The notes under the pieces: model-generated
Told to the model about the DNA's origin: nothing
The model's input: only the letters and a program-made list of their open reading frames with translations
Database searches by the model: none
Source of the DNA: Natronorubrum halalkaliphilum
Lineage (GTDB): Archaea > Halobacteriota > Halobacteria > Halobacteriales > Natrialbaceae
Direction of reading: 5' to 3'
Length of the DNA: 64,000 nucleotides
NCBI RefSeq assembly: GCF_009834785.1
Contig: NZ_WUYX01000021.1
Span: 1 to 64,000, forward strand
Program-made: the position numbers and the translations under genes
Part shown: in pieces, positions 1 to 64,000 of the stretch
Layout: the number at the start of each line of letters is the position of its first letter
How positions within the stretch are numbered: the stretch's first letter is position 1

Positions 1-406
1 TCTCCTCGACGGTTTCACCGACTGTCTCTTCGACGGTTTCACTGACACTCTCCTCGACAGTTTCGCCGACTTTCTCTTCGACCGTCTCGCCGACCGTCTT
101 CTCGACCGTTTCGCCAACCTGCTTTTCGACCGTCTCACCGACCTGCTTCTCGACAGTCTCGCCGACGCTCTTCTCGACGGTTTCACCGACGCTTTCTTCG
201 ACCGATTCCTGAACGGCCCTGGTCATCCAGTCGGGATCGAAACGCGCCATCTTCCAGACGACGTGAACGACGTAGGAAGCGAACACGCCGACCCCGAACG
301 CGATTCCGACGTTCGTCCCGAGGACCATTATCAGGACGATCGACAGGGCAATCAGTGCACCGTACGCGAGGTCAACGGCCGCGTCGACCCGAACCGGATT
401 TAGCAT
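1..406 (-). CDS. membrane protein with octapeptide repeats (partial, 3' end beyond left edge)
   Basis: An open frame starts at the ATG whose complement is 404-406 and runs off the left edge; about 135 residues are visible. Residues about 11-50 form two hydrophobic segments joined by a tight turn, followed by a basic/aromatic stretch. From about residue 66 the protein is a tandem array of an 8-residue unit, VGETVEKx, with eight or more copies (K/E and last position vary; one copy has VSETVEE). In DNA this is a 24-bp tandem array filling 1-220. Valine falls every fourth residue and the rest is Glu/Thr/Gly/Lys, so an amphipathic helical or stalk-like cytoplasmic tail is likely (inference). I do not recognise a named family. 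It is divergent from the phosphate transporter. Confidence 0.7.
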   Translation of the reverse strand, partial: MLNPVRVDAAVDLAYGALIALSIVLIMVLGTNVGIAFGVGVFASYVVHVVWKMARFDPDWMTRAVQESVEESVGETVEKSVGETVEKQVGETVEKQVGETVEKTVGETVEEKVGETVEESVSETVEETVGETVEE

Positions 407-743
407 GGCTGATCGCCACCGATACGGCCGAATCGGACGGCTGTTGGCCGTTCGCTACCGGCGTCGGTCCCGATGGGCCGAGACATCGGTCGGATTCCCC
501 CCTGCTGGTCTCTCGAATTGAGTGTCCTATCGAAATACATGATACTGTACTCCATGGTATGACTGTTGAAGTTCTTTAGGATCGAAACGCATCACGGACG
601 ATCGCCGAACGTCGGTGCTTCCGGGCCGACCGCGATGGATTGGCGACCGGCCAACCGGCGTGACAGACGGATGACCATTCGAACGGCGAGTACGCGGTTT
701 CGATCGCTGGTATCAGATAGGCGTATTTTTAGGGCCGGATGAT
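407..743. other. intergenic region between divergent genes
   Basis: This 337-bp stretch lies between the octapeptide-repeat gene (leftward) and the phosphate transporter (rightward), so it should hold both promoters. An AT-richer part lies at about 520-590 and a T-run at 724-730. The T-run is too close to the GTG start at 744 to be its TATA box. No credible small gene or RNA was seen. Confidence 0.4.
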
Positions 744-1937
744 GTGAGTACGGACGTGACAGAAGTACTGCTTATCGTGGGGCTCCTGGTCGCGGTGTTC
801 GTGGGCTACAACATCGGCGGTGCAACGACAGGGCCTGCGTTCGGTCCGGCCGTCGGTGCCAACGTGATCACGAAATTAATGGCGGCGACGCTGATGTCGA
901 TTTTCTTCTTCGTCGGCGCGATCACAATCGGTCCGCAGGTCGTCGACACGCTCGGGAACGACCTCGTCCACGATACGGGGATCTTCACCATGCGATCGAA
1001 CGTCGCCGTCCTCTTTTTCATCGGCGGCGCGCTTTTCGTGGGCAACTACGCCGGCGTTCCCGCTTCGACCTCGATGACCGCCGTCGGTGCGATCGCCGCA
1101 CTCGGTTTCGCGACCGGCGAACTCAACCTTGCCGTTCTGGGAGAGATCGTCGTCTGGTGGATCGTCGCCCCGATCATCGGGTTCTGGGTGGCTGGGGTCG
1201 TCGGGCGCTATTTTTACCCGCGAATCAACGCCTGGGTCGCTATCGAGGGGAACCGAGAGGGCCGCGAAATGGTCACCGTCGACCGCTCGGGTCTCGCTCC
1301 TCGACTCCGCTTCGGGGAAAACGCCGATCGACGCGAGATTTCGGGCGCACTGGTCGTCGTCGCAATCGGCTGTCTGATGGCCTTCTCCTCGGGAACGAGC
1401 AACATCGCCAACGCCATCGCACCGATCTACGGCACCGGCGACATCGACATGATCCCCCTGATCCTGATCGGCTCCGCGGCCGTCGCGGTCGGCTGTTTTA
1501 CCATCGCCCGCCGGACGCTTGACACGCTGGGCAACGACATTACGAACCTCCCGCTGACGGCCGCAATCGTCGTCGCCGTCATCAGCTCGGGAATCGTCAT
1601 CGGCCTCTCGTGGATCGGTATCCCCGCGAGTTTCGTCGTCATCGCGACGATGAGCATCATCGGCCTCGGTTGGGGCCGGGCAACCCGGACGACCACCTTG
1701 TCGGACGTCAGAGCCGGCGAAGAAACCAGGGTCTCCGTCGGTGCCCTAACCGCCGAAGAGGAAGGCGAGCAGTCACCCGATATTGGCGAGGAAAAACCCG
1801 AAAACATTCCGAAAGCCTCCGACCTCTTCGATCCGTCGACGACGGCCCGTGTCGTCCTCATGCAAAACGTCGTCCCGGTTATTTCGACGGTCGGCGCCTT
1901 CCTCACGTTCCGGTTCGTCCCCATTTTCGGCTTCTGA
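744..1937 (+). CDS. pit: inorganic phosphate transporter, PiT family
   Basis: A 397-residue polytopic membrane protein of the PiT/Pho4 family, which takes up inorganic phosphate (or metal-phosphate) with a cation. The family's inverted repeat is visible: an N-terminal GYNIGGATTGPAFG segment and a second-half GTSNIANAIAP segment near residue 217, each followed by several hydrophobic helices. A charged loop (about 310-365) separates the last helix. The start is GTG at 744 in GATGTGAGT; no in-frame ATG lies close upstream. The DUF47/PhoU-like gene that often partners pit is not adjacent. Antisense frames are shadows. Confidence 0.93.
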   Translation: MSTDVTEVLLIVGLLVAVFVGYNIGGATTGPAFGPAVGANVITKLMAATLMSIFFFVGAITIGPQVVDTLGNDLVHDTGIFTMRSNVAVLFFIGGALFVGNYAGVPASTSMTAVGAIAALGFATGELNLAVLGEIVVWWIVAPIIGFWVAGVVGRYFYPRINAWVAIEGNREGREMVTVDRSGLAPRLRFGENADRREISGALVVVAIGCLMAFSSGTSNIANAIAPIYGTGDIDMIPLILIGSAAVAVGCFTIARRTLDTLGNDITNLPLTAAIVVAVISSGIVIGLSWIGIPASFVVIATMSIIGLGWGRATRTTTLSDVRAGEETRVSVGALTAEEEGEQSPDIGEEKPENIPKASDLFDPSTTARVVLMQNVVPVISTVGAFLTFRFVPIFGF

Positions 1938-2209
1938 GAGGACCGTCCCTCGACGTGTCCTCGATGCAAACGGCGTACGCGAACTCGTGTCTTCCCGCCC
2001 CGCTGTGCCCACCGAATCCTGACCGAACGAGCGAGACGCGACTCGCAGTGAAACGACGACCGAGCCAGCATTTCATTTTCTCAGCTAGTTTCCGACCCGT
2101 CGTTTGACGGATATTGAGATTCTTTCCTTCGAACGTCCGAAATCCGAGTGAAAGACAATTGAAGACCGAACAGCAAGCTATACCAGTGCGGGACTCGAAT
2201 CATCGGGTG

Positions 2210-2599
2210 ATGCCCACGGTAGAATACCTCAACTACGAAGTGTTGGACGACCACGGATGGGAGATGGACGACGACGATCTCTTCGACGAGGCCGCAGACG
2301 CCGGTCTCGACGAGGAGGACTACGGATCCCTCGACGTGGCCGAAGGTGAGTACATCCTCGAGGCTGCTGAGGCTCAGGGCTACGACTGGCCCTTCTCCTG
2401 CCGTGCAGGCGCCTGTGCGAACTGTGCGGCCATCGTCTACGAGGGCGAGATCGACATGGACATGCAGCAGATCCTCTCGGACGAGGAAGTCGAGGACAAG
2501 AACGTCCGTCTGACCTGCATCGGCTCGGCCGAGACCGACGAGGTGCAGATCGTCTACAACGCGAAACACCTCGACTACCTGCAGAACCGCGTCATTTAA
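2210..2599 (+). CDS. fer: 2Fe-2S ferredoxin, halophilic plant-type
   Basis: A 129-residue soluble electron carrier closely resembling the classic Halobacterium ferredoxin. In haloarchaea this protein accepts electrons from pyruvate and 2-oxoglutarate:ferredoxin oxidoreductases. Cluster ligands are Cys64, Cys69, Cys72 and Cys103 in the plant-type pattern CX4CX2C...C. An acidic insertion (about residues 15-40, [10 protein letters not shown]) is the halophilic N-terminal domain. The frame is open further upstream, but the family starts at [10 protein letters not shown], so ATG 2210 is chosen. A TATA-like sequence (about 2174-2183) lies about 30 bp before it. The gene is monocistronic. Confidence 0.97.
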
Positions 2600-2749
2600 G
2601 ATCGCAGCGGAAACCGAACGGTTTCCAGGCGACCCCCGTCACCGGGGATGCATTTTCACGATCACAACGGCCAGCGAAGAGCCACGGCGCACACTCCGGA
2701 TCCGACGGAGCCGAAAGGATAACACTCCCCCACTTCGAGAGAGGTACCT

Positions 2750-3853
2750 GTGACACTCGCTGGCTCCGTGGCGACGACGCCCGACCTCCTTCGGCTCGTC
2801 GCCGTCCCCGTCTTCGCCTGGGTCGCGATTCGCGATATCAAGACCAGGCGGGTCTCGAGTACCGTCTGGATTCCCCTCGCCCTCCTCGGAGCCGTCCTGC
2901 TCGTCTGGGACGGCTGGCTCGCCTGGAACGCCGACAGCTACGCCTGGAGTCACGAGTTTCTCATCCCGACGGCGGTGAGTCTCGGCTTCGTCGTCCCCAT
3001 CGCGTACCTGTTCTGGTGGTTCGGCGGCTTCGGCGGTGCCGACGCGAAGGCGCTGCTCGTTCTCGCGCTGCTGTTTCCGACCTTCCCCCAGTACGCGGTT
3101 GGGTCGTGGACGCTGCCGCTGACGAGCACCCCTATCGGGACGTTTTCGTTTACCATCCTGACGAACGCCGTCATCGTCGGGATCGCGGTTCCGGTCGTCA
3201 TCGCGCTTCGCAACGCCGCCGCCGGCCGGGTTTCGTCGGTGATGGTCATCGGCTGGCCCGTCTCGACCGATCGGATTCCCGTGACCCACGGCCGACTCCT
3301 CGAGACCCCGGAAGGGCGCTCCCGCGGCGGCCTCGATCTGGACGCGCTGCGGATGTACCTGCGCTGGCGCGGACTCACGCTAGCGGACGTACGAAACCAC
3401 CGCGATCGGTACCGCGATCCAGCGACGCTGCCCGACGAGCCGAATCCGCCGACCGACGGCGCGGTGACGGCGGCGGTTCGGAGCGACGGCGGGAGGGCAC
3501 TCGAGGGTGCGGACGATCTAGACGAGGTCGAGGACGCAGACGATGCCGACGCACTCGGGGACGCAACCGAATCCGAACGGAACCTCGACACAGACGCCGA
3601 GTCGAGCGCAGCACCCGCCGGCGCTACCGACTCCGAATCGACAGCCGACCCGTGGGGTGCGGAGGCCTTCCTCGCCGATATCGAGGGCACGGCTTACGGC
3701 ACCACGCCCGAGGAACTTCGGGAGGGACTCGAGGTGCTCGCCGCCAAGGAGACGGTCTGGATCTCGCCGGGAACACCGTTTCTGGTGCCGGTGTTCGCCG
3801 GGCTGGTGATCGCACTCGTCTACGGGGACCTGCTTATCGGGACGTTGTTCTGA
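2750..3853 (+). CDS. A24-type prepilin/preflagellin peptidase (PibD-like)
   Basis: Integral membrane aspartic protease of the A24 family, which in archaea cleaves class-III signal peptides of pilins and archaellins at the membrane. The two expected aspartates are Asp29 in AIRDIKTRRV and Asp98 in the GGAD motif (95-98; GxGD-type). Several transmembrane helices occupy about 1-160, then a long hydrophilic acidic insert (about 180-320), then one C-terminal helix (about 345-365). The insert makes this 367-residue protein longer than minimal archaeal PibD, as in other haloarchaea. Start is GTG at 2750. No pilin genes are adjacent. Confidence 0.85.
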   Translation: MTLAGSVATTPDLLRLVAVPVFAWVAIRDIKTRRVSSTVWIPLALLGAVLLVWDGWLAWNADSYAWSHEFLIPTAVSLGFVVPIAYLFWWFGGFGGADAKALLVLALLFPTFPQYAVGSWTLPLTSTPIGTFSFTILTNAVIVGIAVPVVIALRNAAAGRVSSVMVIGWPVSTDRIPVTHGRLLETPEGRSRGGLDLDALRMYLRWRGLTLADVRNHRDRYRDPATLPDEPNPPTDGAVTAAVRSDGGRALEGADDLDEVEDADDADALGDATESERNLDTDAESSAAPAGATDSESTADPWGAEAFLADIEGTAYGTTPEELREGLEVLAAKETVWISPGTPFLVPVFAGLVIALVYGDLLIGTLF

Positions 3854-3878
3854 GCGGTCACCGATCCCTGTGCTTGTG

Positions 3879-4103
3879 CTACATCGTTCGTTCGTACAGC
3901 GGCACCAGCGCCGTCCAGAAGACGACGAACGCGGCGCCGATTCCGATCAGCGCGAGCCACGGCTCGCCACGACCGGTCGGCGCGCCGCTGGAGAGCAACA
4001 CGAGCGTCCCCACGAACAGCAGGAAACAGACGAGGACGCTGCCGAGTTCGAGGGCCGTGGCGATGGGGTGGGCCCGAAACTGCGCAGCGAGATTCGCGAT
4101 CAT
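3879..4103 (-). CDS. small two-helix membrane protein, unknown function
   Basis: A 74-residue protein with two clear hydrophobic helices (about 16-38 and 49-68) and a short charged tail ending YERTM. Coding is supported by position in a gene-sized gap, haloarchaeal codon use and a clean ATG start. It is convergent with the A24 peptidase gene. No catalytic motif is visible. Confidence 0.65.
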   Translation of the reverse strand: MIANLAAQFRAHPIATALELGSVLVCFLLFVGTLVLLSSGAPTGRGEPWLALIGIGAAFVVFWTALVPLYERTM

Positions 4104-4176
4104 ACGCGAGCGTCACGCGCAAGCGAGAAAAGCGTCACGGCGGCGCACCCCCCGTGCCGATTAGTCGGAGCGGAGT

Positions 4177-4596
4177 TCAGGCTCGAGACTCGATGTCCGC
4201 GGCGATGTCGTCCAGTTCGTCGTCAGCGAGGTCCGGGACGTCGCCGGCGATCCCGTGGATGGGGCCACCGCCGTCGCCCTCGAAGCGGGGGACGATATGG
4301 CAGTGGACGTGTGGCACCTCCTGGCCGGCTTCCTCGCCGTTGTTGAACGCGACGGTCGTCGCGTCGGCGTCGACGGCGTCTTCGACGGCGGGCACTAACT
4401 GATGAATCGTCGCGTAGAGATCCGTGGCGACGTCGTCGGGCACGTCGTTCAGTCGTTCGTACTCCGCTTTCGGGATCACCAGTGTGTGGCCCGGTGCCAG
4501 CGGGTTGGCATCGAGAAAAGCGATCGTCGTCTCGTCTTCGTACACGATTCGGGCGGGGATCTCTCCCTCGATGATCTGACTGAAGATCGTGCTCAT
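4177..4596 (-). CDS. HIT family nucleotide hydrolase/transferase
   Basis: A 139-residue histidine-triad protein of the Hint/Fhit superfamily. These enzymes cleave nucleoside phosphoramidates, AMP esters or dinucleoside polyphosphates. The active-site triad is HVHCH at 96-100 (His96, His98, His100) followed by IVPR. The N-terminal IFSQIIEGEIPA and FLDANPLAPGHTLVIPK segments are also family hallmarks. The frame is open upstream, but ATG at 4596 (MSTIFSQ) matches the family start. Substrate cannot be told from sequence. Confidence 0.94.
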   Translation of the reverse strand: MSTIFSQIIEGEIPARIVYEDETTIAFLDANPLAPGHTLVIPKAEYERLNDVPDDVATDLYATIHQLVPAVEDAVDADATTVAFNNGEEAGQEVPHVHCHIVPRFEGDGGGPIHGIAGDVPDLADDELDDIAADIESRA

Positions 4597-5036
4597 ACGC
4601 GAGTGTGTGTCGGCCCGCTGTAAGAAACTTACCCGCTCGAGCACTCGCGATCCACCGAAGCAGGTGCCCGACCGAAGAGATTCACCCGTCTCAAGCGGTT
4701 AAACTGGGGTAAAGTCAGCGTAATCCGACTTATTTCTCGAGAATTGAGTTCGACGATCGCGAATGTTCAATACCGATGTCTGTCTCGGGTCGAGTGCCCA
4801 CCAGGGCGTCACCGTATCGCATCTGTACCAGCACCACATCACGCATCCTGACACCACCGCTGTCGATTTTTTGGTAACGACTGCGTGAGCGCCAGATAAG
4901 CAGGTAGCGGCCGCCGTATCCGGGATGTTCGGTACCGATAGTGTGACCGATCGGTCGATCGGTCTGACCGGTCTCTCTCGCGGGGACGTTCCGGCGAACG
5001 ATGACCGGAAACCGCAGCGAAGTGGAACCGCGGCAA
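4597..5036. other. intergenic region with one palindrome
   Basis: About 440 bp between the HIT gene start and the uracil-DNA glycosylase stop. It holds the HIT promoter and an AT-richer patch (about 4715-4760). A 20-bp inverted repeat lies at 4945-4964: arms GACCGATC and GATCGGTC with a 4-base loop. Short open frames here have no protein-like features. No RNA gene was recognised. Confidence 0.4.
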
Positions 5037-5753
5037 TTAGGCGTCGGACCGCGTTCGGACCGCTTCGAGCGTCGCTCGAATCTCCTCGAGATACTCCTCG
5101 GGTTCGAATCCGAGTCGGCCGATCCAGACGTCCTGGTACGACGGATGCAGTATCGGCACGAGCCAGACGCCGAGTCGGTCACAGCGAACGGGCTCGAGAA
5201 CGCTGTCGATGAACCCCTCGAGGTGACGGTCTTCGGCGGCGAGGACCGTCTTCGTTGCGTGTTTGCCGGTCGCGAGGACCACGTCGGGCTCGACGGTTTC
5301 AATTTCGGTCAGCAGGTGACCGCGGCAGTTCGCCCGCTCCTCGGGCGCGGGTTCGCGGTTGCTCGTCGGATCGTCCGGGTCCGACGGAAAGCACTTGACC
5401 GCGTTCGTGTAGTAGGCGTCGTCCCCGTAGCCGATCCGCGCGAGCATGCGGCGGATCCGCCGACCGGAGTGGCGGGACGTGTACGCCTTGCCGGTCCAGT
5501 TCCCGCCCTGCCACCGGTCAGCGTCGGGATTGCCGCGGCCCGGCGCTTCGCCGACGACGAGGACGCTCGCGTCGAGCGGGCCGGTCCCCCACGAGATGCA
5601 CTCTCGACCGTCTGTGAGCGCCGGACACCGGTCGCAGCCAGGTTCGATCACGTTTCGCGTGGCCGGAAAGGCGGGATCGGTCGCGGACGCGGACTCGCCG
5701 TCAGATGTAGTGGGATCGGGAGTCGAATCGTTACTGGAGGGTGACGGAGACAC
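5037..5753 (-). CDS. uracil-DNA glycosylase, family 4 (Fe-S)
   Basis: A 238-residue base-excision-repair enzyme that removes uracil from DNA. Family-4 hallmarks are all visible: motif 1 GEAPG (68-72), the NAVKCFP segment (118-123), a C-terminal HPS (203-205), and four cysteines (Cys40, Cys43, Cys121, Cys143) spaced as the 4Fe-4S ligands. The first ~30 residues are a Ser/Thr/Asp-rich extension not needed for the fold, so the true start could be slightly inside. It runs toward the HIT gene but is separated by about 440 bp. Confidence 0.93.
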   Translation of the reverse strand: MSPSPSSNDSTPDPTTSDGESASATDPAFPATRNVIEPGCDRCPALTDGRECISWGTGPLDASVLVVGEAPGRGNPDADRWQGGNWTGKAYTSRHSGRRIRRMLARIGYGDDAYYTNAVKCFPSDPDDPTSNREPAPEERANCRGHLLTEIETVEPDVVLATGKHATKTVLAAEDRHLEGFIDSVLEPVRCDRLGVWLVPILHPSYQDVWIGRLGFEPEEYLEEIRATLEAVRTRSDA

Positions 5754-5847
5754 GACCGTATCGACGGCCTCGATCGGGTTAGATCGCTCGGGTCCGGATT
5801 TCGTCGGAGGGATAGGTTTACCTTTGTAGAGCGGCTCCCACCAGCAA

Positions 5848-6090
5848 ATGGGATCGGCTACTCCGGAAGTACTCGCAGAACTACTGCCAATGCTCGCCTA
5901 TACGATCATCGCCGGCGTGTTGACCGCGGGCGGTATCGCCGCCGAATACGCGAGTCTCCAGCACTTCGGCTCCGGCGAGGCCATGGTCGGCGTGTGGCTC
6001 GCCGCGATCGGCTGTATCATGCTGTATGCCGGCGTGTACGGAATCGGTTACAAGAAAGTGGCCGTGAACTTACTAAACGTCGGACAGTAG
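5848..6090 (+). CDS. small membrane protein, unknown function
   Basis: An 80-residue protein with two hydrophobic helices (about 13-33 and 46-68). Glycines in the helices and the ending YKKVAVNLLNVGQ resemble conserved small haloarchaeal membrane proteins. ATG start at 5848; the TTTACCTTTG stretch (about 5817-5826) lies 25-30 bp upstream and could be a weak promoter. It is divergent from the glycosylase gene and about 100 bp before ileS. Confidence 0.7.
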   Translation: MGSATPEVLAELLPMLAYTIIAGVLTAGGIAAEYASLQHFGSGEAMVGVWLAAIGCIMLYAGVYGIGYKKVAVNLLNVGQ

Positions 6091-6160
6091 TCGAACCGCC
6101 TCCTTCTCTCACCGCCGCCGAACCGAACAGCTACGCCGTCGCCTGCAGGACCGATTCCCC

Positions 6161-6168
6161 TTTAATCA
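6161..6168 (+). promoter_or_regulatory. TATA-like box of ileS
   Basis: TTTAATCA is centred about 25 bp before the ATG at 6189, the usual haloarchaeal spacing from TATA box to transcription start. Transcription would therefore start at or next to the ATG (leaderless mRNA), which supports that start over the in-frame GTG at 6177. Confidence 0.6.
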
Positions 6169-6188
6169 CGGAGTGAGTGTGCTTGCGT

Positions 6189-9100
6189 ATGAGCAGGTTC
6201 GACGAGGTCGACGACCAGTACGATCCCCACGCCGTAGAGCAACGGGTCTTCGACTACTGGGACGACGTCGACGCCTACGAGCAGACGGTCGAGCACCGAT
6301 CGGACGGCGAATCGTTCTTCTTCGTCGACGGCCCGCCGTACACGTCGGGATCGGCACACATGGGAACCACCTGGAACAAGTCGCTGAAGGACGTCTACAT
6401 CCGATTCATGCGGATGCAGGGGTACGACGTGACGGACCGTCCGGGCTATGACATGCACGGGCTTCCCATCGAGACGAAAGTCGAGGAACAACTCGGCTTC
6501 GAGAACAAGAAGGACATCGAGGAGTACGGCGAGGAGAACTTCATCCAGGCGTGTAAGGAGTACGCCAATGAGCAACTCGAGGGACTCCAGGAGGACTTCA
6601 AGTCCTTCGGCGTCTGGATGGACTGGGACGATCCCTACCGGACCGTCACTCCCGAGTACATGGAAGCCGCCTGGTGGGGCTTCTCGAAGGCCGCAGACCG
6701 CGGCCTAGTCGAGAAGGGCCATCGCTCGATTTCCCAGTGTCCACGCTGTGAGACCGCCATCGCGAACAACGAAGTCGAGTACGAAAACGTCGAGGACCCC
6801 TCGATCTACGTCAAATTCGATCTCTCCGAGCGCGAGGGCTCGATCGTTATCTGGACGACCACGCCGTGGACGATCCCCGCGAACACGTTCACCGCCGTCG
6901 ACCCCGAAGGCGACTACGTCGGCGTCCGTGCGGTAAAAGACGGCGAGCGCGAGCCACGAGACGGAGAACTCCTTTATCTCGCCGAAGCGAAACACGAGGA
7001 AGTCCTCAAGGAGGGACGCTACGAAGAGTACGAAGTCGTCGAAGAGCTCACCGGCGAGGAACTGATCGGCTGGTCCTACGACCACCCTCTCTCCGAGGAG
7101 GTCCCCGACCACGCCGACCATGAGGGCGCACTCGAGGTGTACGCCGCCGACTACGTCGACACGCACGGCGACGGCACCGGGCTGGTCCACTCCGCACCCG
7201 GCCACGGTGAGGAGGACTTCGAGCGCGGTCGCGAACTCGGCTTCCCGATCTTCTGTCCCGTCGGCGGCGACGGCGTCTACACCGACGAAGCCGGCAAGTA
7301 CGAGGGACAGTTCGTCAAAGAAGCGGACGAGGAGATCACGGCCGACCTGGACGAGAACGGCGCGCTCCTCGCGTCGGGTACCGTCCACCACAGCTACGGT
7401 CACTGTTGGCGCTGCGATACGGGCATCCTCCAGATCGTCACCGACCAGTGGTTCATCACGATCACGGACGTCAAAGACGAGTTGCTCGACAACATCGAGG
7501 ACAGCGAGTGGCACCCCGACTGGGCTCGAGACAACCGCTTCCGGGACTTCGTCGAGGAGGCTCCGGACTGGAACGTCTCCCGTCAGCGCTACTGGGGCAT
7601 CCCGCTTCCGGTCTGGACGCCCGAGGACCGGGACGACGACGAGGACCGAATCGTCATCAGCGAGCGCGAGGAGCTCGCCGAACGCGTCGATCAGGATATC
7701 GACCCCGCAACCGTCGACCTGCACAAGGACACGGTCGACGACCTCACCATCACCGAAGACGGAACTACCTACACGCGCGTACCCGACGTCTTCGACGTCT
7801 GGCTCGACTCCTCCGTCGCCTCGTGGGGGACGCTCGACTTCCCGTCCGACGACAGCCAGTTCGACGAGCTCTGGCCCGCCGATTTCATCCTCGAGGCCCA
7901 CGACCAGACGCGGGGCTGGTTCTGGTCCCAGCTGGGGATGGGGACCGCCGCGATGGGCGAAGTGCCCTACGACACGGTCCTGATGCACGGCCACGCGCTG
8001 GACGAGGACGGCCGCAAGATGTCCAAGTCCGTCGGGAACGTCGTCGAACCAGACGAGGCTATCGAGCGCCACGGCTCCGACGCGATGCGCATGTTCCTGC
8101 TCTCGGCGAATCCACAGGGCGATGACATGCGCTTTTCCTGGGAGGAGATGGGGACGATGGAGAACCACCTCCGGACGCTGTGGAACGTCTTCCGGTTCCC
8201 GCTGCCGTACATGCGGCTGGACGGCTTTGACCCGGACGAAACCACGCTCGAAGACGTCGACGAGGATCTCGAACTGATCGACGAGTGGATTCTCGCTCGC
8301 CTGCAGTCCACCGAGGCCGAGATGACCGACCATCTCGAGGAGTTCCGCCAGGACCGCGCCCTCGAGGCGCTTATCGAGTTCGTCGTCGAAGACGTCTCAC
8401 GGTTCTACATCCAGGCCGTTCGCGAGCGCATGTGGGAAGAGGAAGACAGCGACTCGAAAAACGCGGCGTACGCGACGATCTACCGCGTGCTTCGGGAAAG
8501 CGTCGCGCTCCTCGCCCCCTACGCGCCCTTCGTCAGCGAGGAGATCTACGGAACGCTGGCCGGCGACGCCGAGCACGACACCGTCCACATGGAGGACTGG
8601 CCGACGGTCGAGGAGTACTGGCAGGACGAACAGCTCGAGACGGATGTCGCCATCCTCCGTGCGATCGAGGAAGCCGGCGCGAACGCGCGCCAACAGGCCG
8701 GCCGGAAGCTTCGCTGGCCCGTCCCGCGCGTCGTCGTCGCCGCCGACGACCAGCGGACCGTCGAAGCCGTCGAGCGCCACACCGCGCTGCTCGAGGATCG
8801 GCTCAACGCCCGCGAGATCGAACTCGTCTCGCCAGACGACCGCTGGGGCGAACTGAACTACAGCGCCGAAGCGGACATGAGCGAACTCGGCCCGGCCTTC
8901 GGCGACCGGGCGGGCCAGGTCATGAACGCGCTCAACGAAGCCCGTATCGACGAACCGGGCCTCGAAGCGATCGAGGCGGCCGTCGAAGACGTGCTCGAAG
9001 ACGGCGAGAAAATCGAGGAATCGATGGTTTCGTTCGTCACGCAGACGCCCGACGGCGTCGCCGGCACCGCCTTCGGCTTGAACGGCGACGACCGCGGCGT

Positions 9101-9416
9101 CGCCTACGTCGACGCCTCGCTGACCGACGACATCGAGAGCGAGGGCTACGCTCGCGAGGTCATCCGGCGAGTGCAGGAGATGCGCAAGGATCTCGAACTC
9201 GACGTCGAGGAACGGATCGCGCTCGAGTACGCGATCGACGACGACCGTATCGCCGACCTGGTCGCCGAGCGCGAGGACCTGATCCGCGAAGAGGTTCGCG
9301 CCGACGAGATGGGCGACCTCGAGGTCGACGACGGCAACCGGAAGGAGTGGGAGGTCGAAGGCGTGTCGATGGAGATTGCGATCGAACCGCTGGCCGCCGC
9401 TGAGGCGTCCGATTAA
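6189..9416 (+). CDS. ileS: isoleucyl-tRNA synthetase
   Basis: A 1075-residue class-I aminoacyl-tRNA synthetase that charges tRNA-Ile in the cytoplasm. The HIGH-type motif is HMGT at 57-60 after DGPPYTSGSA. The KMSKS loop is at about 610-614 (KMSKSVGN). Between them lies the CP1 editing domain (about 190-410, with WTTTPWTIPAN), where mischarged valine is hydrolysed. The C-terminal half carries the anticodon-binding helical domain and a tail typical of the archaeal/eukaryotic-type enzyme. Length is normal for the family. The ATG at 6189 is preferred because the TATA-like box fits a leaderless start there. Confidence 0.97.
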   Translation: MSRFDEVDDQYDPHAVEQRVFDYWDDVDAYEQTVEHRSDGESFFFVDGPPYTSGSAHMGTTWNKSLKDVYIRFMRMQGYDVTDRPGYDMHGLPIETKVEEQLGFENKKDIEEYGEENFIQACKEYANEQLEGLQEDFKSFGVWMDWDDPYRTVTPEYMEAAWWGFSKAADRGLVEKGHRSISQCPRCETAIANNEVEYENVEDPSIYVKFDLSEREGSIVIWTTTPWTIPANTFTAVDPEGDYVGVRAVKDGEREPRDGELLYLAEAKHEEVLKEGRYEEYEVVEELTGEELIGWSYDHPLSEEVPDHADHEGALEVYAADYVDTHGDGTGLVHSAPGHGEEDFERGRELGFPIFCPVGGDGVYTDEAGKYEGQFVKEADEEITADLDENGALLASGTVHHSYGHCWRCDTGILQIVTDQWFITITDVKDELLDNIEDSEWHPDWARDNRFRDFVEEAPDWNVSRQRYWGIPLPVWTPEDRDDDEDRIVISEREELAERVDQDIDPATVDLHKDTVDDLTITEDGTTYTRVPDVFDVWLDSSVASWGTLDFPSDDSQFDELWPADFILEAHDQTRGWFWSQLGMGTAAMGEVPYDTVLMHGHALDEDGRKMSKSVGNVVEPDEAIERHGSDAMRMFLLSANPQGDDMRFSWEEMGTMENHLRTLWNVFRFPLPYMRLDGFDPDETTLEDVDEDLELIDEWILARLQSTEAEMTDHLEEFRQDRALEALIEFVVEDVSRFYIQAVRERMWEEEDSDSKNAAYATIYRVLRESVALLAPYAPFVSEEIYGTLAGDAEHDTVHMEDWPTVEEYWQDEQLETDVAILRAIEEAGANARQQAGRKLRWPVPRVVVAADDQRTVEAVERHTALLEDRLNAREIELVSPDDRWGELNYSAEADMSELGPAFGDRAGQVMNALNEARIDEPGLEAIEAAVEDVLEDGEKIEESMVSFVTQTPDGVAGTAFGLNGDDRGVAYVDASLTDDIESEGYAREVIRRVQEMRKDLELDVEERIALEYAIDDDRIADLVAEREDLIREEVRADEMGDLEVDDGNRKEWEVEGVSMEIAIEPLAAAEASD

Positions 9417-9496
9417 CGACCGCCGAACGTCGCGAACCGATCTTTTCGATAACACCGTAATTCAGCGTAAAACGGCCGATTCGATGCAGATGCCGA

Positions 9497-9691
9497 TCAG
9501 CCGTCAGTACCCCTTTTGAGCCAGAATAAGACCCCCGCACCCAAGAGAAGGACAACTCCCACTAGCACGTAGAAGACACCATCCGGTAAGTGATCCGGGA
9601 GGTCGAACGTGCCGCCGAGGATGAGCGCCAGGCCTATCGCGAGAAACACGAGTGCAACTATTCTGCCGTTCTGAGGGGTGTTGCTTGCCAT
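9497..9691 (-). CDS. small two-helix membrane protein
   Basis: A 64-residue protein with two hydrophobic helices (about 11-27 and 38-58) separated by a short DLPDHLPDG loop and ending in KRGTDG. Short, but the helix-turn-helix layout and clean ATG start suggest a real haloarchaeal small membrane protein. No function can be assigned. It is divergent from the HExxH gene. Confidence 0.6.
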   Translation of the reverse strand: MASNTPQNGRIVALVFLAIGLALILGGTFDLPDHLPDGVFYVLVGVVLLLGAGVLFWLKRGTDG

Positions 9692-9816
9692 CTATACTCA
9701 CTGTTTGCTCGTGAGTGATAAGTGTGAGTACTGGTACACAGACGATAGAAAACATAACTGCACGGACAGTCTCGAGGTCACAAGAGTCATAATGGCTGAT
9801 TTGCCAGAGAGGGGTA

Positions 9817-12021
9817 GTGACATCCCGGGCCGTCGTTCTCGTCATCGTTTTGCTGCTTCTCGGAGCCGTCCCAGCCGGTATCGCCGGCGTCGGTGGGTCG
9901 TCGACACCAGCCGGTTCCGAAGCCGGCGGTACTGAGCCACCCGTTGAAACTGCTGTGAGCGACGGCTCGAGCGCCGCCATAACCGACGAAGACGATATCC
10001 TGCATCGGACCACGGAACTCCGACAACTGCCGGATCGGCCGGGCGAGTTCGAGGCCGAGATTTCCGTCGAGGTTCCGGCCCCGATAAGCGGGCTCGAGAT
10101 CGAACTCGAGCCCGAAGCCGACGTCGCGGACGCCGAGGGCTTCGAGGCGACCGATCAGGGAACGTACCGCTGGACCGAGACGACCGACGAGCCCGCGATT
10201 CGGCTGACGATGCCGGCTAATCGGACGGGTGACGTGGGCCACCACCACGACGAACACTCGGATTCGAACGGGACGCTGGAGTCGACGGCACCGGCCGCGT
10301 CCACGACGACACCAGCACCGACCGCGCTCGAGGACGGCTACACCTTCGTCGAGACCGGCGACTGGGGCGTCGTACAGGTTCCCGACGCGAGGCTCAGCTA
10401 CAAGAAACCCGCGTCCGTCGCTATCGGCGTCGAGGAGACGGTTACCGTAGACGGTCCCGGCGCGGCCGGCAGCGACATGGCCGTCTTCGGACCGGTAACC
10501 GAATACGAGCGGACCGTAGGCGGAGAGACTATCCGGCTGGTCGTTCCCGACGCCGCCGACCTGCAGGAGTCCCCGGCGGACATTCTCGATAGTCTCGGGG
10601 CCGCAAGCGAACGACTCGACGTGGGCTCGAGCAGTCCCGAGGGAGTCGTCATCGCCGTTCCGAGCGACGTCGACTGGGGTCCAAGAGGGGTCCAGTACGG
10701 CCAATCGGACGCGTGGGTCGTCGCCGACGCGGGCCTCTCGGAGCCGACCAACGTCTGGCTCCACGAGTACGTCCACGTTCGACAGGGGTTTGCTAACGCC
10801 GGCACCGGGGCGTCAGCCGCGTGGCTCGTCGAGGCCCAGGCCGACTATTACGCCGGCTTGCTCGCCTACGAACAGGGGCTCGTCAGCTTCGACGAGTTCA
10901 GTCGGCTGCTCGAGCGCGGCGAGCGCTCACCCTACGCGGACGGCGTGCTCGCCGACCCGGGGAGTTGGGACCACGAACGGACCGACTACGCGAAGGGGGC
11001 GCTGGTCTACGGCGAACTGGATCGACAGCTGCGGCTGGCGACCGACGGCGACCGGACGCTCGATGACGTCTTTCGGACGCTGAACGCTCAGGACGGGCAG
11101 ATCGGCGAGCGAGAGTTCCTGGCGGCGCTCGAGGCCGCGGGCGGCGAAGACGTGCGAGCTACCGCCGAGCGATACACGCAAACGGCGGCGACGCCTGACG
11201 CGTGGAGCCGATCCGAACACCGCGCGGCGTTCGATCAGTCGGGACCAGCCGTCGAGTATCGACTCGGATCGGCGCCGATCGAGGTCGCGGGCGAGCCGTG
11301 GGAGCGCTGGAATCGGAGCGAGCGAGACGGTGTCGACGATCGCGACGCTGCAGGCGGAACCGAAACCGAAAGCGGAGACGCCACCGCCGACAACGGCGTG
11401 CTGGCGGTGCCGGCCGGCGAACCCGTCACGGTCCCGGTCGAAATCGACAACGTCGGCGACCGAGCCGGCACCGCCGACGCGACCCTCCAGATCGACGGCG
11501 ATATCGTCGACTACAGACGGACCGTTCTCGAGGCCGGCGAGAGCGCAGCCGAGACGTTTTCGTGGAAGCCTACGGAGCCGGGCGTTTACGACGTTCGTAT
11601 CGGCTCGGATCGACTGACGGTGTTCGTCCGGTCGACGCCGAGCCTGACCGTGACCGACCTGCGGGTCGCCCCCGAGAGCGCCAATCCCGGCGAGTCGGTG
11701 ACGGCAACTGCAACCGTCGCGAACGAGGGCCCCGTCCCCGCCGCGGGCACGCTCGAGTTCCGAACCGCAGTGGCTACCGCGGCCGGCCAGCCGATCGCAC
11801 TCGCACCCGGCGAGACCGGGACCGTCGAGGCGACCCTTTCCTTCGACGACGAAGGTCGGTACGAGGTTACGACCGGCGGTCAGTCCGCGACGGCCACCGT
11901 CGGCGGCGTGCTGGGGCAACTCGACTCGGTACCCGGCTTCGGCGCCGCTGCCGCTGCTGCTGCGGTCGTCGTGGCACTGGGGGTCGTCCTCGCGGTGACG
12001 GTCCTCGGACGGCGGGGCTGA
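9817..12021 (+). CDS. secreted HExxH metallopeptidase-like protein with CARDB domains and PGF-CTERM
   Basis: A 734-residue exported protein. A hydrophobic signal peptide (about 5-24) follows the GTG start. The middle has a zinc-peptidase motif HEYVH (316-320) with a third-ligand candidate Glu339 in a WLVEAQADYY helix, so a gluzincin-type fold is likely. Residues about 525-690 look like two CARDB-type beta domains. The C-terminus is a PGF motif (706-708), an Ala/Val-rich helix and an RR end: the PGF-CTERM signal processed by archaeosortase A and linked to lipid. The protein is thus expected at the outer cell surface. Substrate is unknown, and peptidase activity is inferred only from the motif. 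Confidence 0.8.
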   Translation: MTSRAVVLVIVLLLLGAVPAGIAGVGGSSTPAGSEAGGTEPPVETAVSDGSSAAITDEDDILHRTTELRQLPDRPGEFEAEISVEVPAPISGLEIELEPEADVADAEGFEATDQGTYRWTETTDEPAIRLTMPANRTGDVGHHHDEHSDSNGTLESTAPAASTTTPAPTALEDGYTFVETGDWGVVQVPDARLSYKKPASVAIGVEETVTVDGPGAAGSDMAVFGPVTEYERTVGGETIRLVVPDAADLQESPADILDSLGAASERLDVGSSSPEGVVIAVPSDVDWGPRGVQYGQSDAWVVADAGLSEPTNVWLHEYVHVRQGFANAGTGASAAWLVEAQADYYAGLLAYEQGLVSFDEFSRLLERGERSPYADGVLADPGSWDHERTDYAKGALVYGELDRQLRLATDGDRTLDDVFRTLNAQDGQIGEREFLAALEAAGGEDVRATAERYTQTAATPDAWSRSEHRAAFDQSGPAVEYRLGSAPIEVAGEPWERWNRSERDGVDDRDAAGGTETESGDATADNGVLAVPAGEPVTVPVEIDNVGDRAGTADATLQIDGDIVDYRRTVLEAGESAAETFSWKPTEPGVYDVRIGSDRLTVFVRSTPSLTVTDLRVAPESANPGESVTATATVANEGPVPAAGTLEFRTAVATAAGQPIALAPGETGTVEATLSFDDEGRYEVTTGGQSATATVGGVLGQLDSVPGFGAAAAAAAVVVALGVVLAVTVLGRRG

Positions 12022-12055
12022 CGCGCTGAACGCCGGTCGAGAATCCGTTACGTGG

Positions 12056-12598
12056 TTACGCGCCCTCGACCAGAAACACACACGCCTCGTCCCCGTCGCG
12101 AACGCAGGCCCGTTTCGTGACGGTCGCGTCGGCCTCGAAATCGGCGGCGAACCCCTCGAGAATGCCGTGGGCCAGCGCGCAGTAGACCGTCTCCCGATGC
12201 GTCCGATACGTGACGCGTGCACGAGCAGGCGACTCTCGAGTACAGGATACCGCCGGCAGCGAGTTCGCATTGGTCGTCGCGTCGACGGCCTCCGCGATCG
12301 ACTCTACGTGCTCGAGAAGATCGAACAGGCCCCATTCGTTGCGAACGTGAGCGTTGAACGTGGTCAGCAGTTCGGGTCCGAGCGTCCGACCGAGATCGCG
12401 TTCGATCTGTGGCCGTTCCTGGACCGCCATCGACGACAGCGTCTCGAGGATCACCTCGATTTCGTTATCATCGTAGGCGGAGACGGGCAGATACAGCGTC
12501 GACTCGATCCCCGTGCGGTCGACGATCGACTGCCAGGTCTCCTCGTCAGTCTTCGCGACGACGTACTCTTTGACGGTTTTGTGGACGATTCCGTGCAT
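12056..12598 (-). CDS. H-NOX-like heme NO/O2-binding domain protein
   Basis: A 180-residue stand-alone domain resembling H-NOX (HNOB) proteins, which bind heme b and sense NO or O2. The N-terminus MHGIVHKTVKEYVV matches the family opening. His97 in FDLLEHVES is the candidate proximal heme ligand. YRTHR (131-135) corresponds to the heme-propionate-binding YxSxR motif with Ser replaced by Thr. A C-terminal Cys-rich stretch (Cys165, Cys173) is haloarchaea-like. No histidine kinase or diguanylate cyclase partner is adjacent, so its output is unknown. It is convergent with the HExxH gene. Confidence 0.8.
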   Translation of the reverse strand: MHGIVHKTVKEYVVAKTDEETWQSIVDRTGIESTLYLPVSAYDDNEIEVILETLSSMAVQERPQIERDLGRTLGPELLTTFNAHVRNEWGLFDLLEHVESIAEAVDATTNANSLPAVSCTRESPARARVTYRTHRETVYCALAHGILEGFAADFEADATVTKRACVRDGDEACVFLVEGA

Positions 12599-12748
12599 CT
12601 GACCTGGTGTGTCGTGGACTGCTATTGAGGGTCGAACGCGCTGCGCTGTCCCGTCGGGGCGACCCCTTCGAACGGCTAGTAGGTTACTCAGTGTACAGTA
12701 GTCACTTAACAGTTACAAAGATAGCGGCCGAGGGGAGAGCGATACTGA

Positions 12749-12826
12749 TACTGCTGGACAGAACTACTGTGGCGATTCGCCGTCTCCGTCCGGCGAATCT
12801 TCTTCGTCGACTTCTGCCCGGCAGTA
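12749..12826. repeat. palindromic mobile-like element, TACTG family (short copy)
   Basis: A 78-bp element with imperfect terminal inverted repeats: TACTGCTGGACAGAAC on the left, and TACTGCCGGGCAGAAG when the right end is read on the other strand. It is flanked by TGA at 12746-12748 and TGA at 12827-12829. The interior holds a 9-bp perfect stem (GATTCGCCG / CGGCGAATC). The right flank touches the stop codon of the PRPP synthase gene (complement of 12830-12832). Confidence 0.75.
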
Positions 12827-12829
12827 TGA

Positions 12830-13684
12830 CTACAACTGCGCTGCGAGCGACGGCGCAACCGAAACTGCACTCGTCTGTCCCTCGATCGTATCGGTCCCGT
12901 AGATCGTCTCGACGCCCGCTCGAGACAGTTTCGTAACGGCGTTACGGGCGAGCAGCGGGTGGACGCAGGTGACGAAAACCCGACCGACGTCTCGCTCCTG
13001 CAGGACGCCAACGGCTTCGCTCATGGTCGACCCCGTTGCGATGATGTCGTCCGTGACGACGACGTCGCGGCCGGCGACGTCGACGTCGCTGGGCGTGATC
13101 TCGACCTCGGTGCCCGAGTGGCGCGTCTTCTCGAAGTAGTCCGTCTCGCCGTCGCCGTAGGCGTCTCGGACCGTTTCGGCGAGTTCGACCGCTCCCGCGT
13201 CGGGCGAAAGGAAGACCGGGTTCTTGAGGGCATCCGGGAGCGGTTCGGCGAGCTGGTCCGCCGCGTCGACGGCGGTCGCCGTCGGTTCGAAGAACTCACA
13301 CACCGCTTTCTCGTGGGGGTTGACGGTCAGCACGCGATCCGCGCCGGTCGAAATCGCCCGGGCGACCGCCCGCGCGGAGACGGGGTGGCCCGACTCGAAG
13401 GCTCGGTCCTGCCGGCCGTAGCCCATGTACGGCACGACGGTGACGACGTCTTCGGCACCGGCCTCGCGGACGGCGTCTTGAAGCTGGAGGAGTTCGAGGT
13501 GTGCGTCGCTCGAGACCGTCGAGCCGACGATGATCGCCCGATCGTCGTCGAACTCGGGAACGGCGGCGAGCAGTTCGCCGTCCGGGAACCGGTCGTACTC
13601 GACGACGGCGAGCGATGCCTCCAGTTCGCGGGAGAGCGCAGCGGCAAGCGCCTGCGATTCGGAGCCGCTGACGATCGTAGTCAT
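12830..13684 (-). CDS. prs: ribose-phosphate pyrophosphokinase (PRPP synthase)
   Basis: A 284-residue enzyme that transfers pyrophosphate from ATP to ribose 5-phosphate, giving PRPP for nucleotide and histidine synthesis. The PRPP-binding loop is at 209-221 (VVTDDIIATGSTM). The flexible-loop segment YGRQDRAF (89-96) and the VNPHE ATP-site region (121-125) also fit, and length fits archaeal class enzymes. The frame is open 18 codons upstream, but ATG 13684 (MTTIVSGSES) matches the family. The stop codon is followed directly by a palindromic element. Confidence 0.95.
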   Translation of the reverse strand: MTTIVSGSESQALAAALSRELEASLAVVEYDRFPDGELLAAVPEFDDDRAIIVGSTVSSDAHLELLQLQDAVREAGAEDVVTVVPYMGYGRQDRAFESGHPVSARAVARAISTGADRVLTVNPHEKAVCEFFEPTATAVDAADQLAEPLPDALKNPVFLSPDAGAVELAETVRDAYGDGETDYFEKTRHSGTEVEITPSDVDVAGRDVVVTDDIIATGSTMSEAVGVLQERDVGRVFVTCVHPLLARNAVTKLSRAGVETIYGTDTIEGQTSAVSVAPSLAAQL

Positions 13685-13836
13685 ACTCGAGTGGACAGCG
13701 CGGGGGATAAACCAGTTTTCGTTCTCGATGTCGGTCACGTCGAGTGGCGGGTGACGGGACGGTACCGGAAGGCGTCGGTTGTGGGGATGGAACCAGCGGT
13801 GAGCGTCGGCAATCGTAGAGCCGGCACAGGACGACT

Positions 13837-13918
13837 ACAGTAGCTACCGAAAGTCAATACGCATCTGACCGGACGATAGCGTTTCGATCAGTATGGAAAT
13901 CGGTTCAGTAGCTACTGT
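13837..13918. repeat. inverted-repeat element next to a stop codon (possible third family)
   Basis: ACAGTAGCTAC (13837-13847) is inverted perfectly as GTAGCTACTGT (13908-13918), and the arms extend with one mismatch. The 60-bp spacer has no gene. The element lies directly after the TAG stop of the leftward lipoprotein gene (complement of 13920-13922). Its size (~82 bp) and position resemble the TACGG and TACTG elements, but its ends differ. Only one copy was seen in this window. Confidence 0.5.
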
Positions 13919-13919
13919 A

Positions 13920-14462
13920 CTACTCTTCCTCGGCGTCGTCGAGATCCGCGGCGCCGTCGCCACAGGGGCCGCCGTCGGTGTTGGTCAGAAACGCCAGATC
14001 GCCGTCGCGATCGATGCGCACGAAGAGGTTCAGACAATCCGGATCGCGCTCGGCCGACGTGATCTCGCTCAGTTCCGCCTCGTCGAGGCGAGCCGTCACG
14101 CGAAACTCACCCGGATCGGACGGCCAGCTTCGTTCGAGTGTGACGCCGCTGTCGGACTCGAGTGACGCGGTTTCCCAGGCCTCGATCTCACCGTCGAACT
14201 CGACGATGACGTCGACCGAGTGAGCCGTCGCGTTCAGATTATCGATGGTGATGTCACCGAGTACCGTGCCGTCGACGGCGGTCGTGCTTTCGGTGTCGGG
14301 TTCCCCGTTTTCCGAATCGGGGTCGAGGTCGGAGTCCGGGTCGGCCGCGTCCCCGTTGTCCTCGTTCTCGTCGCCGTTGTCGCTGCTCGAACAGCCCGCG
14401 ACGGCGGCCGTAAGCGTCGTGCCGGTCACCGCGAGAAGTCGGCGGCGTGGAAGCTCGCTCAT
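13920..14462 (-). CDS. Tat-exported lipoprotein, unknown function
   Basis: A 180-residue protein with a twin-arginine signal (PRRRLLAVTG) and a lipobox AGCS, so export by Tat and lipid anchoring outside the membrane are expected. Residues about 25-60 are an Asp/Glu/Asn-rich linker. The rest (about 62-170) is beta-rich: GDITIDNLNATAHSVDVIVEF resembles haloarchaeal Ig-like lipoprotein domains. Two late cysteines (DPDCLN and GGPCGD) could form a disulfide. No enzyme motif is visible. Confidence 0.8.
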   Translation of the reverse strand: MSELPRRRLLAVTGTTLTAAVAGCSSSDNGDENEDNGDAADPDSDLDPDSENGEPDTESTTAVDGTVLGDITIDNLNATAHSVDVIVEFDGEIEAWETASLESDSGVTLERSWPSDPGEFRVTARLDEAELSEITSAERDPDCLNLFVRIDRDGDLAFLTNTDGGPCGDGAADLDDAEEE

Positions 14463-14547
14463 GTTCGGATTGCAAAGTAACCAGGATAGTTAAATGTCCG
14501 TCAGACGCCTCGAGTTCGTCAGCGCGAACGCAGGTGGACGGATCGCG

Positions 14548-15453
14548 TTACTCGGTTCGTGGAACGGCGAGTCCGGTCACGTCCCCGATACCGAGCGTTC
14601 GCGAGCGCCACGGCTCGTCGTCCTCGGCCTCGGCCTCGGGAGTCGCCGAGAGAAAGGTTCCGCGTTCCGTGACGGCGTAGATCGTCCGTCCGTAACCGAT
14701 GCCGACGATCGGCGCGCTCGAGCGGTCGTACTCCGCCCAGGTCTCCGCCTCGGCGTCGTAGGCGTAAATCGTCGTTCCGGAGACCGCGCCGGCGCGCGAC
14801 AGCCGTCCGGGTTCGGTGTGTGGGTCCGCAGCGACCGTCTCGAACGGCCCGTCGAGCGCTTCCATCCAGCCGTTGCCGAGTTTGTAGAGACCGTCGGCGG
14901 TCGCGGCGAGGGGGACCCCGGCCGCGGAGACGTCGCGGACGTCCGTGAGGCCGGCATGGTCGAGACCCGACTCGTGGACGCGGTAGACGCCGGCATCGGT
15001 CCCGATGAGGTCGCGATCGATCGCCCGGACCGCCGGGATCGCGTCGCTCTCGAGCGAGACCCACGCACCGGTAACTGAACCGGCATCGCCAGTCGCGTTC
15101 GAGTCGGTAGCCGTACTCGAGTCGGCCACCAACCGGGCGACATCGCCGTCGGGACCGGCGACGATCAGCCCCGTGTCGCCGTAGCCGACGGCGACCGCAG
15201 GGCCGAACCCGGCGTCGACGAAGGTCGGGTCGTCGTCCTCGAGCGACAGAATTCGGACGTCTTCGTCGGTCGCGATGGCGACGGCGTCGTCCGTCGCCGC
15301 GATGTCGCGGGCGTTACAGCGATCACAGAGGCCGAACTCGCCGACGGTGTCGCCGGCGACGCGAACGCGGACGACGCCGATCGAACTCGCGACGTAGGCC
15401 TCGGTGGCTCCCTCGCGGTCGTCGTAGACGCGTTTCTCCTCGATCGAATGCAT
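14548..15453 (-). CDS. predicted beta-propeller protein (HVO_0234-like)
   Basis: A 301-residue soluble protein made of repeated short beta strands such as GVYRVHESGL and GLYKLGNGW, a pattern of WD40/Kelch-like propeller blades. From memory it matches the haloarchaeal group called HVO_0234 family beta-propeller; I could not search. A CDRC pair near residues 43-46 is the only likely metal site. No signal peptide. It is divergent from the glmM-type gene, an arrangement suggesting a shared intergenic promoter region. Function unknown. Confidence 0.7.
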   Translation of the reverse strand: MHSIEEKRVYDDREGATEAYVASSIGVVRVRVAGDTVGEFGLCDRCNARDIAATDDAVAIATDEDVRILSLEDDDPTFVDAGFGPAVAVGYGDTGLIVAGPDGDVARLVADSSTATDSNATGDAGSVTGAWVSLESDAIPAVRAIDRDLIGTDAGVYRVHESGLDHAGLTDVRDVSAAGVPLAATADGLYKLGNGWMEALDGPFETVAADPHTEPGRLSRAGAVSGTTIYAYDAEAETWAEYDRSSAPIVGIGYGRTIYAVTERGTFLSATPEAEAEDDEPWRSRTLGIGDVTGLAVPRTE

Positions 15454-15535
15454 ACGTAGACGGTCGGGGTCACGCGCCGAAAGCGTTCTGTCTGCTTCGG
15501 AATCCCTTTGGGGTATCCGGTCGGACTAGCGCGTA

Positions 15536-16900
15536 ATGCAAGTATTCGGATCGAGCGGGACACGCGGCGTCGCCAACGAGGAGTTGACGCCCGCGTTCGT
15601 CCTGCGCGTCGCGAAAGCGGCGGGAACGGCTTGGGGGGCCGATCGGGTTGCTATCGCGCGCGATACCCGATACACCGGACGGATGTTGGCCGACGCGGCC
15701 GCGAGCGGACTCGCCAGTACGGGGACCGACATCGACCGACTCGGGATCGTACCGACGCCGGGTGCACAGGCCTACGCCGAACGGGAGGGGGTCCCCGTGA
15801 TAGTGATCACGGCCTCGCACAACCCGCCGCAGTACAACGGCGTCAAACTCGTCGGCCGGGACGGCATCGAACTCGCGGTGTCGGACCTCGAGTCGATCGA
15901 AGAGGTGTTGCTCACGGAAGCGTTCGACGTCGCTCCGTGGGACGAGACCGGCCGCGTGCGGGAGGTCGAGAGTACCGCGCAAGCGTACGTCGACGAACTG
16001 CTCGCGGCGGCGGACCGAGAGACCATCGCCGACGCCGACCTGACGGTCGCGCTCGATCCCGGCCACGGTGCGGGTTCGCTCACGAGCCCCGAATTCTTCC
16101 GCGATCTGGGCTGTCGCGTCGTCACCGTCAACGGCCAACCCGACGGCCAGTTCCCCGGTCGGGATCCCGAACCGGTCCCCGGTAACCTCGAGGAACTCGG
16201 CCAACTGGTCCGGGCCACCGACGCCGACATCGGCATCGCACACGACGGCGACGCCGACCGCGCCATCTTCTTCGACGAAAACGGGGAGTACGTCGAGGGC
16301 GACGCCGCCCTGGCCGCGCTGGCCGCGGCCGAACTCGAGGCCGGGGATACGACCGTCTCGGCGGTCAACGTCTCCCAGCGGCTTGTCGACGTCGTCACCG
16401 AAATCGGTGCCGACCTCGAGCTGACGCCCATCGGCTCGACGAACATCATCACCCGGATCGAAGAACTCGAAGCTAACGGCAAGCGCGTCCCGATCGCGGG
16501 CGAGGGCAACGGCGGGATCTTCTTCCCCTCCTTCCGGCTCTCGCGAGACGGCGCGTTCACCGCGGCCCGGTTCCTCGAACTCGTCGCCGAGCGGCCGGTC
16601 AGCGAGATCGTCGCGCCTTACGACGGATACGCGAACGTCCGGCACAACATCGAGTACGAGTCGACGGCCGAACGCGACGCGATGTTAGACGCGGCCGCGA
16701 ATCACGCGCAGTCGTCCGACGCCGAACTCAACACGCGTGACGGCTACCGGCTCGATCACGGCGACGCGTGGGTGCTCGCCCGCCCCTCGGGAACCGAGCC
16801 GCTCGTCCGAATTTACGCCGAGGCCCGCGACGAAGACCGCGCGAAAGAACTGGCCGACGAACTGTACGAGACGCTGGACGAGGCGAAGCGCGAGGCCTGA
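15536..16900 (+). CDS. glmM: phosphoglucosamine mutase / phosphomannomutase
   Basis: A 454-residue alpha-D-phosphohexomutase. The phosphoserine active site is Ser94 in TASHNPPQYNG, the metal-binding loop is DGDADRA (237-243), the sugar-binding region is GEGNGG (about 321), and the C-terminal phosphate-binding loop is RPSGTEP. The opening MQVFGSSGTRG is typical of archaeal GlmM-like enzymes. These convert glucosamine-6-P to glucosamine-1-P for surface glycans, but mannose- or glucose-phosphate specificity cannot be excluded. Start ATG 15536. Confidence 0.92.
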   Translation: MQVFGSSGTRGVANEELTPAFVLRVAKAAGTAWGADRVAIARDTRYTGRMLADAAASGLASTGTDIDRLGIVPTPGAQAYAEREGVPVIVITASHNPPQYNGVKLVGRDGIELAVSDLESIEEVLLTEAFDVAPWDETGRVREVESTAQAYVDELLAAADRETIADADLTVALDPGHGAGSLTSPEFFRDLGCRVVTVNGQPDGQFPGRDPEPVPGNLEELGQLVRATDADIGIAHDGDADRAIFFDENGEYVEGDAALAALAAAELEAGDTTVSAVNVSQRLVDVVTEIGADLELTPIGSTNIITRIEELEANGKRVPIAGEGNGGIFFPSFRLSRDGAFTAARFLELVAERPVSEIVAPYDGYANVRHNIEYESTAERDAMLDAAANHAQSSDAELNTRDGYRLDHGDAWVLARPSGTEPLVRIYAEARDEDRAKELADELYETLDEAKREA

Positions 16901-17125
16901 GACGGGGCGTTATCGACCGCTGTCGGGCGACCGCAGCGCGGTCGCGTCGTGCCGTTCGGGACAGCAATTCGTCGACTCGAGCAACGACGCGAACGCCGCG
17001 TTCGAAACCCACCCGCGTTCGTTGGTTCGGTTCCGTGATCGTAACGAAACAGTATCAGGAGTGCGATCGAGCGAGGGGCGAAAAAACGAGAGCGTCGACG
17101 GTGTTCCTACGACGGCGTCGGATCG

Positions 17126-17617
17126 TCAATTCCGCGGCAGTTTCTGTATCGAGACGAGCAACAGCCGGTGGGCGACCACCAGCACGACGACCGCGAGAAC
17201 GATCAGCGCGCCCTCGAGTACCGTCGACAGCAGGCCGAGGGAGACGATCAGCGTCGTCGCGCAGGCCGGCGGATGTCGGGTCTCGGTCGCGAGCATTCCG
17301 CCCGCGGTCAGCGTCGTCGCGAGGACGCCGCTCGCCGCGAGTCTAAACCCCTCGAGCGAGCCGGGATCCGTCGCGGCCGTCATGGAAACGCCGCTCGCGA
17401 GCAGGTGATACGCCAGCAGGCCGGCGACGACGCCGATGGCGTGGCCGCCGATCACCCGCCGCGGCGCGGTCGCGTCGCTGTTCTGGAACAGCGCCAGCAC
17501 GAACGCCGACGGCCCGAGACTCGGAAAGAGCATCGGAAGCCCGGACAGCCACGCTAGCACCGCGGTCGTCGAGAGTAAGAAGCCGGTGTGCAGCGTCGTC
17601 CCCGTCCGGTCGTCCAT
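17126..17617 (-). CDS. HPP family membrane protein
   Basis: A 163-residue integral membrane protein with four to five hydrophobic helices and the family signature HPPACATTLIVSLG at about residues 113-126; LFPSLGPSAFVLA (30-42) is a second conserved stretch. HPP proteins have been linked to nitrite or anion transport in plastids and cyanobacteria, but the archaeal role is not established. The gene is isolated, between glmM (convergent) and a Usp gene. Confidence 0.87.
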   Translation of the reverse strand: MDDRTGTTLHTGFLLSTTAVLAWLSGLPMLFPSLGPSAFVLALFQNSDATAPRRVIGGHAIGVVAGLLAYHLLASGVSMTAATDPGSLEGFRLAASGVLATTLTAGGMLATETRHPPACATTLIVSLGLLSTVLEGALIVLAVVVLVVAHRLLLVSIQKLPRN

Positions 17618-17740
17618 GGCGTCGGCTTTGCGACTCGAACGAAAAACACCCCCGATTCGGCAGTCGTCGGGTTCGCGAGTGAACCGACACCCCGACGGAT
17701 CTATCGGCCGGCTTTGTATCGGCGGCCGCGGACCGGACGC

Positions 17741-18166
17741 CTACGCCGTCGACGACGGCACGATCGTCACCGGAATCGACGACCGCCGCGTGACGGCCTC
17801 GGCGACGCTTCCCAACAACATCCGAGAGACGCCCGACCGTCCTTCGCTTCCCATGACGATCTGATCGATACCCGCGTCCTCGGCGTACTCGAGGATCGCG
17901 TCCGCCGACGTTCCCTCGATGACGGCCGTCTCGATGGTGTCGCCGCGTCGATCGGCGATCGAGCGAACGTCGGCGAAGAACTCGGGTTCGGTCTCGTCGC
18001 CATCGCCGCTTACCGTCACCGGCGGCCGCCCGGCGTAGCCCGCCTCGAGGTCGTCGACCGCATGGACGACCGTCACCTCGTCGTCGGGGAAGACGGTGAG
18101 TGCGTGCTCGAGGGCCGCGCGGGCCGTCGCGGAGTCGTCCATGGGAACGAGCAGGTGTCTGGTCAT
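17741..18166 (-). CDS. universal stress protein, UspA family
   Basis: A 141-residue cytoplasmic nucleotide-binding protein. The ATP-binding signature is present at the C-terminus: GSEGRSG, then GSVAEAV, then PVTIVP. The N-terminal LLVPMDDS strand matches the family. ATG 18166 (MTRHLLVP) is preferred to a longer frame. Such proteins support stress survival and often bind ATP; no dedicated partner is adjacent. Confidence 0.93.
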   Translation of the reverse strand: MTRHLLVPMDDSATARAALEHALTVFPDDEVTVVHAVDDLEAGYAGRPPVTVSGDGDETEPEFFADVRSIADRRGDTIETAVIEGTSADAILEYAEDAGIDQIVMGSEGRSGVSRMLLGSVAEAVTRRSSIPVTIVPSSTA

Positions 18167-18316
18167 ACCGACTGTACGGCCGTCGGCCCCTTCAGTTATT
18201 GGCACGGTGTGGCACAGAGGGTCTCGAGACGGCGAGATCTGATTGGAGTGGAGTAGTCGGTTACGTTACGTCCCAGGCAGTTGAATCGAGTTCCGCCGTC
18301 CGAAACCGCTTGGGGA

Positions 18317-19765
18317 TCAGGGTCCGACTGCCGCTTCGACTGTGGCACCCAGCCGGACGGCTGTCGGCTCGGCGTGGCGGTCGGCGACGATCTGGAAGCC
18401 GACGGGTTTGCCGTCGGTTTCGCCGCAGGGAACGGACAGTGCGGGATGGCCGGTCAGGTTGAACGGACCGGTGTTGGCGACGGTCTGGACGAGATCGTCG
18501 AGGGCGGTCACCTCGCCGAACGGCGGCGCGGGGATCGGCGTGGTCGGCGTCACGAGGGCGTCGTAGTCGGCCAGCCGGTCGTCGACGGTCTCGGTAAACT
18601 CCCGGCGAACGTTCTGAGCCGCCACGTACAGGCGACCGTCAGTGGTCGCATCGGTCGCGTCGCCGGTGATCAATTGATCGCGAACGTTCTCGCCGTATCC
18701 GCCGGAATCGGTCGTGGTAGCGACCGCCGTTCGCCACGCCTCGCTGTACCCCGTTCCGGTGCCGTAGAGCTGTCCGTTGGTACGGATAAGCCTCGAGAAC
18801 TCCGGCCCCATCGTCCCGAGCACCGCCAGCGGAGCCTCCAGATACCCCGGCACCGACACGTCTTCGACGGTCGCCCCTGCGTCGGCGAGAGCCGTCGTCC
18901 CGTCCCGAACCGTCTCAACAACGCCGTCGGTCGAAAGCGCCATCGCCTCCTCGACGACGCCGATCCGAAGCTCATCGACGGGTTTGCCGACGGCGTCAGC
19001 CACCCCGGTCGCAGGCTCGACGCCGAGCGTCGATGGATCCGCGTGCGCCGGTCCGGAGATCGCTTCGAGGCTCTTGGCGGCAGTCTCGACATCCCTGGCG
19101 AGCGGCCCGACGTGGTCGAGCGACGGGGAAAGGTCGGCGAAACCAAAGCGGGGCACCGTTCGATGTGTCGGTTTGAACCCGACGACGCCGCAGAACGACG
19201 CCGGAATCCGGATCGATCCCCCGGTGTCGCTGCCGAGTGCAACGTCGACCGCACCCGCGGCGACCGCCGCACCCGAACCGCTCGAGGAGCCGCCGGGGAC
19301 GCAGCCGTCGACGACGGGGTTCTCGGTGCGGCCGTGCGCACAGGTTTCACCGGTGCTGAAGTACGCGAACTCGTCCATATTGGTCGTGCCCACGAGATCC
19401 GCACCCGCGTCCAGAAGCCGTCGGGTGACCGTCGCGCTGTAGTCCGGCGTGAACTCGACGGCCGCCGACCCGCAGGTCATCGGCACGCCCGCGACCGCGA
19501 TACAGTCCTTCACTGCGACCTCGAGTCCGGCCAGTGCTCCCGTCTCACCGGAGAGCCGACAGCGGTATCGGAACGCGTTGTGCTGATCAGTTCCCTCACT
19601 GACGTCTGCCGCACGCTCGTCGGTCTCCGGCGTCGACGACTCGAGAGTCGACAGCTGCGCGCGAACGTCGTCGATACCGTCGGCATACGCCGCGATTTCC
19701 TCCGGCTCCAGATCGATGCCGAACGCCGTCGCAGCATCCCGTACTGCGTCGGAATCGTTGTCCAT
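18317..19765 (-). CDS. amidase signature family hydrolase
   Basis: A 482-residue enzyme of the amidase signature family (amidases and GatA). The Ser-cisSer-Lys triad is visible: Lys86 (VAVKD), the GGSSSGSG loop (158-165) with the cis-Ser, and nucleophile Ser184 in SDTGGSIRIPAS. An N-terminal helical part (about 1-75) is as in GatA-like amidases. It stands alone, without gatB or gatC, so a stand-alone amidase is more likely than the tRNA amidotransferase subunit. Substrate unknown. Confidence 0.9.
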   Translation of the reverse strand: MDNDSDAVRDAATAFGIDLEPEEIAAYADGIDDVRAQLSTLESSTPETDERAADVSEGTDQHNAFRYRCRLSGETGALAGLEVAVKDCIAVAGVPMTCGSAAVEFTPDYSATVTRRLLDAGADLVGTTNMDEFAYFSTGETCAHGRTENPVVDGCVPGGSSSGSGAAVAAGAVDVALGSDTGGSIRIPASFCGVVGFKPTHRTVPRFGFADLSPSLDHVGPLARDVETAAKSLEAISGPAHADPSTLGVEPATGVADAVGKPVDELRIGVVEEAMALSTDGVVETVRDGTTALADAGATVEDVSVPGYLEAPLAVLGTMGPEFSRLIRTNGQLYGTGTGYSEAWRTAVATTTDSGGYGENVRDQLITGDATDATTDGRLYVAAQNVRREFTETVDDRLADYDALVTPTTPIPAPPFGEVTALDDLVQTVANTGPFNLTGHPALSVPCGETDGKPVGFQIVADRHAEPTAVRLGATVEAAVGP

Positions 19766-19912
19766 ACTGTGTGGTATGTTACCTCATTTCCAATAACGAT
19801 ACCGACGGATTTCACTGTCACACTTCGCTTTCGCGTTCGCGTACGCGTTCACCGGCGGGACTCGTCCTCGCGACACGGCGAACGGAAAACCGGGGAATTC
19901 GCTCGGACCGGC

Positions 19913-21079
19913 TTAGATCGGATCGTCGACCTCGAGCGTCTCCGTCAGGCGCTCGCGTTCGGACCGCATGGACTCGAGTTCGGCCGCGACCCGGCCGTCG
20001 GTCAGGCGTTCACGTTCCGCAGGCGTAAGCTGGGCGACGGCCTGGGCCGCCGTCTGCAGGCGGTCGTACTCGAACTCGGGAGCGGTCGTGAGCCGGCGGA
20101 TCGATCGCAGTCGAGCGACGAGATCCTCGTCGGCGACCCGCTCGACGAACGGTCGGATCTCGCGGGTCCGCCGCCGGAGGACGGCCGCCTCGCTCGGCGG
20201 CCACTCGATCGTCAGCGGCTCGCCGTCGATCCCGTCGAGAAACGTCTGCTGGGTCGCGACCTGCCGCTTGAGTTCGTCCGCGCTCTCGACGTAGTGCTCG
20301 AGCTTCGACCGGGAGTACGTGGCGTAGTCGAGCAGTTCCGGAATCGTGTACTCGCCGGCCGGATCCTCTCGAACGTAGGCGGCCAGATCGTCCGGCGGCT
20401 GTTCGTAGTCGACGAAGGGGTACCAGCGGCTGCGCTCGAGCAGCGCGAACACCTCCCGAGCGGAGGCCTCGAGGCGAAACTCCTCGAAGGCCGTCTCGAT
20501 CGCCTCGTTGTACGCCTCGATGGGGTCACGGAGATCCCCGACCGGCGCGTCGAGATCCGCGTTCGCGAGTTCGAGCAGGCGCTCGCGATCGTCGATTTCG
20601 TCATCCAGCGTCCGAAGCCGTTTGGCCGCGGCCGTTCGGGCGTCGTCGATCGCCTCGCGGGCGGCCTCGCGTTCGTCGAGCAACTCGGCGTACTGGCCGG
20701 CGGGCTCGAGGGCGTCGTGAGCCCGCTCGAAATCCGATTCGCTGAGCCGGCGCTTGTCGATCGCATCGAGGGCCTCCTCGAACGCCTCGCGGCCCTTGAG
20801 ATCGGCCGGCAGACCCTCGACCAGCGAGTCGAACTTCCCCTCGAGTTCGATGTAGGCCTTGAAGTTCTCCCGGCCGGTTCCCGTCGCCCGGTCGACGTAG
20901 TCCTCGAGCAGTTTCGTCGCGTCTCGGTAGGCTTCGGCGGCCTCGGCGACGGCCTCGCCGCCGTGGTCGTCGATCCGTCGTTCGGCCTCCGCGAAGCGAT
21001 TTCGGGCACCCTCGAGGGCCTCGAGCGGAGACCGTTCGTCGCCGGAGTCCGCGCCGGAGTGGTGAACGCGCTCGCTCAT
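19913..21079 (-). CDS. coiled-coil protein in a hisI operon
   Basis: A 388-residue, highly charged soluble protein with almost continuous helix (Glu/Ala/Arg/Leu-rich, heptad-like) at about 15-180 and 300-385 and a more globular middle (FALLERSRWYPFVDYEQPPDD, about 215-260). It starts 6 bp after the hisI stop, so the two are probably cotranscribed. It may correspond to the haloarchaeal family DUF7118 (from memory, unchecked). No catalytic motif is seen. The very long open frame on the opposite strand is a GC artefact. Confidence 0.75.
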   Translation of the reverse strand: MSERVHHSGADSGDERSPLEALEGARNRFAEAERRIDDHGGEAVAEAAEAYRDATKLLEDYVDRATGTGRENFKAYIELEGKFDSLVEGLPADLKGREAFEEALDAIDKRRLSESDFERAHDALEPAGQYAELLDEREAAREAIDDARTAAAKRLRTLDDEIDDRERLLELANADLDAPVGDLRDPIEAYNEAIETAFEEFRLEASAREVFALLERSRWYPFVDYEQPPDDLAAYVREDPAGEYTIPELLDYATYSRSKLEHYVESADELKRQVATQQTFLDGIDGEPLTIEWPPSEAAVLRRRTREIRPFVERVADEDLVARLRSIRRLTTAPEFEYDRLQTAAQAVAQLTPAERERLTDGRVAAELESMRSERERLTETLEVDDPI

Positions 21080-21085
21080 CGTCTG

Positions 21086-21457
21086 TTAGTCGTCGTAAAC
21101 GGCGTCGGGGTCGAACACCTGTTCGCCGACGTTCTCTCCCTCGATGGTGCGGTAGAAACACGACCGATGGCCGGTGTGACACGCGCCGCCTTCCTGGTCG
21201 ACCAGGTAGAGCAGCGTATCGGCGTCGCAGTCGACCCGGACTTCCTCGACGGTCTGGACGTGGCCGCTCGTCTTCCCCTTCTCCCACAGTTCGTCCCGGC
21301 TGCGGGAGTAGTAGTGGGCCCGTCCCGTCTCGCGGGTCCGCGTCAAGGCCTCCGGCGAGACGTAGGCGAGCATGAGCACCTCGCCCGTCTCCGAATCCTG
21401 TGCAACGGCGGGGACGAGTCCGTCCTCGCCGAAGTCGACCGCGATGCCGTCGTCCAT
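21086..21457 (-). CDS. hisI: phosphoribosyl-AMP cyclohydrolase
   Basis: A 123-residue enzyme catalysing the third step of histidine synthesis, hydrolysing PR-AMP to ProFAR. The Mg site DCDAD (77-81) and zinc ligands Cys78, Cys93 and Cys100 ([11 protein letters not shown]) are all present. Length fits stand-alone archaeal HisI without a fused HisE. The frame is open farther upstream, but ATG 21457 ([10 protein letters not shown]) matches the family. Other his genes are not in the window. Confidence 0.95.
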
Positions 21458-21865
21458 ATGCGGGAAGAAGGTTTGGAAGGGCGATAGGTCTTTTGCCACC
21501 GTCTCACGGTTCGACGGTCGGTGCGCGCACCGCCTCCTCCCCTCTTCGTTGTTCATCCAATCGATCCGGATGCGGAGCGCGTGCGTGTCATCGAACGGAC
21601 GCGGGCATCAGTATCGCCACTACGACCGACAGCGCAACGAGCCAGACACCGATGGCGAACGCCCGGCTTCGAACGAAATGGCGACCGGACCTGTCAGCAC
21701 CAAGAGACCGATTGCGAGCCGACCTATCGACGTTTCGATACTGCAGGAACCGCCTGAAGGAGCGTCGCGCCGTCCCGAGCTCTCGAGAAGTGTGAGCTAT
21801 GTGCCGCTTCTGGGCTTGCAAACGTCTGCTAGCAGGGTATTTGATACGGGGCCCGATACACGGTA
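21458..21865. other. intergenic region with a possible decayed membrane-protein gene
   Basis: About 408 bp upstream of hisI. On the minus strand, about 21590-21735, two overlapping frames each encode half of a plausible small membrane protein: RLAIGLLVLTGPVAISF in one and FAIGVWLVALSVVVAIL in the other. This could be a frameshifted remnant. No intact gene or RNA was supported. Confidence 0.3.
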
Positions 21866-21994
21866 ATGAGTTCGCGAACGACCATCGACCGGCCAGTTAG
21901 CTGCCGAGTGTGCGGGACCGAGAACGATCACTTCTACACGTACTGTCGTAACTGCCTGCAGACGTTGCCCGCACAGGCCGACACGAAACCGTGA
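21866..21994 (+). CDS. zinc-finger microprotein (42 aa)
   Basis: A 42-residue open frame from ATG 21866 to TGA 21994. It has two CxxC knuckles, Cys13/Cys16 (SCRVCG) and Cys27/Cys30 (YCRNC), spaced as a single zinc-binding ribbon. Haloarchaea encode many such CxxC microproteins, some shown to affect biofilm or motility. The frame is short, but the four cysteines at ideal spacing argue that it is real. Confidence 0.65.
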   Translation: MSSRTTIDRPVSCRVCGTENDHFYTYCRNCLQTLPAQADTKP

Positions 21995-22124
21995 GCGACG
22001 GCAACGGGGGAGAGATACTCGAAATCGCCACCCCACTACTCGGTATTGCGGTTAGAGTTCGGAACTGACGAGAAGAACGGCGTTGACGACCGGTGAGGCC
22101 GATACCGGGTTGTGGTTCGACTCA

Positions 22125-22204
22125 TACTGTCTGCCGTATGTCATTTCCGATGGGACCGCAGAACGACTCGCGGTCCCACCGGCAAATCGTTACGGCAAAC
22201 CGTA
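22125..22204. repeat. palindromic mobile-like element, TACGG family
   Basis: An 80-bp element flanked by TCA on both sides (22122-22124 and 22205-22207). The right TCA is the complement of the serA stop codon TGA. The ends are imperfect inverted repeats (TACTGTCTGCCGTA, and TACGGTTTGCCGTAA on the other strand). The internal stem is GGGACCGC / GCGGTCCC, different in sequence from other copies but in the same place. Confidence 0.75.
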
Positions 22205-23791
22205 TCAGGCCTGTCCGTTCAGCGTGATGTAGTTGATGCCGATGATCCGCTCGTCCGCCTCGAGATCCTCCTTGGCCGCGTCGGGGACCTGACTGTCGAC
22301 GTTGTAGACCGTCAGCGCCTCCCCGCCGATGGTTTCGCGGGCGTTGAACATGCCCGCGATGTTGACGCCGTGTTTGCCCATCACGGAGCCGATGAGTCCG
22401 ATGACGCCGGGTTCGTCGGTGTTTCGCGTGACGACCATCTTGCCGTGTGGAATGGCGTCAACGCGGTAGCCGTCGACGCGGACGATCCGCGGATCGTCAC
22501 CCGCAAAGAGGGTCCCGTCGACGGAGACTTCGTCCTCGTCGTTGCTCACCGTCACCGAAATCAGGCTCTGGAAGTCCTCGGCCTGGCGCGTTTTCGATTC
22601 TGTCACGTCGACGCCCCGATCCTCCGCGATCTGTGGCGCGTTGACCGCGTTGACCTGCCACTCGAGGGGCTGAAAGACACCCTTCAGCGCGCTCGCGCTG
22701 ACGAACTCGACGTCCTCGTCGGCGATGTCGCCTTCGTAGGTGATCTCGATGGTCTCGATGCGACCGTCGAGCAACTGGGCAGCGACCTTGCCGGCCGTCT
22801 CCGCGATCTCGATGTAGGGCTCGACGCGGGGGAACGCGCTCTCGTCGATCGAGGGCGCGTTAAGCGCGTTCGCGACCGGTTCGCCGACGAGTGCGGCGTT
22901 GACCTGTTCGGCCGTCGAAGTCGCGACGTTCTCCTGGGCGGCCTCCGTGGACGCGCCGAGGTGGGGCGTGACGATGATCTCGTCGTGTTCGAGCAGCGGT
23001 GAATCCGCCGAGAGCGGTTCCTCGGCGAAGACGTCCAGCGCCGCGCCGGCGAGGGTGCCGTCGTCGACCTTGGCGGCGAGCGCGTCCTCGTCGATGATGC
23101 CGCCGCGGCCGACGTTGACGATGTAGCCGTTGCCGAGCAGATCCAGTTCGTCCTCGCCGATCATGCCCTCCGTTTCGGGGGTCAGCGGCGTGTGGATGGT
23201 CAGGAAATCGGCGCGCTCGAGACAGTCCTCGAAGTCGACGAGTTCCGCGCCGAGGCGATCGGCACGCTCCTCGGAGATGTAGGGGTCGAACGCGACGATG
23301 TCCATGCCCAGCGAGTCGAGTTTCTTGGCGACTTCCTGGCCGACCCGACCGAGACCGACGACGCCCAGAGTCTTGCCGTCGAGTTCGGCACCGAGGTAGT
23401 CGCTTTTGGCCCACTCGCCGTTTTTCAGGCGGATGTGAGCCTGCGGAATCGATCGGGCGGTCGCGAACGTCATCGCGACGGTGTGTTCGGCCGCCGCGCG
23501 AACGTTCCCTTCGGGCGCATTGGCGACGATGACTCCTTCATCCGTCGCGGCCTCGATGTCGATGTTGTCGACCCCGATGCCCGCTCGGCCGACGATGGCG
23601 AGTTCGTCGGCGGCCTCAAGCACCTCGTCGGTCACCTCGGTCCCCGAACGGACGATCAGTCCGTTCGCGTCCGAGACCGCGTCGAGGAGGGCGTCGCCCT
23701 CGAGTTCGTAGCCTGTCTCGACCTCGTGGCCGGCATCTCTGAGTACGTCCAGACCCGCGTCAGCGATCGGATCCGTGACGAGTACCTTCAT
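22205..23791 (-). CDS. serA: D-3-phosphoglycerate dehydrogenase
   Basis: A 528-residue NAD-dependent enzyme for the first step of serine synthesis (3-phosphoglycerate to 3-phosphohydroxypyruvate). The N-terminal half has the 2-hydroxyacid dehydrogenase fold with the GLGRVGQ nucleotide loop (about 147-153) and catalytic Arg/Glu/His. Then come the allosteric substrate-binding domain and a C-terminal ACT domain (about 455-528), where serine may bind. The frame opens 40 codons upstream, but ATG 23791 (MKVLVTDPIADAG) is the family start. TGA is also the boundary of a palindromic element. Confidence 0.96.
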   Translation of the reverse strand: MKVLVTDPIADAGLDVLRDAGHEVETGYELEGDALLDAVSDANGLIVRSGTEVTDEVLEAADELAIVGRAGIGVDNIDIEAATDEGVIVANAPEGNVRAAAEHTVAMTFATARSIPQAHIRLKNGEWAKSDYLGAELDGKTLGVVGLGRVGQEVAKKLDSLGMDIVAFDPYISEERADRLGAELVDFEDCLERADFLTIHTPLTPETEGMIGEDELDLLGNGYIVNVGRGGIIDEDALAAKVDDGTLAGAALDVFAEEPLSADSPLLEHDEIIVTPHLGASTEAAQENVATSTAEQVNAALVGEPVANALNAPSIDESAFPRVEPYIEIAETAGKVAAQLLDGRIETIEITYEGDIADEDVEFVSASALKGVFQPLEWQVNAVNAPQIAEDRGVDVTESKTRQAEDFQSLISVTVSNDEDEVSVDGTLFAGDDPRIVRVDGYRVDAIPHGKMVVTRNTDEPGVIGLIGSVMGKHGVNIAGMFNARETIGGEALTVYNVDSQVPDAAKEDLEADERIIGINYITLNGQA

Positions 23792-23814
23792 GCGCGAGAC
23801 AACCGGTCGAATCG

Positions 23815-23822
23815 TGTAAACC
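23815..23822 (-). promoter_or_regulatory. TATA-like box of serA
   Basis: On the minus strand, GTTTACAC lies about 27 bp before the ATG at 23791, the correct spacing for a leaderless start. A TTGCCA...TGGCAA inverted repeat lies about 10 bp farther upstream. Confidence 0.45.
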
Positions 23823-23831
23823 CTTCCGTTG

Positions 23832-23847
23832 TTGCCATGGGTGGCAA
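23832..23847. promoter_or_regulatory. inverted repeat upstream of the serA promoter
   Basis: TTGCCA and TGGCAA are separated by 4 bp, directly upstream of the serA TATA-like box. Size and place fit a regulator binding site (inference). Confidence 0.4.
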
Positions 23848-23860
23848 AAACTACCTCAAC

Positions 23861-23876
23861 AGCAGTTCGAACTGCT
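23861..23876. promoter_or_regulatory. perfect 16-bp palindrome in the serA-MOSC intergenic region
   Basis: AGCAGTTCGAACTGCT is an uninterrupted 16-bp palindrome between the divergent serA and MOSC genes. It may be a dimeric regulator site (inference). Confidence 0.45.
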
Positions 23877-23988
23877 CTCTCCGCGGTATCCAAGACCGGA
23901 CGGTCGAGCAAATCACCCGCGAAACGATGAGGTCGTGTCCCGAATGCCCGGTCGGAACTGTTCGAACGGACACCTATATGTGGGTCTC

Positions 23989-24002
23989 GTGGTACGTACC
24001 AC
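23989..24002. promoter_or_regulatory. perfect 14-bp palindrome at the MOSC start
   Basis: GTGGTACGTACCAC ends 2 bp before the ATG at 24005 and begins about 9 bp after a CTATATGT TATA-like box (about 23973-23980). It overlaps the expected transcription start, the classic place for a repressor operator (inference). Confidence 0.45.
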
Positions 24003-24004
24003 TA

Positions 24005-24790
24005 ATGGCCCTACTCGACCGACTCAGGGTGTATCCGGTGAAGGGACTCGACGGCATCGAACTCGAGGCGGCCGACGTGCTCGAGGGCGGCACGCTGGCT
24101 CGCGACCGGGAGTTCGCGCTCGAAGACGCCGACGGCGACGTGATCAACGGCAAGCGAACCGAGCGGGTCCACGACCTGAGGACGGGTTTCGATCCCGATA
24201 CGGCCGTCCTCGAGGCCCGGGACGAGGCCTCCGACGGCGAAGTCGTGCAGTTCAGCCTCGAAACGGCGACGGACCGCGACCGCGCCGCGGAGTGGTTCAG
24301 CGGCGTTTTCGGCGTCGACGTAAGCCTCGAGCGAGACCGAACGTTGGGGTTCGTCGACCGACGCGAGATGGGGCCGTCGGTGATCAGTACGGCGACGCTC
24401 GAGACCGTCGCGGACTGGTTCGACGACCTGACCGTCGACGGCGTCCGGCGTCGGCTCCGGGCGAACATCGAGATCGGCGGCGTCGAGCCGTTCTGGGAGG
24501 ACCGATTCGTCGGCGACGACGCGCCAGCGTTCAAAATCGACGGCGTTCGACTCGAGGGCGTCACGCCCTGCGGTCGCTGTGTCGTCCCCAAGCGCGATCC
24601 CGACACGGGCGACGCGCTCCCCGAGTTTCGAGAGCGGTTCGTCCAGAAGCGCGAGGCGACGTTTCCCGATTGGGCCGACGAAGCGGCGTTCGATCACTAC
24701 TACACGGTCATGCTCATCGCGCGGGTGCCGGGGTCCGACCGCGGCGAGACGCTTCGCGTCGGTGACGGGGTTCGCGTCGTCGACGACTGA
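24005..24790 (+). CDS. MOSC domain protein
   Basis: A 261-residue protein with an N-terminal MOSC beta-barrel (about 1-100, starting LDRLRVYPVKGLDG) and a MOSC domain (about 110-255). The conserved cysteine motif TPCGRCVVPKRDPDTG lies near 186-201, where Cys can bind the molybdenum cofactor. Relatives include mARC-type reductases and the molybdenum-cofactor sulfurase C-terminal domain. Start ATG 24005 is chosen because the open frame upstream is antisense to serA and the TATA-like box is about 28 bp before it. Its TGA stop is also the left flank of a palindromic element. Confidence 0.9.
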   Translation: MALLDRLRVYPVKGLDGIELEAADVLEGGTLARDREFALEDADGDVINGKRTERVHDLRTGFDPDTAVLEARDEASDGEVVQFSLETATDRDRAAEWFSGVFGVDVSLERDRTLGFVDRREMGPSVISTATLETVADWFDDLTVDGVRRRLRANIEIGGVEPFWEDRFVGDDAPAFKIDGVRLEGVTPCGRCVVPKRDPDTGDALPEFRERFVQKREATFPDWADEAAFDHYYTVMLIARVPGSDRGETLRVGDGVRVVDD

Positions 24791-24869
24791 GACGGTTTCC
24801 TGTAGTCAATTACCGCCGATCATCGGGACGTGGTCGGTGATCGGCGGTACATAGTTACAGCAATCCGTA
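24791..24869. repeat. palindromic mobile-like element, TACGG family
   Basis: A 79-bp element flanked by TGA on both sides (24788-24790, the MOSC stop codon, and 24870-24872). Left end GACGGTTTCCTGTA and inverted right end TACGGATTGCTGTAAC are imperfect inverted repeats. The interior stem is ACCGCCGATCA / TGATCGGCGGT. Confidence 0.8.
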
Positions 24870-25003
24870 TGAGGCGGCCTACCGTACCGATGTCGATGTA
24901 CCGGCCTCCGCAGAACGCGGACGACCGGAACTGACCGCCACCAATCCGTCTGAGTCGCTTCGTTCGTCCGGAACGCATCCCGCCATCGATCGCGGACAGG
25001 CGG

Positions 25004-27277
25004 TCACCAGTCGCGGGCGAAATGACACTTCGAGCGGACCGCTCCATCTCGCGCCCAGTCCGGCTCGGTGTCGGCACACTCCGGTTCCGCCTCTGGACAC
25101 CGGGGATGGAACGGACACCCGCTCGGCGGGTCGATCGGACTCGGAACCGACTGTTCGAGCGCGAACCCGCCCCTCTTATCCGTCTCGAGCGACGGTATCG
25201 CCTCGAGCAAGGCGTCCGTGTACGGGTGGTTCGGGCTCTCGAGGACTCGTTCGGCGGGTCCGACCTCCATCAGTTCGCCGAGATACAACACGGCGACGCG
25301 ATCCGCGATGTGATCGACCACGTCCAGATCGTGCGAGATGAGCAGATAGGTCAGATCGAGGTCGCGCTGCAGTTCCAACAGCAGGTTGAGGATCCGGGCC
25401 TGGACCGACACGTCGAGCGCGGAGACCGGTTCGTCGAGGACGACCAGTTGCGGGTCGAGGGCGAGCGCACGAGCGATGGCGACGCGCTGGACCTGGCCGC
25501 CGGAGAGTTCGTGGGGATAACTCGTCGCGTGACGCTCCGGAAGCCCCACAATCTCGAGGAGGTGTTCGACCCGGGCCCTCCGTCGTTGCTCGTCCCAGCC
25601 CTGGGCCTGCAACGGTTCGGCGATCGTCCGTTCGACCGTCAGCCGCGGGTTGAGACTCGAGTGGGGGTTTTGGAAGACGACGCCGACGTCGGCGAGGGTA
25701 TCGGCCGAGCGCTCCGCGGTCGGCCCGACGGACTCGCCGTCGAGTCGGATTTCGCCGGCCGTCGAAGCCTCGAGTCCCGTCACCAGATTCGCGAGCGTCG
25801 ACTTGCCGCTCCCGCTCTCGCCGACGAGGCCGAGCGTCTCGCCCTCGCGAATCCGAAGCGTGACGTCGTCGAGGGCCCGGAGGTGTCGCGTCGTTCCACG
25901 GAGCCGGTCGATCACCCCGTCCTCGAGCGAGAACCGTTTCGAGACGCCCTCGAGCGAGACGAGCGGCGCGCCTTCAGCCGCAGCGGTTTCCGAGGTCGAG
26001 GCCGAGACCGGGGTGCCGTCCGGACGCAAACTCAAACTCGAACCCGAATCCGGGTCCGACGGCCGCGCCGAGTCGGCGTCGGTACCGGGATCGGTTCCGG
26101 CGTGTCCGTCCGAGGCGGTGCTGGAGCGTGCGGACGAGATTCCTGACCGGTCGGTCGCGTCGGCCGAACAGCCGGCGCCACCGCCACCGCCACCACCATC
26201 AGCAGCAGCGGCGGCAGCGGCGGCCGCCGGAACCGAGTGGGACGAAACGCGCTCGTGGGGTTCGAACACGACCGGTTCCCCGCAGGTCGCGGTACCGGCC
26301 TCGAGTTCGACGGTCGGGATCTCGCCGGTCCAGCAGCCGTCGGCCGCGGACGGACACCGAGACGCGAACGGACAGCCCGACTGCTCGCCGAGTCGCTCCG
26401 GAACGGTCCCTTCGATCGTCGGCACCCGCCGTTTTCGCTCGCTCGTCTGGGTCAGACACTCGAGCAACGCCCGCGTGTACGGATGTGCCGGCTCCTCGAG
26501 GACGCGCTCGGTGGGCCCCGTCTCCATCACGCGGCCGCCGTACATCACGACGATTCGATCGCAGACGTCGGCGACGACGCCGAGGTCGTGGGTGATCAAC
26601 AGCAGGGCCATCCCGCGGTCGTCGCTGAGTCGGCGCAGCCGCTCGAGGATCTGGGCCTGCGTCGTCGTGTCCAGCGCCGTCGTCGGTTCGTCGGCGATCA
26701 GCAGGTCGGGATCGGACGCGAGCGCGATGGCGAGTCCGGCCCGCTGGCGCATCCCGCCGGAGAGTTCGTGAGGGTACGCGTCGACGCGATCCTCGGGGCT
26801 CGCGATACCGACCTGTTCCATGAGGTCGACGGCGCGTTCGCGGTGGTCGGTCCAGTCCGACCGCCGACTGAAAAGCGGCGCGTGCAGGTACTCGAGCAGC
26901 CCCTGCGAGTCGGGTTGTTCGTGGACCATGAGCGACTCGGCGATCTGCTCGCCGACGTCGAACACTGGGTTCAGGGTCTGCGTCGGATCCTGGAACACCA
27001 TCGAGGCGGTGTCGCCCCGAAGCCGTCTGAGCTGCCGATCGCTCGCTTCGGCGACGTTGACGCCGTCGAGGTGAACGGATCCCGCGACGATCTCGCCGGG
27101 GTCTTGCAGCCCGACGATCGACCGGGCGGTGACGGACTTGCCGCAGCCGCTTTCGCCGACGATGCCGACGGTTTCGCCGTCGGCGACGCGAAAGGAAACG
27201 CCGTCGACCGCGCGAATGGCTCCCTCGCGGGTTCGAAACTGCGTGTGAAGGTTCTCGACAGTGAGGAGGTCAGTCAT
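25004..27277 (-). CDS. fused oligopeptide/dipeptide ABC transporter ATP-binding protein (DppD-DppF type)
   Basis: A 757-residue cytoplasmic protein with two complete ABC ATPase domains. The first (1-330) has Walker A GESGCGKS (41-48), [10 protein letters not shown] signature and the C-terminal oligopeptide-type tail with clustered cysteines (CPFASRCP). The second (about 440-757) has Walker A GESGSGKS near 484, LSGGQVQRV signature and the same tail (CPFHPRCP). A low-complexity linker (about 340-435) contains Ala and Gly runs and Ser/Asp/Pro-rich sequence. These drive uptake of peptides or related solutes. It follows the permease gene by 6 bp and is the last gene of the operon. Confidence 0.93.
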
Positions 27278-27283
27278 AGTTGG

Positions 27284-28213
27284 TCAGGCGGTTTTCTCGA
27301 TGGCCGTGTCGTGTTTCGGGTCGAGGACGTCGCGGAGGCCGTCGCCGAGTAAGTTGAACCCGAGGACAGTGAGCATGATCGCGACGCCGGGGACGTTCGC
27401 GATCCACCAGGCGTCCCGGAGGTGGTACCGGCCAGCCGAGAGCATGGTTCCCCACTCCGGCGTCGGCGGCTGGGCTCCCAGACCGATGAAGGATAGTCCG
27501 GCTGTGCCCAGAATGACGGTCCCCATGTTCAGCGTCGCGAGCACGATAACGGGACTGGCGACGTTCGGCAGGAGGTGTCGGATCGCGATCCGGAATCGGG
27601 AGACGCCCATCAGCTGCGCCGCGCGGACGAAGTCACGTTCTTTCGTCGAGAGGACGCTCCCCCGGACGATTCGGGCGTAGGACGCCCAGCCGACGACCGC
27701 GAGCGCGATCATCACGTTTCGCAGGCTCGGACCGAGGATCCCGGCGATCACCAGCGCGAGGATCAGCCCCGGGAACGCGAGTTGGACGTCGACGAGTCGC
27801 ATCAGGAACTCGTCGACCCAGCCGCCGGCGTAGCCGGCGACCAGTCCGATCGTCGTCCCGAGAACGAGCCTGATCGCGGTGACGGCGACGGCGATGCCCA
27901 GCGAGAGTCGCGCGCCGTGGAGCAGCCTCGAGAGGACGTCCCGTCCGAGTTGATCGGTGCCGAACGGATGGGCGAGGGACGGCCCTTGCAGCCGGTTTGC
28001 GAGGTCCTGACTCGCCGGATCGTACGGGGCGACGATCGGCCCGAGAACGGCTGCGATCGTTACCGTCGCGACGATCACCAGTCCGGCGAGGTTGAGCGGG
28101 CTCGCACAGAACGCCGCGACCGCACGCGAGTTGCGAGTCGATCGGTACCGCCCCGCCAGACGCTCATAGCGCCGTCGGAGCGCAGCCTCGAGTCCGCCGT
28201 TTGACTCGTTCAC
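27284..28213 (-). CDS. peptide-type ABC transporter permease (DppC family)
   Basis: A 309-residue inner permease with six hydrophobic helices and the N-terminal extension typical of DppC (APYDPASQDLANRLQGPSLAHPFGTDQLGRD). The EAA-type loop that contacts the ATPase is in the segment LMGVSRFRIAIRHLLPN (about 210-226). Its start overlaps the DppB-like stop by 4 bp (ATGA), indicating translational coupling. Confidence 0.93.
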   Translation of the reverse strand: MNESNGGLEAALRRRYERLAGRYRSTRNSRAVAAFCASPLNLAGLVIVATVTIAAVLGPIVAPYDPASQDLANRLQGPSLAHPFGTDQLGRDVLSRLLHGARLSLGIAVAVTAIRLVLGTTIGLVAGYAGGWVDEFLMRLVDVQLAFPGLILALVIAGILGPSLRNVMIALAVVGWASYARIVRGSVLSTKERDFVRAAQLMGVSRFRIAIRHLLPNVASPVIVLATLNMGTVILGTAGLSFIGLGAQPPTPEWGTMLSAGRYHLRDAWWIANVPGVAIMLTVLGFNLLGDGLRDVLDPKHDTAIEKTA

Positions 28214-29154
28214 GGCGTCTCACCGCCGAGCGTGACACGCGGATCGAGGTAGCGGTAGGTGACGTCGACCAGCAGGTTCGTCGCGACGAAGACGACGCCG
28301 GTAAAGAGGGCGATGCCCTGTACGACCGGATAGTTCCGGTCGAAGACGGCGTCGACGAGCAGCATGCCGAGCCCCGGCCGCTGAAAGACGATTTCGACGA
28401 CGACCGCGCCGTTGAGCAGCGAGCCGAACTGCAATCCGACGATCGTGACGACGGGGATGAGCGCGTTCCGCAGCGCGTGTTTGTAGACGACGATCCGCTC
28501 GCGCAGCCCCTTCGAGCGAGCCATATCGACGTACTCCTCGTCTAACACCTCGAGCATCGACGTTCTGACGAGCCGAGTGACGACGGCGGCCATGCCGGTC
28601 CCGAGGGTGATCGCCGGGAGGACGAGTTGGCTGAAACTGCCGGCTCCGGCGACCGGGAGGACGCCGAGCGTCAGCGCGAACACCATGATGAGCAGGTAGC
28701 CGAGCCAGAAGTTCGGCATCGAAACGCCGATCAGCGCGCCGAGTTGGCTCGCGTAGTCGACGGACGTCCCGCGGTGGACGGCGCTCAACACGCCGGTCGG
28801 TATCGCAAGCGCGAGCGCGACGACCATCGATGCGGCGGCCAACTCGAGGGTCAGCGGGAGCGCATCGCGGACGAGCGTCGTCACCGCGGTGTCGGTGTAG
28901 TACGACGTGCCGAGGTCGCCGCGAAGCGCGTCGGCGAGCCAATCGACATACTGAACCGGGATCGGATCGTCGAACCCCTGTTCCGCCCGGAACGCGTCGA
29001 CTTCGGCCTGAGACGGCTGGCGCTCGAGTTGCTGGGTGAGGATGGTTCTGGCGGGGTCGCCGGGAGTCAAAAAGACCAGCCCGTAGGTGACGACCGAGAC
29101 GCCGAAGAGCACGACGACCGACGTCGCGAGCCGAGACACGAGGTAGTTGTACAT
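28210..29154 (-). CDS. peptide-type ABC transporter permease (DppB family)
   Basis: A 314-residue permease. The opening helix RLATSVVVLFGVSVVTYGLVFLTPGDPA is typical of DppB, and the coupling loop is about residues 200-225 (YVDMARSKGLRERIVVYKHALRNALIPV). Six transmembrane helices. It begins 1 bp after the substrate-binding-protein stop and overlaps the next permease gene. Confidence 0.93.
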   Translation of the reverse strand: MYNYLVSRLATSVVVLFGVSVVTYGLVFLTPGDPARTILTQQLERQPSQAEVDAFRAEQGFDDPIPVQYVDWLADALRGDLGTSYYTDTAVTTLVRDALPLTLELAAASMVVALALAIPTGVLSAVHRGTSVDYASQLGALIGVSMPNFWLGYLLIMVFALTLGVLPVAGAGSFSQLVLPAITLGTGMAAVVTRLVRTSMLEVLDEEYVDMARSKGLRERIVVYKHALRNALIPVVTIVGLQFGSLLNGAVVVEIVFQRPGLGMLLVDAVFDRNYPVVQGIALFTGVVFVATNLLVDVTYRYLDPRVTLGGETP

Positions 29155-29155
29155 G

Positions 29156-30694
29156 TTACGTTTTCAGGGTCCGCCACTCGACGAGGCGGTCGATGGGATG
29201 GAGATCGAACCCGTCGATGTTGGCGTCCGCGGCGACGGTGTACTCCTGATAGAACAGCGGGATGACGACCGCCTCCTCCATGATCCGGCGCTGAGCATCG
29301 ACGTACGCCTCGCGTTTCTCGTCGGGATCGGTCGACTGAAACCCGGCCTCGATCAGGTCGTCGACCTCGCCGCCGAGGTTGTGCAGGCCGGTTCCCTCGG
29401 TCTCGTACAGATCCTTGTTGCTGATCCCCATCGTGTGGAAGTTCTCCCACATGATGTAGTCCGCCGCCGGACTGTTCGACTGCGAGCCGTCGACCTCGAG
29501 GTGGAACTCCCCGCGGTCGGTTCGGTCGCTCACCGCGGCGTCCTCGAGCACTTCGACGTCGACGTCGACGCCGATTTTCTCGAAGTCGGACTGGAGGATC
29601 TGGACGATGTCTCTTCCGTCGTCCATATCGTTTTTGACGAGACAGCTCAGTTCCTTGCCGTCGTATGACGACCGCTCGACGAGCTCACGGGCGGTATCCC
29701 GGTCGTGCTCGTAGCTCGGCAGTTCGTCGTCGGCCGCCCAGTCGATCACCGTCGAGATGGGACCGCGAGCGGGCTCGCCGATCCCCTCGAGGACGGTGTC
29801 GACGATTTCCGTCTGGGAAATCGCGTAGTTGAGCGCCCGCCGGAGGTCGGCGTCGTCCGTCGGCTCCCTGTAGAGGTTGATCGAGACAAAATTCGAGCCC
29901 GATGACTGGGTTGACCAGAGCGTGATGTCGTCGCGGTCGCGAAGCGAGGCGACGCGGCTCTTCGCCGGGTCGAAGATAATGTCGGCTTCACCGGACTCGA
30001 GGAGGTCGGTCCGGGTCATCACGTCCTCAGCGGCCCGGAACGTGAGTTCGGTCGGCTCCACGTCGCCGCCCCAGTAGTCCGCAAAGCGCTCGACGCGGAG
30101 CTGTTGGCCGTCGGTTTTCTCCTCGAAGGTGAACGGTCCGGTACCGATGATATCGCCGGCCCGTCGGTCGGCCTCGGGCGGTTGGATGTCGATCATGTTG
30201 TGGGCGATCGTTCCCGGGAACCCGGAGAACGGCTCCGTGTTCTCGAATTCGACCGTGTACTCATCGATTTTCGTCACGCTCCCGGGCTCGAGATGTAGCC
30301 ACCCGTAGACGAAGTCACCCCGCTCGGCCAGGATGTCCTCCTCGAAGGAGTGGACCACGTCGTCTGCGGTCATCTCCGCGCCGTTGTGGAAGGTGACGCC
30401 CTCGCGGAGTTCGAACACCCACGTCGTGTCATCGGTCGCCGTCCAGTCGCTCGCGAGCCACGGCTCGGGTTGCATATCGTCGCTTCCCCAGACCAGGGGT
30501 TCGACGACGCGGGTCCAGTAAGGCGTCATCCCGCCCCACGACCCCCAGGAGTCGCCGCTTCCCGTCGGATCCATGTGCGGGATAATCGTAAACGACCCGT
30601 CGGCGTCGGCGCTGGATGCACAGCCGGCGAGGCCGGCGAAACCGCCGGCAGCCAGTCCGCCGAGCAGTCGTCGGCGTGAAAGCGTCGAGTTCAT
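29156..30694 (-). CDS. peptide-type ABC transporter substrate-binding lipoprotein (DppA/OppA family)
   Basis: A 512-residue family-5 solute-binding protein. A Tat signal (SRRRLLGG) ends in the lipobox LAGC with Cys25, so it is anchored outside the membrane. The mature part has SBP_bac_5 features: WTRVVEPLVWGSDDMQPEPWLASDW and VFELREGVTFHNGAEMTADDV. It probably binds peptides or other large polar solutes; the ligand cannot be told. It is the first gene of the four-gene operon. ATG 30694 is preferred over an upstream start because the Tat motif then lies close to the N-terminus and the promoter spacing fits. Confidence 0.93.
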   Translation of the reverse strand: MNSTLSRRRLLGGLAAGGFAGLAGCASSADADGSFTIIPHMDPTGSGDSWGSWGGMTPYWTRVVEPLVWGSDDMQPEPWLASDWTATDDTTWVFELREGVTFHNGAEMTADDVVHSFEEDILAERGDFVYGWLHLEPGSVTKIDEYTVEFENTEPFSGFPGTIAHNMIDIQPPEADRRAGDIIGTGPFTFEEKTDGQQLRVERFADYWGGDVEPTELTFRAAEDVMTRTDLLESGEADIIFDPAKSRVASLRDRDDITLWSTQSSGSNFVSINLYREPTDDADLRRALNYAISQTEIVDTVLEGIGEPARGPISTVIDWAADDELPSYEHDRDTARELVERSSYDGKELSCLVKNDMDDGRDIVQILQSDFEKIGVDVDVEVLEDAAVSDRTDRGEFHLEVDGSQSNSPAADYIMWENFHTMGISNKDLYETEGTGLHNLGGEVDDLIEAGFQSTDPDEKREAYVDAQRRIMEEAVVIPLFYQEYTVAADANIDGFDLHPIDRLVEWRTLKT

Positions 30695-30715
30695 CACGTT
30701 AATACAATCCATAAC

Positions 30716-30728
30716 TACTTAATAAGTA
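30716..30728 (-). promoter_or_regulatory. promoter of the peptide ABC operon (palindromic AT-rich box)
   Basis: TACTTAATAAGTA is a 13-bp palindrome (one central base) about 27 bp before the ATG at 30694. It serves both as a TATA-like box for a leaderless start and as a symmetrical site. The next 40 bp upstream are very AT-rich for this genome. Confidence 0.5.
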
Positions 30729-31038
30729 TTGTTAATTTTAACTATTATTTTAATATCAATTGTGTCTCCGGTCCTGACGCCGGAACGGAGTAATCGCTCG
30801 AGGAGGTGGGGTACAGTCGGGTTTCGGTAGTCGGTGACGGAGGGGATCGGTTCGGATCGAGTGGACCGAGATCGGGCGGTCGAATCGCCATCATCAATCT
30901 GAGTTGTAGTTCTGAAAGTATAGTTGTAAAAGTTCTGGTTCGATCCCTGAACTGATAGTCGGGCCGAACGGAAGGGCGCTGATACTCGAGCGACTGTCTA
31001 CGAGCGGAGACGCCGGTACACAGGTCCAACAGAGCGTA
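30729..31038. other. intergenic region upstream of the ABC operon
   Basis: About 310 bp between the operon promoter and the stop of the DUF6498-like gene. The first 40 bp are AT-rich. A GC stem (CTCCGG...CCGG...CGGAG, about 30762-30788) is visible. No gene recognised. Confidence 0.35.
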
Positions 31039-32484
31039 TTAGTCGCCGTCGGGACACGCCCACGTCCAGAGTTTCCAGGGCACGAGCGAGCAAAAAAGCG
31101 GGACGACCAGCCCGTTAAAACGGGTCTCCAGCGGTATGCCCGGGACGGCGATCAACGCGATAGCTGCGAGGACGATCCTCGCGGCGAGGACGCCCGCGCC
31201 GATCGCGAGCGGCCGGTTGATCGGCTCGAGGTCCGTCGTCGCCAGGGGGAGTTCGAAGACGTCGACGAGGCGGTCCGGTTCGTCGACCGGACCGAGGCGG
31301 CGCTCGGTTTCGGTCGATCGGATGCCGGTCGTCACCCGAATCGTCCGAGTCCCCAGCAACCGGTCGACGAACCGGTCACTCACGAGCGACACGTTGCGAA
31401 GTCGAACCACCGACTCCGCCCACTGCGGCTCCTCAAGGAGGCGGTCGTAGGCGACGAGGTAGTCCCCGCGACGCCGGTACTCGAGCGTGCCGTACTCGAG
31501 GTAGTGTTTAGCGGCCTGAATGCCGACCGCGAGGAGCAAGATGACGGCGGATGCGACCACGCCGAGCCAGAACACGAACACCGAGTCCAACCAGCTCACG
31601 ACGACGAGCACGATGAAGAGCCAGAGCACGCCGAAGAAGGGGATGAGGAACGCGGTTTTCCAGAACCCCAGCAGCAATCCCTCGAGAAGCAGCGCCTTCC
31701 GGACGGGACGAACGCGTGCCGAGGGGTCCGTCGACGGGGCCCGAACCGGGTCGAGGGAGCCGGTCGGCTCCGACGGACCGGCAAACCACGCGACGAAGCC
31801 GTCGGCGAAGCGGTTCGCGTCGGTTTCGTCGCGCTCCGCTCGAAACGACGACCACTCGACGAGCAATTTCAGACAGACGACCAGAACGAGCGACCCCACC
31901 GAACCGAGCGCGAGACCGAGAAACGCGAGCGAAAACAGCAACACGAACAGCTGCCGCGCGGGGGTTTCGACGACGGCGTACGGAGAGACGCGTTCGTACA
32001 CGCGGCGACCGAAGTAGCGGCGTTTCGCCTCGAGAAATTGGCCGACCACGAGCGCGACGACGCTCGCCAGTACCGCCGGATCCGTCACCCCGCCGACGGA
32101 CTGGAAGATCGCGAACACGACGGCCCCGAAAAAGACTGAGTACATCACGAGCGCGAGAATCACGCTGAGAGCGAACGGAACGTTACGGAGGTATATCGGC
32201 GGGAGAGAGTCGTGTATCCGAACACTGCCGCGTTTGTCAGTGAGCGGCCCCTCCGAAACGGTGATGACGCCTTCCTGGTCCGCCGGCGGTGGCTGCTGGG
32301 CGAACAACGCCTTGCCGCCGGCCAACAGAACTGAAACCAGCAGTTCGAGACCGTAGATGAGCACGAGCGTCGCCGGCTGCCACCCGAGCCAGAGCACGCC
32401 GACGAGCGGGAAGATATTCGCGAGGAAGATCGGCAGAAACGCGTCTCGATCCCGTTCTCGGTCCGGAAGACGTAGCGACGACAT
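31039..32484 (-). CDS. DUF6498-like multi-helix membrane protein
   Basis: A 481-residue membrane protein with about nine to ten hydrophobic helices. The N-terminal IFLANIFPLVGVLWLGW segment fits DUF6498 (from memory). A hydrophilic loop (about 215-260) splits the helices, and a soluble stretch (about 330-415) precedes two final helices. The frame stays open far upstream through the EamA gene, but ATG 32484 (MSSLRLPDRER) is the natural start. No transport or catalytic motif is recognised. Confidence 0.8.
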   Translation of the reverse strand: MSSLRLPDRERDRDAFLPIFLANIFPLVGVLWLGWQPATLVLIYGLELLVSVLLAGGKALFAQQPPPADQEGVITVSEGPLTDKRGSVRIHDSLPPIYLRNVPFALSVILALVMYSVFFGAVVFAIFQSVGGVTDPAVLASVVALVVGQFLEAKRRYFGRRVYERVSPYAVVETPARQLFVLLFSLAFLGLALGSVGSLVLVVCLKLLVEWSSFRAERDETDANRFADGFVAWFAGPSEPTGSLDPVRAPSTDPSARVRPVRKALLLEGLLLGFWKTAFLIPFFGVLWLFIVLVVVSWLDSVFVFWLGVVASAVILLLAVGIQAAKHYLEYGTLEYRRRGDYLVAYDRLLEEPQWAESVVRLRNVSLVSDRFVDRLLGTRTIRVTTGIRSTETERRLGPVDEPDRLVDVFELPLATTDLEPINRPLAIGAGVLAARIVLAAIALIAVPGIPLETRFNGLVVPLFCSLVPWKLWTWACPDGD

Positions 32485-32558
32485 CGGATCGTCCCTTCGA
32501 CTGTTGTCTCTCAGACGACATAGTGGCCCGTTTCTCACCGGATAACACGTCCCAACGG

Positions 32559-33455
32559 TCAGAGCGTAATCAACACGGCCCCGGCGACAACCAGCGCCGC
32601 GCCCGCGACGACGCCTTTCGTCACCCGCTCGAGGTCGCGCAGGAGAACTGCGGCGAACAACAGCGTGAACAGCGGCGCGGTCGCGACCAGCGGATCGACG
32701 ATGGCGATCCGCCCCTCCTCGAGGCCCAGCGCGGCCATCAGCGAGAGCATCGCAACGGTGGTCAGCAGACCGCTCACGACGAAGTACCGGTAGGATGCCG
32801 ACGGGCGGTCCAGGACGTCGCGGCCGCCGGTCGCCGCCGCGTACGCGACGAGGGCGATCAGCCCCGCCGTCTCGTTGAGTGCGACCGCCTCGAGCGCGGA
32901 GATCGGCGTCTCGAGCATGCCGTACCGGCGGGAGACGTTCGCGACGGCGAACGTCGCGGCGGCGGCGACCGGCCAGAGCAGATCCCGGGGTCGCCAGCCG
33001 CCGAGATCGCCGCCGCTCGAGGCCGTCAACACCGAGAGACCGGCGACGAGGACGACGATACCCAGTCCGGTCACCGGCCCCAGGGGCTCCCCGAGGAAGA
33101 CGAGCGCGATCAGCGTCGCGAAGAGCGGCCGCGTGCTGAGGATCGTGCTGTTGAGACTCGCGCCCACTTTGTCGACCCCGACAAAGATCGTGATCCGTCC
33201 GAGCGCGGTGCCGACGACGCCCGCAAAGGCAAAGACTGCAAGCACCTCGACTGTCAGTCCCGAGAACGCCGACCGGCCGTAGACGGCGGCGATGACGAGC
33301 CAGTAGATCACCGAGTCGACGATGACGACTACCAGCGACGCCTGCACCGAGCCTCCGCCCGCCGCCATGCCACGCTTGTCGAAAACCGGCGTGAAACCCC
33401 AGAAGATCGCCGGGATCAGGGCGAGGGCGAGGACCTCGATAGTCGCGGTCGTCAT
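32559..33455 (-). CDS. EamA/DMT family transporter
   Basis: A 298-residue membrane protein with ten hydrophobic helices in two homologous halves, the EamA domain duplication of drug/metabolite transporters. Supporting stretches are PAIFWGFTPVFDKRG near the N-terminus and PLFATLIALVFLGEPLGPVTGLGIVVLVAG (about 113-142), repeated as PLFTLLFAAVLLRDLE in the second half. Substrate unknown. It is about 75 bp before the DUF6498-like gene on the same strand, so cotranscription is possible. Confidence 0.9.
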   Translation of the reverse strand: MTTATIEVLALALIPAIFWGFTPVFDKRGMAAGGGSVQASLVVVIVDSVIYWLVIAAVYGRSAFSGLTVEVLAVFAFAGVVGTALGRITIFVGVDKVGASLNSTILSTRPLFATLIALVFLGEPLGPVTGLGIVVLVAGLSVLTASSGGDLGGWRPRDLLWPVAAAATFAVANVSRRYGMLETPISALEAVALNETAGLIALVAYAAATGGRDVLDRPSASYRYFVVSGLLTTVAMLSLMAALGLEEGRIAIVDPLVATAPLFTLLFAAVLLRDLERVTKGVVAGAALVVAGAVLITL

Positions 33456-33576
33456 CGGCCCATCTCACCCGGGCGTAGTCGATCGCTCATCGGCGGATGT
33501 GAGCCGGGAGGGCGGGTCAACGTTGCGGTGGCGGTTCGATTCGCTGGCTCTCGTTTCGGCCCGGGTCGTGGCCGCT

Positions 33577-34320
33577 TCAGTTGGGCCGGTCGACCAGTTC
33601 GACCGGGGCCAATTCGAGCAGCCGCGGGAGGGCGGCGACGGCGGCGCCGACGAGGACGAACACGAGCGCGGTACCGGTGACCGACACGACCATCGAGAGA
33701 TCCGTCGCGGCGGCGATGGTCTCCGCTTCGCCGTTGGCACCGGCCTCCTCGTTCGGCGACCAGCTGGTGATCATCGAGAGCCCGACGGCCAGAACGACGT
33801 AGCTCGTGACCAGCGATCCGAGCGCGAGAGCCCCGTCCCGAGACGTTTCGAGGGAGACGTACCGGACGAGCAGATAGCCGGTAACGAGCAAAACGGCGAC
33901 CGGAATTAGCGCCGTGACGTCGGAGGCCAATCCCGCGGTGTAGGGGCTTCCGAATCCGCCTTCGATCGGCTCGCCGTCCAGTTCGATCGGCACGCCGTGG
34001 CTTGCGAGACTCGCCAACCCCGCGAGCACCCACCGGCTCGGTCCGTCTTCCACGCCGGCGAATCCGCCCGTTGCGGTCATCGTAGCGGCCAGTTGGTAGG
34101 CCGCGGCGAAGACGACCGCGAACGCGCTCACGCCCGAGACGAGTCCGGCCAGCCACGGTTCGACGGCTGCGACCCGGCGATTACTGTCGGTCGGTCCGCC
34201 CCCGTTGTTTTCGTTGCCGTCCCCTTCGCCCTCATCGGCATCGCGCTCGTTCTCGTCGCCCGGCTGCTCGGCGTCGGGCCGTGGTCCCTTATCGTACTCG
34301 AACCGTCGATTCGACGACAT
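33577..34320 (-). CDS. haloarchaeal membrane protein with acidic N-terminus, unknown function
   Basis: A 247-residue protein. Residues 1-50 are hydrophilic and very acidic (DENERDADEGEGDG), then four to five hydrophobic helices follow (about 53-78, 100-110, 130-150, 160-180, 205-232). No family recognised. It is divergent from serB and about 120 bp upstream of the EamA gene start. Confidence 0.75.
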   Translation of the reverse strand: MSSNRRFEYDKGPRPDAEQPGDENERDADEGEGDGNENNGGGPTDSNRRVAAVEPWLAGLVSGVSAFAVVFAAAYQLAATMTATGGFAGVEDGPSRWVLAGLASLASHGVPIELDGEPIEGGFGSPYTAGLASDVTALIPVAVLLVTGYLLVRYVSLETSRDGALALGSLVTSYVVLAVGLSMITSWSPNEEAGANGEAETIAAATDLSMVVSVTGTALVFVLVGAAVAALPRLLELAPVELVDRPN

Positions 34321-34440
34321 GAATCCGGCAACGAATCCGGACCGGTAATACGTTTCGGTCGGCCGCCGCGCGGATCGAAGAAACCCCGCCCACGGCGAAA
34401 ACCTGAACTGGTTTATCCAGGGCGCGAGAATTGGCGAGCG

Positions 34441-35091
34441 ATGACAGTCGTCGCTTTCGACTTCGACGGGACGCTTTCGGACTCCGAGATGACCGTGCTA
34501 CTCGGCGACCGCTGTGGCGTCGCCGACGATATGGCCGAGATCACCGAACGATCGATGAACGACGAAATCGACTACGCCGAGAGCCTTCGCAAGCGGGCGG
34601 CCCTGCTCGAGGGACTGCCGGAGGCCGACGTCGAAGCCGCATTCGACGAGGTCGAACTCCGCGAGGGCGCGGCCGACCTCATCGAGGAACTGAACGAAGC
34701 CGGCGTTACGACGGCGATCCTTACCGGCGGCTTCGAACGCGGCGTCGCGGCCGCACTCGAGCGAGAGGGCGTCTCGGTCGATCACATCGTCTCGAACCGA
34801 CTCCCGATGACCGACGATGCAACCGAACTGACCGGTGCGGTCGAGGGGCCGCTCATCGAGGGAACCAAAGACGACGCGCTCGAGGACCTCGCCGACGACG
34901 TGGGTGTCGACATGGACGACACCGTCGCGGTCGGCGACGGGGCGAACGATCTCCCGATGCTCCGGGTCGCCGGCCTCTCGATCGGCTTCGAGCCGAAACC
35001 GGCCGTCGAGCCCCACTGCGAACTCGTCGTCACCTCGATGACCGAGGCCCGCGAGGTGCTGCTCGAGGAGGGCGTTCTGCCGGAGCCCTGA
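34441..35091 (+). CDS. serB: phosphoserine phosphatase-like HAD hydrolase
   Basis: A 216-residue HAD-superfamily enzyme with SerB-type motifs: motif I DFDGTL with nucleophile Asp7 and Asp9, LTGGF (motif II), Lys in EGTKDDAL (motif III), and GDGANDLPM (motif IV). SerB hydrolyses phosphoserine to serine, the last step of the pathway begun by SerA. A long frame is open upstream, but ATG 34441 is right for the fold, and a TTTATCC box lies about 25 bp before it. Specificity for phosphoserine is likely but not certain. Confidence 0.88.
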   Translation: MTVVAFDFDGTLSDSEMTVLLGDRCGVADDMAEITERSMNDEIDYAESLRKRAALLEGLPEADVEAAFDEVELREGAADLIEELNEAGVTTAILTGGFERGVAAALEREGVSVDHIVSNRLPMTDDATELTGAVEGPLIEGTKDDALEDLADDVGVDMDDTVAVGDGANDLPMLRVAGLSIGFEPKPAVEPHCELVVTSMTEAREVLLEEGVLPEP

Positions 35092-35491
35092 TCCCGCTGC
35101 GCTCGCGCGCTCGAGTATCGTCCATCCTCCGGCGACCGGAACCGAGCCGTCGCCGTCGACTGCTACCGTTCGATCCGCCGATTCGATCGCAAGAGACCGG
35201 GAAAGCAACGCGGGCAATCCGGCCCTCGTCGACTCGAGCGGAGTGGTATCTTCGAGTGGTAATCCGACGCTGCTCGGCAACGATGCACGTGTGATTCACT
35301 GAATACCACTGGAACTCCGGCCCGTGAACGCGGCAAATCCGGGTTCGATCCAAGGAGCGATTCCCGGCGGTTTCCGATCAATTCTGTCAGGAACCGCCAG
35401 AAGGAGATGTATCCGAAACGGTGAATATCCGGTTCAACAGCCGATTTCGGGACCGAGAAGGTTATTAACTCGTCGCCGAGTAAGTAGTTGT
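35092..35491. other. intergenic region
   Basis: About 400 bp between serB and a small membrane-protein gene on the same strand. An inverted repeat GGCGGTTTC...GGAACCGCC lies near 35368-35402. No tRNA, small gene or palindromic element of the two families was recognised. Confidence 0.35.
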
Positions 35492-35872
35492 ATGATGTGG
35501 CAAGACCTTGTATTCATGCTCGGAAGCGGCCTCTCGATCATCTTTCTGGCACCGACGCTGCGCGACGCCAGCGCACGCGTGCCACTCGGCACAAGCCTTC
35601 CCTCGATGGGAATCGGATTCGTCTACGGAGCGACCTTCTTTACGCTCGGGATGACGTTCTCCGCGCTGGGTGCACTCGCGGCCGGTGCGATGTGGTCCCT
35701 GATCGCCCTGATCCGGTCGCCGGCCGGAATGGGACTCTCGGCGCGACTCTTCCGGATGGAAAGCCCGACCCTGTTCGCTCGAGACCTCTACCGATGGGTC
35801 GCCGGCTACCGAACGTCGTCGGTCCCCGATCAGTACGTTACGGCCGATTTCTCCGGTTACGACCAACGCTAA
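35492..35872 (+). CDS. three-helix membrane protein, MMWQD family (copy 1)
   Basis: A 126-residue membrane protein beginning with ATG ATG TGG. Hydrophobic segments at about 7-21, 37-53 and 58-74 are followed by a hydrophilic tail ending FSGYDQR. The motif APTLRDASARVPLGTSLPSM between helices 1 and 2 is almost repeated in the paralogue at 59040-59399, showing that the N-terminal ~75 residues are the conserved core. Function unknown. The start is fixed by the shared MMWQD beginning. Confidence 0.8.
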   Translation: MMWQDLVFMLGSGLSIIFLAPTLRDASARVPLGTSLPSMGIGFVYGATFFTLGMTFSALGALAAGAMWSLIALIRSPAGMGLSARLFRMESPTLFARDLYRWVAGYRTSSVPDQYVTADFSGYDQR

Positions 35873-35915
35873 GCCGTCATTCTTCTTCCGCCGTCACTTC
35901 TCGCACCCTCGAACC

Positions 35916-37121
35916 CTATTCGGAGAACAGGCTCGTGTGAACCGGGGCGAACGATTCGGGTTCCTCGGGTTCCGGTTCGGTGTCGGTGATCGTCCGTCCG
36001 GAAAGCCCCATCTCGAGCAGTTCTGACAGCGGCGGCCCGACCTTTTCGGGTTCGACAAGGAACGCGTCGTGACCGTGGTCGGATTCGACGACGTGGTGGG
36101 CGACGTCGACGGCGGCCTCGCGGCAGGCGCCGGCCAGCGCTTCGGCCTGTTCGACGGTGAAGTGCCAGTCGCCGGTAAACGACAGGAGGAGCAGTTCCCC
36201 CTCGAAGGCAGCCAGTGCGTCGGCGTCGGACTCGTACCCCGCGGAGAGGTCGAAGTCGTCCATCGCGCGGGTCATGTAGAGGTAGCTGTTTGCGTCGAAC
36301 CGATCCGTGAACTTATCGGCCTGATAGTCCAGATAGGACTCGACTTCCCGGTAGGGGAAAAAGGCGGCCGCGGGATCCGGCGGCGTCTCGCGGACGGCCT
36401 CGCGACCCGCCGAACGCCGGCCGAACTTCCGGGACATCGAGGCCTTCGAGAGGTACATGATGTGGCCGATTTGGCGCGCTCGAGCCAATCCGTCGTCGGG
36501 CCCGGGCCCGTCGTAGTAGTGGCCGCCGTTCCAGTTCGGATCGCTGGTGATCGCCCGCCGGGCGACCGTATCGAGGGCGAGACACTGCGGATCGAGTCTG
36601 GCGGCGGTGGCGACGGCGGCGGCGCGGTCGACGTCGTCGGGGAACCGCCGCAACCAATCGAGGACGTTCATGCCGCCGACGCTGCCGCCGACGACCGCGT
36701 GGAGGCGACCGACGCCTAACTCGTCGAGCAGTTGCCGCTGGGCGCGGGTCCAGTCGCCCACCGTGACGGGCGGGAAATCGGTTCCGTAGGGCTCGCCCGT
36801 CTCCGGATTCTCGCTCGAGGGGCCCGTCGTGCCGTAACACGACCCCGGCGCGTTCACGCAGACGACGTAGTACTCGCTGGTGTCGATCGCCTTCCCGGGG
36901 CCGACGACGTCGCCCCACCAGGCCCGAGCCTGGCCGGCCGTGTCGCCGCCCGCGTCGGGGCGGCGGGCAACGTGGGAACTGCCGGTCAGCGCGTGACAGA
37001 CGAGCACGGCGTTGTCGCCCGTAAAGTCACCGTAGGTCTCGTAGGCCACCTCGAGGGACGGAATCGTCTCCCCCGAGAGAAACTGGAACTCGCCGAGATC
37101 GATCGTATTTTTTGTCGTCAT
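35916..37121 (-). CDS. metX: homoserine O-acetyltransferase
   Basis: A 401-residue alpha/beta-hydrolase enzyme that acetylates homoserine for methionine synthesis. The nucleophile is Ser147 in GGSVGGMN; the acid and base lie in FTGDWHFTV and [11 protein letters not shown] near the C-terminus. CHALTGSSH (42-50) is the oxyanion region. Its ATG overlaps the metY stop by 4 bp (ATGA), so the pair is translationally coupled. Acetyl versus succinyl donor is inferred from the family and the MetY partner. Confidence 0.94.
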
Positions 37122-38464
37122 GTGTCTTGGTTGTTATTCGTCGCACCGGCGGATGCCCGTGTCGCCGTTTCGATCGCCTGTTCGAGGTCGGCCAGGATGT
37201 CTTCGGGATCTTCGATCCCGACCGACATCCGAATAAGGTCGTCCGTCACGCCCGCTTCAGTCCGTTCCTCGGACGTTAGCTGGCCGTGGGTCGTGCTCGC
37301 CGGATGGATCACGAGCGTCTTCGCGTCGCCGATGTTCGCGAGGAACTGGGCGACCTCGACGCTCTCGCAGAAGACCTTGCCCGCTTCGTATCCACCCTCG
37401 AGGCCGAACGCGACCATTCCGCCGAAGTCCTCGAGATACCGCGAGGCGTTGTCGTGGGTCGGGTGGTCCTCGAGTCCCGGCTGAGTAACCCAGGCGACGT
37501 CCTCGTGATCGACGAGATAATCCGCGACGACGGAGGCGTTCTCGCAGTGTTTCGCGACCCGCAGGGGCATCGACTCGAGCCCCTGAAGGGTCTGCCAGGC
37601 GTCGAAGGGGGACTGTTGGTTGCCCAGACTGCGAAGCGACCGGTATCGTGCGGTCGCGGCGAAGGGGGCCTCCGAGAAGTCCCGCGAGAAATCGACGTCG
37701 TGGTAGGCGTGATTCGGGCCCGCGATCTCGTCGTAGCCGTGGTCGCCCCACGGGAAGGTACCGCCGTCGACGAGCACGCCGCCGACGGTGGTGCCGGAGC
37801 CGTGGAGCCACTTGGTCGTCGACTCCCAGACGACGTCGGCTCCGTGCTCGAGCGGCCGGCAGAGCGCGGGCGTCGCGAAGGTGTTGTCGACGACCAGGGG
37901 AACGCCGTTCTCGTGGGCGATCTCGGCGACGCGCTCGAAATCGGGCGTCACGAGCGAGGGGTTGCCGATCGTCTCGACGTGGACGAACGCGGTGTCCTCG
38001 TCGATGGCGTCCTCGTAGGCGTCGTACTCGAGGGTGGGCACGAACGTCGTCTCGATGTTTCGCCGGGACGCCGTCTTCGAAAAGTAGGCCGTCGTCCCGC
38101 CGTAGGTATCCGTCGAGCAGACCACGTTGTCGCCGGCCTCGGCGAGGATCAACACCGCGGAATCCAGTGCGGCCATGCCGCTGCCCGTCGCGACCGCGCC
38201 CGCGCCGCCCTCCAGCGAGGCGAGGCGATCCTCGAGGGTGGTGACGGTCGGGTTGGCGATTCGAGAGTAGATGTAGCCCTCGGCCTCGAGGGCGTAGAGA
38301 TCCGCAGCGGTGTCGGCGTCGTCGAAAACGTAGGACGTCGTCTGGTGGATCGGCGGTGCCATCGCTCCGGTCTCCGGGTCGGGAGACTGACCGGCGTGGA
38401 CGCTTCGCGTACCGAGTCCCCGCTCGGGACAGCCCGAATCGGCGTCGCTCTCGTCGTCGCTCAT
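37118..38464 (-). CDS. metY: O-acetylhomoserine sulfhydrylase (aminocarboxypropyltransferase)
   Basis: A 448-residue PLP enzyme of the Cys/Met metabolism family. PLP-binding Lys218 lies in [20 protein letters not shown] (65-73) and GSGMAAL (94-100) are family motifs. It makes homocysteine from O-acetylhomoserine and sulfide, directly after MetX. First gene of the metY-metX pair. ATG 38464 (MSDDES) is chosen; the open frame upstream is Cys-rich and unlike the family. Confidence 0.94.
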
Positions 38465-38629
38465 GTTTAGTATGCATACTACTCCACGCTCATATGCGTC
38501 GCAGTAACGGCAAAAACCGCAGACTAGAGAATACCACACACGAGCGATTCGGCGGCTCGAGGCCGATCTTACTACACGGATCCGTTACGGGCTCGAACGC
38601 TACTACTGGACGGCGATGTAACTCGCGTG

Positions 38630-38685
38630 GGCGGACGGACTTCCCGCCCCGGCGTCGCGCCGGGAGGTCGGTACAGCAGTCCGTC
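38630..38685. repeat. degenerate palindromic element of TACGG family
   Basis: The right end TACAGCAGTCCGTC, followed by TCA (38686-38688, complement of the lipoprotein stop TGA), matches the right ends of the intact copies. A GC-rich stem (CCGGCG / CGCCGG) lies inside. The left end is not recognisable, so the boundary is approximate. Confidence 0.5.
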
Positions 38686-39342
38686 TCACTCGTGTTCGAG
38701 GGACTCGAGCAGCGTCCGTACCGACCTCGATTCGGTCTCGAGTCCGGCGGCTTGCGGGGAGACCGCGACGCCGATCACGAAGTCGTCGCCGTGAGCCACG
38801 GGTTCGCTAAGCTGGAGAAACACGTCGAACGTCGCGCCGATATCGATCAGTCGGGCGCGAGCGAGATACCGGGTCAGCGTAGTCTCGGTGCCCAGAACCG
38901 AGATGGCGGTTTCGTCGACGTACCGGACGTCCTCGAGTTCGTCGTACCGGTCCTGAATCAACTCGACGAGTTCGTCCGTCGAGTACTCGCCGACGGGGTT
39001 GAACGTCCGGCCGAGAAACGAGATCTGTGGCGTGGTGAGCACCGAGACGACCGCCGCCTGCAGGCGCGTCAGTCCGATCGCATCGAGCGAAACCGCCCGA
39101 TCGTACTCGGCGTACCAGTTTCGGACCTCGATCGATCGCTCGATTCCGAACCGGCCGACGGTCCGCTCGACGACGAGTTCGTCGACGACGTGTTCACCGT
39201 AGCCGGTTTCCGAAAGCGCCGCTCGAGGGACGGACGCCGGTGACGACGCAAGCGACTCCCCGACGGCGTCGGTACAGCCGGCGACGGCCCCCGCGGCGGC
39301 GGTCGCCCCCATCGCGAGAACCTGTCGGCGCGTGACTGTCAT
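38686..39342 (-). CDS. Tat lipoprotein, DUF6517-like
   Basis: A 218-residue exported lipoprotein: Tat motif TRRQVLAMG and lipobox VAGC. The mature part (about 30-218) resembles haloarchaeal DUF6517 (from memory): repeated EVRNWYAEY, SFLGRTFNPV and STDELVELIQDRYDELEDVRYVDE segments suggest an alpha/beta surface domain. ATG 39342 is used since the Tat motif then lies at the N-terminus. Divergent from the MFS gene. Its stop TGA borders a degenerate palindromic element. Confidence 0.8.
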   Translation of the reverse strand: MTVTRRQVLAMGATAAAGAVAGCTDAVGESLASSPASVPRAALSETGYGEHVVDELVVERTVGRFGIERSIEVRNWYAEYDRAVSLDAIGLTRLQAAVVSVLTTPQISFLGRTFNPVGEYSTDELVELIQDRYDELEDVRYVDETAISVLGTETTLTRYLARARLIDIGATFDVFLQLSEPVAHGDDFVIGVAVSPQAAGLETESRSVRTLLESLEHE

Positions 39343-39465
39343 CGACAGGAACAGGTTGGCGAGCAACGAAAACGTATCGCTTCTGGGCGGAGCAGCCGGG
39401 GTGGACGACCGGGTGGATCGGCCGAGACGAACGACTTGATATTCACGTAGTGACAAGCACCCGGC

Positions 39466-40698
39466 GTGCACTCGAGTGACCGGGATCGGATCGTACTCGC
39501 CGCCGTCGTTTTCGCCGTGCTGTTCTCGCAGTTGCTGCTTTACCCGGGCGTCGCGACGCTGGTCGAGACGCTCGGAGCCGACGCGACCGCGTCACCGTTT
39601 GCCGCGTCCGCCCTCGACGCGAGCATGTGGTTTCTCGTCGCCGAGTTCGCCGCCTACGTCGCCTTCGTGGGCGTCTGGGGCGCCGCGAGCGATATGACGG
39701 GACGGCGCACGCCCTTCATCGTCGCCGGGGCACTGGCCGGCTCGGTCGGCTACGCTGCCCTCGCCGCCGTTCCGGCGATCGGATCGATCCCCTTCGAGGG
39801 CGTTCTCGTCCTGCGGGTCGCCCAGGGCGCGATGACGATCGGCGCGTTCTCGCTGACGATGACGATGTTGATGGATCTCGAGGGCGGCCACGGCCGAAAC
39901 ATGGGTGCGGCCGGGATCGCTATCGGGCTCGGAGCCGCCCTCGGCGCGCCCATCGGAGGCCAACTCACCGAACTCGACCCGCTCGCACCGCTGATCGGGG
40001 CCGCCGTCTTGCTCGTCTGTGTCGGCGGACTCGTCTCGATCGTCGAGGACCGAACACCGAGCCAACGCCGGACCGCTCGAGCGCTTGTCGACGGCGTGCG
40101 GAAACGGCCGACGCTGTCGATCCCCTACGCGTTCGGCTTCGTCGATCGGTTAACGGCCGGCTTTTTCGCGCTCGTCGGCACGCTCTACTTCCAGGAGACG
40201 TTCGGCCTCGATCCCGCCGCAACCGGCCTCTTGCTGGCGTGCTTTTTCGCCCCGTTCGCCCTGCTGCAGTATCCGATGGGCGCGCTCTCGGATCGGATCG
40301 GCCGAACGATCCCCATCGTCGTCGGCTCGCTGTGTTACGGCGTCGGGATCCTCGCCGTCGGTGCCGCACCGTCGGTCACCGCGGCGGCGATCGCGATGAT
40401 CACCGTCGGCGTTCTCGGAGCGCTGGTTTCGCCGGCAACCATGGCGCTCGTCACCGATATCGCCGCCGAGAGCGAACGTGGCGTCGCGATGGCCGGGTTC
40501 AACATCGCCGGCAGTCTCGGCTTTCTCGGCGGCTTTCTCATCGGCGGCACCGTCGCCAGCAGTTACGGCTACGGCCTCGCCTTCCTCACCGTCGGCAGTC
40601 TCGAGATCGCGATCGCCCTAATCGCCGTCCCCGCGTTTCTCCGGCTCTCGATCGGGCGAAACGAGCGTCTGGGGACGGAAGATCGCGGCGGCGCCTGA
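39466..40698 (+). CDS. MFS transporter
   Basis: A 410-residue major facilitator with about 12 helices. The loop-2/3 motif GAASDMTGRRTPF (about 72-84) and its second-half equivalent GALSDRIGRTIPIV (about 271-284) are clear. Drug-efflux or sugar-efflux families are possible; substrate unknown. GTG start at 39466, with a TTGATATT box about 27 bp upstream fitting a leaderless message. Confidence 0.9.
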   Translation: MHSSDRDRIVLAAVVFAVLFSQLLLYPGVATLVETLGADATASPFAASALDASMWFLVAEFAAYVAFVGVWGAASDMTGRRTPFIVAGALAGSVGYAALAAVPAIGSIPFEGVLVLRVAQGAMTIGAFSLTMTMLMDLEGGHGRNMGAAGIAIGLGAALGAPIGGQLTELDPLAPLIGAAVLLVCVGGLVSIVEDRTPSQRRTARALVDGVRKRPTLSIPYAFGFVDRLTAGFFALVGTLYFQETFGLDPAATGLLLACFFAPFALLQYPMGALSDRIGRTIPIVVGSLCYGVGILAVGAAPSVTAAAIAMITVGVLGALVSPATMALVTDIAAESERGVAMAGFNIAGSLGFLGGFLIGGTVASSYGYGLAFLTVGSLEIAIALIAVPAFLRLSIGRNERLGTEDRGGA

Positions 40699-40790
40699 CT
40701 GCTCTCGGGCAGATTTCGACCGGTCGGCGGTTGAGAACTACCACCCTGCTAACTTGGTATGGAACCGCATGACAGCGTCACGATAGAGGG

Positions 40791-40803
40791 TATTAATTTT
40801 TAT
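40791..40803 (+). promoter_or_regulatory. TATA box of the cupredoxin gene
   Basis: TATTAATTTTTAT is centred 27 bp before the tandem ATG start at 40824/40827, fitting a leaderless transcript. It is one of the strongest AT boxes in the window, suggesting a highly expressed gene. Confidence 0.6.
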
Positions 40804-40823
40804 GTGCTCAACCCTAACAACCG

Positions 40824-41294
40824 ATGATGGCACGAGATAACCCTATTACGCGGCGGACAGCGATGAAGCTCACGGGCGCAGCAGCGGCAACCGCACTCGT
40901 CGCCGGTTGTTCCGACGACGACGATAACGGCAACGGAAACGGTAACGGCAACGGCGGCTTCAACATGGAAGCCGGCGAAACGATCGAACTCAACGGCCTG
41001 ATCGGCGGCTGGGAAGGGATTTCGCCGGACGAAATCGCAGGCGAAGAGAATCCAACGCTCATCCTCGAGGACGGCGAGGACTACGAGATCGGCTGGCCAG
41101 AGGGCGACGGCAACGATCACAACATCGAGATCTGGGACGAAAACGACGAACTCGTCGAGGACTACCAGACCGACACGACCACCGATACCGAGCCCGACGA
41201 CCAGATGCTCGACATCACGGCCACCGAAGAGATGGCCTACTACGTCTGCGAACCCCACGACAACGCGATGCGCGGCGAAATCCAGGTCGAGTAA
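40824..41294 (+). CDS. halocyanin-like blue copper lipoprotein (cupredoxin)
   Basis: A 156-residue extracellular electron carrier. A Tat signal (ITRRTAMKLTG) leads to lipobox VAGC (Cys29), then an Asp/Asn/Gly linker (30-46). The cupredoxin fold has the four type-1 copper ligands: His99 (NDHNIEIW), Cys142, His145 and Met149 (YVCEPHDNAM). Such proteins pass electrons between respiratory complexes at the membrane surface. Two adjacent ATGs could start it; the promoter spacing suits either. Confidence 0.92.
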   Translation: MMARDNPITRRTAMKLTGAAAATALVAGCSDDDDNGNGNGNGNGGFNMEAGETIELNGLIGGWEGISPDEIAGEENPTLILEDGEDYEIGWPEGDGNDHNIEIWDENDELVEDYQTDTTTDTEPDDQMLDITATEEMAYYVCEPHDNAMRGEIQVE

Positions 41295-41483
41295 GCCGCT
41301 TTCACCGGACTGCAGTTTTTCGGCGTACCGCTACGCCCGACCGGCTTCGTTTCCGCACAACGACCGGTTTCGGTCTCGCTTTTCACGCCAACAGCCACGG
41401 GAGTGTCGGCGGCTTCAGCTCTGACGAGGCATCAAAAGTACCATACCACCTCGCGACCCAGTAGGCCCTATCAGGTGGATCAC

Positions 41484-42596
41484 GTGAGCAAGAAACGCGA
41501 ATACAAAGACGACTATCCCGAGAAGACGCTGTACATCCCGGGACCGACCGAGGTGCGCGAGGACGTCATCGAGGCGATGTGCGAGCCGATGTTCGGCCAC
41601 CGAATGGACCGGATGACGGACCTCTATACGACCGTCGTCGAGGACACAAAGGAGTTCCTCGGCACCGACAACGAGGTCGTCATCCTCACCGGTTCGGGGA
41701 CGGAGTTCTGGGAGGCGTCGACGCTAAACCTCGTCGACGAGAACATCCTCGTTCCGACCTGTGGCAGCTTCAGCGAACGCCACGCCAACGTCGCCGAGCG
41801 ACTGGGCAAAACCGTCGACCGTCTCGAGTACGAGTGGGGACAGGCAATCAAGCCCGAGGACATCCGCGAGGAACTCGAGTCCGGTACCACTGACTACGAC
41901 GTGGTTGCAACCGTGATGAACGAGAGTTCGACCGGCGTCCGCAATCCCATCGAAGAGATCGGCGACGTCGTCGCGGAGTACCCGGACACGTACTTCGTCG
42001 TCGACGCCGTCTCCGCGCTGGGTGGCGACTACGTTGACATCGACGACCACAACATCGACGTCATCTTCGCGTCGACCCAGAAGGCCTTCGCCATGCCTCC
42101 CGGATTGGCGGTCTGTGTCGTCAGCGACGACGCCTACGAGCGCGAACTCGAGAAGGAGTCGGCGTCGTGGTACGGCGGCTTCCAGCGCACGATCGACTAC
42201 TACGAGCGGAAGGGCCAGACCCACTCCACGCCCGCGATTCCGATCATGCTCGCGTATCGGAAACAGATGAAATACATGCTCGAGGAGGGCCACGACGCCC
42301 GCAGCGAGCGCCACCGCGAGATGGCCGAGTACGTCCGCGAGTGGGCCGACGAACACTTCGACATGTTCCCCGAGGAGGGCTACGAATCCCAGACGGTGGC
42401 CTGTATCGAGAACACCCAGGGGATCGACGTCGCCGAAACCATCGCAACCGTCGACGAGGAGTACGGGATGGTCTTTTCGAACGGCTACGGCTCACAACTC
42501 GGCGAGAAGACGTTCCGCATCGGTCACATGGGCGAACACGATCTCGAGTCGGTCCGGGAGTTGACCGACGCCATCGAAGACGTGGCCGGGTTGTGA
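41484..42596 (+). CDS. class V aminotransferase (alanine/serine-glyoxylate aminotransferase family)
   Basis: A 370-residue PLP enzyme. The Schiff-base lysine is about Lys200 in STQKAFAMPPG. LYIPGPTEVREDV and FGHRMDRM near the N-terminus fit the AgxT/serine-pyruvate aminotransferase branch. GTG 41484 (VSKKREYKDDYPEKT) is preferred to the ATG-like start at 41403, since the extra 27 residues look unlike protein. serA and serB are in the window but no serC-type gene is, so this could serve as the phosphoserine aminotransferase. That is inference. Confidence 0.88.
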   Translation: MSKKREYKDDYPEKTLYIPGPTEVREDVIEAMCEPMFGHRMDRMTDLYTTVVEDTKEFLGTDNEVVILTGSGTEFWEASTLNLVDENILVPTCGSFSERHANVAERLGKTVDRLEYEWGQAIKPEDIREELESGTTDYDVVATVMNESSTGVRNPIEEIGDVVAEYPDTYFVVDAVSALGGDYVDIDDHNIDVIFASTQKAFAMPPGLAVCVVSDDAYERELEKESASWYGGFQRTIDYYERKGQTHSTPAIPIMLAYRKQMKYMLEEGHDARSERHREMAEYVREWADEHFDMFPEEGYESQTVACIENTQGIDVAETIATVDEEYGMVFSNGYGSQLGEKTFRIGHMGEHDLESVRELTDAIEDVAGL

Positions 42597-42697
42597 ATTC
42601 TCGATATTTGTAACCGACTACCGAGGGAACGCTGGGCGACCGAACTGCCGCCGCGTGGCGAGGACACGTCGGCGATCACCGTCACCGTCGACGGCAG

Positions 42698-44068
42698 CTA
42701 CCCGAACAGTCCGCGAAGCCAGTCGAGGACGCCTGCGATCAGATCGACGACTCGCTCGAGTGTCGACGCGATTCGATCGAACAGCGACCCGGAACCACCA
42801 CTGTCGACGAACGAGCCGTCTCTGGTCTCCTCGCCGCCGTCTGTCGCGCGGTCGTCGCCGACCGCCGCGCGGGCGTCGACGAGTCCGTCGCCCTCCTCGC
42901 AGGTTCCGAGCACGGCCTCCGCCGTCTCGCCGAGGATCGCCCGAATCGAGTCGTTGGGTCCCGGCCCGTCCTCCTCGCGCGTCTGCCAGCAGAGCGCCGC
43001 AACGCCGGTGACGAACGGCGTGGCAACGCTCGTTCCGCTCGCTTCGGCGTACCGATTCCCGACGGTGGCCGAGGTGACCTCGGTTCCCGGTGCCAGCAGA
43101 TCGACGGCCGAACCGACGCTGCTGTAGGACGCCAGGGTGTCGTCTTCGTTCATCGCGGTGACCGCGACGACATCGGGGTGCGTGGCGGGATACTGCATCG
43201 TCTCGGCCTCGCAGGAGCCGTTGCCGGGATTGCCTTCGTTGCCGGCCGCACAGACGAGGAGGTGTCCCGCGGCGTTAGCGTCCTCGATCACCTGATCCAC
43301 TGTCGAACTGCTCGTCTCGCCGCCGAGGCTCATCGAGATCAGCTCGATATCGTTCGACAGACACCAGTCGATTCCGGCGACCAACTCGCTGTATCGGCCC
43401 CGTCCGTCGTCGTCGAGCACTTTTACGGCGTGGAGGTTCGCGCTCGGGGCTACCCCGACGACACCGAGGTCGTTGTCGGCCGCGCCGGCGACGCCCGCGA
43501 CGTGTGTCCCGTGGCCGTGGCGGTCTTCGTAGTCGCTCGAGAGGCCGTCGCGAGTGAAGTTCCGCCCGCCGGCGACCTCGAGGCTACAGTGATCCGACTC
43601 GATTCCCGTATCGAGAATTCCGACGTCGACGCCCGATCCGTCCGGTTCGACGGCGTCTGCACCGATCCGTTCGACGCCCCAAGACGGTCGCTGGCTCGGG
43701 TGCATCGAACAGTCGGATCCGCCGCCGGGGTTCAGGATATCCCGCAGCGACGGGGACCAGTCGGAGGGCAGCCTCGTCTCCTCGTCCTCCTCGACGGAGT
43801 CCACGCGACGGTCCTCGAGCAGCCTGGAGACCGCGCTCGTCGGCACGTCCGCGACCACGAACTCGAAGTTGTCGAACTCGAGGACCGTCTGCCCGCCGAC
43901 GGCCTCGATCACGCCGATGAGTTCGCCGATTCCGTCGAGCAGTCCCGTCCGCGGGTGAACGAACAGTCTGGTTCGGTCGGGCTCCGTCGCCGACGCGGAC
44001 GTACCGAGTACGCCGGCCGCGACGCCGGCCCCGACACCCTGGAGTAACCGTCGCCGACTGAGTTGCAT
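42698..44068 (-). CDS. halolysin-like subtilase (S8 protease), Tat-exported
   Basis: A 456-residue secreted serine protease. A Tat signal (LSRRRLLQG) is followed by an inhibitor-like propeptide (about 30-100). The catalytic triad is Asp153 (ILDTGI), His186 (HGHGTHVAG) and Ser347 (SGTSVATP), with oxyanion Asn277 (AAGNEG). After a Ser/Asp/Gly-rich stretch, the C-terminal ~30 residues form a strong amphipathic helix (FDRIASTLERVVDLIAGVL). The usual PPC-type extension is missing. ATG 44068 is chosen because the Tat motif then lies at the N-terminus. Confidence 0.92.
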   Translation of the reverse strand: MQLSRRRLLQGVGAGVAAGVLGTSASATEPDRTRLFVHPRTGLLDGIGELIGVIEAVGGQTVLEFDNFEFVVADVPTSAVSRLLEDRRVDSVEEDEETRLPSDWSPSLRDILNPGGGSDCSMHPSQRPSWGVERIGADAVEPDGSGVDVGILDTGIESDHCSLEVAGGRNFTRDGLSSDYEDRHGHGTHVAGVAGAADNDLGVVGVAPSANLHAVKVLDDDGRGRYSELVAGIDWCLSNDIELISMSLGGETSSSTVDQVIEDANAAGHLLVCAAGNEGNPGNGSCEAETMQYPATHPDVVAVTAMNEDDTLASYSSVGSAVDLLAPGTEVTSATVGNRYAEASGTSVATPFVTGVAALCWQTREEDGPGPNDSIRAILGETAEAVLGTCEEGDGLVDARAAVGDDRATDGGEETRDGSFVDSGGSGSLFDRIASTLERVVDLIAGVLDWLRGLFG

Positions 44069-44524
44069 GGGCGGGCCGACGAACAAGGACGGAATAAGTC
44101 TTCCGTGTACTGGTGACTGTCTGACGAGACGAGGTGTTCCAAGTTCTCGGGGACGACGGGTCCGCACTCGGAAGAACGGGTTCTCGAGAACGGTACCGAC
44201 GAAGACCGATCCGGTCCCGCCGAAACGCGCTGGTAGCGGTGAGTCTGGAATCCGAGGCGTCCAGCGTCGGCGAAATCAGGAAGAGGGACCCAGAGGCGCT
44301 ATCGACGCGGCGCTGTAAAAGTAACAGAGCGCTACAAAAACACCTGGGCAGTGGTGTCGGATTTGTAATATAACTATTCGGTATAGTTGATATGGAATAC
44401 CATGGTAACAGTTACAGGGCGTTAGGAGCTGTATATCCCTAATTTTCATGTGTGTCTAATGGTAACGTCTGCCGACTCCTACCAGAGATATGAAACTATA
44501 TGTGCCCCGAGATAGTAGGTGAGA
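44069..44524. other. AT-rich intergenic region between protease and small membrane-protein gene
   Basis: About 456 bp between divergent genes. The half from 44310 to 44520 is unusually AT-rich, with short inverted repeats: AACTAT-TCGGT-ATAGTT (about 44374-44390) and ACCATGGT (about 44399-44406). It holds at least the promoters of both neighbours and perhaps a regulator site. No RNA gene or palindromic element was recognised. Confidence 0.4.
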
Positions 44525-44845
44525 ATGAAACTGACCGGCCCCCATCCCGGAACCCAGTACCCACCCATGACACGATACTCAGCCCCTTCGTCCGACGGCA
44601 TCGCCCCGAAACCGTACGTCTACAATCAGTCGGTCGGTGGCGGGCTCGTCTTGATCGCTATCCTGTTCGGCCTGCTGGTCGCCGTCAGTCATCCGGTGTA
44701 CACCATGATGGCCGTCGGCGCAGTCGCCGTCGCCGTGTCGCTGTTTCGCGTGACCGCCGCGGTCGGCCGCCGACTCCACGGTCGGATGACGGAACTCGAC
44801 GTTCCGGGCGTCGGAACCGTCCAGATTCGCGTCACCGGCCGCTAA
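44525..44845 (+). CDS. two-helix membrane protein, unknown function
   Basis: About 106 residues from ATG 44525; a second ATG at 44567 (MTRYSAPSSDG) is the alternative start. Two hydrophobic helices (about 40-60 and 62-80) are followed by a basic stretch RRLHGRMTELDV and a beta-like tail. The CTATAT box at about 44495 lies about 27 bp before 44525, favouring that start and a leaderless message. Function unknown. Shortly after its TAA stop comes TTACGGACTGCTG, a weak resemblance to a TACGG-type end. Confidence 0.65.
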   Translation: MKLTGPHPGTQYPPMTRYSAPSSDGIAPKPYVYNQSVGGGLVLIAILFGLLVAVSHPVYTMMAVGAVAVAVSLFRVTAAVGRRLHGRMTELDVPGVGTVQIRVTGR

Positions 44846-45069
44846 CTGTTACGGACTGCTGACGAAACTACTCTCACTCGCTCTTCTCTTCTTCGCTCCG
44901 TTCGATTCCGATTCGGCAACGAACGTTCGATGTTCGATGTTCGATACCCGAGCGAGTCTCTATCGGACAGTCCGACGCCGACGGCGACAGCGCCGCCGCT
45001 CTCGAGATCGTTGGTTGCCCAGAACTCGGTTGGAAATCGAGCCTACCGACGCGTCGACCGCTGGCCGCG

Positions 45070-45360
45070 CTACTGAATGTGCCCTTCCCGCCGGAGCTGG
45101 TCGGCTTCGCTCTTCTCGTAGCGCCACGTGATGTCGGCCTTTTCGTCCTGCCAGTCCCAGGGCTCGACGAGTACGACATCGTCCTCGCGGATCCAGATGC
45201 GTTTTTGCATCTTGCCGGGAATGCGTGCAGTGCGCTCCTGGCCGTCCGCACAGCGTACCTTGACCCGATTCGCCCCGAGCATGTTGGTGACGGTCGCGAA
45301 GACCTCGTCGTCCTCAGGCATCCGGAGGTTCTTCCGACCACCCTCACCGTCGTCACTCAT
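45070..45360 (-). CDS. translation initiation factor aIF-1A
   Basis: A 96-residue S1/OB-fold initiation factor (archaeal IF1/eIF1A) that binds the 30S A site. [42 protein letters not shown] and [18 protein letters not shown] are hallmark stretches. Length and start (ATG 45360) fit the family. Essential translation gene. Confidence 0.96.
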
Positions 45361-45486
45361 GGCTCGTACTTCGCATTCGAACGGTTTAATCCTTTATCGA
45401 TTTCAGTTGTGCGCCGCGACGCCGGCGGCGACTCCCGAAACCGGGAAACCACGCCGTTTATTTCCCTCGGCTGGCCACCCCTTCGT

Positions 45487-45666
45487 ATGCTGAAGAATCT
45501 CGGACCGCAGGGAATTGCGGGCCTCGTGATCGTTCTCGCCGGAATCGCACTTATCGCGTACCAGAGTCTCCTGATCGCCGCTGGCATGGCCCTCGTCCTC
45601 GCCGGCCTCGGTCTGGTCGTCAAGGCGCTGATCTCCGGGATGCTCCAGAGCTTCGGGATGTTTTGA
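45487..45666 (+). CDS. small membrane protein (59 aa), unknown function
   Basis: A 59-residue protein made almost wholly of two hydrophobic helices (about 9-26 and 29-48), ending MLQSFGMF. ATG 45487 lies in a gene-like context, and highly similar small proteins occur in other haloarchaea (possibly DUF7470, from memory). It is divergent from aIF-1A. No function known. Confidence 0.7.
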   Translation: MLKNLGPQGIAGLVIVLAGIALIAYQSLLIAAGMALVLAGLGLVVKALISGMLQSFGMF

Positions 45667-45812
45667 TCGACGGGATCGCCCCGTTTCTTGCCCTTCGACG
45701 CGTTTTGTCGCTTCGTCGCCACCAGCATCATCCGGGAAACACCCTCCAGTAGATCGACGTCGAAGAGTCCGCAGGTACTACGGCCGGTGGCCTCTCCGGA
45801 GTCCCCGCCTCA

Positions 45813-45892
45813 GACGGTTTACTGTACGTCATTTCCAGCGCAACCGCCGCCCGGGTCGCGGTTGTGCCGGTAAATCGTTACAGCAATCCGTA
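45813..45892. repeat. palindromic mobile-like element, TACGG family
   Basis: An 80-bp element flanked by TCA on both sides (45810-45812 and 45893-45895). The right TCA is the complement of the DUF460 gene stop codon TGA. Left end GACGGTTTACTGTA and inverted right end TACGGATTGCTGTAAC. The internal stem GCGCAACCGC / GCGGTTGTGC differs in sequence from other copies but keeps pairing. Confidence 0.8.
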
Positions 45893-47866
45893 TCAGACCT
45901 CGTTGTCGCCCGCCCGGTGCTCGCTGATGACCTGATCGACCATCGACGCCTTGCGGTCGCGTTTTCGCTCCGCCGCACGGTCATGCCAGTCGTCGATTAC
46001 CGCCTCGACGTCGTCCTCGCGGGCGACGGCCAGTTCGTCGACCTCCTGCATGGCGACGTCGTCGCCCGGTCCGACGGGGATCTCCTCTTCGAAAAGTATC
46101 TCGTCGGCGATTTCGGAAAGCCCCCCCTGTTTCAGAATGACCCGCGGCTCGAAGTCGGCGAGCAGTTCGGCCGTCGACCGACCCGCACCGCTCGCGTCCC
46201 GGAGGAAAACGACGTCGTCGGATGCGATCCCGTACTGCTCGTCGGCCTCGCGAATCGCCCCCTTCGTGAACTTCTCGATTACCTTGACCGGGACCAGCCC
46301 CTCCTTTTTCGCCGAAACGTCGCTGAAGTTCGAGTGATCGAGCTTCCAGAGCGCCTTCATCCGCTCGACCTTCTCCTCGAGCGCGTCGACGTCTTCCCTG
46401 GCCTCGTCGCGTTCGCGCTCGAGCCGATTCGCCTTCCGCTCGAGGCGGCTCACTTCCCGATCCTTCCGGACTTGTGTGCGTTCTTCGCGACGCGCAAGCG
46501 AGAGTTCGGACTCGAGTTCGTCGATGCGTTCGTCGCGGTCCTCGATGCGACCCTCGAGGGTCTCGACGTGTGACTGGAGGCGTTCGACCTGCCGCTCGAG
46601 GTCTTTGATGCGTTGTTCCTCCTCGCTCAGCTCTCGGGGCTCGTGTTCGGTGGACTCCTCCTCGCTCTCCTCGTCGTCGTCCAAATCCGCGAGAACGGCC
46701 TCGACGCTCTCTTCGCCGGCGACGACGCGAGCCGTCACCTCGCCGCGGTCGAGGCCCGCGGGGAGTTTTTCGGCGATGCGTTCGAACTGATCCTCGTGGG
46801 CGTCGAACGCGTAGAGCGCGGCGGCCATCGCGTCGCGCTGGTGGTCGTCGTCGTACGGCTGCTCGCGCGTTCGGTGTTGTTTCTCGTCGATCGGAAGATC
46901 GCTCGTGGGCGTCCAGCCCGCAGCGTCGAAGCTCCGGCGGAACTTCTCGACCGTCTCGGGTATCGGAGTGACGTCCGCCGCGACGATGATCGGCCGGCCG
47001 CGCTCGACGATCCACTCGATCACGTCGGCGGTGTCGCTGGTCCGGGAACTCCAGACGTCCAACACCTCACCCTCGAGCGAGACGATGGCGGCCGCGGTCG
47101 TCGTCCCGGGGTCGATACCGACGAGGACGTGATCGCGGCGTTTGGCGAGCGGGTGAAACTCGATGCCGTCCCGGCGCTCGCGCTCGATTTCGACGCGGAC
47201 GTCGCCGGAGCGGTTCCGCGAAACCGGGATGTCGCTCGGGCGAGCCCGGACGGTGAACACGGCGTTTGCGAAGCCGCCGTAGGCCTCGCGGACGTCTTTT
47301 TCGTACTCGAGATTCGCCTCCTCGAGTTCGGATTCGACCTCGCGGGCCCGCGTTCTCACCGAGCCGTGGATCCGCCGGGTGTAGCGGTCCTCGCTCCAGC
47401 CGCCGCTGCCGGTCGACCGGCCCCTCGAGACCTTGACCTCGGTCGTGTCGGTAAAGGCCGAGACCTCGTGGCCGACGTTGTGGGCGGCCAGTCGGGCCGC
47501 GGCTTCGGCTTCCTGCATCGGGTCCTTGCCGTAGGGGATCCCGTGTCGTTTCGCGACGCGAGAGAGGGGTTCGGGCTGTTCGTCGCCCGTCACCTGGACG
47601 AGCTTCGTCCCGGAGGGAAGCGAGCCGAGGAAGTGGATCAGCTGGTCCTTGTCGGCCGCCAGCTCGTACATGTTGTCCGTCGCGATGATCGCCGGCTCCT
47701 CGTCGTCGATCAGTCGCCGGAGTTTTCGATGGGTGACGACGTCTCGGTCGACCTCCTCACCGTCGTAGACGGCGAGTGCGTACGAGGGTGCGTCGCCTCG
47801 CACGTCACCGCTCTGAATGTCGACTCCGAAGACGACTGCATCGAGGGCACTCGTTCGGGTACTCAC
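45893..47866 (-). CDS. DUF460 RNase H-fold protein with coiled coil
   Basis: A 657-residue protein of the archaeal DUF460 family. An N-terminal domain (about 5-180) is followed by an RNase H-like domain (about 240-350, VGIDPGTTTAAAIV with conserved Asp, later RDAMAAALYAF), then a long acidic and coiled-coil section (about 385-510, ERLQSHVETLEGRIEDRDERIDE and similar). A C-terminal domain follows (about 520-640). A nuclease role is predicted from the fold; no tested function is known to me. GTG 47866 (VSTRTSALDAV) is chosen because the TTTATACT box at about 47890-47897 lies about 27 bp before it. Its TGA stop borders a palindromic element. Confidence 0.88.
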   Translation of the reverse strand: MSTRTSALDAVVFGVDIQSGDVRGDAPSYALAVYDGEEVDRDVVTHRKLRRLIDDEEPAIIATDNMYELAADKDQLIHFLGSLPSGTKLVQVTGDEQPEPLSRVAKRHGIPYGKDPMQEAEAAARLAAHNVGHEVSAFTDTTEVKVSRGRSTGSGGWSEDRYTRRIHGSVRTRAREVESELEEANLEYEKDVREAYGGFANAVFTVRARPSDIPVSRNRSGDVRVEIERERRDGIEFHPLAKRRDHVLVGIDPGTTTAAAIVSLEGEVLDVWSSRTSDTADVIEWIVERGRPIIVAADVTPIPETVEKFRRSFDAAGWTPTSDLPIDEKQHRTREQPYDDDHQRDAMAAALYAFDAHEDQFERIAEKLPAGLDRGEVTARVVAGEESVEAVLADLDDDEESEEESTEHEPRELSEEEQRIKDLERQVERLQSHVETLEGRIEDRDERIDELESELSLARREERTQVRKDREVSRLERKANRLERERDEAREDVDALEEKVERMKALWKLDHSNFSDVSAKKEGLVPVKVIEKFTKGAIREADEQYGIASDDVVFLRDASGAGRSTAELLADFEPRVILKQGGLSEIADEILFEEEIPVGPGDDVAMQEVDELAVAREDDVEAVIDDWHDRAAERKRDRKASMVDQVISEHRAGDNEV

Positions 47867-47888
47867 GGGAGGGCATAGGGGCGAGTCG

Positions 47889-47898
47889 AGTATAAATC
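47889..47898. promoter_or_regulatory. TATA-like box shared by divergent genes
   Basis: AGTATAAATC reads as a TATA box on both strands. For the DUF460 gene (minus) it lies about 27 bp before the GTG start. For the plus-strand membrane-protein gene it lies about 60 bp before the ATG, implying a short 5' leader. Confidence 0.5.
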
Positions 47899-47944
47899 CG
47901 GCGCGGGTTTCGGACGCTCGACCCAACCACTAAGGATCGACCTG

Positions 47945-48034
47945 TTGTGTCGATAACATGGTTGATCGAGACCAGCCTGAGGAGGGAACTTGTGTCGATA
48001 ACATGGTTGATCGAGACCAGCCTGAGGAGGGAAC
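47945..48034 (+). repeat. perfect 45-bp tandem duplication spanning a start codon
   Basis: The unit at 47945-47989 is repeated exactly at 47990-48034 with no mismatch. Each copy contains ATGGTTGATCGAGACCAGCC, so the gene has two equivalent start codons 45 bp apart, in frame (15 codons). Perfect identity shows a very recent event. Confidence 0.95.
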
Positions 48035-48737
48035 CGATGACCCGCACAGCCGAGGGACGGACGCAGAACGGAGTCGTGAAAGCGATCCGGCGCGAGCGGC
48101 CGAGAGCGATCCGACACGGGCTTCCGAGAGCGACACACCGCTGACGCCCGACAGCGGTTCGGGACGAACACACGAAAACGCCCCCACACGAACTCGAGGG
48201 ACCGAGACGACCGGTGATTCGGTTGTCGACCTCGCCCGGCAGCCGGTCGTCAAGGCGTGGACGACGTACCTAACGCTGCTGTTCGCGCTGGTCGCCGTCG
48301 GATTCGGCCTCTTCGGCATCCTCAGCGACGCCGTCGACGAGGGAATCGTCGATACGACTGGCGGAGGTACGGGATTCGACGCTGCGTTCGAAGCGGCGTT
48401 TTCGATCCCGCTCACGGCCAGCCCGTATCTAGCGATTCTGATCGCCGTCTTCGTCGGTGCCGCCCTCGGCTGGCGACTCGAGCGTGACCGGTCGACGGCG
48501 TACGTGGTCGCCGGGATCGGAACGGGCGTCGCGGCGTTTGTTTTCTGGGTGCTCGCTGCACTGTTCGGTACGATTCCGCTCGACACCGTCGCTATCGATA
48601 TCGGCGGACTGCTCGTCAATGCGATCTTCGCGGGCGTCGTGGCGGGAATCGTCGCCATCGGCGGCGTCTGGGCGACGCGAACGCGGGGACCGGTCGTGCA
48701 CACCGACTCGCGGCGGGACGTGCCTCGAGAGCGCTGA
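47958..48737 (+). CDS. membrane protein with duplicated N-terminus, unknown function
   Basis: A 259-residue protein. The first ~92 residues are hydrophilic, rich in Asp/Ser/Arg/Thr, and include the exact duplication MVDRDQPEEGT at 1-11 and 16-26. Four hydrophobic helices follow (about 103-125, 148-172, 181-201, 212-240). Either Met1 (47958) or Met16 (48003) can start it; translation may use both. The hydrophobic domain has no recognised family. Divergent from the DUF460 gene. Confidence 0.8.
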   Translation: MVDRDQPEEGTCVDNMVDRDQPEEGTDDPHSRGTDAERSRESDPARAAESDPTRASESDTPLTPDSGSGRTHENAPTRTRGTETTGDSVVDLARQPVVKAWTTYLTLLFALVAVGFGLFGILSDAVDEGIVDTTGGGTGFDAAFEAAFSIPLTASPYLAILIAVFVGAALGWRLERDRSTAYVVAGIGTGVAAFVFWVLAALFGTIPLDTVAIDIGGLLVNAIFAGVVAGIVAIGGVWATRTRGPVVHTDSRRDVPRER

Positions 48738-48918
48738 GAAGAGCGCTACTCCGGTATCGTCGGTGTCGGTATCGGGCACCCGCTATCGCTATCGCTACCG
48801 CGACCCGCCCCTCACCGTGACCGCCGCCGGGCGAGCGGCCGGTATCTCACCAGCCGGATCGACTCGATGATCGTCGACGCGGACCACAAAGGATTTGCCA
48901 ACGTGTTGTCGTTCTTCG

Positions 48919-49734
48919 ATGAACGAGACACCGTTCGCCGAGACTATGCGAAAAACGAATACCGGAACTAACGCGGAGTCGAGTACGTCCAGACGGCAGT
49001 TACTCGAGCGCGTCGGGGCGACCGCCGCCACTGGCGCGGTCGTCGGACTGGCGGGCTGTCTCTCGTCGCTCGATACGGGAGACTGCAACGGCCACTCGAT
49101 CGAACCGGAAGCGGCTCTCGAAGGGGCCGATCTGGCGGACTGTGACCTGTCCGGCGCGGATCTCTCGATGGCGACGCTCACGGACGCGACGCTTCGCGGG
49201 GCGACGCTTCGCGAGGCGGATCTCTTTCTGGCGGATCTCGAGGGCGCAGATCTTCGCGAGGCGGACCTCACGGACGCCGCTTTTCTGGCCAGTTCGATCG
49301 CGGATGCTGACGTGAGGGGGGCGACCCTCACGGGTGCCGATCTCTCCGGGGCGGCGCTTCGTGGCAAGGCGTTCCCGGACGTCACCCTCGCCGACGCGAC
49401 GCTCGTCGAGACGGACCTCGAGGAGGCGGATCTTTCGGACGCGGAGCTCTCGAACGCCGACCTCACGAGCGTCAATCTCGTAGCTGCCGATCTCTCGGGC
49501 GCGGACCTCTCGAACGCGGATCTCACGGACGCGATCCTCGAAGCGACGGATCTCTCGGGCGCGGACCTCACGGGCGCGGATCTCACGGACGCCTACCCCA
49601 TCGATGCCGATTTCACGGACGCGGATCTCTCCGGAGCGACGTGGATCGACGGCTCCGCGTGTGAAACGGCGGACTGCGGCGATGGCCCCTCGCGAGTTGG
49701 AACGGCGTCGCTGTCGGGGTTCGGAAACCGATAG
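48919..49734 (+). CDS. pentapeptide-repeat Tat lipoprotein
   Basis: About 271 residues; Met at 48946 is an alternative start. A Tat signal (SRRQLLERVG) with lipobox LAGC precedes an N-terminal Cys (GDCNG). From about residue 70 to 235 come tandem pentapeptide repeats A(D/N)LXX, e.g. GADLSMATLTDATLRGATLREADL. These build a right-handed quadrilateral beta helix. Two cysteines (SACETADCGDG) close the C-terminus. DNA-mimic roles are known for cytoplasmic pentapeptide proteins, but this one is exported, so its role is unclear. Confidence 0.9.
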   Translation: MNETPFAETMRKTNTGTNAESSTSRRQLLERVGATAATGAVVGLAGCLSSLDTGDCNGHSIEPEAALEGADLADCDLSGADLSMATLTDATLRGATLREADLFLADLEGADLREADLTDAAFLASSIADADVRGATLTGADLSGAALRGKAFPDVTLADATLVETDLEEADLSDAELSNADLTSVNLVAADLSGADLSNADLTDAILEATDLSGADLTGADLTDAYPIDADFTDADLSGATWIDGSACETADCGDGPSRVGTASLSGFGNR

Positions 49735-49866
49735 GACCGACCGAAACTGTTCGGACGCCGATCTCGCTCGAGCGTCGAGCGCGTGGCTGCAGACGAAGGT
49801 TAGGGCTGGAACCGGCGTAGAAACTGACGGCCCAATCCATTTGTCGATGCCACGCATGCTGAGCGT

Positions 49867-50064
49867 ATGCCGTCGATATACAGATGTCAGTCCTGTCGCG
49901 CTCACTTCAGGGCATCCCGCAAACAGTGTGGCGTCTGTGGCACGACCGGTCTCGAGACGGACCGAGACACGTGCCCGAGTTGTGGGACGAGTTTCACCGA
50001 GTCGAAACACCAGCGGTGTTCGCGGTGTGGATCGGACGACGTCGAACTGGTCCAGGTGGAGTAG
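49867..50064 (+). CDS. double zinc-ribbon small protein
   Basis: A 65-residue protein with four CxxC knuckles: Cys7/10, Cys21/24, Cys36/39 and Cys51/54, enough for two zinc ribbons. The second ribbon (CPSCGTSFTESKHQRCSRCGSDDVELVQV) is typical of haloarchaeal zinc microproteins. ATG 49867. Convergent with the DUF389 gene. Function unknown; nucleic-acid or protein binding is plausible. Confidence 0.85.
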   Translation: MPSIYRCQSCRAHFRASRKQCGVCGTTGLETDRDTCPSCGTSFTESKHQRCSRCGSDDVELVQVE

Positions 50065-50076
50065 CCGGGTCTGGAA

Positions 50077-51429
50077 TTACGTATCGTCGTCCGCGCCGGG
50101 AGCCGTTGCCGGCGTGTCCTCGGCCCCGCCGGTCGTGACGAATCTGACCTGAACGTCGGTATCACCGGTGGTCTCCTGATTGATCCGTTCGTCGATCGCA
50201 GCGACGATTTCGGGGTCGTACGACCCCGGCGGACCGCCGATTTCGACGATCACGAGATCGATCTGTCCCGTCGCATCGAACGACGCATCGAACGGAAGGC
50301 CCTCCTCGCGGACTTCGACCTCGGTGCCGAGCAGGATGAGATCCTCGTGATCGTTCAGCACGTCTTCGGCCTGCTCGTCCGTCGTCTGTTCGAACGCCGA
50401 CATCTGATAGGAGGAGTAGGTAACCCCGGTCAGAAACAGCGAGAGGAGGAAGATAACGCCGACGAGGACCGCGACCTGTTTGAAAAACTGCCGCTGTGCC
50501 GTCGAGATTTCGAACCAGCTACCGGGGCGATAGCCGAGATAGCGGAGCGTCAGGAGTCCCGCGAGATTGACGCCGAGGAGGTTCACCAGGACGAGTACCG
50601 TCGATCCCAGTGCGGCGACGGGGAGTCCGTAGGCGAGGGCGACGCCGGCGGCCGCCATCGGCGGAACCAGCGCCGCCGCAATCATCACGCCGACGATCGC
50701 GATCGAAAAGCCGGTCGCGAGACTGAGGATGCCCGCAGCGCCGGCCCCGAGCGCGACGGGCAACAGGAGCAGTTCCGGGGCGATCCGTTCCGCGACCTCG
50801 TCGAGTTCGGTGATCTCTGCCCCGGGCGGAACGAGAAACAGCGCCTGAAAGATCCACGCGAAGACGGCCGCGGCGATAATCCCGCCGAACACGCCGGTGA
50901 ACTGATACTTCATGCCGGTGAGAAACACCTCCCGATCGTTGGTGACCGTCCCGATCGAGGCACTCAGCGCGGGACCGATCAACGGCGCGATCACCATCGA
51001 ACCGACCACGACGGCCGGCGAATCGAGCAGGAGTCCGACGGTCGCTACCACGGCGCTGATCAGCGTCATCACGAAGAACACGCTGAACGTCGGCGTCAAC
51101 TCGTCCGCTCTGGTGAGCAGTTCCTGTCTCGAGATCTGTTCCTCTTCGACGGATTCGGTGGCGTGTTCGTTCTGCAACTGCTCGAACTTCCGGGAGATAA
51201 CCGTCTCGGCGTCGACGACGACGGTGTAGGATTCCTCGTCGACGCCGGCGTCCTGAAGCGAATCGAGAACCGGTTCGACGGCGTTCGTCGGCACCGGAAA
51301 CGACACCACAGCGTCGTACTCTCGACTGCTACTTTCGTCGGTAACGACGTAATCGATCCCCTCGTCGTCTAACAGGTCGAGTATCGTCTCCCGTTTCCCG
51401 ATCGGGATCGTGACCTGAATGTGACGCAT
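50077..51429 (-). CDS. TIGR00341/DUF389 membrane protein
   Basis: A 450-residue protein. A cytoplasmic N-terminal domain (1-85, RHIQVTIPIGKRETILDLLDDEGID) precedes about seven transmembrane helices (about 115-345) with the family stretches VGSMVIAPLIGPALSASIGTV and AAALVPPMAAAGVALAYG. A C-terminal extracytoplasmic or soluble domain (about 355-450) follows. Function of the family is not established. ATG 51429. Confidence 0.9.
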   Translation of the reverse strand: MRHIQVTIPIGKRETILDLLDDEGIDYVVTDESSSREYDAVVSFPVPTNAVEPVLDSLQDAGVDEESYTVVVDAETVISRKFEQLQNEHATESVEEEQISRQELLTRADELTPTFSVFFVMTLISAVVATVGLLLDSPAVVVGSMVIAPLIGPALSASIGTVTNDREVFLTGMKYQFTGVFGGIIAAAVFAWIFQALFLVPPGAEITELDEVAERIAPELLLLPVALGAGAAGILSLATGFSIAIVGVMIAAALVPPMAAAGVALAYGLPVAALGSTVLVLVNLLGVNLAGLLTLRYLGYRPGSWFEISTAQRQFFKQVAVLVGVIFLLSLFLTGVTYSSYQMSAFEQTTDEQAEDVLNDHEDLILLGTEVEVREEGLPFDASFDATGQIDLVIVEIGGPPGSYDPEIVAAIDERINQETTGDTDVQVRFVTTGGAEDTPATAPGADDDT

Positions 51430-51573
51430 TTTCTATCACTCATCGTCCGAGAGCAAAATAGCTGGGTCGGAAACTGCATGCCGTCGTCGATCCCGTCAAA
51501 CCGGGCCGTCAGTCGAGGGTGCGTCTCGAGCGCGATCGACCCGCGAAGCCGGTTCTGTCAGCGTGGTCAAATA

Positions 51574-52500
51574 CTATCCGTCGGGGTACGGAAGCTCGAG
51601 CGTCTGACCGTCCTCGGGAACGAAGACCTCCCCGCCGAACACGTCGCGAGCCTGTTCGAGGTGATCCTCGGTGTGGCCGGCGTACCGCGATGAGAGATGC
51701 ATCAGGGCGAGCCGGCCGGCTCCGGTCCGCCTCGCGATTTCGGCCGCCTGTCGGGCCGTCGAATGGGCCGTCTCGCTCGCACGCTCGGCGCGGTCGTCGG
51801 CGAACGTCGCGTCGTGGATCAACAGCTCTGGGTCGTCCGCGATCTCGATCGTCGCCGTCGCGGGTCGCGTATCCCCCGTATAGACGATCGACCGGCCGGG
51901 CCGGGGCTCGCCGACGACTTGTTTCGGGTCGACGACGGTGCCGTCCTCAAGTTCGACCGACTCTCCCGCATGCAGTTTCGAGAACTTCGGACCGACGGGG
52001 ACGCCGAGTTCCTCCGCGCGTTCGCGGTCGAACCGTCCCTTGCGGTCGTCTTCGACGAGTGCGTACCCGACCGACCGGGCGTCGTGGTCGGTGCCGAACG
52101 CGCGGACTTCGTACTCGTCGGCGCGGTAGGCGACGTCGCCGTCGCCGACCTCGTTGATCCGGACCGGAAACGAGGGGCGGTTGCCCAGGGCGTTTACCAG
52201 CGACTTGAGCTGGCGGCGCGTCCCCTGGGGCGTGTGAATCGCCAGGGGGTCCTTGCGGTCGTTGAAATCCATCGTCTGGAGGAGGCCCGGAATCCCGAGG
52301 ACGTGGTCGCCGTGGAGATGCGTGACGAACAGGTGTGAGACGGAAAACCCCGTCCCGAAACGCATCATCTGGCGCTGGGTCCCTTCGCCGGCGTCGAACA
52401 ACAGCTTCTCGCCCTCTCGAGCGACGAAGATGCTACTCGGGTTCCGCTCGGTCGTCGGGACCGCCCCAGCCGTCCCTAGAAACGTCACACGCAATGACAT
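51574..52500 (-). CDS. rnz: ribonuclease Z (tRNA 3' processing)
   Basis: A 308-residue metallo-beta-lactamase-fold endonuclease that cuts tRNA precursors after the discriminator base. The zinc motif THLHGDH has ligands His61, His63, Asp65, His66. Further ligands are in FGTDHDARSVGY, YTGDTRPA and LMHLSSRYAGH. The exosite-arm region around 150-190 is present. Length is normal for archaeal RNase Z. ATG 52500 (MSLRVTFLGTAGA). Confidence 0.95.
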   Translation of the reverse strand: MSLRVTFLGTAGAVPTTERNPSSIFVAREGEKLLFDAGEGTQRQMMRFGTGFSVSHLFVTHLHGDHVLGIPGLLQTMDFNDRKDPLAIHTPQGTRRQLKSLVNALGNRPSFPVRINEVGDGDVAYRADEYEVRAFGTDHDARSVGYALVEDDRKGRFDRERAEELGVPVGPKFSKLHAGESVELEDGTVVDPKQVVGEPRPGRSIVYTGDTRPATATIEIADDPELLIHDATFADDRAERASETAHSTARQAAEIARRTGAGRLALMHLSSRYAGHTEDHLEQARDVFGGEVFVPEDGQTLELPYPDG

Positions 52501-52685
52501 CGCTCGAACCTCCGGCTGCCGTGACTAAACCCCCTTCGATGGACATCAGGTCGGTGGCCGGCGGTCCGCGCTCGAGAGTAAGCAGGAACTACTCGACCGA
52601 GCTGTGTCGAACCGATCCGGTTTCTGCGAACGAACTCGGCGTTTTACGTCTCTCGAGTCCGTACGGGGGAACGATACCACCCCCA

Positions 52686-53909
52686 ATGAGTTCGAGAGAG
52701 ACGTTAGGCACGATCAAGCGCATCGGTGCGATCCTGATCGCGATCGTGGTCGTGCTCGCTGCGGGGATCGTCGTCGGCCAAGCGCCCGCCATCTTCGGCG
52801 TCGAAACCGATTCCGAGGCGTCGATCGTGTTCGAGGACCAGCAAAGCGACGGAGAAACGGTCATCATCGACGGGGAGAACGTCACCGTCGACGAAACGGC
52901 CGTCGTCATCGACGAGGTCTCCCTCTCGGACGGCGGCTTCGTCGTTGTGACCGGCGGCGGTGACGATCCGCTCGCCGTCTCCGACTACCTCGGCTCCGGG
53001 ACCCACGAGAACGTGACCGTCGAACGCGAGGAAGACGCCGACGGAGAACTCGTCGGCCAGCTCACCGCGACGGTTCACCAGGATACCACCGGCGACGAAA
53101 CCTACGCGTACGGGGAAACCGACGGTGCGGAAGACCGTCCCTACCTCGAGAACGGGTTCCCGGTTTCGGACACCGCGACGGTGACGAGCGAAGACGACGG
53201 TGTGCTGGGAGACTCGTTCGCTGTCGACAGCTTCAGCACACCCTCCTCGGCCACCACGAACGAGACCATCGAGATCGTCGCCGAGATTTCCAACCCGACC
53301 GACCTCGGAACCCAGCAAAACGTCGATCTCCGTCTCGACGGTGCCCTACTCGAGCAACGGGCAGTGACGCTCGAATCCGAGGAATCCCGCGAAGTAACGT
53401 TCGAGATCGACACCGTCGGGACGCCGCCCGGCGAACGAACGATCGGCGTCTACACCGACGCCGACGGTGCGGTCGAATCGATCGACCTCGAGTTCCACAC
53501 TGAGCCCGCCGTCGAGGTCGTCGCTGCGACCGACGAGAACGTCACCCTCGACGTCGCGATCCCGGTCGACGGCTTCGTCGCGATCGAGGACGAGAACGGG
53601 ACGATTGTCGGGGCGAGCGATGCACTCGAGCCGGGCGAACACGCGAACGTTACCGCCGAGTTCGACGAGAACGCGACCGTCGAGGACGACGACGAACTCA
53701 CCGCCATCCTCTACGAGGGCGATCCGGACGAACCCGACGAGGCCTCGCCGTTCGAGCCGCAGGACGACGACGAGATCGAACTCGACGCGGACAGCGAATC
53801 CGTCGAGACGACGTTTACGATCGCGGACGTGAGGGAGGAAGCTGATGACGATGCGGATGACGATGGCGATACCGATGACGGCGACGACGCCGATGACGAG
53901 GAGACGTAA
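52686..53909 (+). CDS. surface-anchored DUF7282/CARDB-like protein
   Basis: A 407-residue protein with a signal-anchor helix (about 12-32), then a DUF7282-like domain (about 55-170; DEVSLSDGGFVVVTGGG, YLGSGTHENVTVE, DRPYLENGFPVSDTATV). A CARDB-type beta domain follows (about 175-270), then a second, more divergent DUF7282-like copy (about 280-385). The last ~20 residues are an Asp-rich tail. Family names are from memory. Likely a cell-surface or periplasm-like structural protein. The TAA stop comes from sequence resembling the inner part of a TACGG-family element. Confidence 0.75.
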   Translation: MSSRETLGTIKRIGAILIAIVVVLAAGIVVGQAPAIFGVETDSEASIVFEDQQSDGETVIIDGENVTVDETAVVIDEVSLSDGGFVVVTGGGDDPLAVSDYLGSGTHENVTVEREEDADGELVGQLTATVHQDTTGDETYAYGETDGAEDRPYLENGFPVSDTATVTSEDDGVLGDSFAVDSFSTPSSATTNETIEIVAEISNPTDLGTQQNVDLRLDGALLEQRAVTLESEESREVTFEIDTVGTPPGERTIGVYTDADGAVESIDLEFHTEPAVEVVAATDENVTLDVAIPVDGFVAIEDENGTIVGASDALEPGEHANVTAEFDENATVEDDDELTAILYEGDPDEPDEASPFEPQDDDEIELDADSESVETTFTIADVREEADDDADDDGDTDDGDDADDEET

Positions 53910-53974
53910 CTATTTACCGCCGATCACCAGAGACGGGGTCGGTGATCGGCGGTAATTGACTACAGTAAACCGTA
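53907..53974. repeat. palindromic element, TACGG family, left end damaged
   Basis: The stem ACCGCCGATCACC / GGTGATCGGCGGT and right end CTACAGTAAACCGTA are intact, followed by TAA (53975-53977). The left tip is shortened so that TAACTATTTACC of the element begins at the stop codon of the upstream gene. Confidence 0.7.
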
Positions 53975-53977
53975 TAA

Positions 53978-54086
53978 TACGGTCGAACAGAAACAACGTG
54001 AAGATCGGTCGCGCTACTGCGGCTGTCTCCGACGTCGACGGCCGCGAATTCGCGACCGACTACGTATTGACTGCTATCCGACGGTA
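53978..54086. repeat. palindromic element, TACTG family (109 bp)
   Basis: Flanked by TAA on both sides (53975-53977 and 54087-54089). Left end TACGGTCGAACAGAA; inverted right end TACCGTCGGATAGCAG. It is joined tip to tip with the TACGG element at 53907-53974, sharing the TAA. Its interior (GGTCGCG...GAATTCGCGACC) matches the copy at 58782-58972 closely. Confidence 0.75.
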
Positions 54087-54128
54087 TAACCGACCGATTC
54101 TTACCCGACCCGCTCCTATCGACTGGCG

Positions 54129-55133
54129 ATGGACGCGCCGCTGTGGACCGATACCCACGCCCCCGAGCTGGCCGAGTTGCCACAGGACGACGCTCGCGAG
54201 TACTTACAGCGGGCCGTCGACGAGCCGATCAACCTCCTCCTGCAGGGCCCGCCCGGAAGCGGGAAGACGGCCGCCGCTCGTGCGCTGGCTCGCGAAGCTC
54301 ATGCGGACCCGGACAACGACCTGATCGAGATCAACGTCGCCGACTTCTTCGGCCGCACGAAAACCGAGATCAAGAACGACCCTCGCTTCGAGCAGTTCCT
54401 CGTCGGCCGCTCGTCGATGTCCAAACGGGACATGATCAACCGCGTGCTCAAGGAGTCCGCGAGCTACGCCTCCGTTTCCGGCGAGTACAAGACGATCCTG
54501 CTCGACAACGCCGAAGACGTCCGCGAGGACTTCCAGCAGGCCTTGCGTCGAATCATGGAGCAACACCACCGAACGACGCAGTTCGTAATCGCCACCCGCC
54601 AGCCGACCAAGCTCATCCCGCCGATCCGCTCGCGGTGTTTTCCCGTCTCGGTGCGGGCGCCCTCGAGTCCCGAAATCGTCACCGTCCTCGAGCGAATCAT
54701 GGAGAACGAGGGCGTCGCGTACGACGACGACGGCCTCGAGTTCGTCGCTGGGTACGCAAACGGCAACCTCCGACAGGCCGTGCTGGCCGCCCAGACGACC
54801 GTCGAGGACGAGGGCGAGTTGACGATGCAGGCGGCCTACGAGACCATCGGCGAGGTCGGTCTCGAGGACGAGATCGAGGCGATGTTAGACGACGCCGAGG
54901 CGGGCGAGTTTACGGACGCCCGGAAGGCCCTGGACGACCTGCTCGTCGACGAGGGTCTCGACGGTGGAGAGGTCATCGAGTCGATTCTCAGCGTGGCACG
55001 GAAACGGTATCAGGGCGAGCGACTCGCGGAGATCCACCGGCTGGCCGCGGATATCGAGTTCGAGATGCACGAAGGCTCGAGCGATCGGATTCACGTCTCG
55101 CATCTGCTGGCCGAACTCGGCCGAGACGCCTGA
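54129..55133 (+). CDS. rfcC: replication factor C-like clamp-loader subunit (RfcC-like)
   Basis: A 334-residue AAA+ protein of the RFC small-subunit type. Walker A GPPGSGKT is at 40-47; the SRC (arginine finger) segment is RSRCFPV; the C-terminal collar domain is helical. The Walker B-like ILLDNAED (Asp126) has Asn127 where the catalytic Glu normally follows, so it may bind ATP without efficient hydrolysis (inference). RFC loads the PCNA clamp on DNA. Haloarchaea have several RFC genes and I assign this one to the second small-subunit type; the symbol is tentative. TGA stop borders a TACTG element. Confidence 0.85.
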   Translation: MDAPLWTDTHAPELAELPQDDAREYLQRAVDEPINLLLQGPPGSGKTAAARALAREAHADPDNDLIEINVADFFGRTKTEIKNDPRFEQFLVGRSSMSKRDMINRVLKESASYASVSGEYKTILLDNAEDVREDFQQALRRIMEQHHRTTQFVIATRQPTKLIPPIRSRCFPVSVRAPSSPEIVTVLERIMENEGVAYDDDGLEFVAGYANGNLRQAVLAAQTTVEDEGELTMQAAYETIGEVGLEDEIEAMLDDAEAGEFTDARKALDDLLVDEGLDGGEVIESILSVARKRYQGERLAEIHRLAADIEFEMHEGSSDRIHVSHLLAELGRDA

Positions 55134-55190
55134 TACTGTTGGACAGAACGACGTGAATCCGATTGTTTTGCTGAGGTCGTCACCGTGGGC
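55134..55190. repeat. truncated palindromic element, TACTG family
   Basis: It begins directly after the rfcC-like TGA stop (55131-55133) with TACTGTTGGACAGAACGACG, the same end as the element at 60396-60502 read in reverse. It matches that copy for about 57 bp and then breaks off. Confidence 0.65.
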
Positions 55191-55258
55191 ACCGAGAAAC
55201 CGGCCTGAGCGCCGGACTCGAGGCTACTTTTTTCGCGGTTGGGCCACCACTAGCCGAT

Positions 55259-55702
55259 ATGCCAACCGTTCTCGAGACGCACATCAAGAATCGATTCCGC
55301 GTCCAGCCGAATCACGCGAACAACAACGACACGCTCCACGGGGGCAACCTCATGAAGTGGCTCGACGAGGTCGGGGCGATGTCGGCGATGCGTTTTGCCG
55401 GCGAAACCTGCGTCACCGCCCGCGTGAACGAACTCGACTTCGAGCGGCCGATCGGTATCGGCGACACGGCGCTGGTCGAGGCGTTCGTCTACGACGCGGG
55501 CCGGACGAGCGTCCACGTCGGGCTTCGCGCCTGGCGCGAGGAACCCAGAAGCGGCCAGGCGGAGCGGACGACCGAATCGTCGTTCACCTTCGTCGCCATC
55601 GACGAGGACGGATCGCCGGTTCCCGTACCGACGCTGTCCGTCGACACCGACCGGGGCCGTGAACTTCGCGAACGGATGCTCGAGAGGGAAGTCGGCGAGT
55701 AG
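55259..55702 (+). CDS. hot-dog acyl-CoA thioesterase
   Basis: A 147-residue hot-dog-fold enzyme hydrolysing acyl-CoA thioesters. The stretch HANNNDTLHGGNLMKWLDEVGAMSAMRFAG (about 19-48) is the conserved substrate and catalytic region, and DFERPIGIGD (about 60-69) follows. Length is normal for the YciA/BFIT-type family. ATG 55259. Chain-length preference unknown. Confidence 0.9.
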   Translation: MPTVLETHIKNRFRVQPNHANNNDTLHGGNLMKWLDEVGAMSAMRFAGETCVTARVNELDFERPIGIGDTALVEAFVYDAGRTSVHVGLRAWREEPRSGQAERTTESSFTFVAIDEDGSPVPVPTLSVDTDRGRELRERMLEREVGE

Positions 55703-55757
55703 TCACGCCGACTCGCGAGGGGTATCAGATCGATCAGAAACCGCAAGAACACGACGT

Positions 55758-57146
55758 TCAGTCCCGGACGACTGACTCCTCGTCGGCGGCCTGCTCCTCG
55801 TCGGCGTCGGGTGGCCGCTCGAGTTTTCGCAGTCTCGCCTTTAGAATTCGCGTGTTCTCGACGGTTTCGACGGTGATTCGAACGCCGTCGTAGGTGATCT
55901 CCTCGCCTTCCTCGACGAGGCGACCCGCGCGGTTGAAGATGAAGCCGGCGATCGTCTCGAACTCCTGGCCCTCCGGCAGATCGATATCGAGGGCTTCGTT
56001 GACGTCCTCGATGTTGACCTCGCCGCGGACGATCACGGTGCGCTCGTCGACTTCCTCCACCGGTTCGTCCTCGCCGGATTTGAGTATCTCGCCGACGATT
56101 TCTTCGATCATGTCCTCGACGGTGACCAGTCCCTCGGTCGTGCCGAACTCGTCGATGACGATGGCCATGTGCATCCGGTTTTCCCGCATCTCGGTAAGGA
56201 GTTCGTCGACGTTCTTCGACTCGGGAACGTGCAGCGTCGGCTGGATGAGATCGTCGAGTTGGAGGTTCTCGGCCTCGGTTTCGCCGTAGTTGAGATCGCG
56301 GACGAGGTCGCGGATGTGGACGACTCCCTGGACGTTGTCGAGGCTGCCCTCGTAGACCGGCACGCGAGCGTGACCGCTCTGAATACAGGTCTCGATGGCT
56401 TCGTCGATGTCCGCGTCTTTCGGAACGGCGGTCATATCCAGCCGAGGAGTCATCACCTCCTTGACGATCGTGTTGTTGAAGCGAAAGATTCGCGTGAGCA
56501 TCTCGTGTTCTTCCTCCTCGAGGACGCCCTCGCGTTCGCCGGACTCGATCATCTCTTGGATCTCGTCACGGGTGACGTATGGCGACTCGATCGCACCCGT
56601 CGAGCCGATGAGTTTGTTGACCTGTCTGGTGAGGTAGTCGAAGAGAATAATCAGCGGATACAGCAGGTACTCCGTGGCTTTCAGCGGTTTCGAGATTCGA
56701 ATCGACCACGACTCGGTGTTTTCGACCGCGTAGGACTTGGGGACGCTCTCGCCGAAGAGGAGGACAAGTGCGGTGATGCCGAACGTCGCGAGCAAGACGC
56801 CGACCAGGCCGCCGAAGTGGATCGACAGGACCGCCGTCGCGATCGATGACATCGCGATGTTGACGATGTTGTTCCCCACCAGAATCGTCACGAGGAGTCT
56901 GTGTGGATCGTCTTTGAGGCTTTTGACCAGTGTCGCGCCGGGCACGTCGTCCTCGACCATCCCCTCGAGACGGTGTTTGGGAAGGTTGAACATCGCGATT
57001 TCGGAGGACGAAAAGAACCCGGAAAGAACGATAAGAACGGCCACAGCGAACACACCGAGAATCGTCACCGTCGACTGATCGATTTCCAAGCCCACGACTG
57101 GGACCTGGTAGGCGACCACGGCCTCGAGCAGCGGAAAGAACGCCAT
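55758..57146 (-). CDS. CNNM/CBS-domain membrane protein (CorC_HlyC family)
   Basis: A 462-residue protein. Four hydrophobic segments of the CNNM/DUF21 domain (about 28-170, with GFFSSSEIAMFNL), a CBS pair (about 215-340, with VYEGSLDNVQGVVHIRDL and IVIDEFGTTEGLVTVED), and a CorC_HlyC C-terminal domain (about 355-445, IVRGEVNIEDVNEALDIDLPE). The CNNM family is linked to magnesium/divalent cation homeostasis. ATG 57146. Confidence 0.92.
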   Translation of the reverse strand: MAFFPLLEAVVAYQVPVVGLEIDQSTVTILGVFAVAVLIVLSGFFSSSEIAMFNLPKHRLEGMVEDDVPGATLVKSLKDDPHRLLVTILVGNNIVNIAMSSIATAVLSIHFGGLVGVLLATFGITALVLLFGESVPKSYAVENTESWSIRISKPLKATEYLLYPLIILFDYLTRQVNKLIGSTGAIESPYVTRDEIQEMIESGEREGVLEEEEHEMLTRIFRFNNTIVKEVMTPRLDMTAVPKDADIDEAIETCIQSGHARVPVYEGSLDNVQGVVHIRDLVRDLNYGETEAENLQLDDLIQPTLHVPESKNVDELLTEMRENRMHMAIVIDEFGTTEGLVTVEDMIEEIVGEILKSGEDEPVEEVDERTVIVRGEVNIEDVNEALDIDLPEGQEFETIAGFIFNRAGRLVEEGEEITYDGVRITVETVENTRILKARLRKLERPPDADEEQAADEESVVRD

Positions 57147-57242
57147 TGATGTCGTGATTTATAGCCGGATCGGTTAACCGTTTACCATTTAGGGGTCCGC
57201 TCGGCCGCCGACGATACGTTTACCCGCCCGTTTCCCGAACGA

Positions 57243-57560
57243 ATGGGTATGGGAGCATCCGCCAGTGCAGACGGCGACGCACCGATCACGTTCTATCGAC
57301 TGCAAGCGTGTCCGTACTGCGAACGCGTCGCTCGACTGCTCGAGGAGTACGACCTGACGTATCAGTCGCGGTTCGTCGAACCGATGCACTCGCGGCGTGA
57401 CGTCGTCAAGCGAGTCGCCGGCGTCCGCACCGTTCCGGTCATCGTCGACGACGAAACCGGCGTCACGATGGCCGAGAGTGCGAACATCGTCAGCTACCTC
57501 GAGAAGACCTACGGCGACGACGGTGCCGAAGCGACCACGGCGGCCGGAGGTGAGAACTGA
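57243..57560 (+). CDS. glutaredoxin-like protein
   Basis: A 105-residue thioredoxin-fold protein with the redox motif CPYC (Cys23, Cys26), TVPVI cis-proline region and a GST-N-like helix (SANIVSYLEKTYG). Start ATG 57243, or the ATG at 57249. Haloarchaea use gamma-glutamylcysteine rather than glutathione, so the real partner thiol may be that. It overlaps the next gene by one base (TGATG), so the two are coupled. Confidence 0.9.
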   Translation: MGMGASASADGDAPITFYRLQACPYCERVARLLEEYDLTYQSRFVEPMHSRRDVVKRVAGVRTVPVIVDDETGVTMAESANIVSYLEKTYGDDGAEATTAAGGEN

Positions 57561-58072
57561 TGCCCGACTTCGAAGTCGTCGATCTCGGGCCCGCAGATGG
57601 CGTCGAATCGGGGACGAAAGCCGCCGACTTCGCTCGGCCGCTGGTCACCGACGAATTCTGGGAGGATCGAAGCCTGTCCGACGTCGTCGCCGACGACGGC
57701 CGAACGATCCTCGTCTTTACCCCCATGATCGGGTCGTTCGTCGGCAAGTACGTCTGGGAAGAACTCGACGAGCGCGACTGGTTCGATCGTGCGGATCGCA
57801 TCGTCGGCGTGACGGCGTCGACACCCTACGGCGTTTCGCGGTTCCTCGACGAAAACGAGTTCCCGTTCGCGATCTTCTCGGACCCGAGCAACGAGATCGC
57901 CGACGCCTACGGCGTCCCCCACGACCTCGACGGGATGGCGGGCCTCAGCGAACCGCGAATCGCCGTCTTCGCTCTCGAACCGGACCTGACCGTCGAAACG
58001 AGCTGGGTCGCCACCGAGTGGCCCGAGTTCCCAGACTACGACGACCTCGAGCGCCAACTGGGACTCGAGTGA
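57560..58072 (+). CDS. redoxin-domain protein without cysteine
   Basis: A 170-residue thioredoxin/AhpC-like protein. The fold is visible: FARPLVTDEFWEDRSLSDVV, TILVFTPMIGSF, FPFAIFSDPSNEIADAYGV and IAVFALEPDLTVETSW. The peroxidatic Cys expected in the TPMIGSF region is missing and the whole protein has no cysteine, so it cannot be a normal peroxiredoxin. It is translationally coupled to the glutaredoxin-like gene, which suggests a joint role. ATG 57560. Confidence 0.85.
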   Translation: MPDFEVVDLGPADGVESGTKAADFARPLVTDEFWEDRSLSDVVADDGRTILVFTPMIGSFVGKYVWEELDERDWFDRADRIVGVTASTPYGVSRFLDENEFPFAIFSDPSNEIADAYGVPHDLDGMAGLSEPRIAVFALEPDLTVETSWVATEWPEFPDYDDLERQLGLE

Positions 58073-58142
58073 GTTGCAATCCGAGCCCGCCACGAACGAA
58101 CAGGACGGTACGTTTTTGCCGCCGACACGGCGATGACTAGCC

Positions 58143-58769
58143 ATGAATGCGGACGATCTCGAGCGCGCGGTAACGGCGATCCGAGACGGCGGACTGGTGG
58201 TGTATCCGACCGAAACCGTCTACGGTCTCGGTGCCGACGCGCTCGATTCCGACGCCGTCGAGCGTGTGTTCGCGGTCAAGGGCCGTGACCGGTCGAAGCC
58301 GGTCTCGTTCGCCGTGCCGACGTTCGAGGCGGCAGTCGAGGAAGGGTACGTTCGGGTGAGCGATCGCGAACGCGAGTTCGCCGAGGAATTCCTTCCGGGG
58401 CCCGTGACGCTGCTTTGCGAGCGACGGGGGGTCATCTCCGACACGCTCACCGCGGGCAACGATCGGGTCGGCGTTCGCGTGCCCGACTGCGAGCCCGCAC
58501 TCGAGTTCCTTGAGCACGCGGAACGGCCGATCACCGCAACGAGCGCCAACGTCAGCGGCGAGCCGAGCGCGAAACGGGTCGACGACATCGGCGAGCAGGT
58601 GCTCGACGAAGCAGTCGTCCTCGAGGCAGATTACCTGTACGACTCGCCGCAGCGATCTGCGGGCGACGAGAGCGAGCCGGCGAGCACCGTCGTGGACATC
58701 GCGTCGGGAACGATTCACCGCCGCGGCGCGCTGGACGACGAGATCGAAGCGTGGCTCGAGGAGCAGTGA
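58143..58769 (+). CDS. L-threonylcarbamoyladenylate synthase (Sua5/YrdC)
   Basis: A 208-residue YrdC-domain enzyme for the first step of the t6A tRNA modification: threonine, bicarbonate and ATP to threonylcarbamoyl-AMP. Family stretches: YPTETVYGLGADAL (20-33), VKGRDRSKP, GPVTLLCERR, TATSANVSGEPSA. It lacks the C-terminal Sua5 domain, as many YrdC proteins do. ATG 58143, about 70 bp after the redoxin gene. Confidence 0.94.
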   Translation: MNADDLERAVTAIRDGGLVVYPTETVYGLGADALDSDAVERVFAVKGRDRSKPVSFAVPTFEAAVEEGYVRVSDREREFAEEFLPGPVTLLCERRGVISDTLTAGNDRVGVRVPDCEPALEFLEHAERPITATSANVSGEPSAKRVDDIGEQVLDEAVVLEADYLYDSPQRSAGDESEPASTVVDIASGTIHRRGALDDEIEAWLEEQ

Positions 58770-58781
58770 CGGCGTTACTGA

Positions 58782-58972
58782 TACTGTCGGACAGCAGTCA
58801 TTGATACGGATTGTTGTAACTAGTTACCGCCGATCACCAGAGACGGGGTCGGTGATCGGCGGTCATTGACTACAGGAAACCGTATGAGAAGTCGGTCGCG
58901 AATTCGCGGCCGTCCTCGGGGATGACGGCCGCAGTAGCGCGACCGATCTTCGAATCGTTCTGTCCGGCAGTA
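58782..58972. repeat. palindromic element, TACTG family, carrying a nested TACGG element
   Basis: The outer element is flanked by TGA at 58779-58781 and 58973-58975. Ends: TACTGTCGGACAGCAG and inverted TACTGCCGGACAGAAC. Without the insert (58805-58884 plus one TGA copy) it is 108 bp, matching the 107-109 bp of its relatives. Confidence 0.85.
58805..58884. repeat. nested palindromic element, TACGG family (80 bp)
   Basis: Flanked by TGA at 58802-58804 and 58885-58887. Left end TACGGATTGTTGTAA; inverted right end TACGGTTTCCTGTAG. Stem ACCGCCGATCACC / GGTGATCGGCGGT. It interrupts the TACTG element, whose uninterrupted form exists at 53978-54086. Confidence 0.9.
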
Positions 58973-59039
58973 TGACACCCGTCGAACCGGAATCGACGGA
59001 CGGCCCGCATAGCTGCTGTCGGCGCTGCCAGAAAACAGG

Positions 59040-59399
59040 TTAGTCGGCCGTTTGTTCGCGTCCGGCGGGAGCGTGCTGGTCGCCTCGAGTACCGGTCAGG
59101 AGCCGGTGGCTGCGTCGAGCCATCGACGCTACGAACCGCACGATGTTTTTCGGGCCGGTCTGGGGACCGGGGGCGCGATAGCACACGATCAGCGTCCACA
59201 TCGCCGCCACACCGGCCGAGCCGAGCGCCGAGAACCGCATCCCCATGGTCGCGTAGGTGAACGAGTAGATCGCCCCGATGGCCATCGACGGAAAACTCGA
59301 CCCGAGGGGGATTCGAGCGGACGAGTCCCGAACCGTGGGTGCGAGGAAGACGATCGAGAGGACGCTTCCAGCGAGGAACACGAAGTCTTGCCACATCAT
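59040..59399 (-). CDS. three-helix membrane protein, MMWQD family (copy 2)
   Basis: A 119-residue paralogue of the protein at 35492-35872. The first ~77 residues are similar throughout: MMWQDFVFLAGSVLSIVFLAPTVRDSSARIPLG. Both start ATG ATG TGG. Three hydrophobic segments are followed by an Arg/His-rich tail unrelated to that of the other copy. Function unknown. Confidence 0.8.
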   Translation of the reverse strand: MMWQDFVFLAGSVLSIVFLAPTVRDSSARIPLGSSFPSMAIGAIYSFTYATMGMRFSALGSAGVAAMWTLIVCYRAPGPQTGPKNIVRFVASMARRSHRLLTGTRGDQHAPAGREQTAD

Positions 59400-59517
59400 C
59401 AGTGAATCGGTTACTCGGTTACGAGTAAAAGGTTCACGGTATCGGGTCGGGGCGGACGGTAAATCGTCCGGAATAGAGATGTTCAGGGTTCAGTACAGGT
59501 ACTCTCGAAGACGGATA

Positions 59518-60204
59518 TTAGCGAAAATCGAGCAGTGACCGAAGCGTTCGCGTCCGGACGCCACACTGCGTCGCGAACTCGCAGGACTTACACTTCGACC
59601 GATTGCTGGTCCGAGCCGGCGGGCCGTCGAGTTCCCGGACCGTCCGGAGCGCTCGCCGATACCGCGCCTTCCGGCGCGTCGTCAGGTCGACGGTTCGAAC
59701 GACGCCGCAGGCGGGGTACTCGAGCCAGACGCGATCGACCGACGTCTGGTGTTCCCAGGCCAGCGCCTTCGCGGCGCCAACGGCCTGGACCGACTGCGCC
59801 TCCCAGACGCCCTGTTCGGGCGGTTCGCCGGTCGAGATTACGACGGGCTCGAGGGGATCCTCGAGCACCTTGTGGACGATCCCGCGACAGTGCCGGCCGG
59901 TTGCGAGGACGTTTCGATCGACGGGTTCGCAGAGACGTGCCCAGTGGCCGTCGTCGGTAAGACGGTCACGGGTCGCCGCGAGTCGGTCGCGATACCGGGC
60001 GGCGGGAACGGCGATGGGTTCCGCCTCGAGGGCGTCCGCCGGAGCGGCGAGCAACTCCTCGTACCGCATCGCGAGTGCGCGGATCGATTCGACCTCCGGC
60101 GGCGGCTCCCGGTCCGCCTCGTCGCTCGTCCGCTGGTAGTAGCACTTCCGCGGACAGTACGCCGCCGTCCGCAGATCGCTGAAGGAAACGTGGGCTCGAG
60201 ACAC
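59518..60204 (-). CDS. Cas4-like Fe-S protein, likely nuclease-inactive
   Basis: A 228-residue stand-alone protein of the Cas4/RecB-like type. The Fe-S cysteine layout of Cas4 is complete: Cys17 near the N-terminus and Cys205, Cys208, Cys214 (CX2CX5C) near the C-terminus; Cys21 is also present. The PD-(D/E)XK core looks degraded: the GxxD position reads GIVH, and the E-x-K strand reads VVISTG. The following helix (EAQSVQAVGAAKAL) keeps the QxxxY-like region in part. No CRISPR array or other cas gene is nearby. A DNA- or RNA-binding role without cutting is possible (inference). Confidence 0.8.
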   Translation of the reverse strand: MSRAHVSFSDLRTAAYCPRKCYYQRTSDEADREPPPEVESIRALAMRYEELLAAPADALEAEPIAVPAARYRDRLAATRDRLTDDGHWARLCEPVDRNVLATGRHCRGIVHKVLEDPLEPVVISTGEPPEQGVWEAQSVQAVGAAKALAWEHQTSVDRVWLEYPACGVVRTVDLTTRRKARYRRALRTVRELDGPPARTSNRSKCKSCEFATQCGVRTRTLRSLLDFR

Positions 60205-60395
60205 GACCGGTCTGGCCGCTCCTTCGCATAAAAAGGCTCGTGGAAAGGCCGGTCCGACTCCGCGGTAGTTGGCTGCGCCTCGGAAGAGGACACGAAGTCG
60301 TACCGATCGCGAGTGGAGCGCCGCTCGGCCGCTTTGTTCGCGGGGGTATCCGAAGTCGACTCGAGAGACGGAAAGAAAGAACCCCGCGTTCCGTA

Positions 60396-60502
60396 TACTG
60401 TCGGGAAGCAGTCAATACGAAGCCGATCGTGAATTCGGGGTCGTCGCCGACGGTGACGACTCCAGCAAAACGATCGGCGTCACGTCGTTCTGTCCAACAG
60501 TA
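60396..60502. repeat. palindromic element, TACTG family (107 bp)
   Basis: Left end TACTGTCGGGAAGCAG; inverted right end TACTGTTGGACAGAACG. The right flank TCA (60503-60505) is the complement of the stop codon TGA of the membrane-protein gene. The left flank is GTA, so the direct repeat is not kept here. Interior pairs GCCGATCGT with ACGATCGGC and GTCGTC with GACGAC. Confidence 0.75.
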
Positions 60503-60901
60503 TCAGTCCGGGCTCCAGCCGCCGAGATCCCGAGCGACGAGCAGGTGACCGAGGACGTAGAACGGAATCAGGAGCGCAACGCCGATCATGGTGTCGACAG
60601 CGATTTCGCCCGAAATCGGCGGCAGAAACACGAAGGCCACTACGGCGGCGCCCCCGATTGCGATGACGAGGATGCGTCCACCGATCCCGAGATCGCGGGC
60701 CATCGAATCGATCTGCCGACCGATCGGCGACTGCGCGAGTGGCCCCATTACGAGCGCGCCGATGACGACGCCGACGGCAACCCAGCGCCAGTCGTCGACG
60801 GTGGACGCGTTGAGCGCCACGAGGAGGACGCCACAGACGGCGCCGACGAGGTCGCTCTTCGTCGGCGGCCGATTCGGAAAGACCCCATACCAGCGTTGCA
60901 T
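60503..60901 (-). CDS. membrane protein with four helices, unknown function
   Basis: A 132-residue membrane protein, opening MQRWYGVFPNRPPTKSDLVG. About four hydrophobic segments (21-31, 39-55, 72-92, 100-120). No family recognised. ATG 60901 is chosen because the frame upstream crosses a palindromic element. Its TGA stop forms the flank of a TACTG element. Confidence 0.7.
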   Translation of the reverse strand: MQRWYGVFPNRPPTKSDLVGAVCGVLLVALNASTVDDWRWVAVGVVIGALVMGPLAQSPIGRQIDSMARDLGIGGRILVIAIGGAAVVAFVFLPPISGEIAVDTMIGVALLIPFYVLGHLLVARDLGGWSPD

Positions 60902-60990
60902 TCCCCTCGAGTCTCGATTATCGCGGCCGGATCGAATAGCTATCGGTTTGCCAACAGCTCCGACGGAACGGGCTTCGGTCGACCGCTTGA

Positions 60991-61070
60991 GACGGTTTAC
61001 TGTAGTCAATGACCGCCGATCACCGACCCCGTCCCTGGTGATCGGCGGTAACTAGTTACAGCAATCCGTA
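60991..61070. repeat. palindromic mobile-like element, TACGG family (80 bp)
   Basis: Flanked by TGA at 60988-60990 and 61071-61073. Left end GACGGTTTACTGTA; inverted right end TACGGATTGCTGTAAC. Stem as in the nested copy at 58805-58884, of which it is nearly the reverse complement. It lies between divergent genes, not at a gene end. Confidence 0.85.
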
Positions 61071-61153
61071 TGAGACAACGACACCGCAACTATCGCTCCC
61101 CGGCGCACACACAACCGACGAACTGAAGGTCCCGTTGTCCGAGAGGAAACGTG

Positions 61154-61744
61154 ATGGCCGACGAACTGAAGCGACGGCTCGTCCACTCGAGCGGAGCGGG
61201 TCTCGTCGCCCTCTACCTCCTCGCAGAGTACTTCGAACTCGGACTCACGTGGCCCCGGTTTCAGCTCCTGATGGTCGTCCTCGCGGTCGGCACGATCGGC
61301 CTCGAGTTCCTCCGACTCCGCGCCGGCCTCGACTGGGCGCTGTACGACAAACTGACCCGCGACTACGAACAGAATCAGTTCGCGGGCTACGGCTACTACA
61401 TGGTGAGCATGACGGTCGCCGTGCTCGTATTTCCGCCCGAAGTTGCGTTACCCGCGATGTTGATGCTCGCGATCGGCGACCCGATCAGCGGGGCCGTCTC
61501 CGACGACAGCCTCAAGTTCGTCAAGGGACCGAAGGTGCTCGTCACGATGTTCGTCGTGAGCGCGATCATCGCCGCGCCGTTTCTCTACGAGACCCCGCTG
61601 GCCGTGCTCGCGGCAGCGGTCGGCGCGACCGTCGCCGACGGCATCAAGGTCCGGATCGGCGATTTCATCGTCGACGACAACCTGACGATTCCCATCTACG
61701 CGGGCCTATTAGCGTATCTGGTCCTCGAGTTCGCGCCCGTCTGA
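61154..61744 (+). CDS. dolichol-kinase-like / phytol-kinase-family membrane protein
   Basis: A 196-residue membrane protein with six to seven hydrophobic helices. The opening DELKRRLVHSSGAGLVALYLL and the polar segment AIGDPISGAVSD...KFVKGPKVLVTMFVVS correspond to the CTP:polyprenol kinase family, where GDxxAs and KS/TxEGt-like motifs bind nucleotide. It may phosphorylate an isoprenoid alcohol for lipid or glycan synthesis. ATG 61154 is used; a GTG codon sits directly before it. Confidence 0.78.
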   Translation: MADELKRRLVHSSGAGLVALYLLAEYFELGLTWPRFQLLMVVLAVGTIGLEFLRLRAGLDWALYDKLTRDYEQNQFAGYGYYMVSMTVAVLVFPPEVALPAMLMLAIGDPISGAVSDDSLKFVKGPKVLVTMFVVSAIIAAPFLYETPLAVLAAAVGATVADGIKVRIGDFIVDDNLTIPIYAGLLAYLVLEFAPV

Positions 61745-61806
61745 TCGAATTTTTTCGCGGATATCGGCAGCAACCGAGACGGCACACGCAACGCGTTGGA
61801 AGCCGA

Positions 61807-62148
61807 CTAGATGTCCGTCGCTCGGAACCGTCGGTAACTGAACCCGACGGCGGCGACGATCCAGCCGACGAGGACGACGAGTGCGAACGTCGGGTCCTCA
61901 TAGAACGCCGGGTCCGAGGGCGGCCGGACGAGCGTCCCGGCATCGAGGTCCGGGAACAGCCCAGTGAGCAGGTGCGTGTACGCGGCGATCGGGTTCAGCG
62001 CGGAGACGAACGCCACCCATTCGGGCGTCGTCTCGGGGAACGAGAGTTCGTGTCGAACGTAGAGTTCGGCTCGAGGGAACTGCACCCAGAGCTGGAAGAA
62101 AAAGAGGACGAAGACGCCGAACGCGGCCGGTTCCGGTATCGGCAACAC
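61807..62148 (-). pseudogene. remnant of ABC-2 type transporter permease (C-terminal part)
   Basis: The 113 residues look like the end of an ABC-2 permease: hydrophobic segments at each end, the loop ALNPIAAYTHLLTGLFPD typical of NosY-like proteins and the end VVAAVGFSYRRFRATDI style. The frame stops just upstream of the possible GTG at 62148, so the N-terminal half is missing. No ATPase gene is adjacent. I judge it a decayed, truncated gene. Confidence 0.6.
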
Positions 62149-62258
62149 CGTACCGGAAAGGTGCCCTCATGGCCGACGGTCACGGAGGAGGTGGTACAGT
62201 GAGACGGCTGTTGGATTTCGACGGCTCGTCGACAGCGAAAGCGGTGCTTGCGGAAAAA

Positions 62259-62444
<186 letters not shown>

Positions 62445-62492
62445 GGAGCGGTCGAAGAGAAGAGCGAAAGAGAGGAAGGGTTTCGTGGCCCA

Positions 62493-63002
62493 TCACGCGT
62501 TCAACCGCCAGAGCTCGAAATTGAGGACCGACGCGAACGTCACCCACGCGAGATACGGGACGAGCAAGGCCGCCGCCCGCCGGTCGACGCGCCGGAACGC
62601 CTCGATCGTCGCGACGACCAGCACCCAGAGAGCGAGGATGACGCCGAGACCGAGCAACGGGTTCTCGAGCGAGAAAAACGACGGCGTCCACGCGACGTTA
62701 AACGCCATCTGTACGACGAAGAGTCCGAGCGCGAGCCGTCGACCCGACGCGTCGCTCCTGCGCCAGACGAGCCAGAGCGCGACCCCCAGTAGCGTAAAGA
62801 GCAGCGTCCAGGCGATCGGAAACGCGATCCCAGGCGGGTAGAACCACGGCTTCTCGAGGCTCCGGAACCACGCCGTATCCGTCGAGGAGAAGACGCCCGG
62901 CAAACTCCCGACGATGTTGACGAGAAGGACGAATCCGACGGCTTGAATCAGCGGATCGGGGCCGGGCAACCGACGGGTGACGTTCGTGATGGAACTGGCC
63001 AT
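62493..63002 (-). CDS. TspO/MBR family protein
   Basis: A 169-residue five-helix membrane protein. Family motifs: WFRSLEKPWFYPPGIAFPIAWTLLFTLLGVALW (about 46-78), NVAWTPSFF (about 102-110) and the C-terminal YLAWVTFASVLNFELWRLN. TspO binds porphyrins and steroids and is linked to stress and light regulation. ATG 63002 (MASSITNV). Confidence 0.9.
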   Translation of the reverse strand: MASSITNVTRRLPGPDPLIQAVGFVLLVNIVGSLPGVFSSTDTAWFRSLEKPWFYPPGIAFPIAWTLLFTLLGVALWLVWRRSDASGRRLALGLFVVQMAFNVAWTPSFFSLENPLLGLGVILALWVLVVATIEAFRRVDRRAAALLVPYLAWVTFASVLNFELWRLNA

Positions 63003-63068
63003 GATCGAACGGACGGCTCGAGCGCGCAAAATACCTGCACTGGCAGCAGACAGTGTTCCCGGTTAGGG

Positions 63069-63347
63069 TTACCCGTCTCGGAGGGCGGTTGCGATCGACT
63101 CGAGTTCGGCCTTCCGGAACGGACGCTGTGCATCGGCGGGGTCGTTCTCGTCCGCGACGCCGATCGTCCAGAGAATGCCCGCGCGCATCTGGGGTTTCGA
63201 GGGGCGACCGTTCGTCTCGGGTTCGTAACCGACGGCCTCGCAGATCGCGGCGAGGGCTTCTTTCGTGAAGGCGGTCGACTCGAGACGTTCGTGCCGCCCG
63301 ACGGCTAGGCGGATTTCGTCCCGAAGATCGTCTACGGTGTCTGCCAT
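63069..63347 (-). CDS. small soluble haloarchaeal protein, unknown function
   Basis: A 92-residue charged protein without membrane segments: VDDLRDEIRLAVGRHERLESTAFTKEALAAICEAVGYEPE. Helix-rich, acidic and likely conserved in haloarchaea. ATG 63347. No function known. Confidence 0.75.
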   Translation of the reverse strand: MADTVDDLRDEIRLAVGRHERLESTAFTKEALAAICEAVGYEPETNGRPSKPQMRAGILWTIGVADENDPADAQRPFRKAELESIATALRDG

Positions 63348-63611
63348 ACCGATAGCAACGAACGGGTCCGCCGTGTAGATTTGGGTCCTAGATCGAGACG
63401 AACCCGGCGTACCCGACAGCCACCGGTGACGCGAAACGGTCGTTCGCGACGACCGAAGGAGAAGGATCGGTCGCGAACCGAAGATTACCCGCGTCGGTTG
63501 GAGAGTTCGCCCTCGAGCGACCGATTCGGGACGCGGTGGACGGTCATTGACGAGCGGAGTGCGGTACCTAATGGGAAAACATATGCTGTTGCTGTAGAAT
63601 CACGTTGGCAA

Positions 63612-64000
63612 ATGAGTCCCGCCGTCCCTCCCGGCGTCCTCGAGTCGGGACGCCGACTCCGCCGCTTCGGCCGCCAGTGCGTTCGAATCGATACGCGAAC
63701 GCTGGCCGTCTTCCGCGTCTTCGCGGCCCTGCTTATCGTCGCCGACCTCTTTCTCCGGGCGCGAAACTTCTCGTACTTCTACACCGACCGGGGCGTCGTC
63801 CCGCGCTCGCTGGTCCTCGAGACCGCCTCGACGTATCCGTTCTCGATCTACCATCTGACAACGGATCCGACGCTCATCGCAGCCCTGTTCGTTCTGCAAG
63901 GGCTGATCGCGATCCAGTTGCTCGTCGGCTACAAGACCCGACTCGCGACGATTCTGTCGTTCCTGTTCGTCGTCTCGTTAGACCATCACAACCCGTTCGT
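63612..64000 (+). CDS. HTTM domain membrane protein (partial, 3' end beyond right edge)
   Basis: About 129 residues are visible. RIDTRTLAVFRVFAALLIVADLFLRARNFSYFYTDRGVVPRS matches the opening of HTTM (horizontally transferred transmembrane) proteins, related to vitamin-K-dependent gamma-carboxylase. Three hydrophobic helices are in view. ATG 63612 with a CATATGC box (63580-63586) about 29 bp before it. The function of HTTM in haloarchaea is unknown to me. Confidence 0.85.
   Translation, partial: MSPAVPPGVLESGRRLRRFGRQCVRIDTRTLAVFRVFAALLIVADLFLRARNFSYFYTDRGVVPRSLVLETASTYPFSIYHLTTDPTLIAALFVLQGLIAIQLLVGYKTRLATILSFLFVVSLDHHNPF

Follow-up and report, generated by a model that had tools for sequence, protein, structure and literature searches.

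A stand-alone H-NOX-fold protein of a haloarchaeon and its clade without the proximal heme histidine

The window analysed here is a stretch of 64,000 nucleotides from the salt-lake archaeon Natronorubrum halalkaliphilum. The gene under study encodes a protein of 180 amino acids with an HNOB domain. It is preceded on the same strand by prs and followed by a gene with CARDB and Ig-like matches. Neither of these neighbors is a recognized signaling partner, in agreement with the preliminary description of the locus, which had noted no adjacent output partner. The genes and the conserved element between them are located as follows (group B is defined below).

12056..12598, minus strand: group-B HNOB/H-NOX-fold protein, 180 amino acids, with the ATG at 12598 (open reading frame, Pfam HNOB match and predicted fold)
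12704..12717, minus strand: AT-rich element TGTAACTGTTAAGT, 106-119 bases upstream of the ATG, where conservation within the prs-HNOB spacer is highest when 8 genomes of the genus are aligned
12830..13738, minus strand: prs, ribose-phosphate diphosphokinase, the conserved upstream neighbor (NCBIfam NF002095, 308.3 bits)

The protein matches the Pfam family HNOB (PF07700) with 80.3 bits (cut-off, 25.5) over positions 1-162 of the 163 positions of the profile. H-NOX chains in the PDB are found with an E value of 5e-8 when the single sequence is used and of 5e-23 when a profile of 32 of the 76 group-B rows is used, and the best profile match is the H-NOX protein of S. oneidensis. The AlphaFold model, which was calculated from 35 rows, has a pLDDT of 86.7 and a pTM of 0.85, and residues 35-40 fall under a pLDDT of 50. 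Foldseek ranked 4u99_A first (TM = 0.86/0.83), and H-NOX or guanylate cyclase chains occupy the first 49 places among the best 50 of 549 matches. The best structural alignment is that with chain 4u99_B of S. oneidensis H-NOX (Z-score = 21.4, 2.2 Å, 177 residues). The TRAPPC3/Bet3 fold can also be superposed on residues 38..180 of the model (Z-score = 11.4, 136 residues) and ranks below the 41 H-NOX/guanylate cyclase rows listed. In profile searches, the scores for V4R (21.8 of 31), MetOD1 (19.2 of 23.8), and MsvR (21.6 of 220) are each under the cut-off, and the Pfam matches of the protein include no DNA-binding domain. As judged from its sequence and predicted structure, the protein is a stand-alone member of the HNOB/H-NOX-fold family. 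A chance or isolated HNOB match is ruled out by the 76 full group-B rows, 72 of which follow prs.

Relatives were searched for with PF07700. In the class, represented by 391 genomes with a completeness of at least 90%, 88 genomes and 27 of 84 genera gave a match, which does not agree with the earlier remark that H-NOX domains are rare in archaea. Matches were also found in 31 of 61 relatives and in 23 of 294 genomes drawn from the phylum, a sample that overlaps the other sets. The full haloarchaeal HNOB domains number 126; 50 have the proximal histidine of H-NOX proteins (group A), and 76, including the window protein, do not (group B). At the proximal column, the group-B residues are Tyr (41), Val (10), Ala (10), Thr (8), Arg (2), Ile (2), and Ser, Leu, and Phe (1 each). 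The start codon of the window protein is backed by the alignment, in which an MHG start is common to all 76 group-B rows. In family f22 of the phylum, the proximal histidine is present in 7 of 7 full rows. Strong HNOB matches of 140.6-148.5 bits were observed in this family outside the haloarchaeal order (L094-L100).

Six partial or broken sequences (L030, which is in three pieces, L068, L101, L102, L104, and L169) were left out of the 133-row alignment, and consequently the genomes G019, G021, and G370 are untyped and 85 of the 88 matching genomes are typed. Among these 85, 44 have group B only, 27 have both groups, and 14 have group A only. Group B therefore stands without group A in 44 of the 71 typed genomes that bear it; the window's genome, with a single HNOB gene, is one of them. 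Because the labels A and B come from the proximal column itself, the neighboring genes and the tree serve as independent support for the division.

The codons that bear on the proximal ligand are as follows.

12290..12295, minus strand: codons of Ala102 and Glu103, the site of the proximal heme histidine of canonical H-NOX proteins (Ala102 by MAFFT; Glu103 by phmmer and the profile; limited to residues 101-106 by the structural alignment)
12308..12310, minus strand: codon of His97, which is ruled out as the proximal ligand (a histidine in 4 of the 76 group-B rows)

The proximal histidine on helix F is absent from the window protein and from every one of the 76 group-B rows. In the MAFFT alignment, which comprises 133 domains and two reference stretches, Ala102 falls in the proximal column, and His97 is aligned with a lysine of 6OCV. 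The phmmer alignment likewise pairs His97 with the lysine of 6OCV and pairs the reference histidine with Glu103, where the profile alignment also puts the site; His97 is thus located 5-6 residues ahead of the ligand site in the three sequence alignments. The structural alignment consists of 177 pairs between residues 1..180 of the model and residues 1..179 of the chain, with at most 3 residues unpaired on one side and at most 2 on the other. If this alignment is taken as sequential, the partner of S. oneidensis His103 has to be one of residues 101-106 of the window protein, which are Ile, Ala, Glu, Ala, Val, and Asp, with no His, Cys, or Met among them. Taken together, the three sequence alignments and the range allowed by the structural alignment rule out His97 as the proximal ligand, the role that had been proposed for it. 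A small register shift that masks a histidine was also rejected: between residues 85 and 121, no column contains more than 5 histidines in the 76 group-B rows, and L018 is the only one of these rows with a histidine within four columns of the proximal column. In the window model, His97 sits at a break between two helices (residues 91-96 and 98-108), whereas the group-A control, the first HNOB protein of Halocatena marina at L230:4421-4969, has a single helix at residues 91-108 and a histidine at residue 103 in the same fold (pLDDT = 89.1, Z-score = 22.9). The initial reading as a stand-alone H-NOX-like heme sensor holds for the fold, on the HNOB score and the Z-score given above, and is not supported for the heme-based NO/O2 function.

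Other parts of the canonical heme pocket and a Zn-type cysteine triad are retained, as listed below.

12194..12208, minus strand: YRTHR (residues 131-135), a variant of the YxSxR propionate clamp (Tyr, Ser/Thr, and Arg together in 68 of 76 group-B rows)
12179..12181, minus strand: Cys140 of a Zn-type triad, aligned with a cysteine of S. oneidensis H-NOX 4U99 (Cys in 67 of 76 group-B rows)
12104..12106, minus strand: Cys165 of the triad (Cys in 66 of 76 group-B rows)
12080..12082, minus strand: Cys173 of the triad (Cys in 71 of 76 group-B rows)

The YRTHR motif is present at the position first described. Counted singly in group B, Tyr131 is kept in 74, Ser/Thr133 in 75, and Arg135 in 71 of the 76 rows; threonine occupies position 133 in 37 of them, and the change from serine is hence not the unusual feature that it had been taken for. 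The conserved proximal proline is present as Pro115 (72 of 76 rows), and Asp44 is kept in 74 of 76. All 50 group-A rows keep YxSxR, the cysteine triad, and HG at residues 2-3. Cys165 and Cys173 had been described as a C-terminal cysteine pair; both exist, and with Cys140 they form a triad aligned with the cysteines of the S. oneidensis protein rather than a mere pair. The whole triad is found in 66 of 76 group-B rows, in which the fourth position is Glu (31), Lys (30), Gln (3), or His (2). The corresponding residue of the window protein is Lys162, as opposed to His or Gln in the Zn-site subset of H-NOX proteins. At least one cysteine of the triad is lost in 10 of the 76 rows; all ten retain Tyr131, Ser133, and Arg135, and eight retain His6. 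A redox switch therefore cannot serve the whole clade, and the pocket is more constant than the cysteine site.

The retained clamp and Pro115 would also fit a protein that still binds heme through another ligand, such as the first-helix residue His6, or weakly with no protein residue as ligand. His6 is conserved in 72 of 76 group-B rows and never occurs in group A, where the residue is Leu (39), Phe (7), Met (3), or Tyr (1); from this distribution, it is a possible ligand, and a candidate specific to group B. On the other hand, His6 is replaced by Phe in three and by Pro in one of the 76 rows. Residue 5, not residue 6, is presumably the one that lines the distal pocket in H-NOX structures, which counts against a ligand at His6. 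According to the title of entry 2kil, the structure of S. oneidensis H-NOX carrying the H103G mutation was determined in an Fe(II)CO ligation state, and the missing histidine alone therefore does not exclude heme. On balance, we regard heme binding by such a route as unlikely.

The gene neighborhood divides the two groups in the same way as the proximal histidine. A co-directional prs gene is found no more than 900 bases upstream in 72 of 76 group-B loci (the exceptions being L019, L023, L028, and L164) and in 0 of 50 group-A loci, and the spacer between prs and the HNOB gene has a median length of 126 bases (range, 78-542). Transducer genes were searched for by blastp with three group-A-adjoining transducers as queries (E = 1e-8). 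A chemotaxis-type transducer gene was found within 1500 bases in 39 of 50 group-A loci versus 0 of 76 group-B loci; one group-B locus has a transducer at 4.5 kb, and in the group-A loci L086 and L088 the locus ends approximately 0.3-0.5 kb from the gene. The MCP signaling domain was detected in both of the two A-adjoining transducers that were scanned. The arrangement of a group-A H-NOX gene followed by a downstream transducer gene (L032:6526-8746, L039:7633-9733, L174, L175, L191, and others) is a candidate archaeal gas-sensing chemotaxis pair.

The fixed place of group B after prs could mean that these proteins are partners or regulators of PRPP synthetase. However, the entire neighborhood is conserved, so that the position may simply be inherited, and the two genes also occur apart. 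Among the best 30 prs loci from 59 genomes of the order, an HNOB gene stands beside prs in 10 and not in 20. Of the latter, within the stretch covered, 14 have ileS facing prs, 1 has just a relative of the secreted-protein gene that follows the HNOB gene, and 5 have neither; two of these five belong to genomes (G171 and G058) with a group-B gene elsewhere. Furthermore, the long spacer and its AT-rich element, which is conserved in the genus, suggest separate transcription and speak against co-transcription with prs. The TGTAACTGTTAAGT element is possibly the core promoter of the HNOB gene itself, or an operator. Its core, TAACTRTTA, occurs upstream of the group-B gene in 9 of 76 cases, and the whole window contains two copies of it on each strand. 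A role as a partner of PRPP synthetase is quite improbable.

In the maximum-likelihood tree of the 133 rows, in which the proximal column was included, group B forms one side of a branch with a support of 100/96 that is recovered in 100% of 200 bootstrap trees. This phylogeny, which had been suggested as a check, places the window protein in a single clade, and it is a clade from which the proximal histidine is absent. With f22 as the outgroup, group B is nested in group A beside His-bearing rows (L081 and, from each of three tandem group-A pairs, the second copy); since the outgroup branch is long (2.92), the root is unsure. A single loss of the proximal histidine is the simplest account. Two group-A H-NOX genes occur in tandem at L230:4421-5534 (Halocatena marina) and also at L175 and L191, and in the tree the second copy of each pair is closely related to group B.

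In 11 chosen pairs of close genomes, dN/dS is 0.04-0.39 for group B, 0.03-0.18 for group A, and 0.05-0.33 for prs. A relic or purely structural HNOB domain that is slowly decaying would be consistent with the higher value of group B than of group A in 10 of the 11 pairs, with a median dN/dS of 0.52 over the 2121 more or less distant group-B pairs with a usable synonymous distance, a value probably inflated by saturation of synonymous sites, and with the broken copy beside prs in G021. The close-pair values are nevertheless well below 1, and the 76 full rows are free of inner stops; in a 32-row subset of group B, 12 columns are invariant and 25 others nearly so. Accordingly, decay is very improbable, and the sequences are read as evolving under purifying selection in close pairs, with group B apparently under weaker constraint than group A. 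The broken group-B copy of G021 is in pieces in different frames (L067, near 7850-8110), and another is seen at L030.

Finally, the view that the protein is a classical heme-based sensor of NO/O2 that uses His97 as its proximal ligand has the HNOB fold, the YxS/TxR motif, and Pro115 in its favor, but it is extremely improbable given the distance of His97 from the ligand site in three alignments, the few unpaired residues available for the needed shift in the structural alignment, and the rarity of histidine at position 97.

The window protein is probably a haloarchaeal H-NOX paralog from a lineage in which the proximal heme histidine disappeared, in the simplest case by a single loss, and that now acts as a heme-independent sensor with the H-NOX fold. 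Group B would have split from heme-type H-NOX proteins and then lost the histidine, and, lacking the axial ligand, it would not read NO or O2 through a heme iron. In the members that have the Zn-Cys site, a change in its redox state may instead drive the movement of the two H-NOX subdomains. A ligand with a carboxylate group, bound by Tyr131, Ser/Thr133, and Arg135, may be an alternative or additional driver. In a structure of the Nostoc H-NOX protein, BAY 60-2770 reportedly takes the place of the heme. The output of group B would be contact with a partner protein encoded elsewhere than next to the gene. More broadly, and tentatively, group B may be a natural prokaryotic H-NOX clade without heme that senses redox state at a Zn-Cys site or a carboxylate ligand occupying the vacated heme pocket, parallel to the alpha subunit of soluble guanylate cyclase (sGC), with its sister group A being an archaeal heme sensor connected to chemotaxis-type transducers.

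A clade with the fold and the clamp and without the iron ligand could show what the H-NOX fold does without heme, and group B offers natural proteins for testing heme-independent signaling by redox or by a ligand; group A suggests that haloarchaea couple gas sensing to chemotaxis-type transducers. The fold itself is known. As far as the open-access literature was searched, the loss of the proximal histidine across a whole constrained prokaryotic clade is new, and for H-NOX in haloarchaea or Halobacteria nothing beyond a mention in a reference list was found in that literature. According to the available text of one survey (PMC7108781), the proximal histidine is absolutely conserved in 598 BLAST relatives of the Vibrio protein; because that survey rests on such relatives, distant kin like group B would be missed.

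Among known systems, S. oneidensis H-NOX (4u99, 4u9b, and 2kii) is the best structural and profile match, and its counterparts of Tyr131, Arg135, Pro115, and the three cysteines align with those of the window protein, which differs in lacking the proximal histidine and in having threonine for serine at position 133. The zinc of the S. oneidensis protein is described as bound by three cysteines and His161 (available text of PMC7108781), whereas the window protein has a lysine at the place of this fourth ligand, and no kinase neighbor was seen at its locus. The H-NOX protein of V. cholerae shares the three-cysteine site, and its heme-free form is documented in the same text to be switched by cysteine oxidation at the Zn-Cys site, a heme-independent response; its relatives hold the proximal histidine, and group B does not. 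The C-terminal, cysteine-bearing part of the window protein resembles V4R, MetOD1, and MsvR at scores below their cut-offs, and the cysteines of the V4R domain of MsvR are reportedly important for DNA binding that depends on redox state (PMC3729527, in the text available). The closest kin are the haloarchaeal group-A proteins, which differ in their proximal histidine, their uniform YxSxR motif, and their nearby transducer genes. The H-NOX domain of the sGC alpha subunit, which is reported to bind no heme (available text of PMC6839917) and exists beside a heme-binding paralog, is comparable to group B; it is, however, a domain of a heterodimeric cyclase, whereas group B is stand-alone and often occurs in genomes without group A. 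From the precedents of V. cholerae H-NOX, sGC alpha, and the crystal structure of Nostoc H-NOX with BAY 60-2770 (title of entry 4iae), we infer that group B may signal without a heme iron.

Follow-up and report, generated by a model that had tools for sequence, protein, structure and literature searches.

Nested insertion and 3-bp target duplications in two families of small MITE-like repeats of haloarchaea

A composite element and its surroundings

The window analysed here is a stretch of 64,000 nucleotides from the 4.56-Mb draft genome of a haloarchaeon (G000; contig 33, positions 1-64000). Distributed along it are small inverted-repeat elements of two families, TACTG and TACGG, several of them complete and one pair nested (Table 1). 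A DUF7282 gene (52335-53909) runs into this set: its TAA stop (53907-53909) falls within a TACGG element whose left end is damaged, so that the reading frame seems to be terminated by sequence of the element. Between 53907 and 61071, seven elements or remnants of both families are found in approximately 7 kb, versus roughly one per 30-40 kb genome-wide as estimated from end counts. This clustering is local and arises partly through nesting and adjacency. In genome G005, the orthologous intergenic region downstream of a Sua5/YrdC gene (L114) carries neither element and is much shorter, and is too diverged for a breakpoint to be placed.

Table 1. Repeat elements in the window and the target duplications of the nested pair
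Feature	Position	Strand	Remarks
Left TGA of the outer element's 3-bp target duplication	58779-58781
Outer TACTG element (TACTG...CAGTA)	58782-58972	+	191 bp = 108 bp + 80-bp insert + 3 bp
Left TGA of the inner element's target duplication	58802-58804		Uninterrupted copies carry TGA once (CACTGAGAAG)
Inner TACGG element (TACGG...CCGTA)	58805-58884	+	80 bp; hairpin core ACCGCCGATCACC...GGTGATCGGCGGT
Right TGA of the inner element's target duplication	58885-58887
Right TGA of the outer element's target duplication	58973-58975
TACTG-family element	53978-54086	-	109 bp; ends mutated to TACGG/CGGTA; TAA/TAA flanks; adjoins a TACGG element
TACGG-family element	53907-53974	+	Left end lacks about 12 bp; abuts 53978-54086 with TAA between
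Truncated TACTG-family element	55131-55195	+	One intact end, TGATACTGTTGGACAG
TACTG-family element	60396-60502	+	107 bp; second core subfamily
TACGG-family element	60992-61071	-	96% complementary to 58804-58883
Short TACTG-family element	12746-12829	+	78 bp between TNA flanks
TACGG-family element	24791-24869	-

The outer element of the nested pair is bounded by TACTGTCGGACAG and CTGTCCGGCAGTA and displays AGTCA as its left subterminal motif. A preliminary description of this DNA had reported a TACTG element split by a complete 80-bp TACGG element with TGA on both sides; its coordinates are exact, and removal of the insert together with one TGA indeed leaves 108 bp. The best comparators for this restored sequence are full-length 108-bp copies on other contigs of the same genome, to which it aligns without gaps at 97.2% (L004), 96.3% (L005 and L007) and 95.4% (L003) identity, the shuffled-sequence baseline having a mean of 52% and a maximum of 59%. 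In these copies, TACTG sequence continues on both sides of the position occupied by 58805-58884 in the window. The undisturbed target reads CACTGAGAAG, with a single TGA, in L003, L004 and L007 and CAACGAGAAG in L005. Uninterrupted copies thus constitute the exact empty site of the inner insertion. Given the gap-free match of the restored element, the single TGA in the copies and the doubled TGA around the insert, the TACGG family has transposed, as the preliminary description had concluded, and has left a 3-bp target duplication. The two copies in the window that it had proposed for comparison (the reverse complement of 53978-54086, at 81.8% identity, and 60396-60502, at 71.3%) do lie above the shuffled level but are not the best empty sites. 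What the insertion supports is past movement of the TACGG family; present activity lies outside this evidence. Nested insertion of small elements is itself ordinary in haloarchaea.

The same arrangement recurs at G000:C65:11595-11780, where ten bases of the outer part are unread (N) and the TACGG element sits at the identical base in the identical orientation. The flanks of this second composite are unrelated to those in the window, and its own target duplication is TCA/TCA, as opposed to TGA/TGA in the window. A composite found again in other surroundings and with a separate duplication means that TACTG elements, too, have been mobile, a conclusion to which the duplication statistics of 82 TACTG copies described below also contribute.

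Ends, target duplications and hairpin cores of the two families

Members of the TACTG family possess 13-bp ends (TACTGTCGGACAG) with terminal pairing in 97.9% of cells, and those of the TACGG family end in TACGGATTGYTGTAAC and TACGGTTTMCTGTAGTC. Directly internal to the ends, the two families have the same pair of motifs, AGTCA(ATGA) at one side and AACTA at the opposite side. Since these subterminal motifs and the TNA duplication are common to both, the two families are probably served by identical or closely related enzymes. Within the genome, the TACTG end pattern, with up to two mismatches allowed, occurs 140 times, versus two occurrences of the reversed pattern, and the TACGG element yields at least 40 scored matches; both repeats thus occur far beyond chance. 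The modal lengths are 80 bp for TACGG and 107/108 bp for TACTG, and no transposase gene lies inside. Exactly 80 bp is the length of 29 of the 31 collected TACGG copies, while the TACTG family falls into size classes of about 47-55, 75, 78, 107-108 and 149-162 bp in addition to the 191-bp composite. All paired copies examined are small (47-191 bp), and their location is mostly intergenic.

Several variants were encountered among the collected loci. In the 162-bp variants L148 (G003) and L206 (G007), the loop known from the 108-bp class holds a further hairpin of approximately 54 bp. Four near-identical elements of about 170 bp in G034 (L289-L292), with TACTG ends and TGA flanks, occupy unrelated loci, which suggests recent movement and makes that genome suited to a transposase hunt. 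A third small repeat, with ends like TAGTAGCCACTGGAAGTCA and TAGTAACAACTGGAAC, was observed in L162 (G003) and L165 (G007); in L162 it splits a TACTG element of the 78-bp class, providing another nested case.

Duplication statistics were obtained from 113 distinct copies in the fetched loci (82 TACTG and 31 TACGG). Exact 3-bp duplications of the sequence TNA flank 90 of them: 29 of the 31 TACGG copies and 61 of the 82 TACTG copies, the latter being a low estimate because a few TACTG entries pair a true end with a chance match. When TNA is present on both sides, the middle base is identical in 61/70 TACTG copies (permutation mean 23, maximum 36; 2000 permutations) and in 29/30 TACGG copies (mean 15.7, maximum 23). 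This agreement led us to reject a TA-only duplication of the IS630/mariner kind. The TACGG target can be written A-C-TNA-G (C 0.80, G 0.83), with CTNAG as its palindromic part, and the TACTG target is looser. At two loci, L217 (G000:C39:12600-13200) and 53907-54089 of the window, elements of the two families lie directly side by side, separated by a single TNA common to both, and the edge of one element seems to have served as target for the other.

For the hairpin core, 32 copies of the 107/108-bp class were aligned, with one terminal base of the first sequence (G1 of L003) set to the consensus T. From this alignment, RNAalifold predicted 37 pairs, with 95.5% standard pairs and 12 pairs changed on both sides, amounting to 74 such cells; the controls gave an average of 27 cells for shuffles and at most 14 for slid structures. 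A single subfamily split accounts for many of the 74 cells, which therefore stand for a smaller number of events, and the alignment used for counting is also the one from which the structure was predicted. On this model, the core contains compensatory substitutions, for which both selection and template-switch correction are possible causes.

Distribution in haloarchaea and the search for a transposase

An exact TACTG end, TNATACTGTCGGACAG, is present in 8/20 genomes of relatives, 25/61 genomes of the family (Natrialbaceae) and 11/79 genomes of the order, and the reversed control pattern gave zero matches in all of them. Elements of these families are also found in relatives including Natrononativus amylolyticus, Natrialba magadii and Halobiforma lacisalsi (all Natrialbaceae), and intact ends with TNA flanks are present in many relatives. 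In genomes from outside Natrialbaceae, the cores differ while the ends persist, often together with the TNA flanks. This combination of identical ends and different cores in several haloarchaeal families suggests that one transposase system may serve many element families. In plasmid records, including those of Halococcus and Halobellus, the small elements are mostly intergenic. Matches in viral contigs and phage records were limited to single ends at the level of chance; since chance alone can produce one match to a 16-base pattern in a genome, unpaired single matches such as L274 carry no weight.

The mobilising enzyme was sought through two transposase families, DDE_Tnp_1 and DDE_Tnp_4; in a draft assembly, insertion sequences present in several copies may be interrupted or missing. 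About 69 DDE_Tnp_1 loci from nine genomes (G000, G002, G003, G007, G008, G010, G032, G034 and G064) displayed neither these ends nor inverted ends with TNA flanks, and DDE_Tnp_4 genes were absent from six element-rich genomes; across these two sets, no IS5-type transposase with matching ends was found. Genomes with a single exact TACTG end, checked for a lone insertion sequence, contained nearly always small elements or remnants. Two widely spaced end pairs in G064 proved to be separate elements. A protein scan of the genome contigs for named orthologues returned bacteria only. Since the searched loci held no autonomous element with these ends, the probable nature of the transposase is read from the 3-bp TNA duplication.

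Interpretation and comparison with known systems

Direct observation extends to the insertion with its duplication, to the presence of the composite at a second location and to the 3-bp TNA duplications at about 90 loci. We consider both repeats to be MITE-like non-autonomous DNA transposons of haloarchaea, cut and joined by a trans-acting transposase that staggers its cuts by 3 bp, a reading to which we assign a probability of roughly 0.87. Such an enzyme, probably of the DDE type, would recognise the inverted ends (TACTGTCGGACAG, or TACGGATTGYTGTAAC and TACGGTTTMCTGTAGTC) together with the subterminal motifs AGTCA and AACTA, and the hairpin core may have a role in the process. It would cut CTNAG-like targets with a 3-bp stagger, and joining of the element at the cut target would, once repaired, give rise to the TNA duplication. 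The insertion seen in the window took place at a CTGAG-type site, where a TACGG element entered a TACTG element close to its left end; the composite, with intact TACTG ends on its outside, would then have moved to another locus.

For the two composites, this history of one insertion and later transfer of the composite is more likely than its alternative but not the sole account, since another inner copy, L012, matches the window's insert overall as closely (77/80) as the copy in the second composite does. Two independent TACGG insertions at the identical TGA, without movement of the composite, would also be in keeping with the conserved CTGAG target of elements of the 58782 type and with the preference of TACGG elements for CTNAG. 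We regard them as improbable given the equal orientation in both composites and the variant pair AGAGACGG and CAGGAAACC, which occurs jointly in the inner copies of the two composites and in no other collected inner element. The paired changes in the hairpin core are less easily assigned. Template switching during replication, which corrects quasi-palindromes, could account for them in place of selection for transposition or RNA structure: this mutational process is known and readily affects long GC-rich inverted arms, and the several paired changes that follow one subfamily split reduce to few events. However, 95.5% pairing extends over all 37 pairs, the 12 pairs changed on both sides include scattered small ones, and asymmetric internal loops are largely conserved, so that template switching is a serious candidate to which we give somewhat less than even odds.

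As for the nature of the repeats as a whole, their mostly intergenic location and strong hairpins would befit intergenic elements with a function as RNA or terminators that recombination has disseminated. That explanation has hardly any credibility in view of the near-identical empty site, which the insertion entered exactly and with a target duplication, of the TNA duplications seen at loci unrelated to one another and of the absence of any Rfam match in 50000-64000. More weight attaches to an assignment to small mobile repeats (SMRs) of the Haloquadratum type, moved by a mechanism other than a classical transposase. The sizes are equal (80 and about 110 bp), both kinds have inverted ends and many copies, and both insert into other mobile elements; the ends of SMRs are unrelated to known transposons (PMC3119063), and for the ends described here no matching transposon was found in the searched loci. 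SMRs are nevertheless reported without target duplications, which are nearly universal here, and SMR-A inserts into PATE palindromes whereas the TACTG and TACGG elements use CTNAG-like sites; with SMRs compared by description only, we hold this assignment to be rather unlikely. A broader proposal, which we put forward as a doubtful one, is that the elements are tiny repeats spread over several haloarchaeal families, with common 13-bp ends, unrelated cores and no transposon of their own; their movement would depend on a transposase, dedicated or domesticated, whose gene lies elsewhere, and the conserved hairpin core would participate in it.

The interest of the MITE-like reading lies in its fixed points. 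Haloarchaeal small mobile repeats have been described as moving enigmatically without target duplications, whereas ends, target and 3-bp duplication are fixed here; moreover, the ends recur across haloarchaeal families, and no transposase-bearing element with such ends was found in the searched loci. Because the empty site and about 90 insertions define these features, a marked element can be built to find the enzyme. Intergenic regions, moreover, gain stop codons and hairpins from these elements.

In Haloquadratum walsbyi, small mobile repeats occur along with MITEs and PATEs; its SMR-A and SMR-B are reported to leave no target duplication, to be mobilised in an unexplained manner and, in the case of SMR-A, to target PATE/IS605 palindromes (PMC3119063). 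The TACTG and TACGG elements resemble SMR-A and SMR-B in measuring 80-110 bp, in having inverted terminal repeats, in numbering tens of copies and in inserting into mobile elements, and no related transposon was found for them in the searched loci; they differ, so far as the published description of SMRs allows comparison, in leaving TNA duplications (90/113) and using CTNAG-like targets. PATEs, IS200/IS605 derivatives and REP/REPIN sequences are likewise short, hairpin-rich, mobile and often intergenic, but they lack terminal inverted repeats with target duplications. The presence of both here led us to reject a PATE or IS200/IS605 derivative, and the TNA duplications exclude REP/REPIN, that is, paired REP hairpins moved by RAYT without target duplication.

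Duplications of 3 bp (TNA/TWA) are known from IS1031-type elements of the IS5 group and from eukaryotic PIF/Harbinger transposons with their Tourist MITEs. These systems share with the present elements the 3-bp duplication, palindromic targets and short non-autonomous derivatives; no such transposase with these ends was found in the searched loci, and the resemblance, which is one of duplication only, offers a lead to a possible relationship. The closest correspondence is with MITEs of haloarchaea and bacteria, such as the HqIRS MITE families (PMC3119063; reviewed in PMC10969869), which are short, non-coding and multicopy, with inverted ends, a fixed-length duplication and presumed movement in trans. 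The ends of a MITE should match those of a transposase-bearing element, and none was found among the searched loci for TACTG or TACGG. Being short and devoid of a transposase gene, present in many copies, and bounded by terminal inverted repeats and a fixed 3-bp duplication, the elements agree with MITEs on all tested points except the parent and are best filed as MITE-like.
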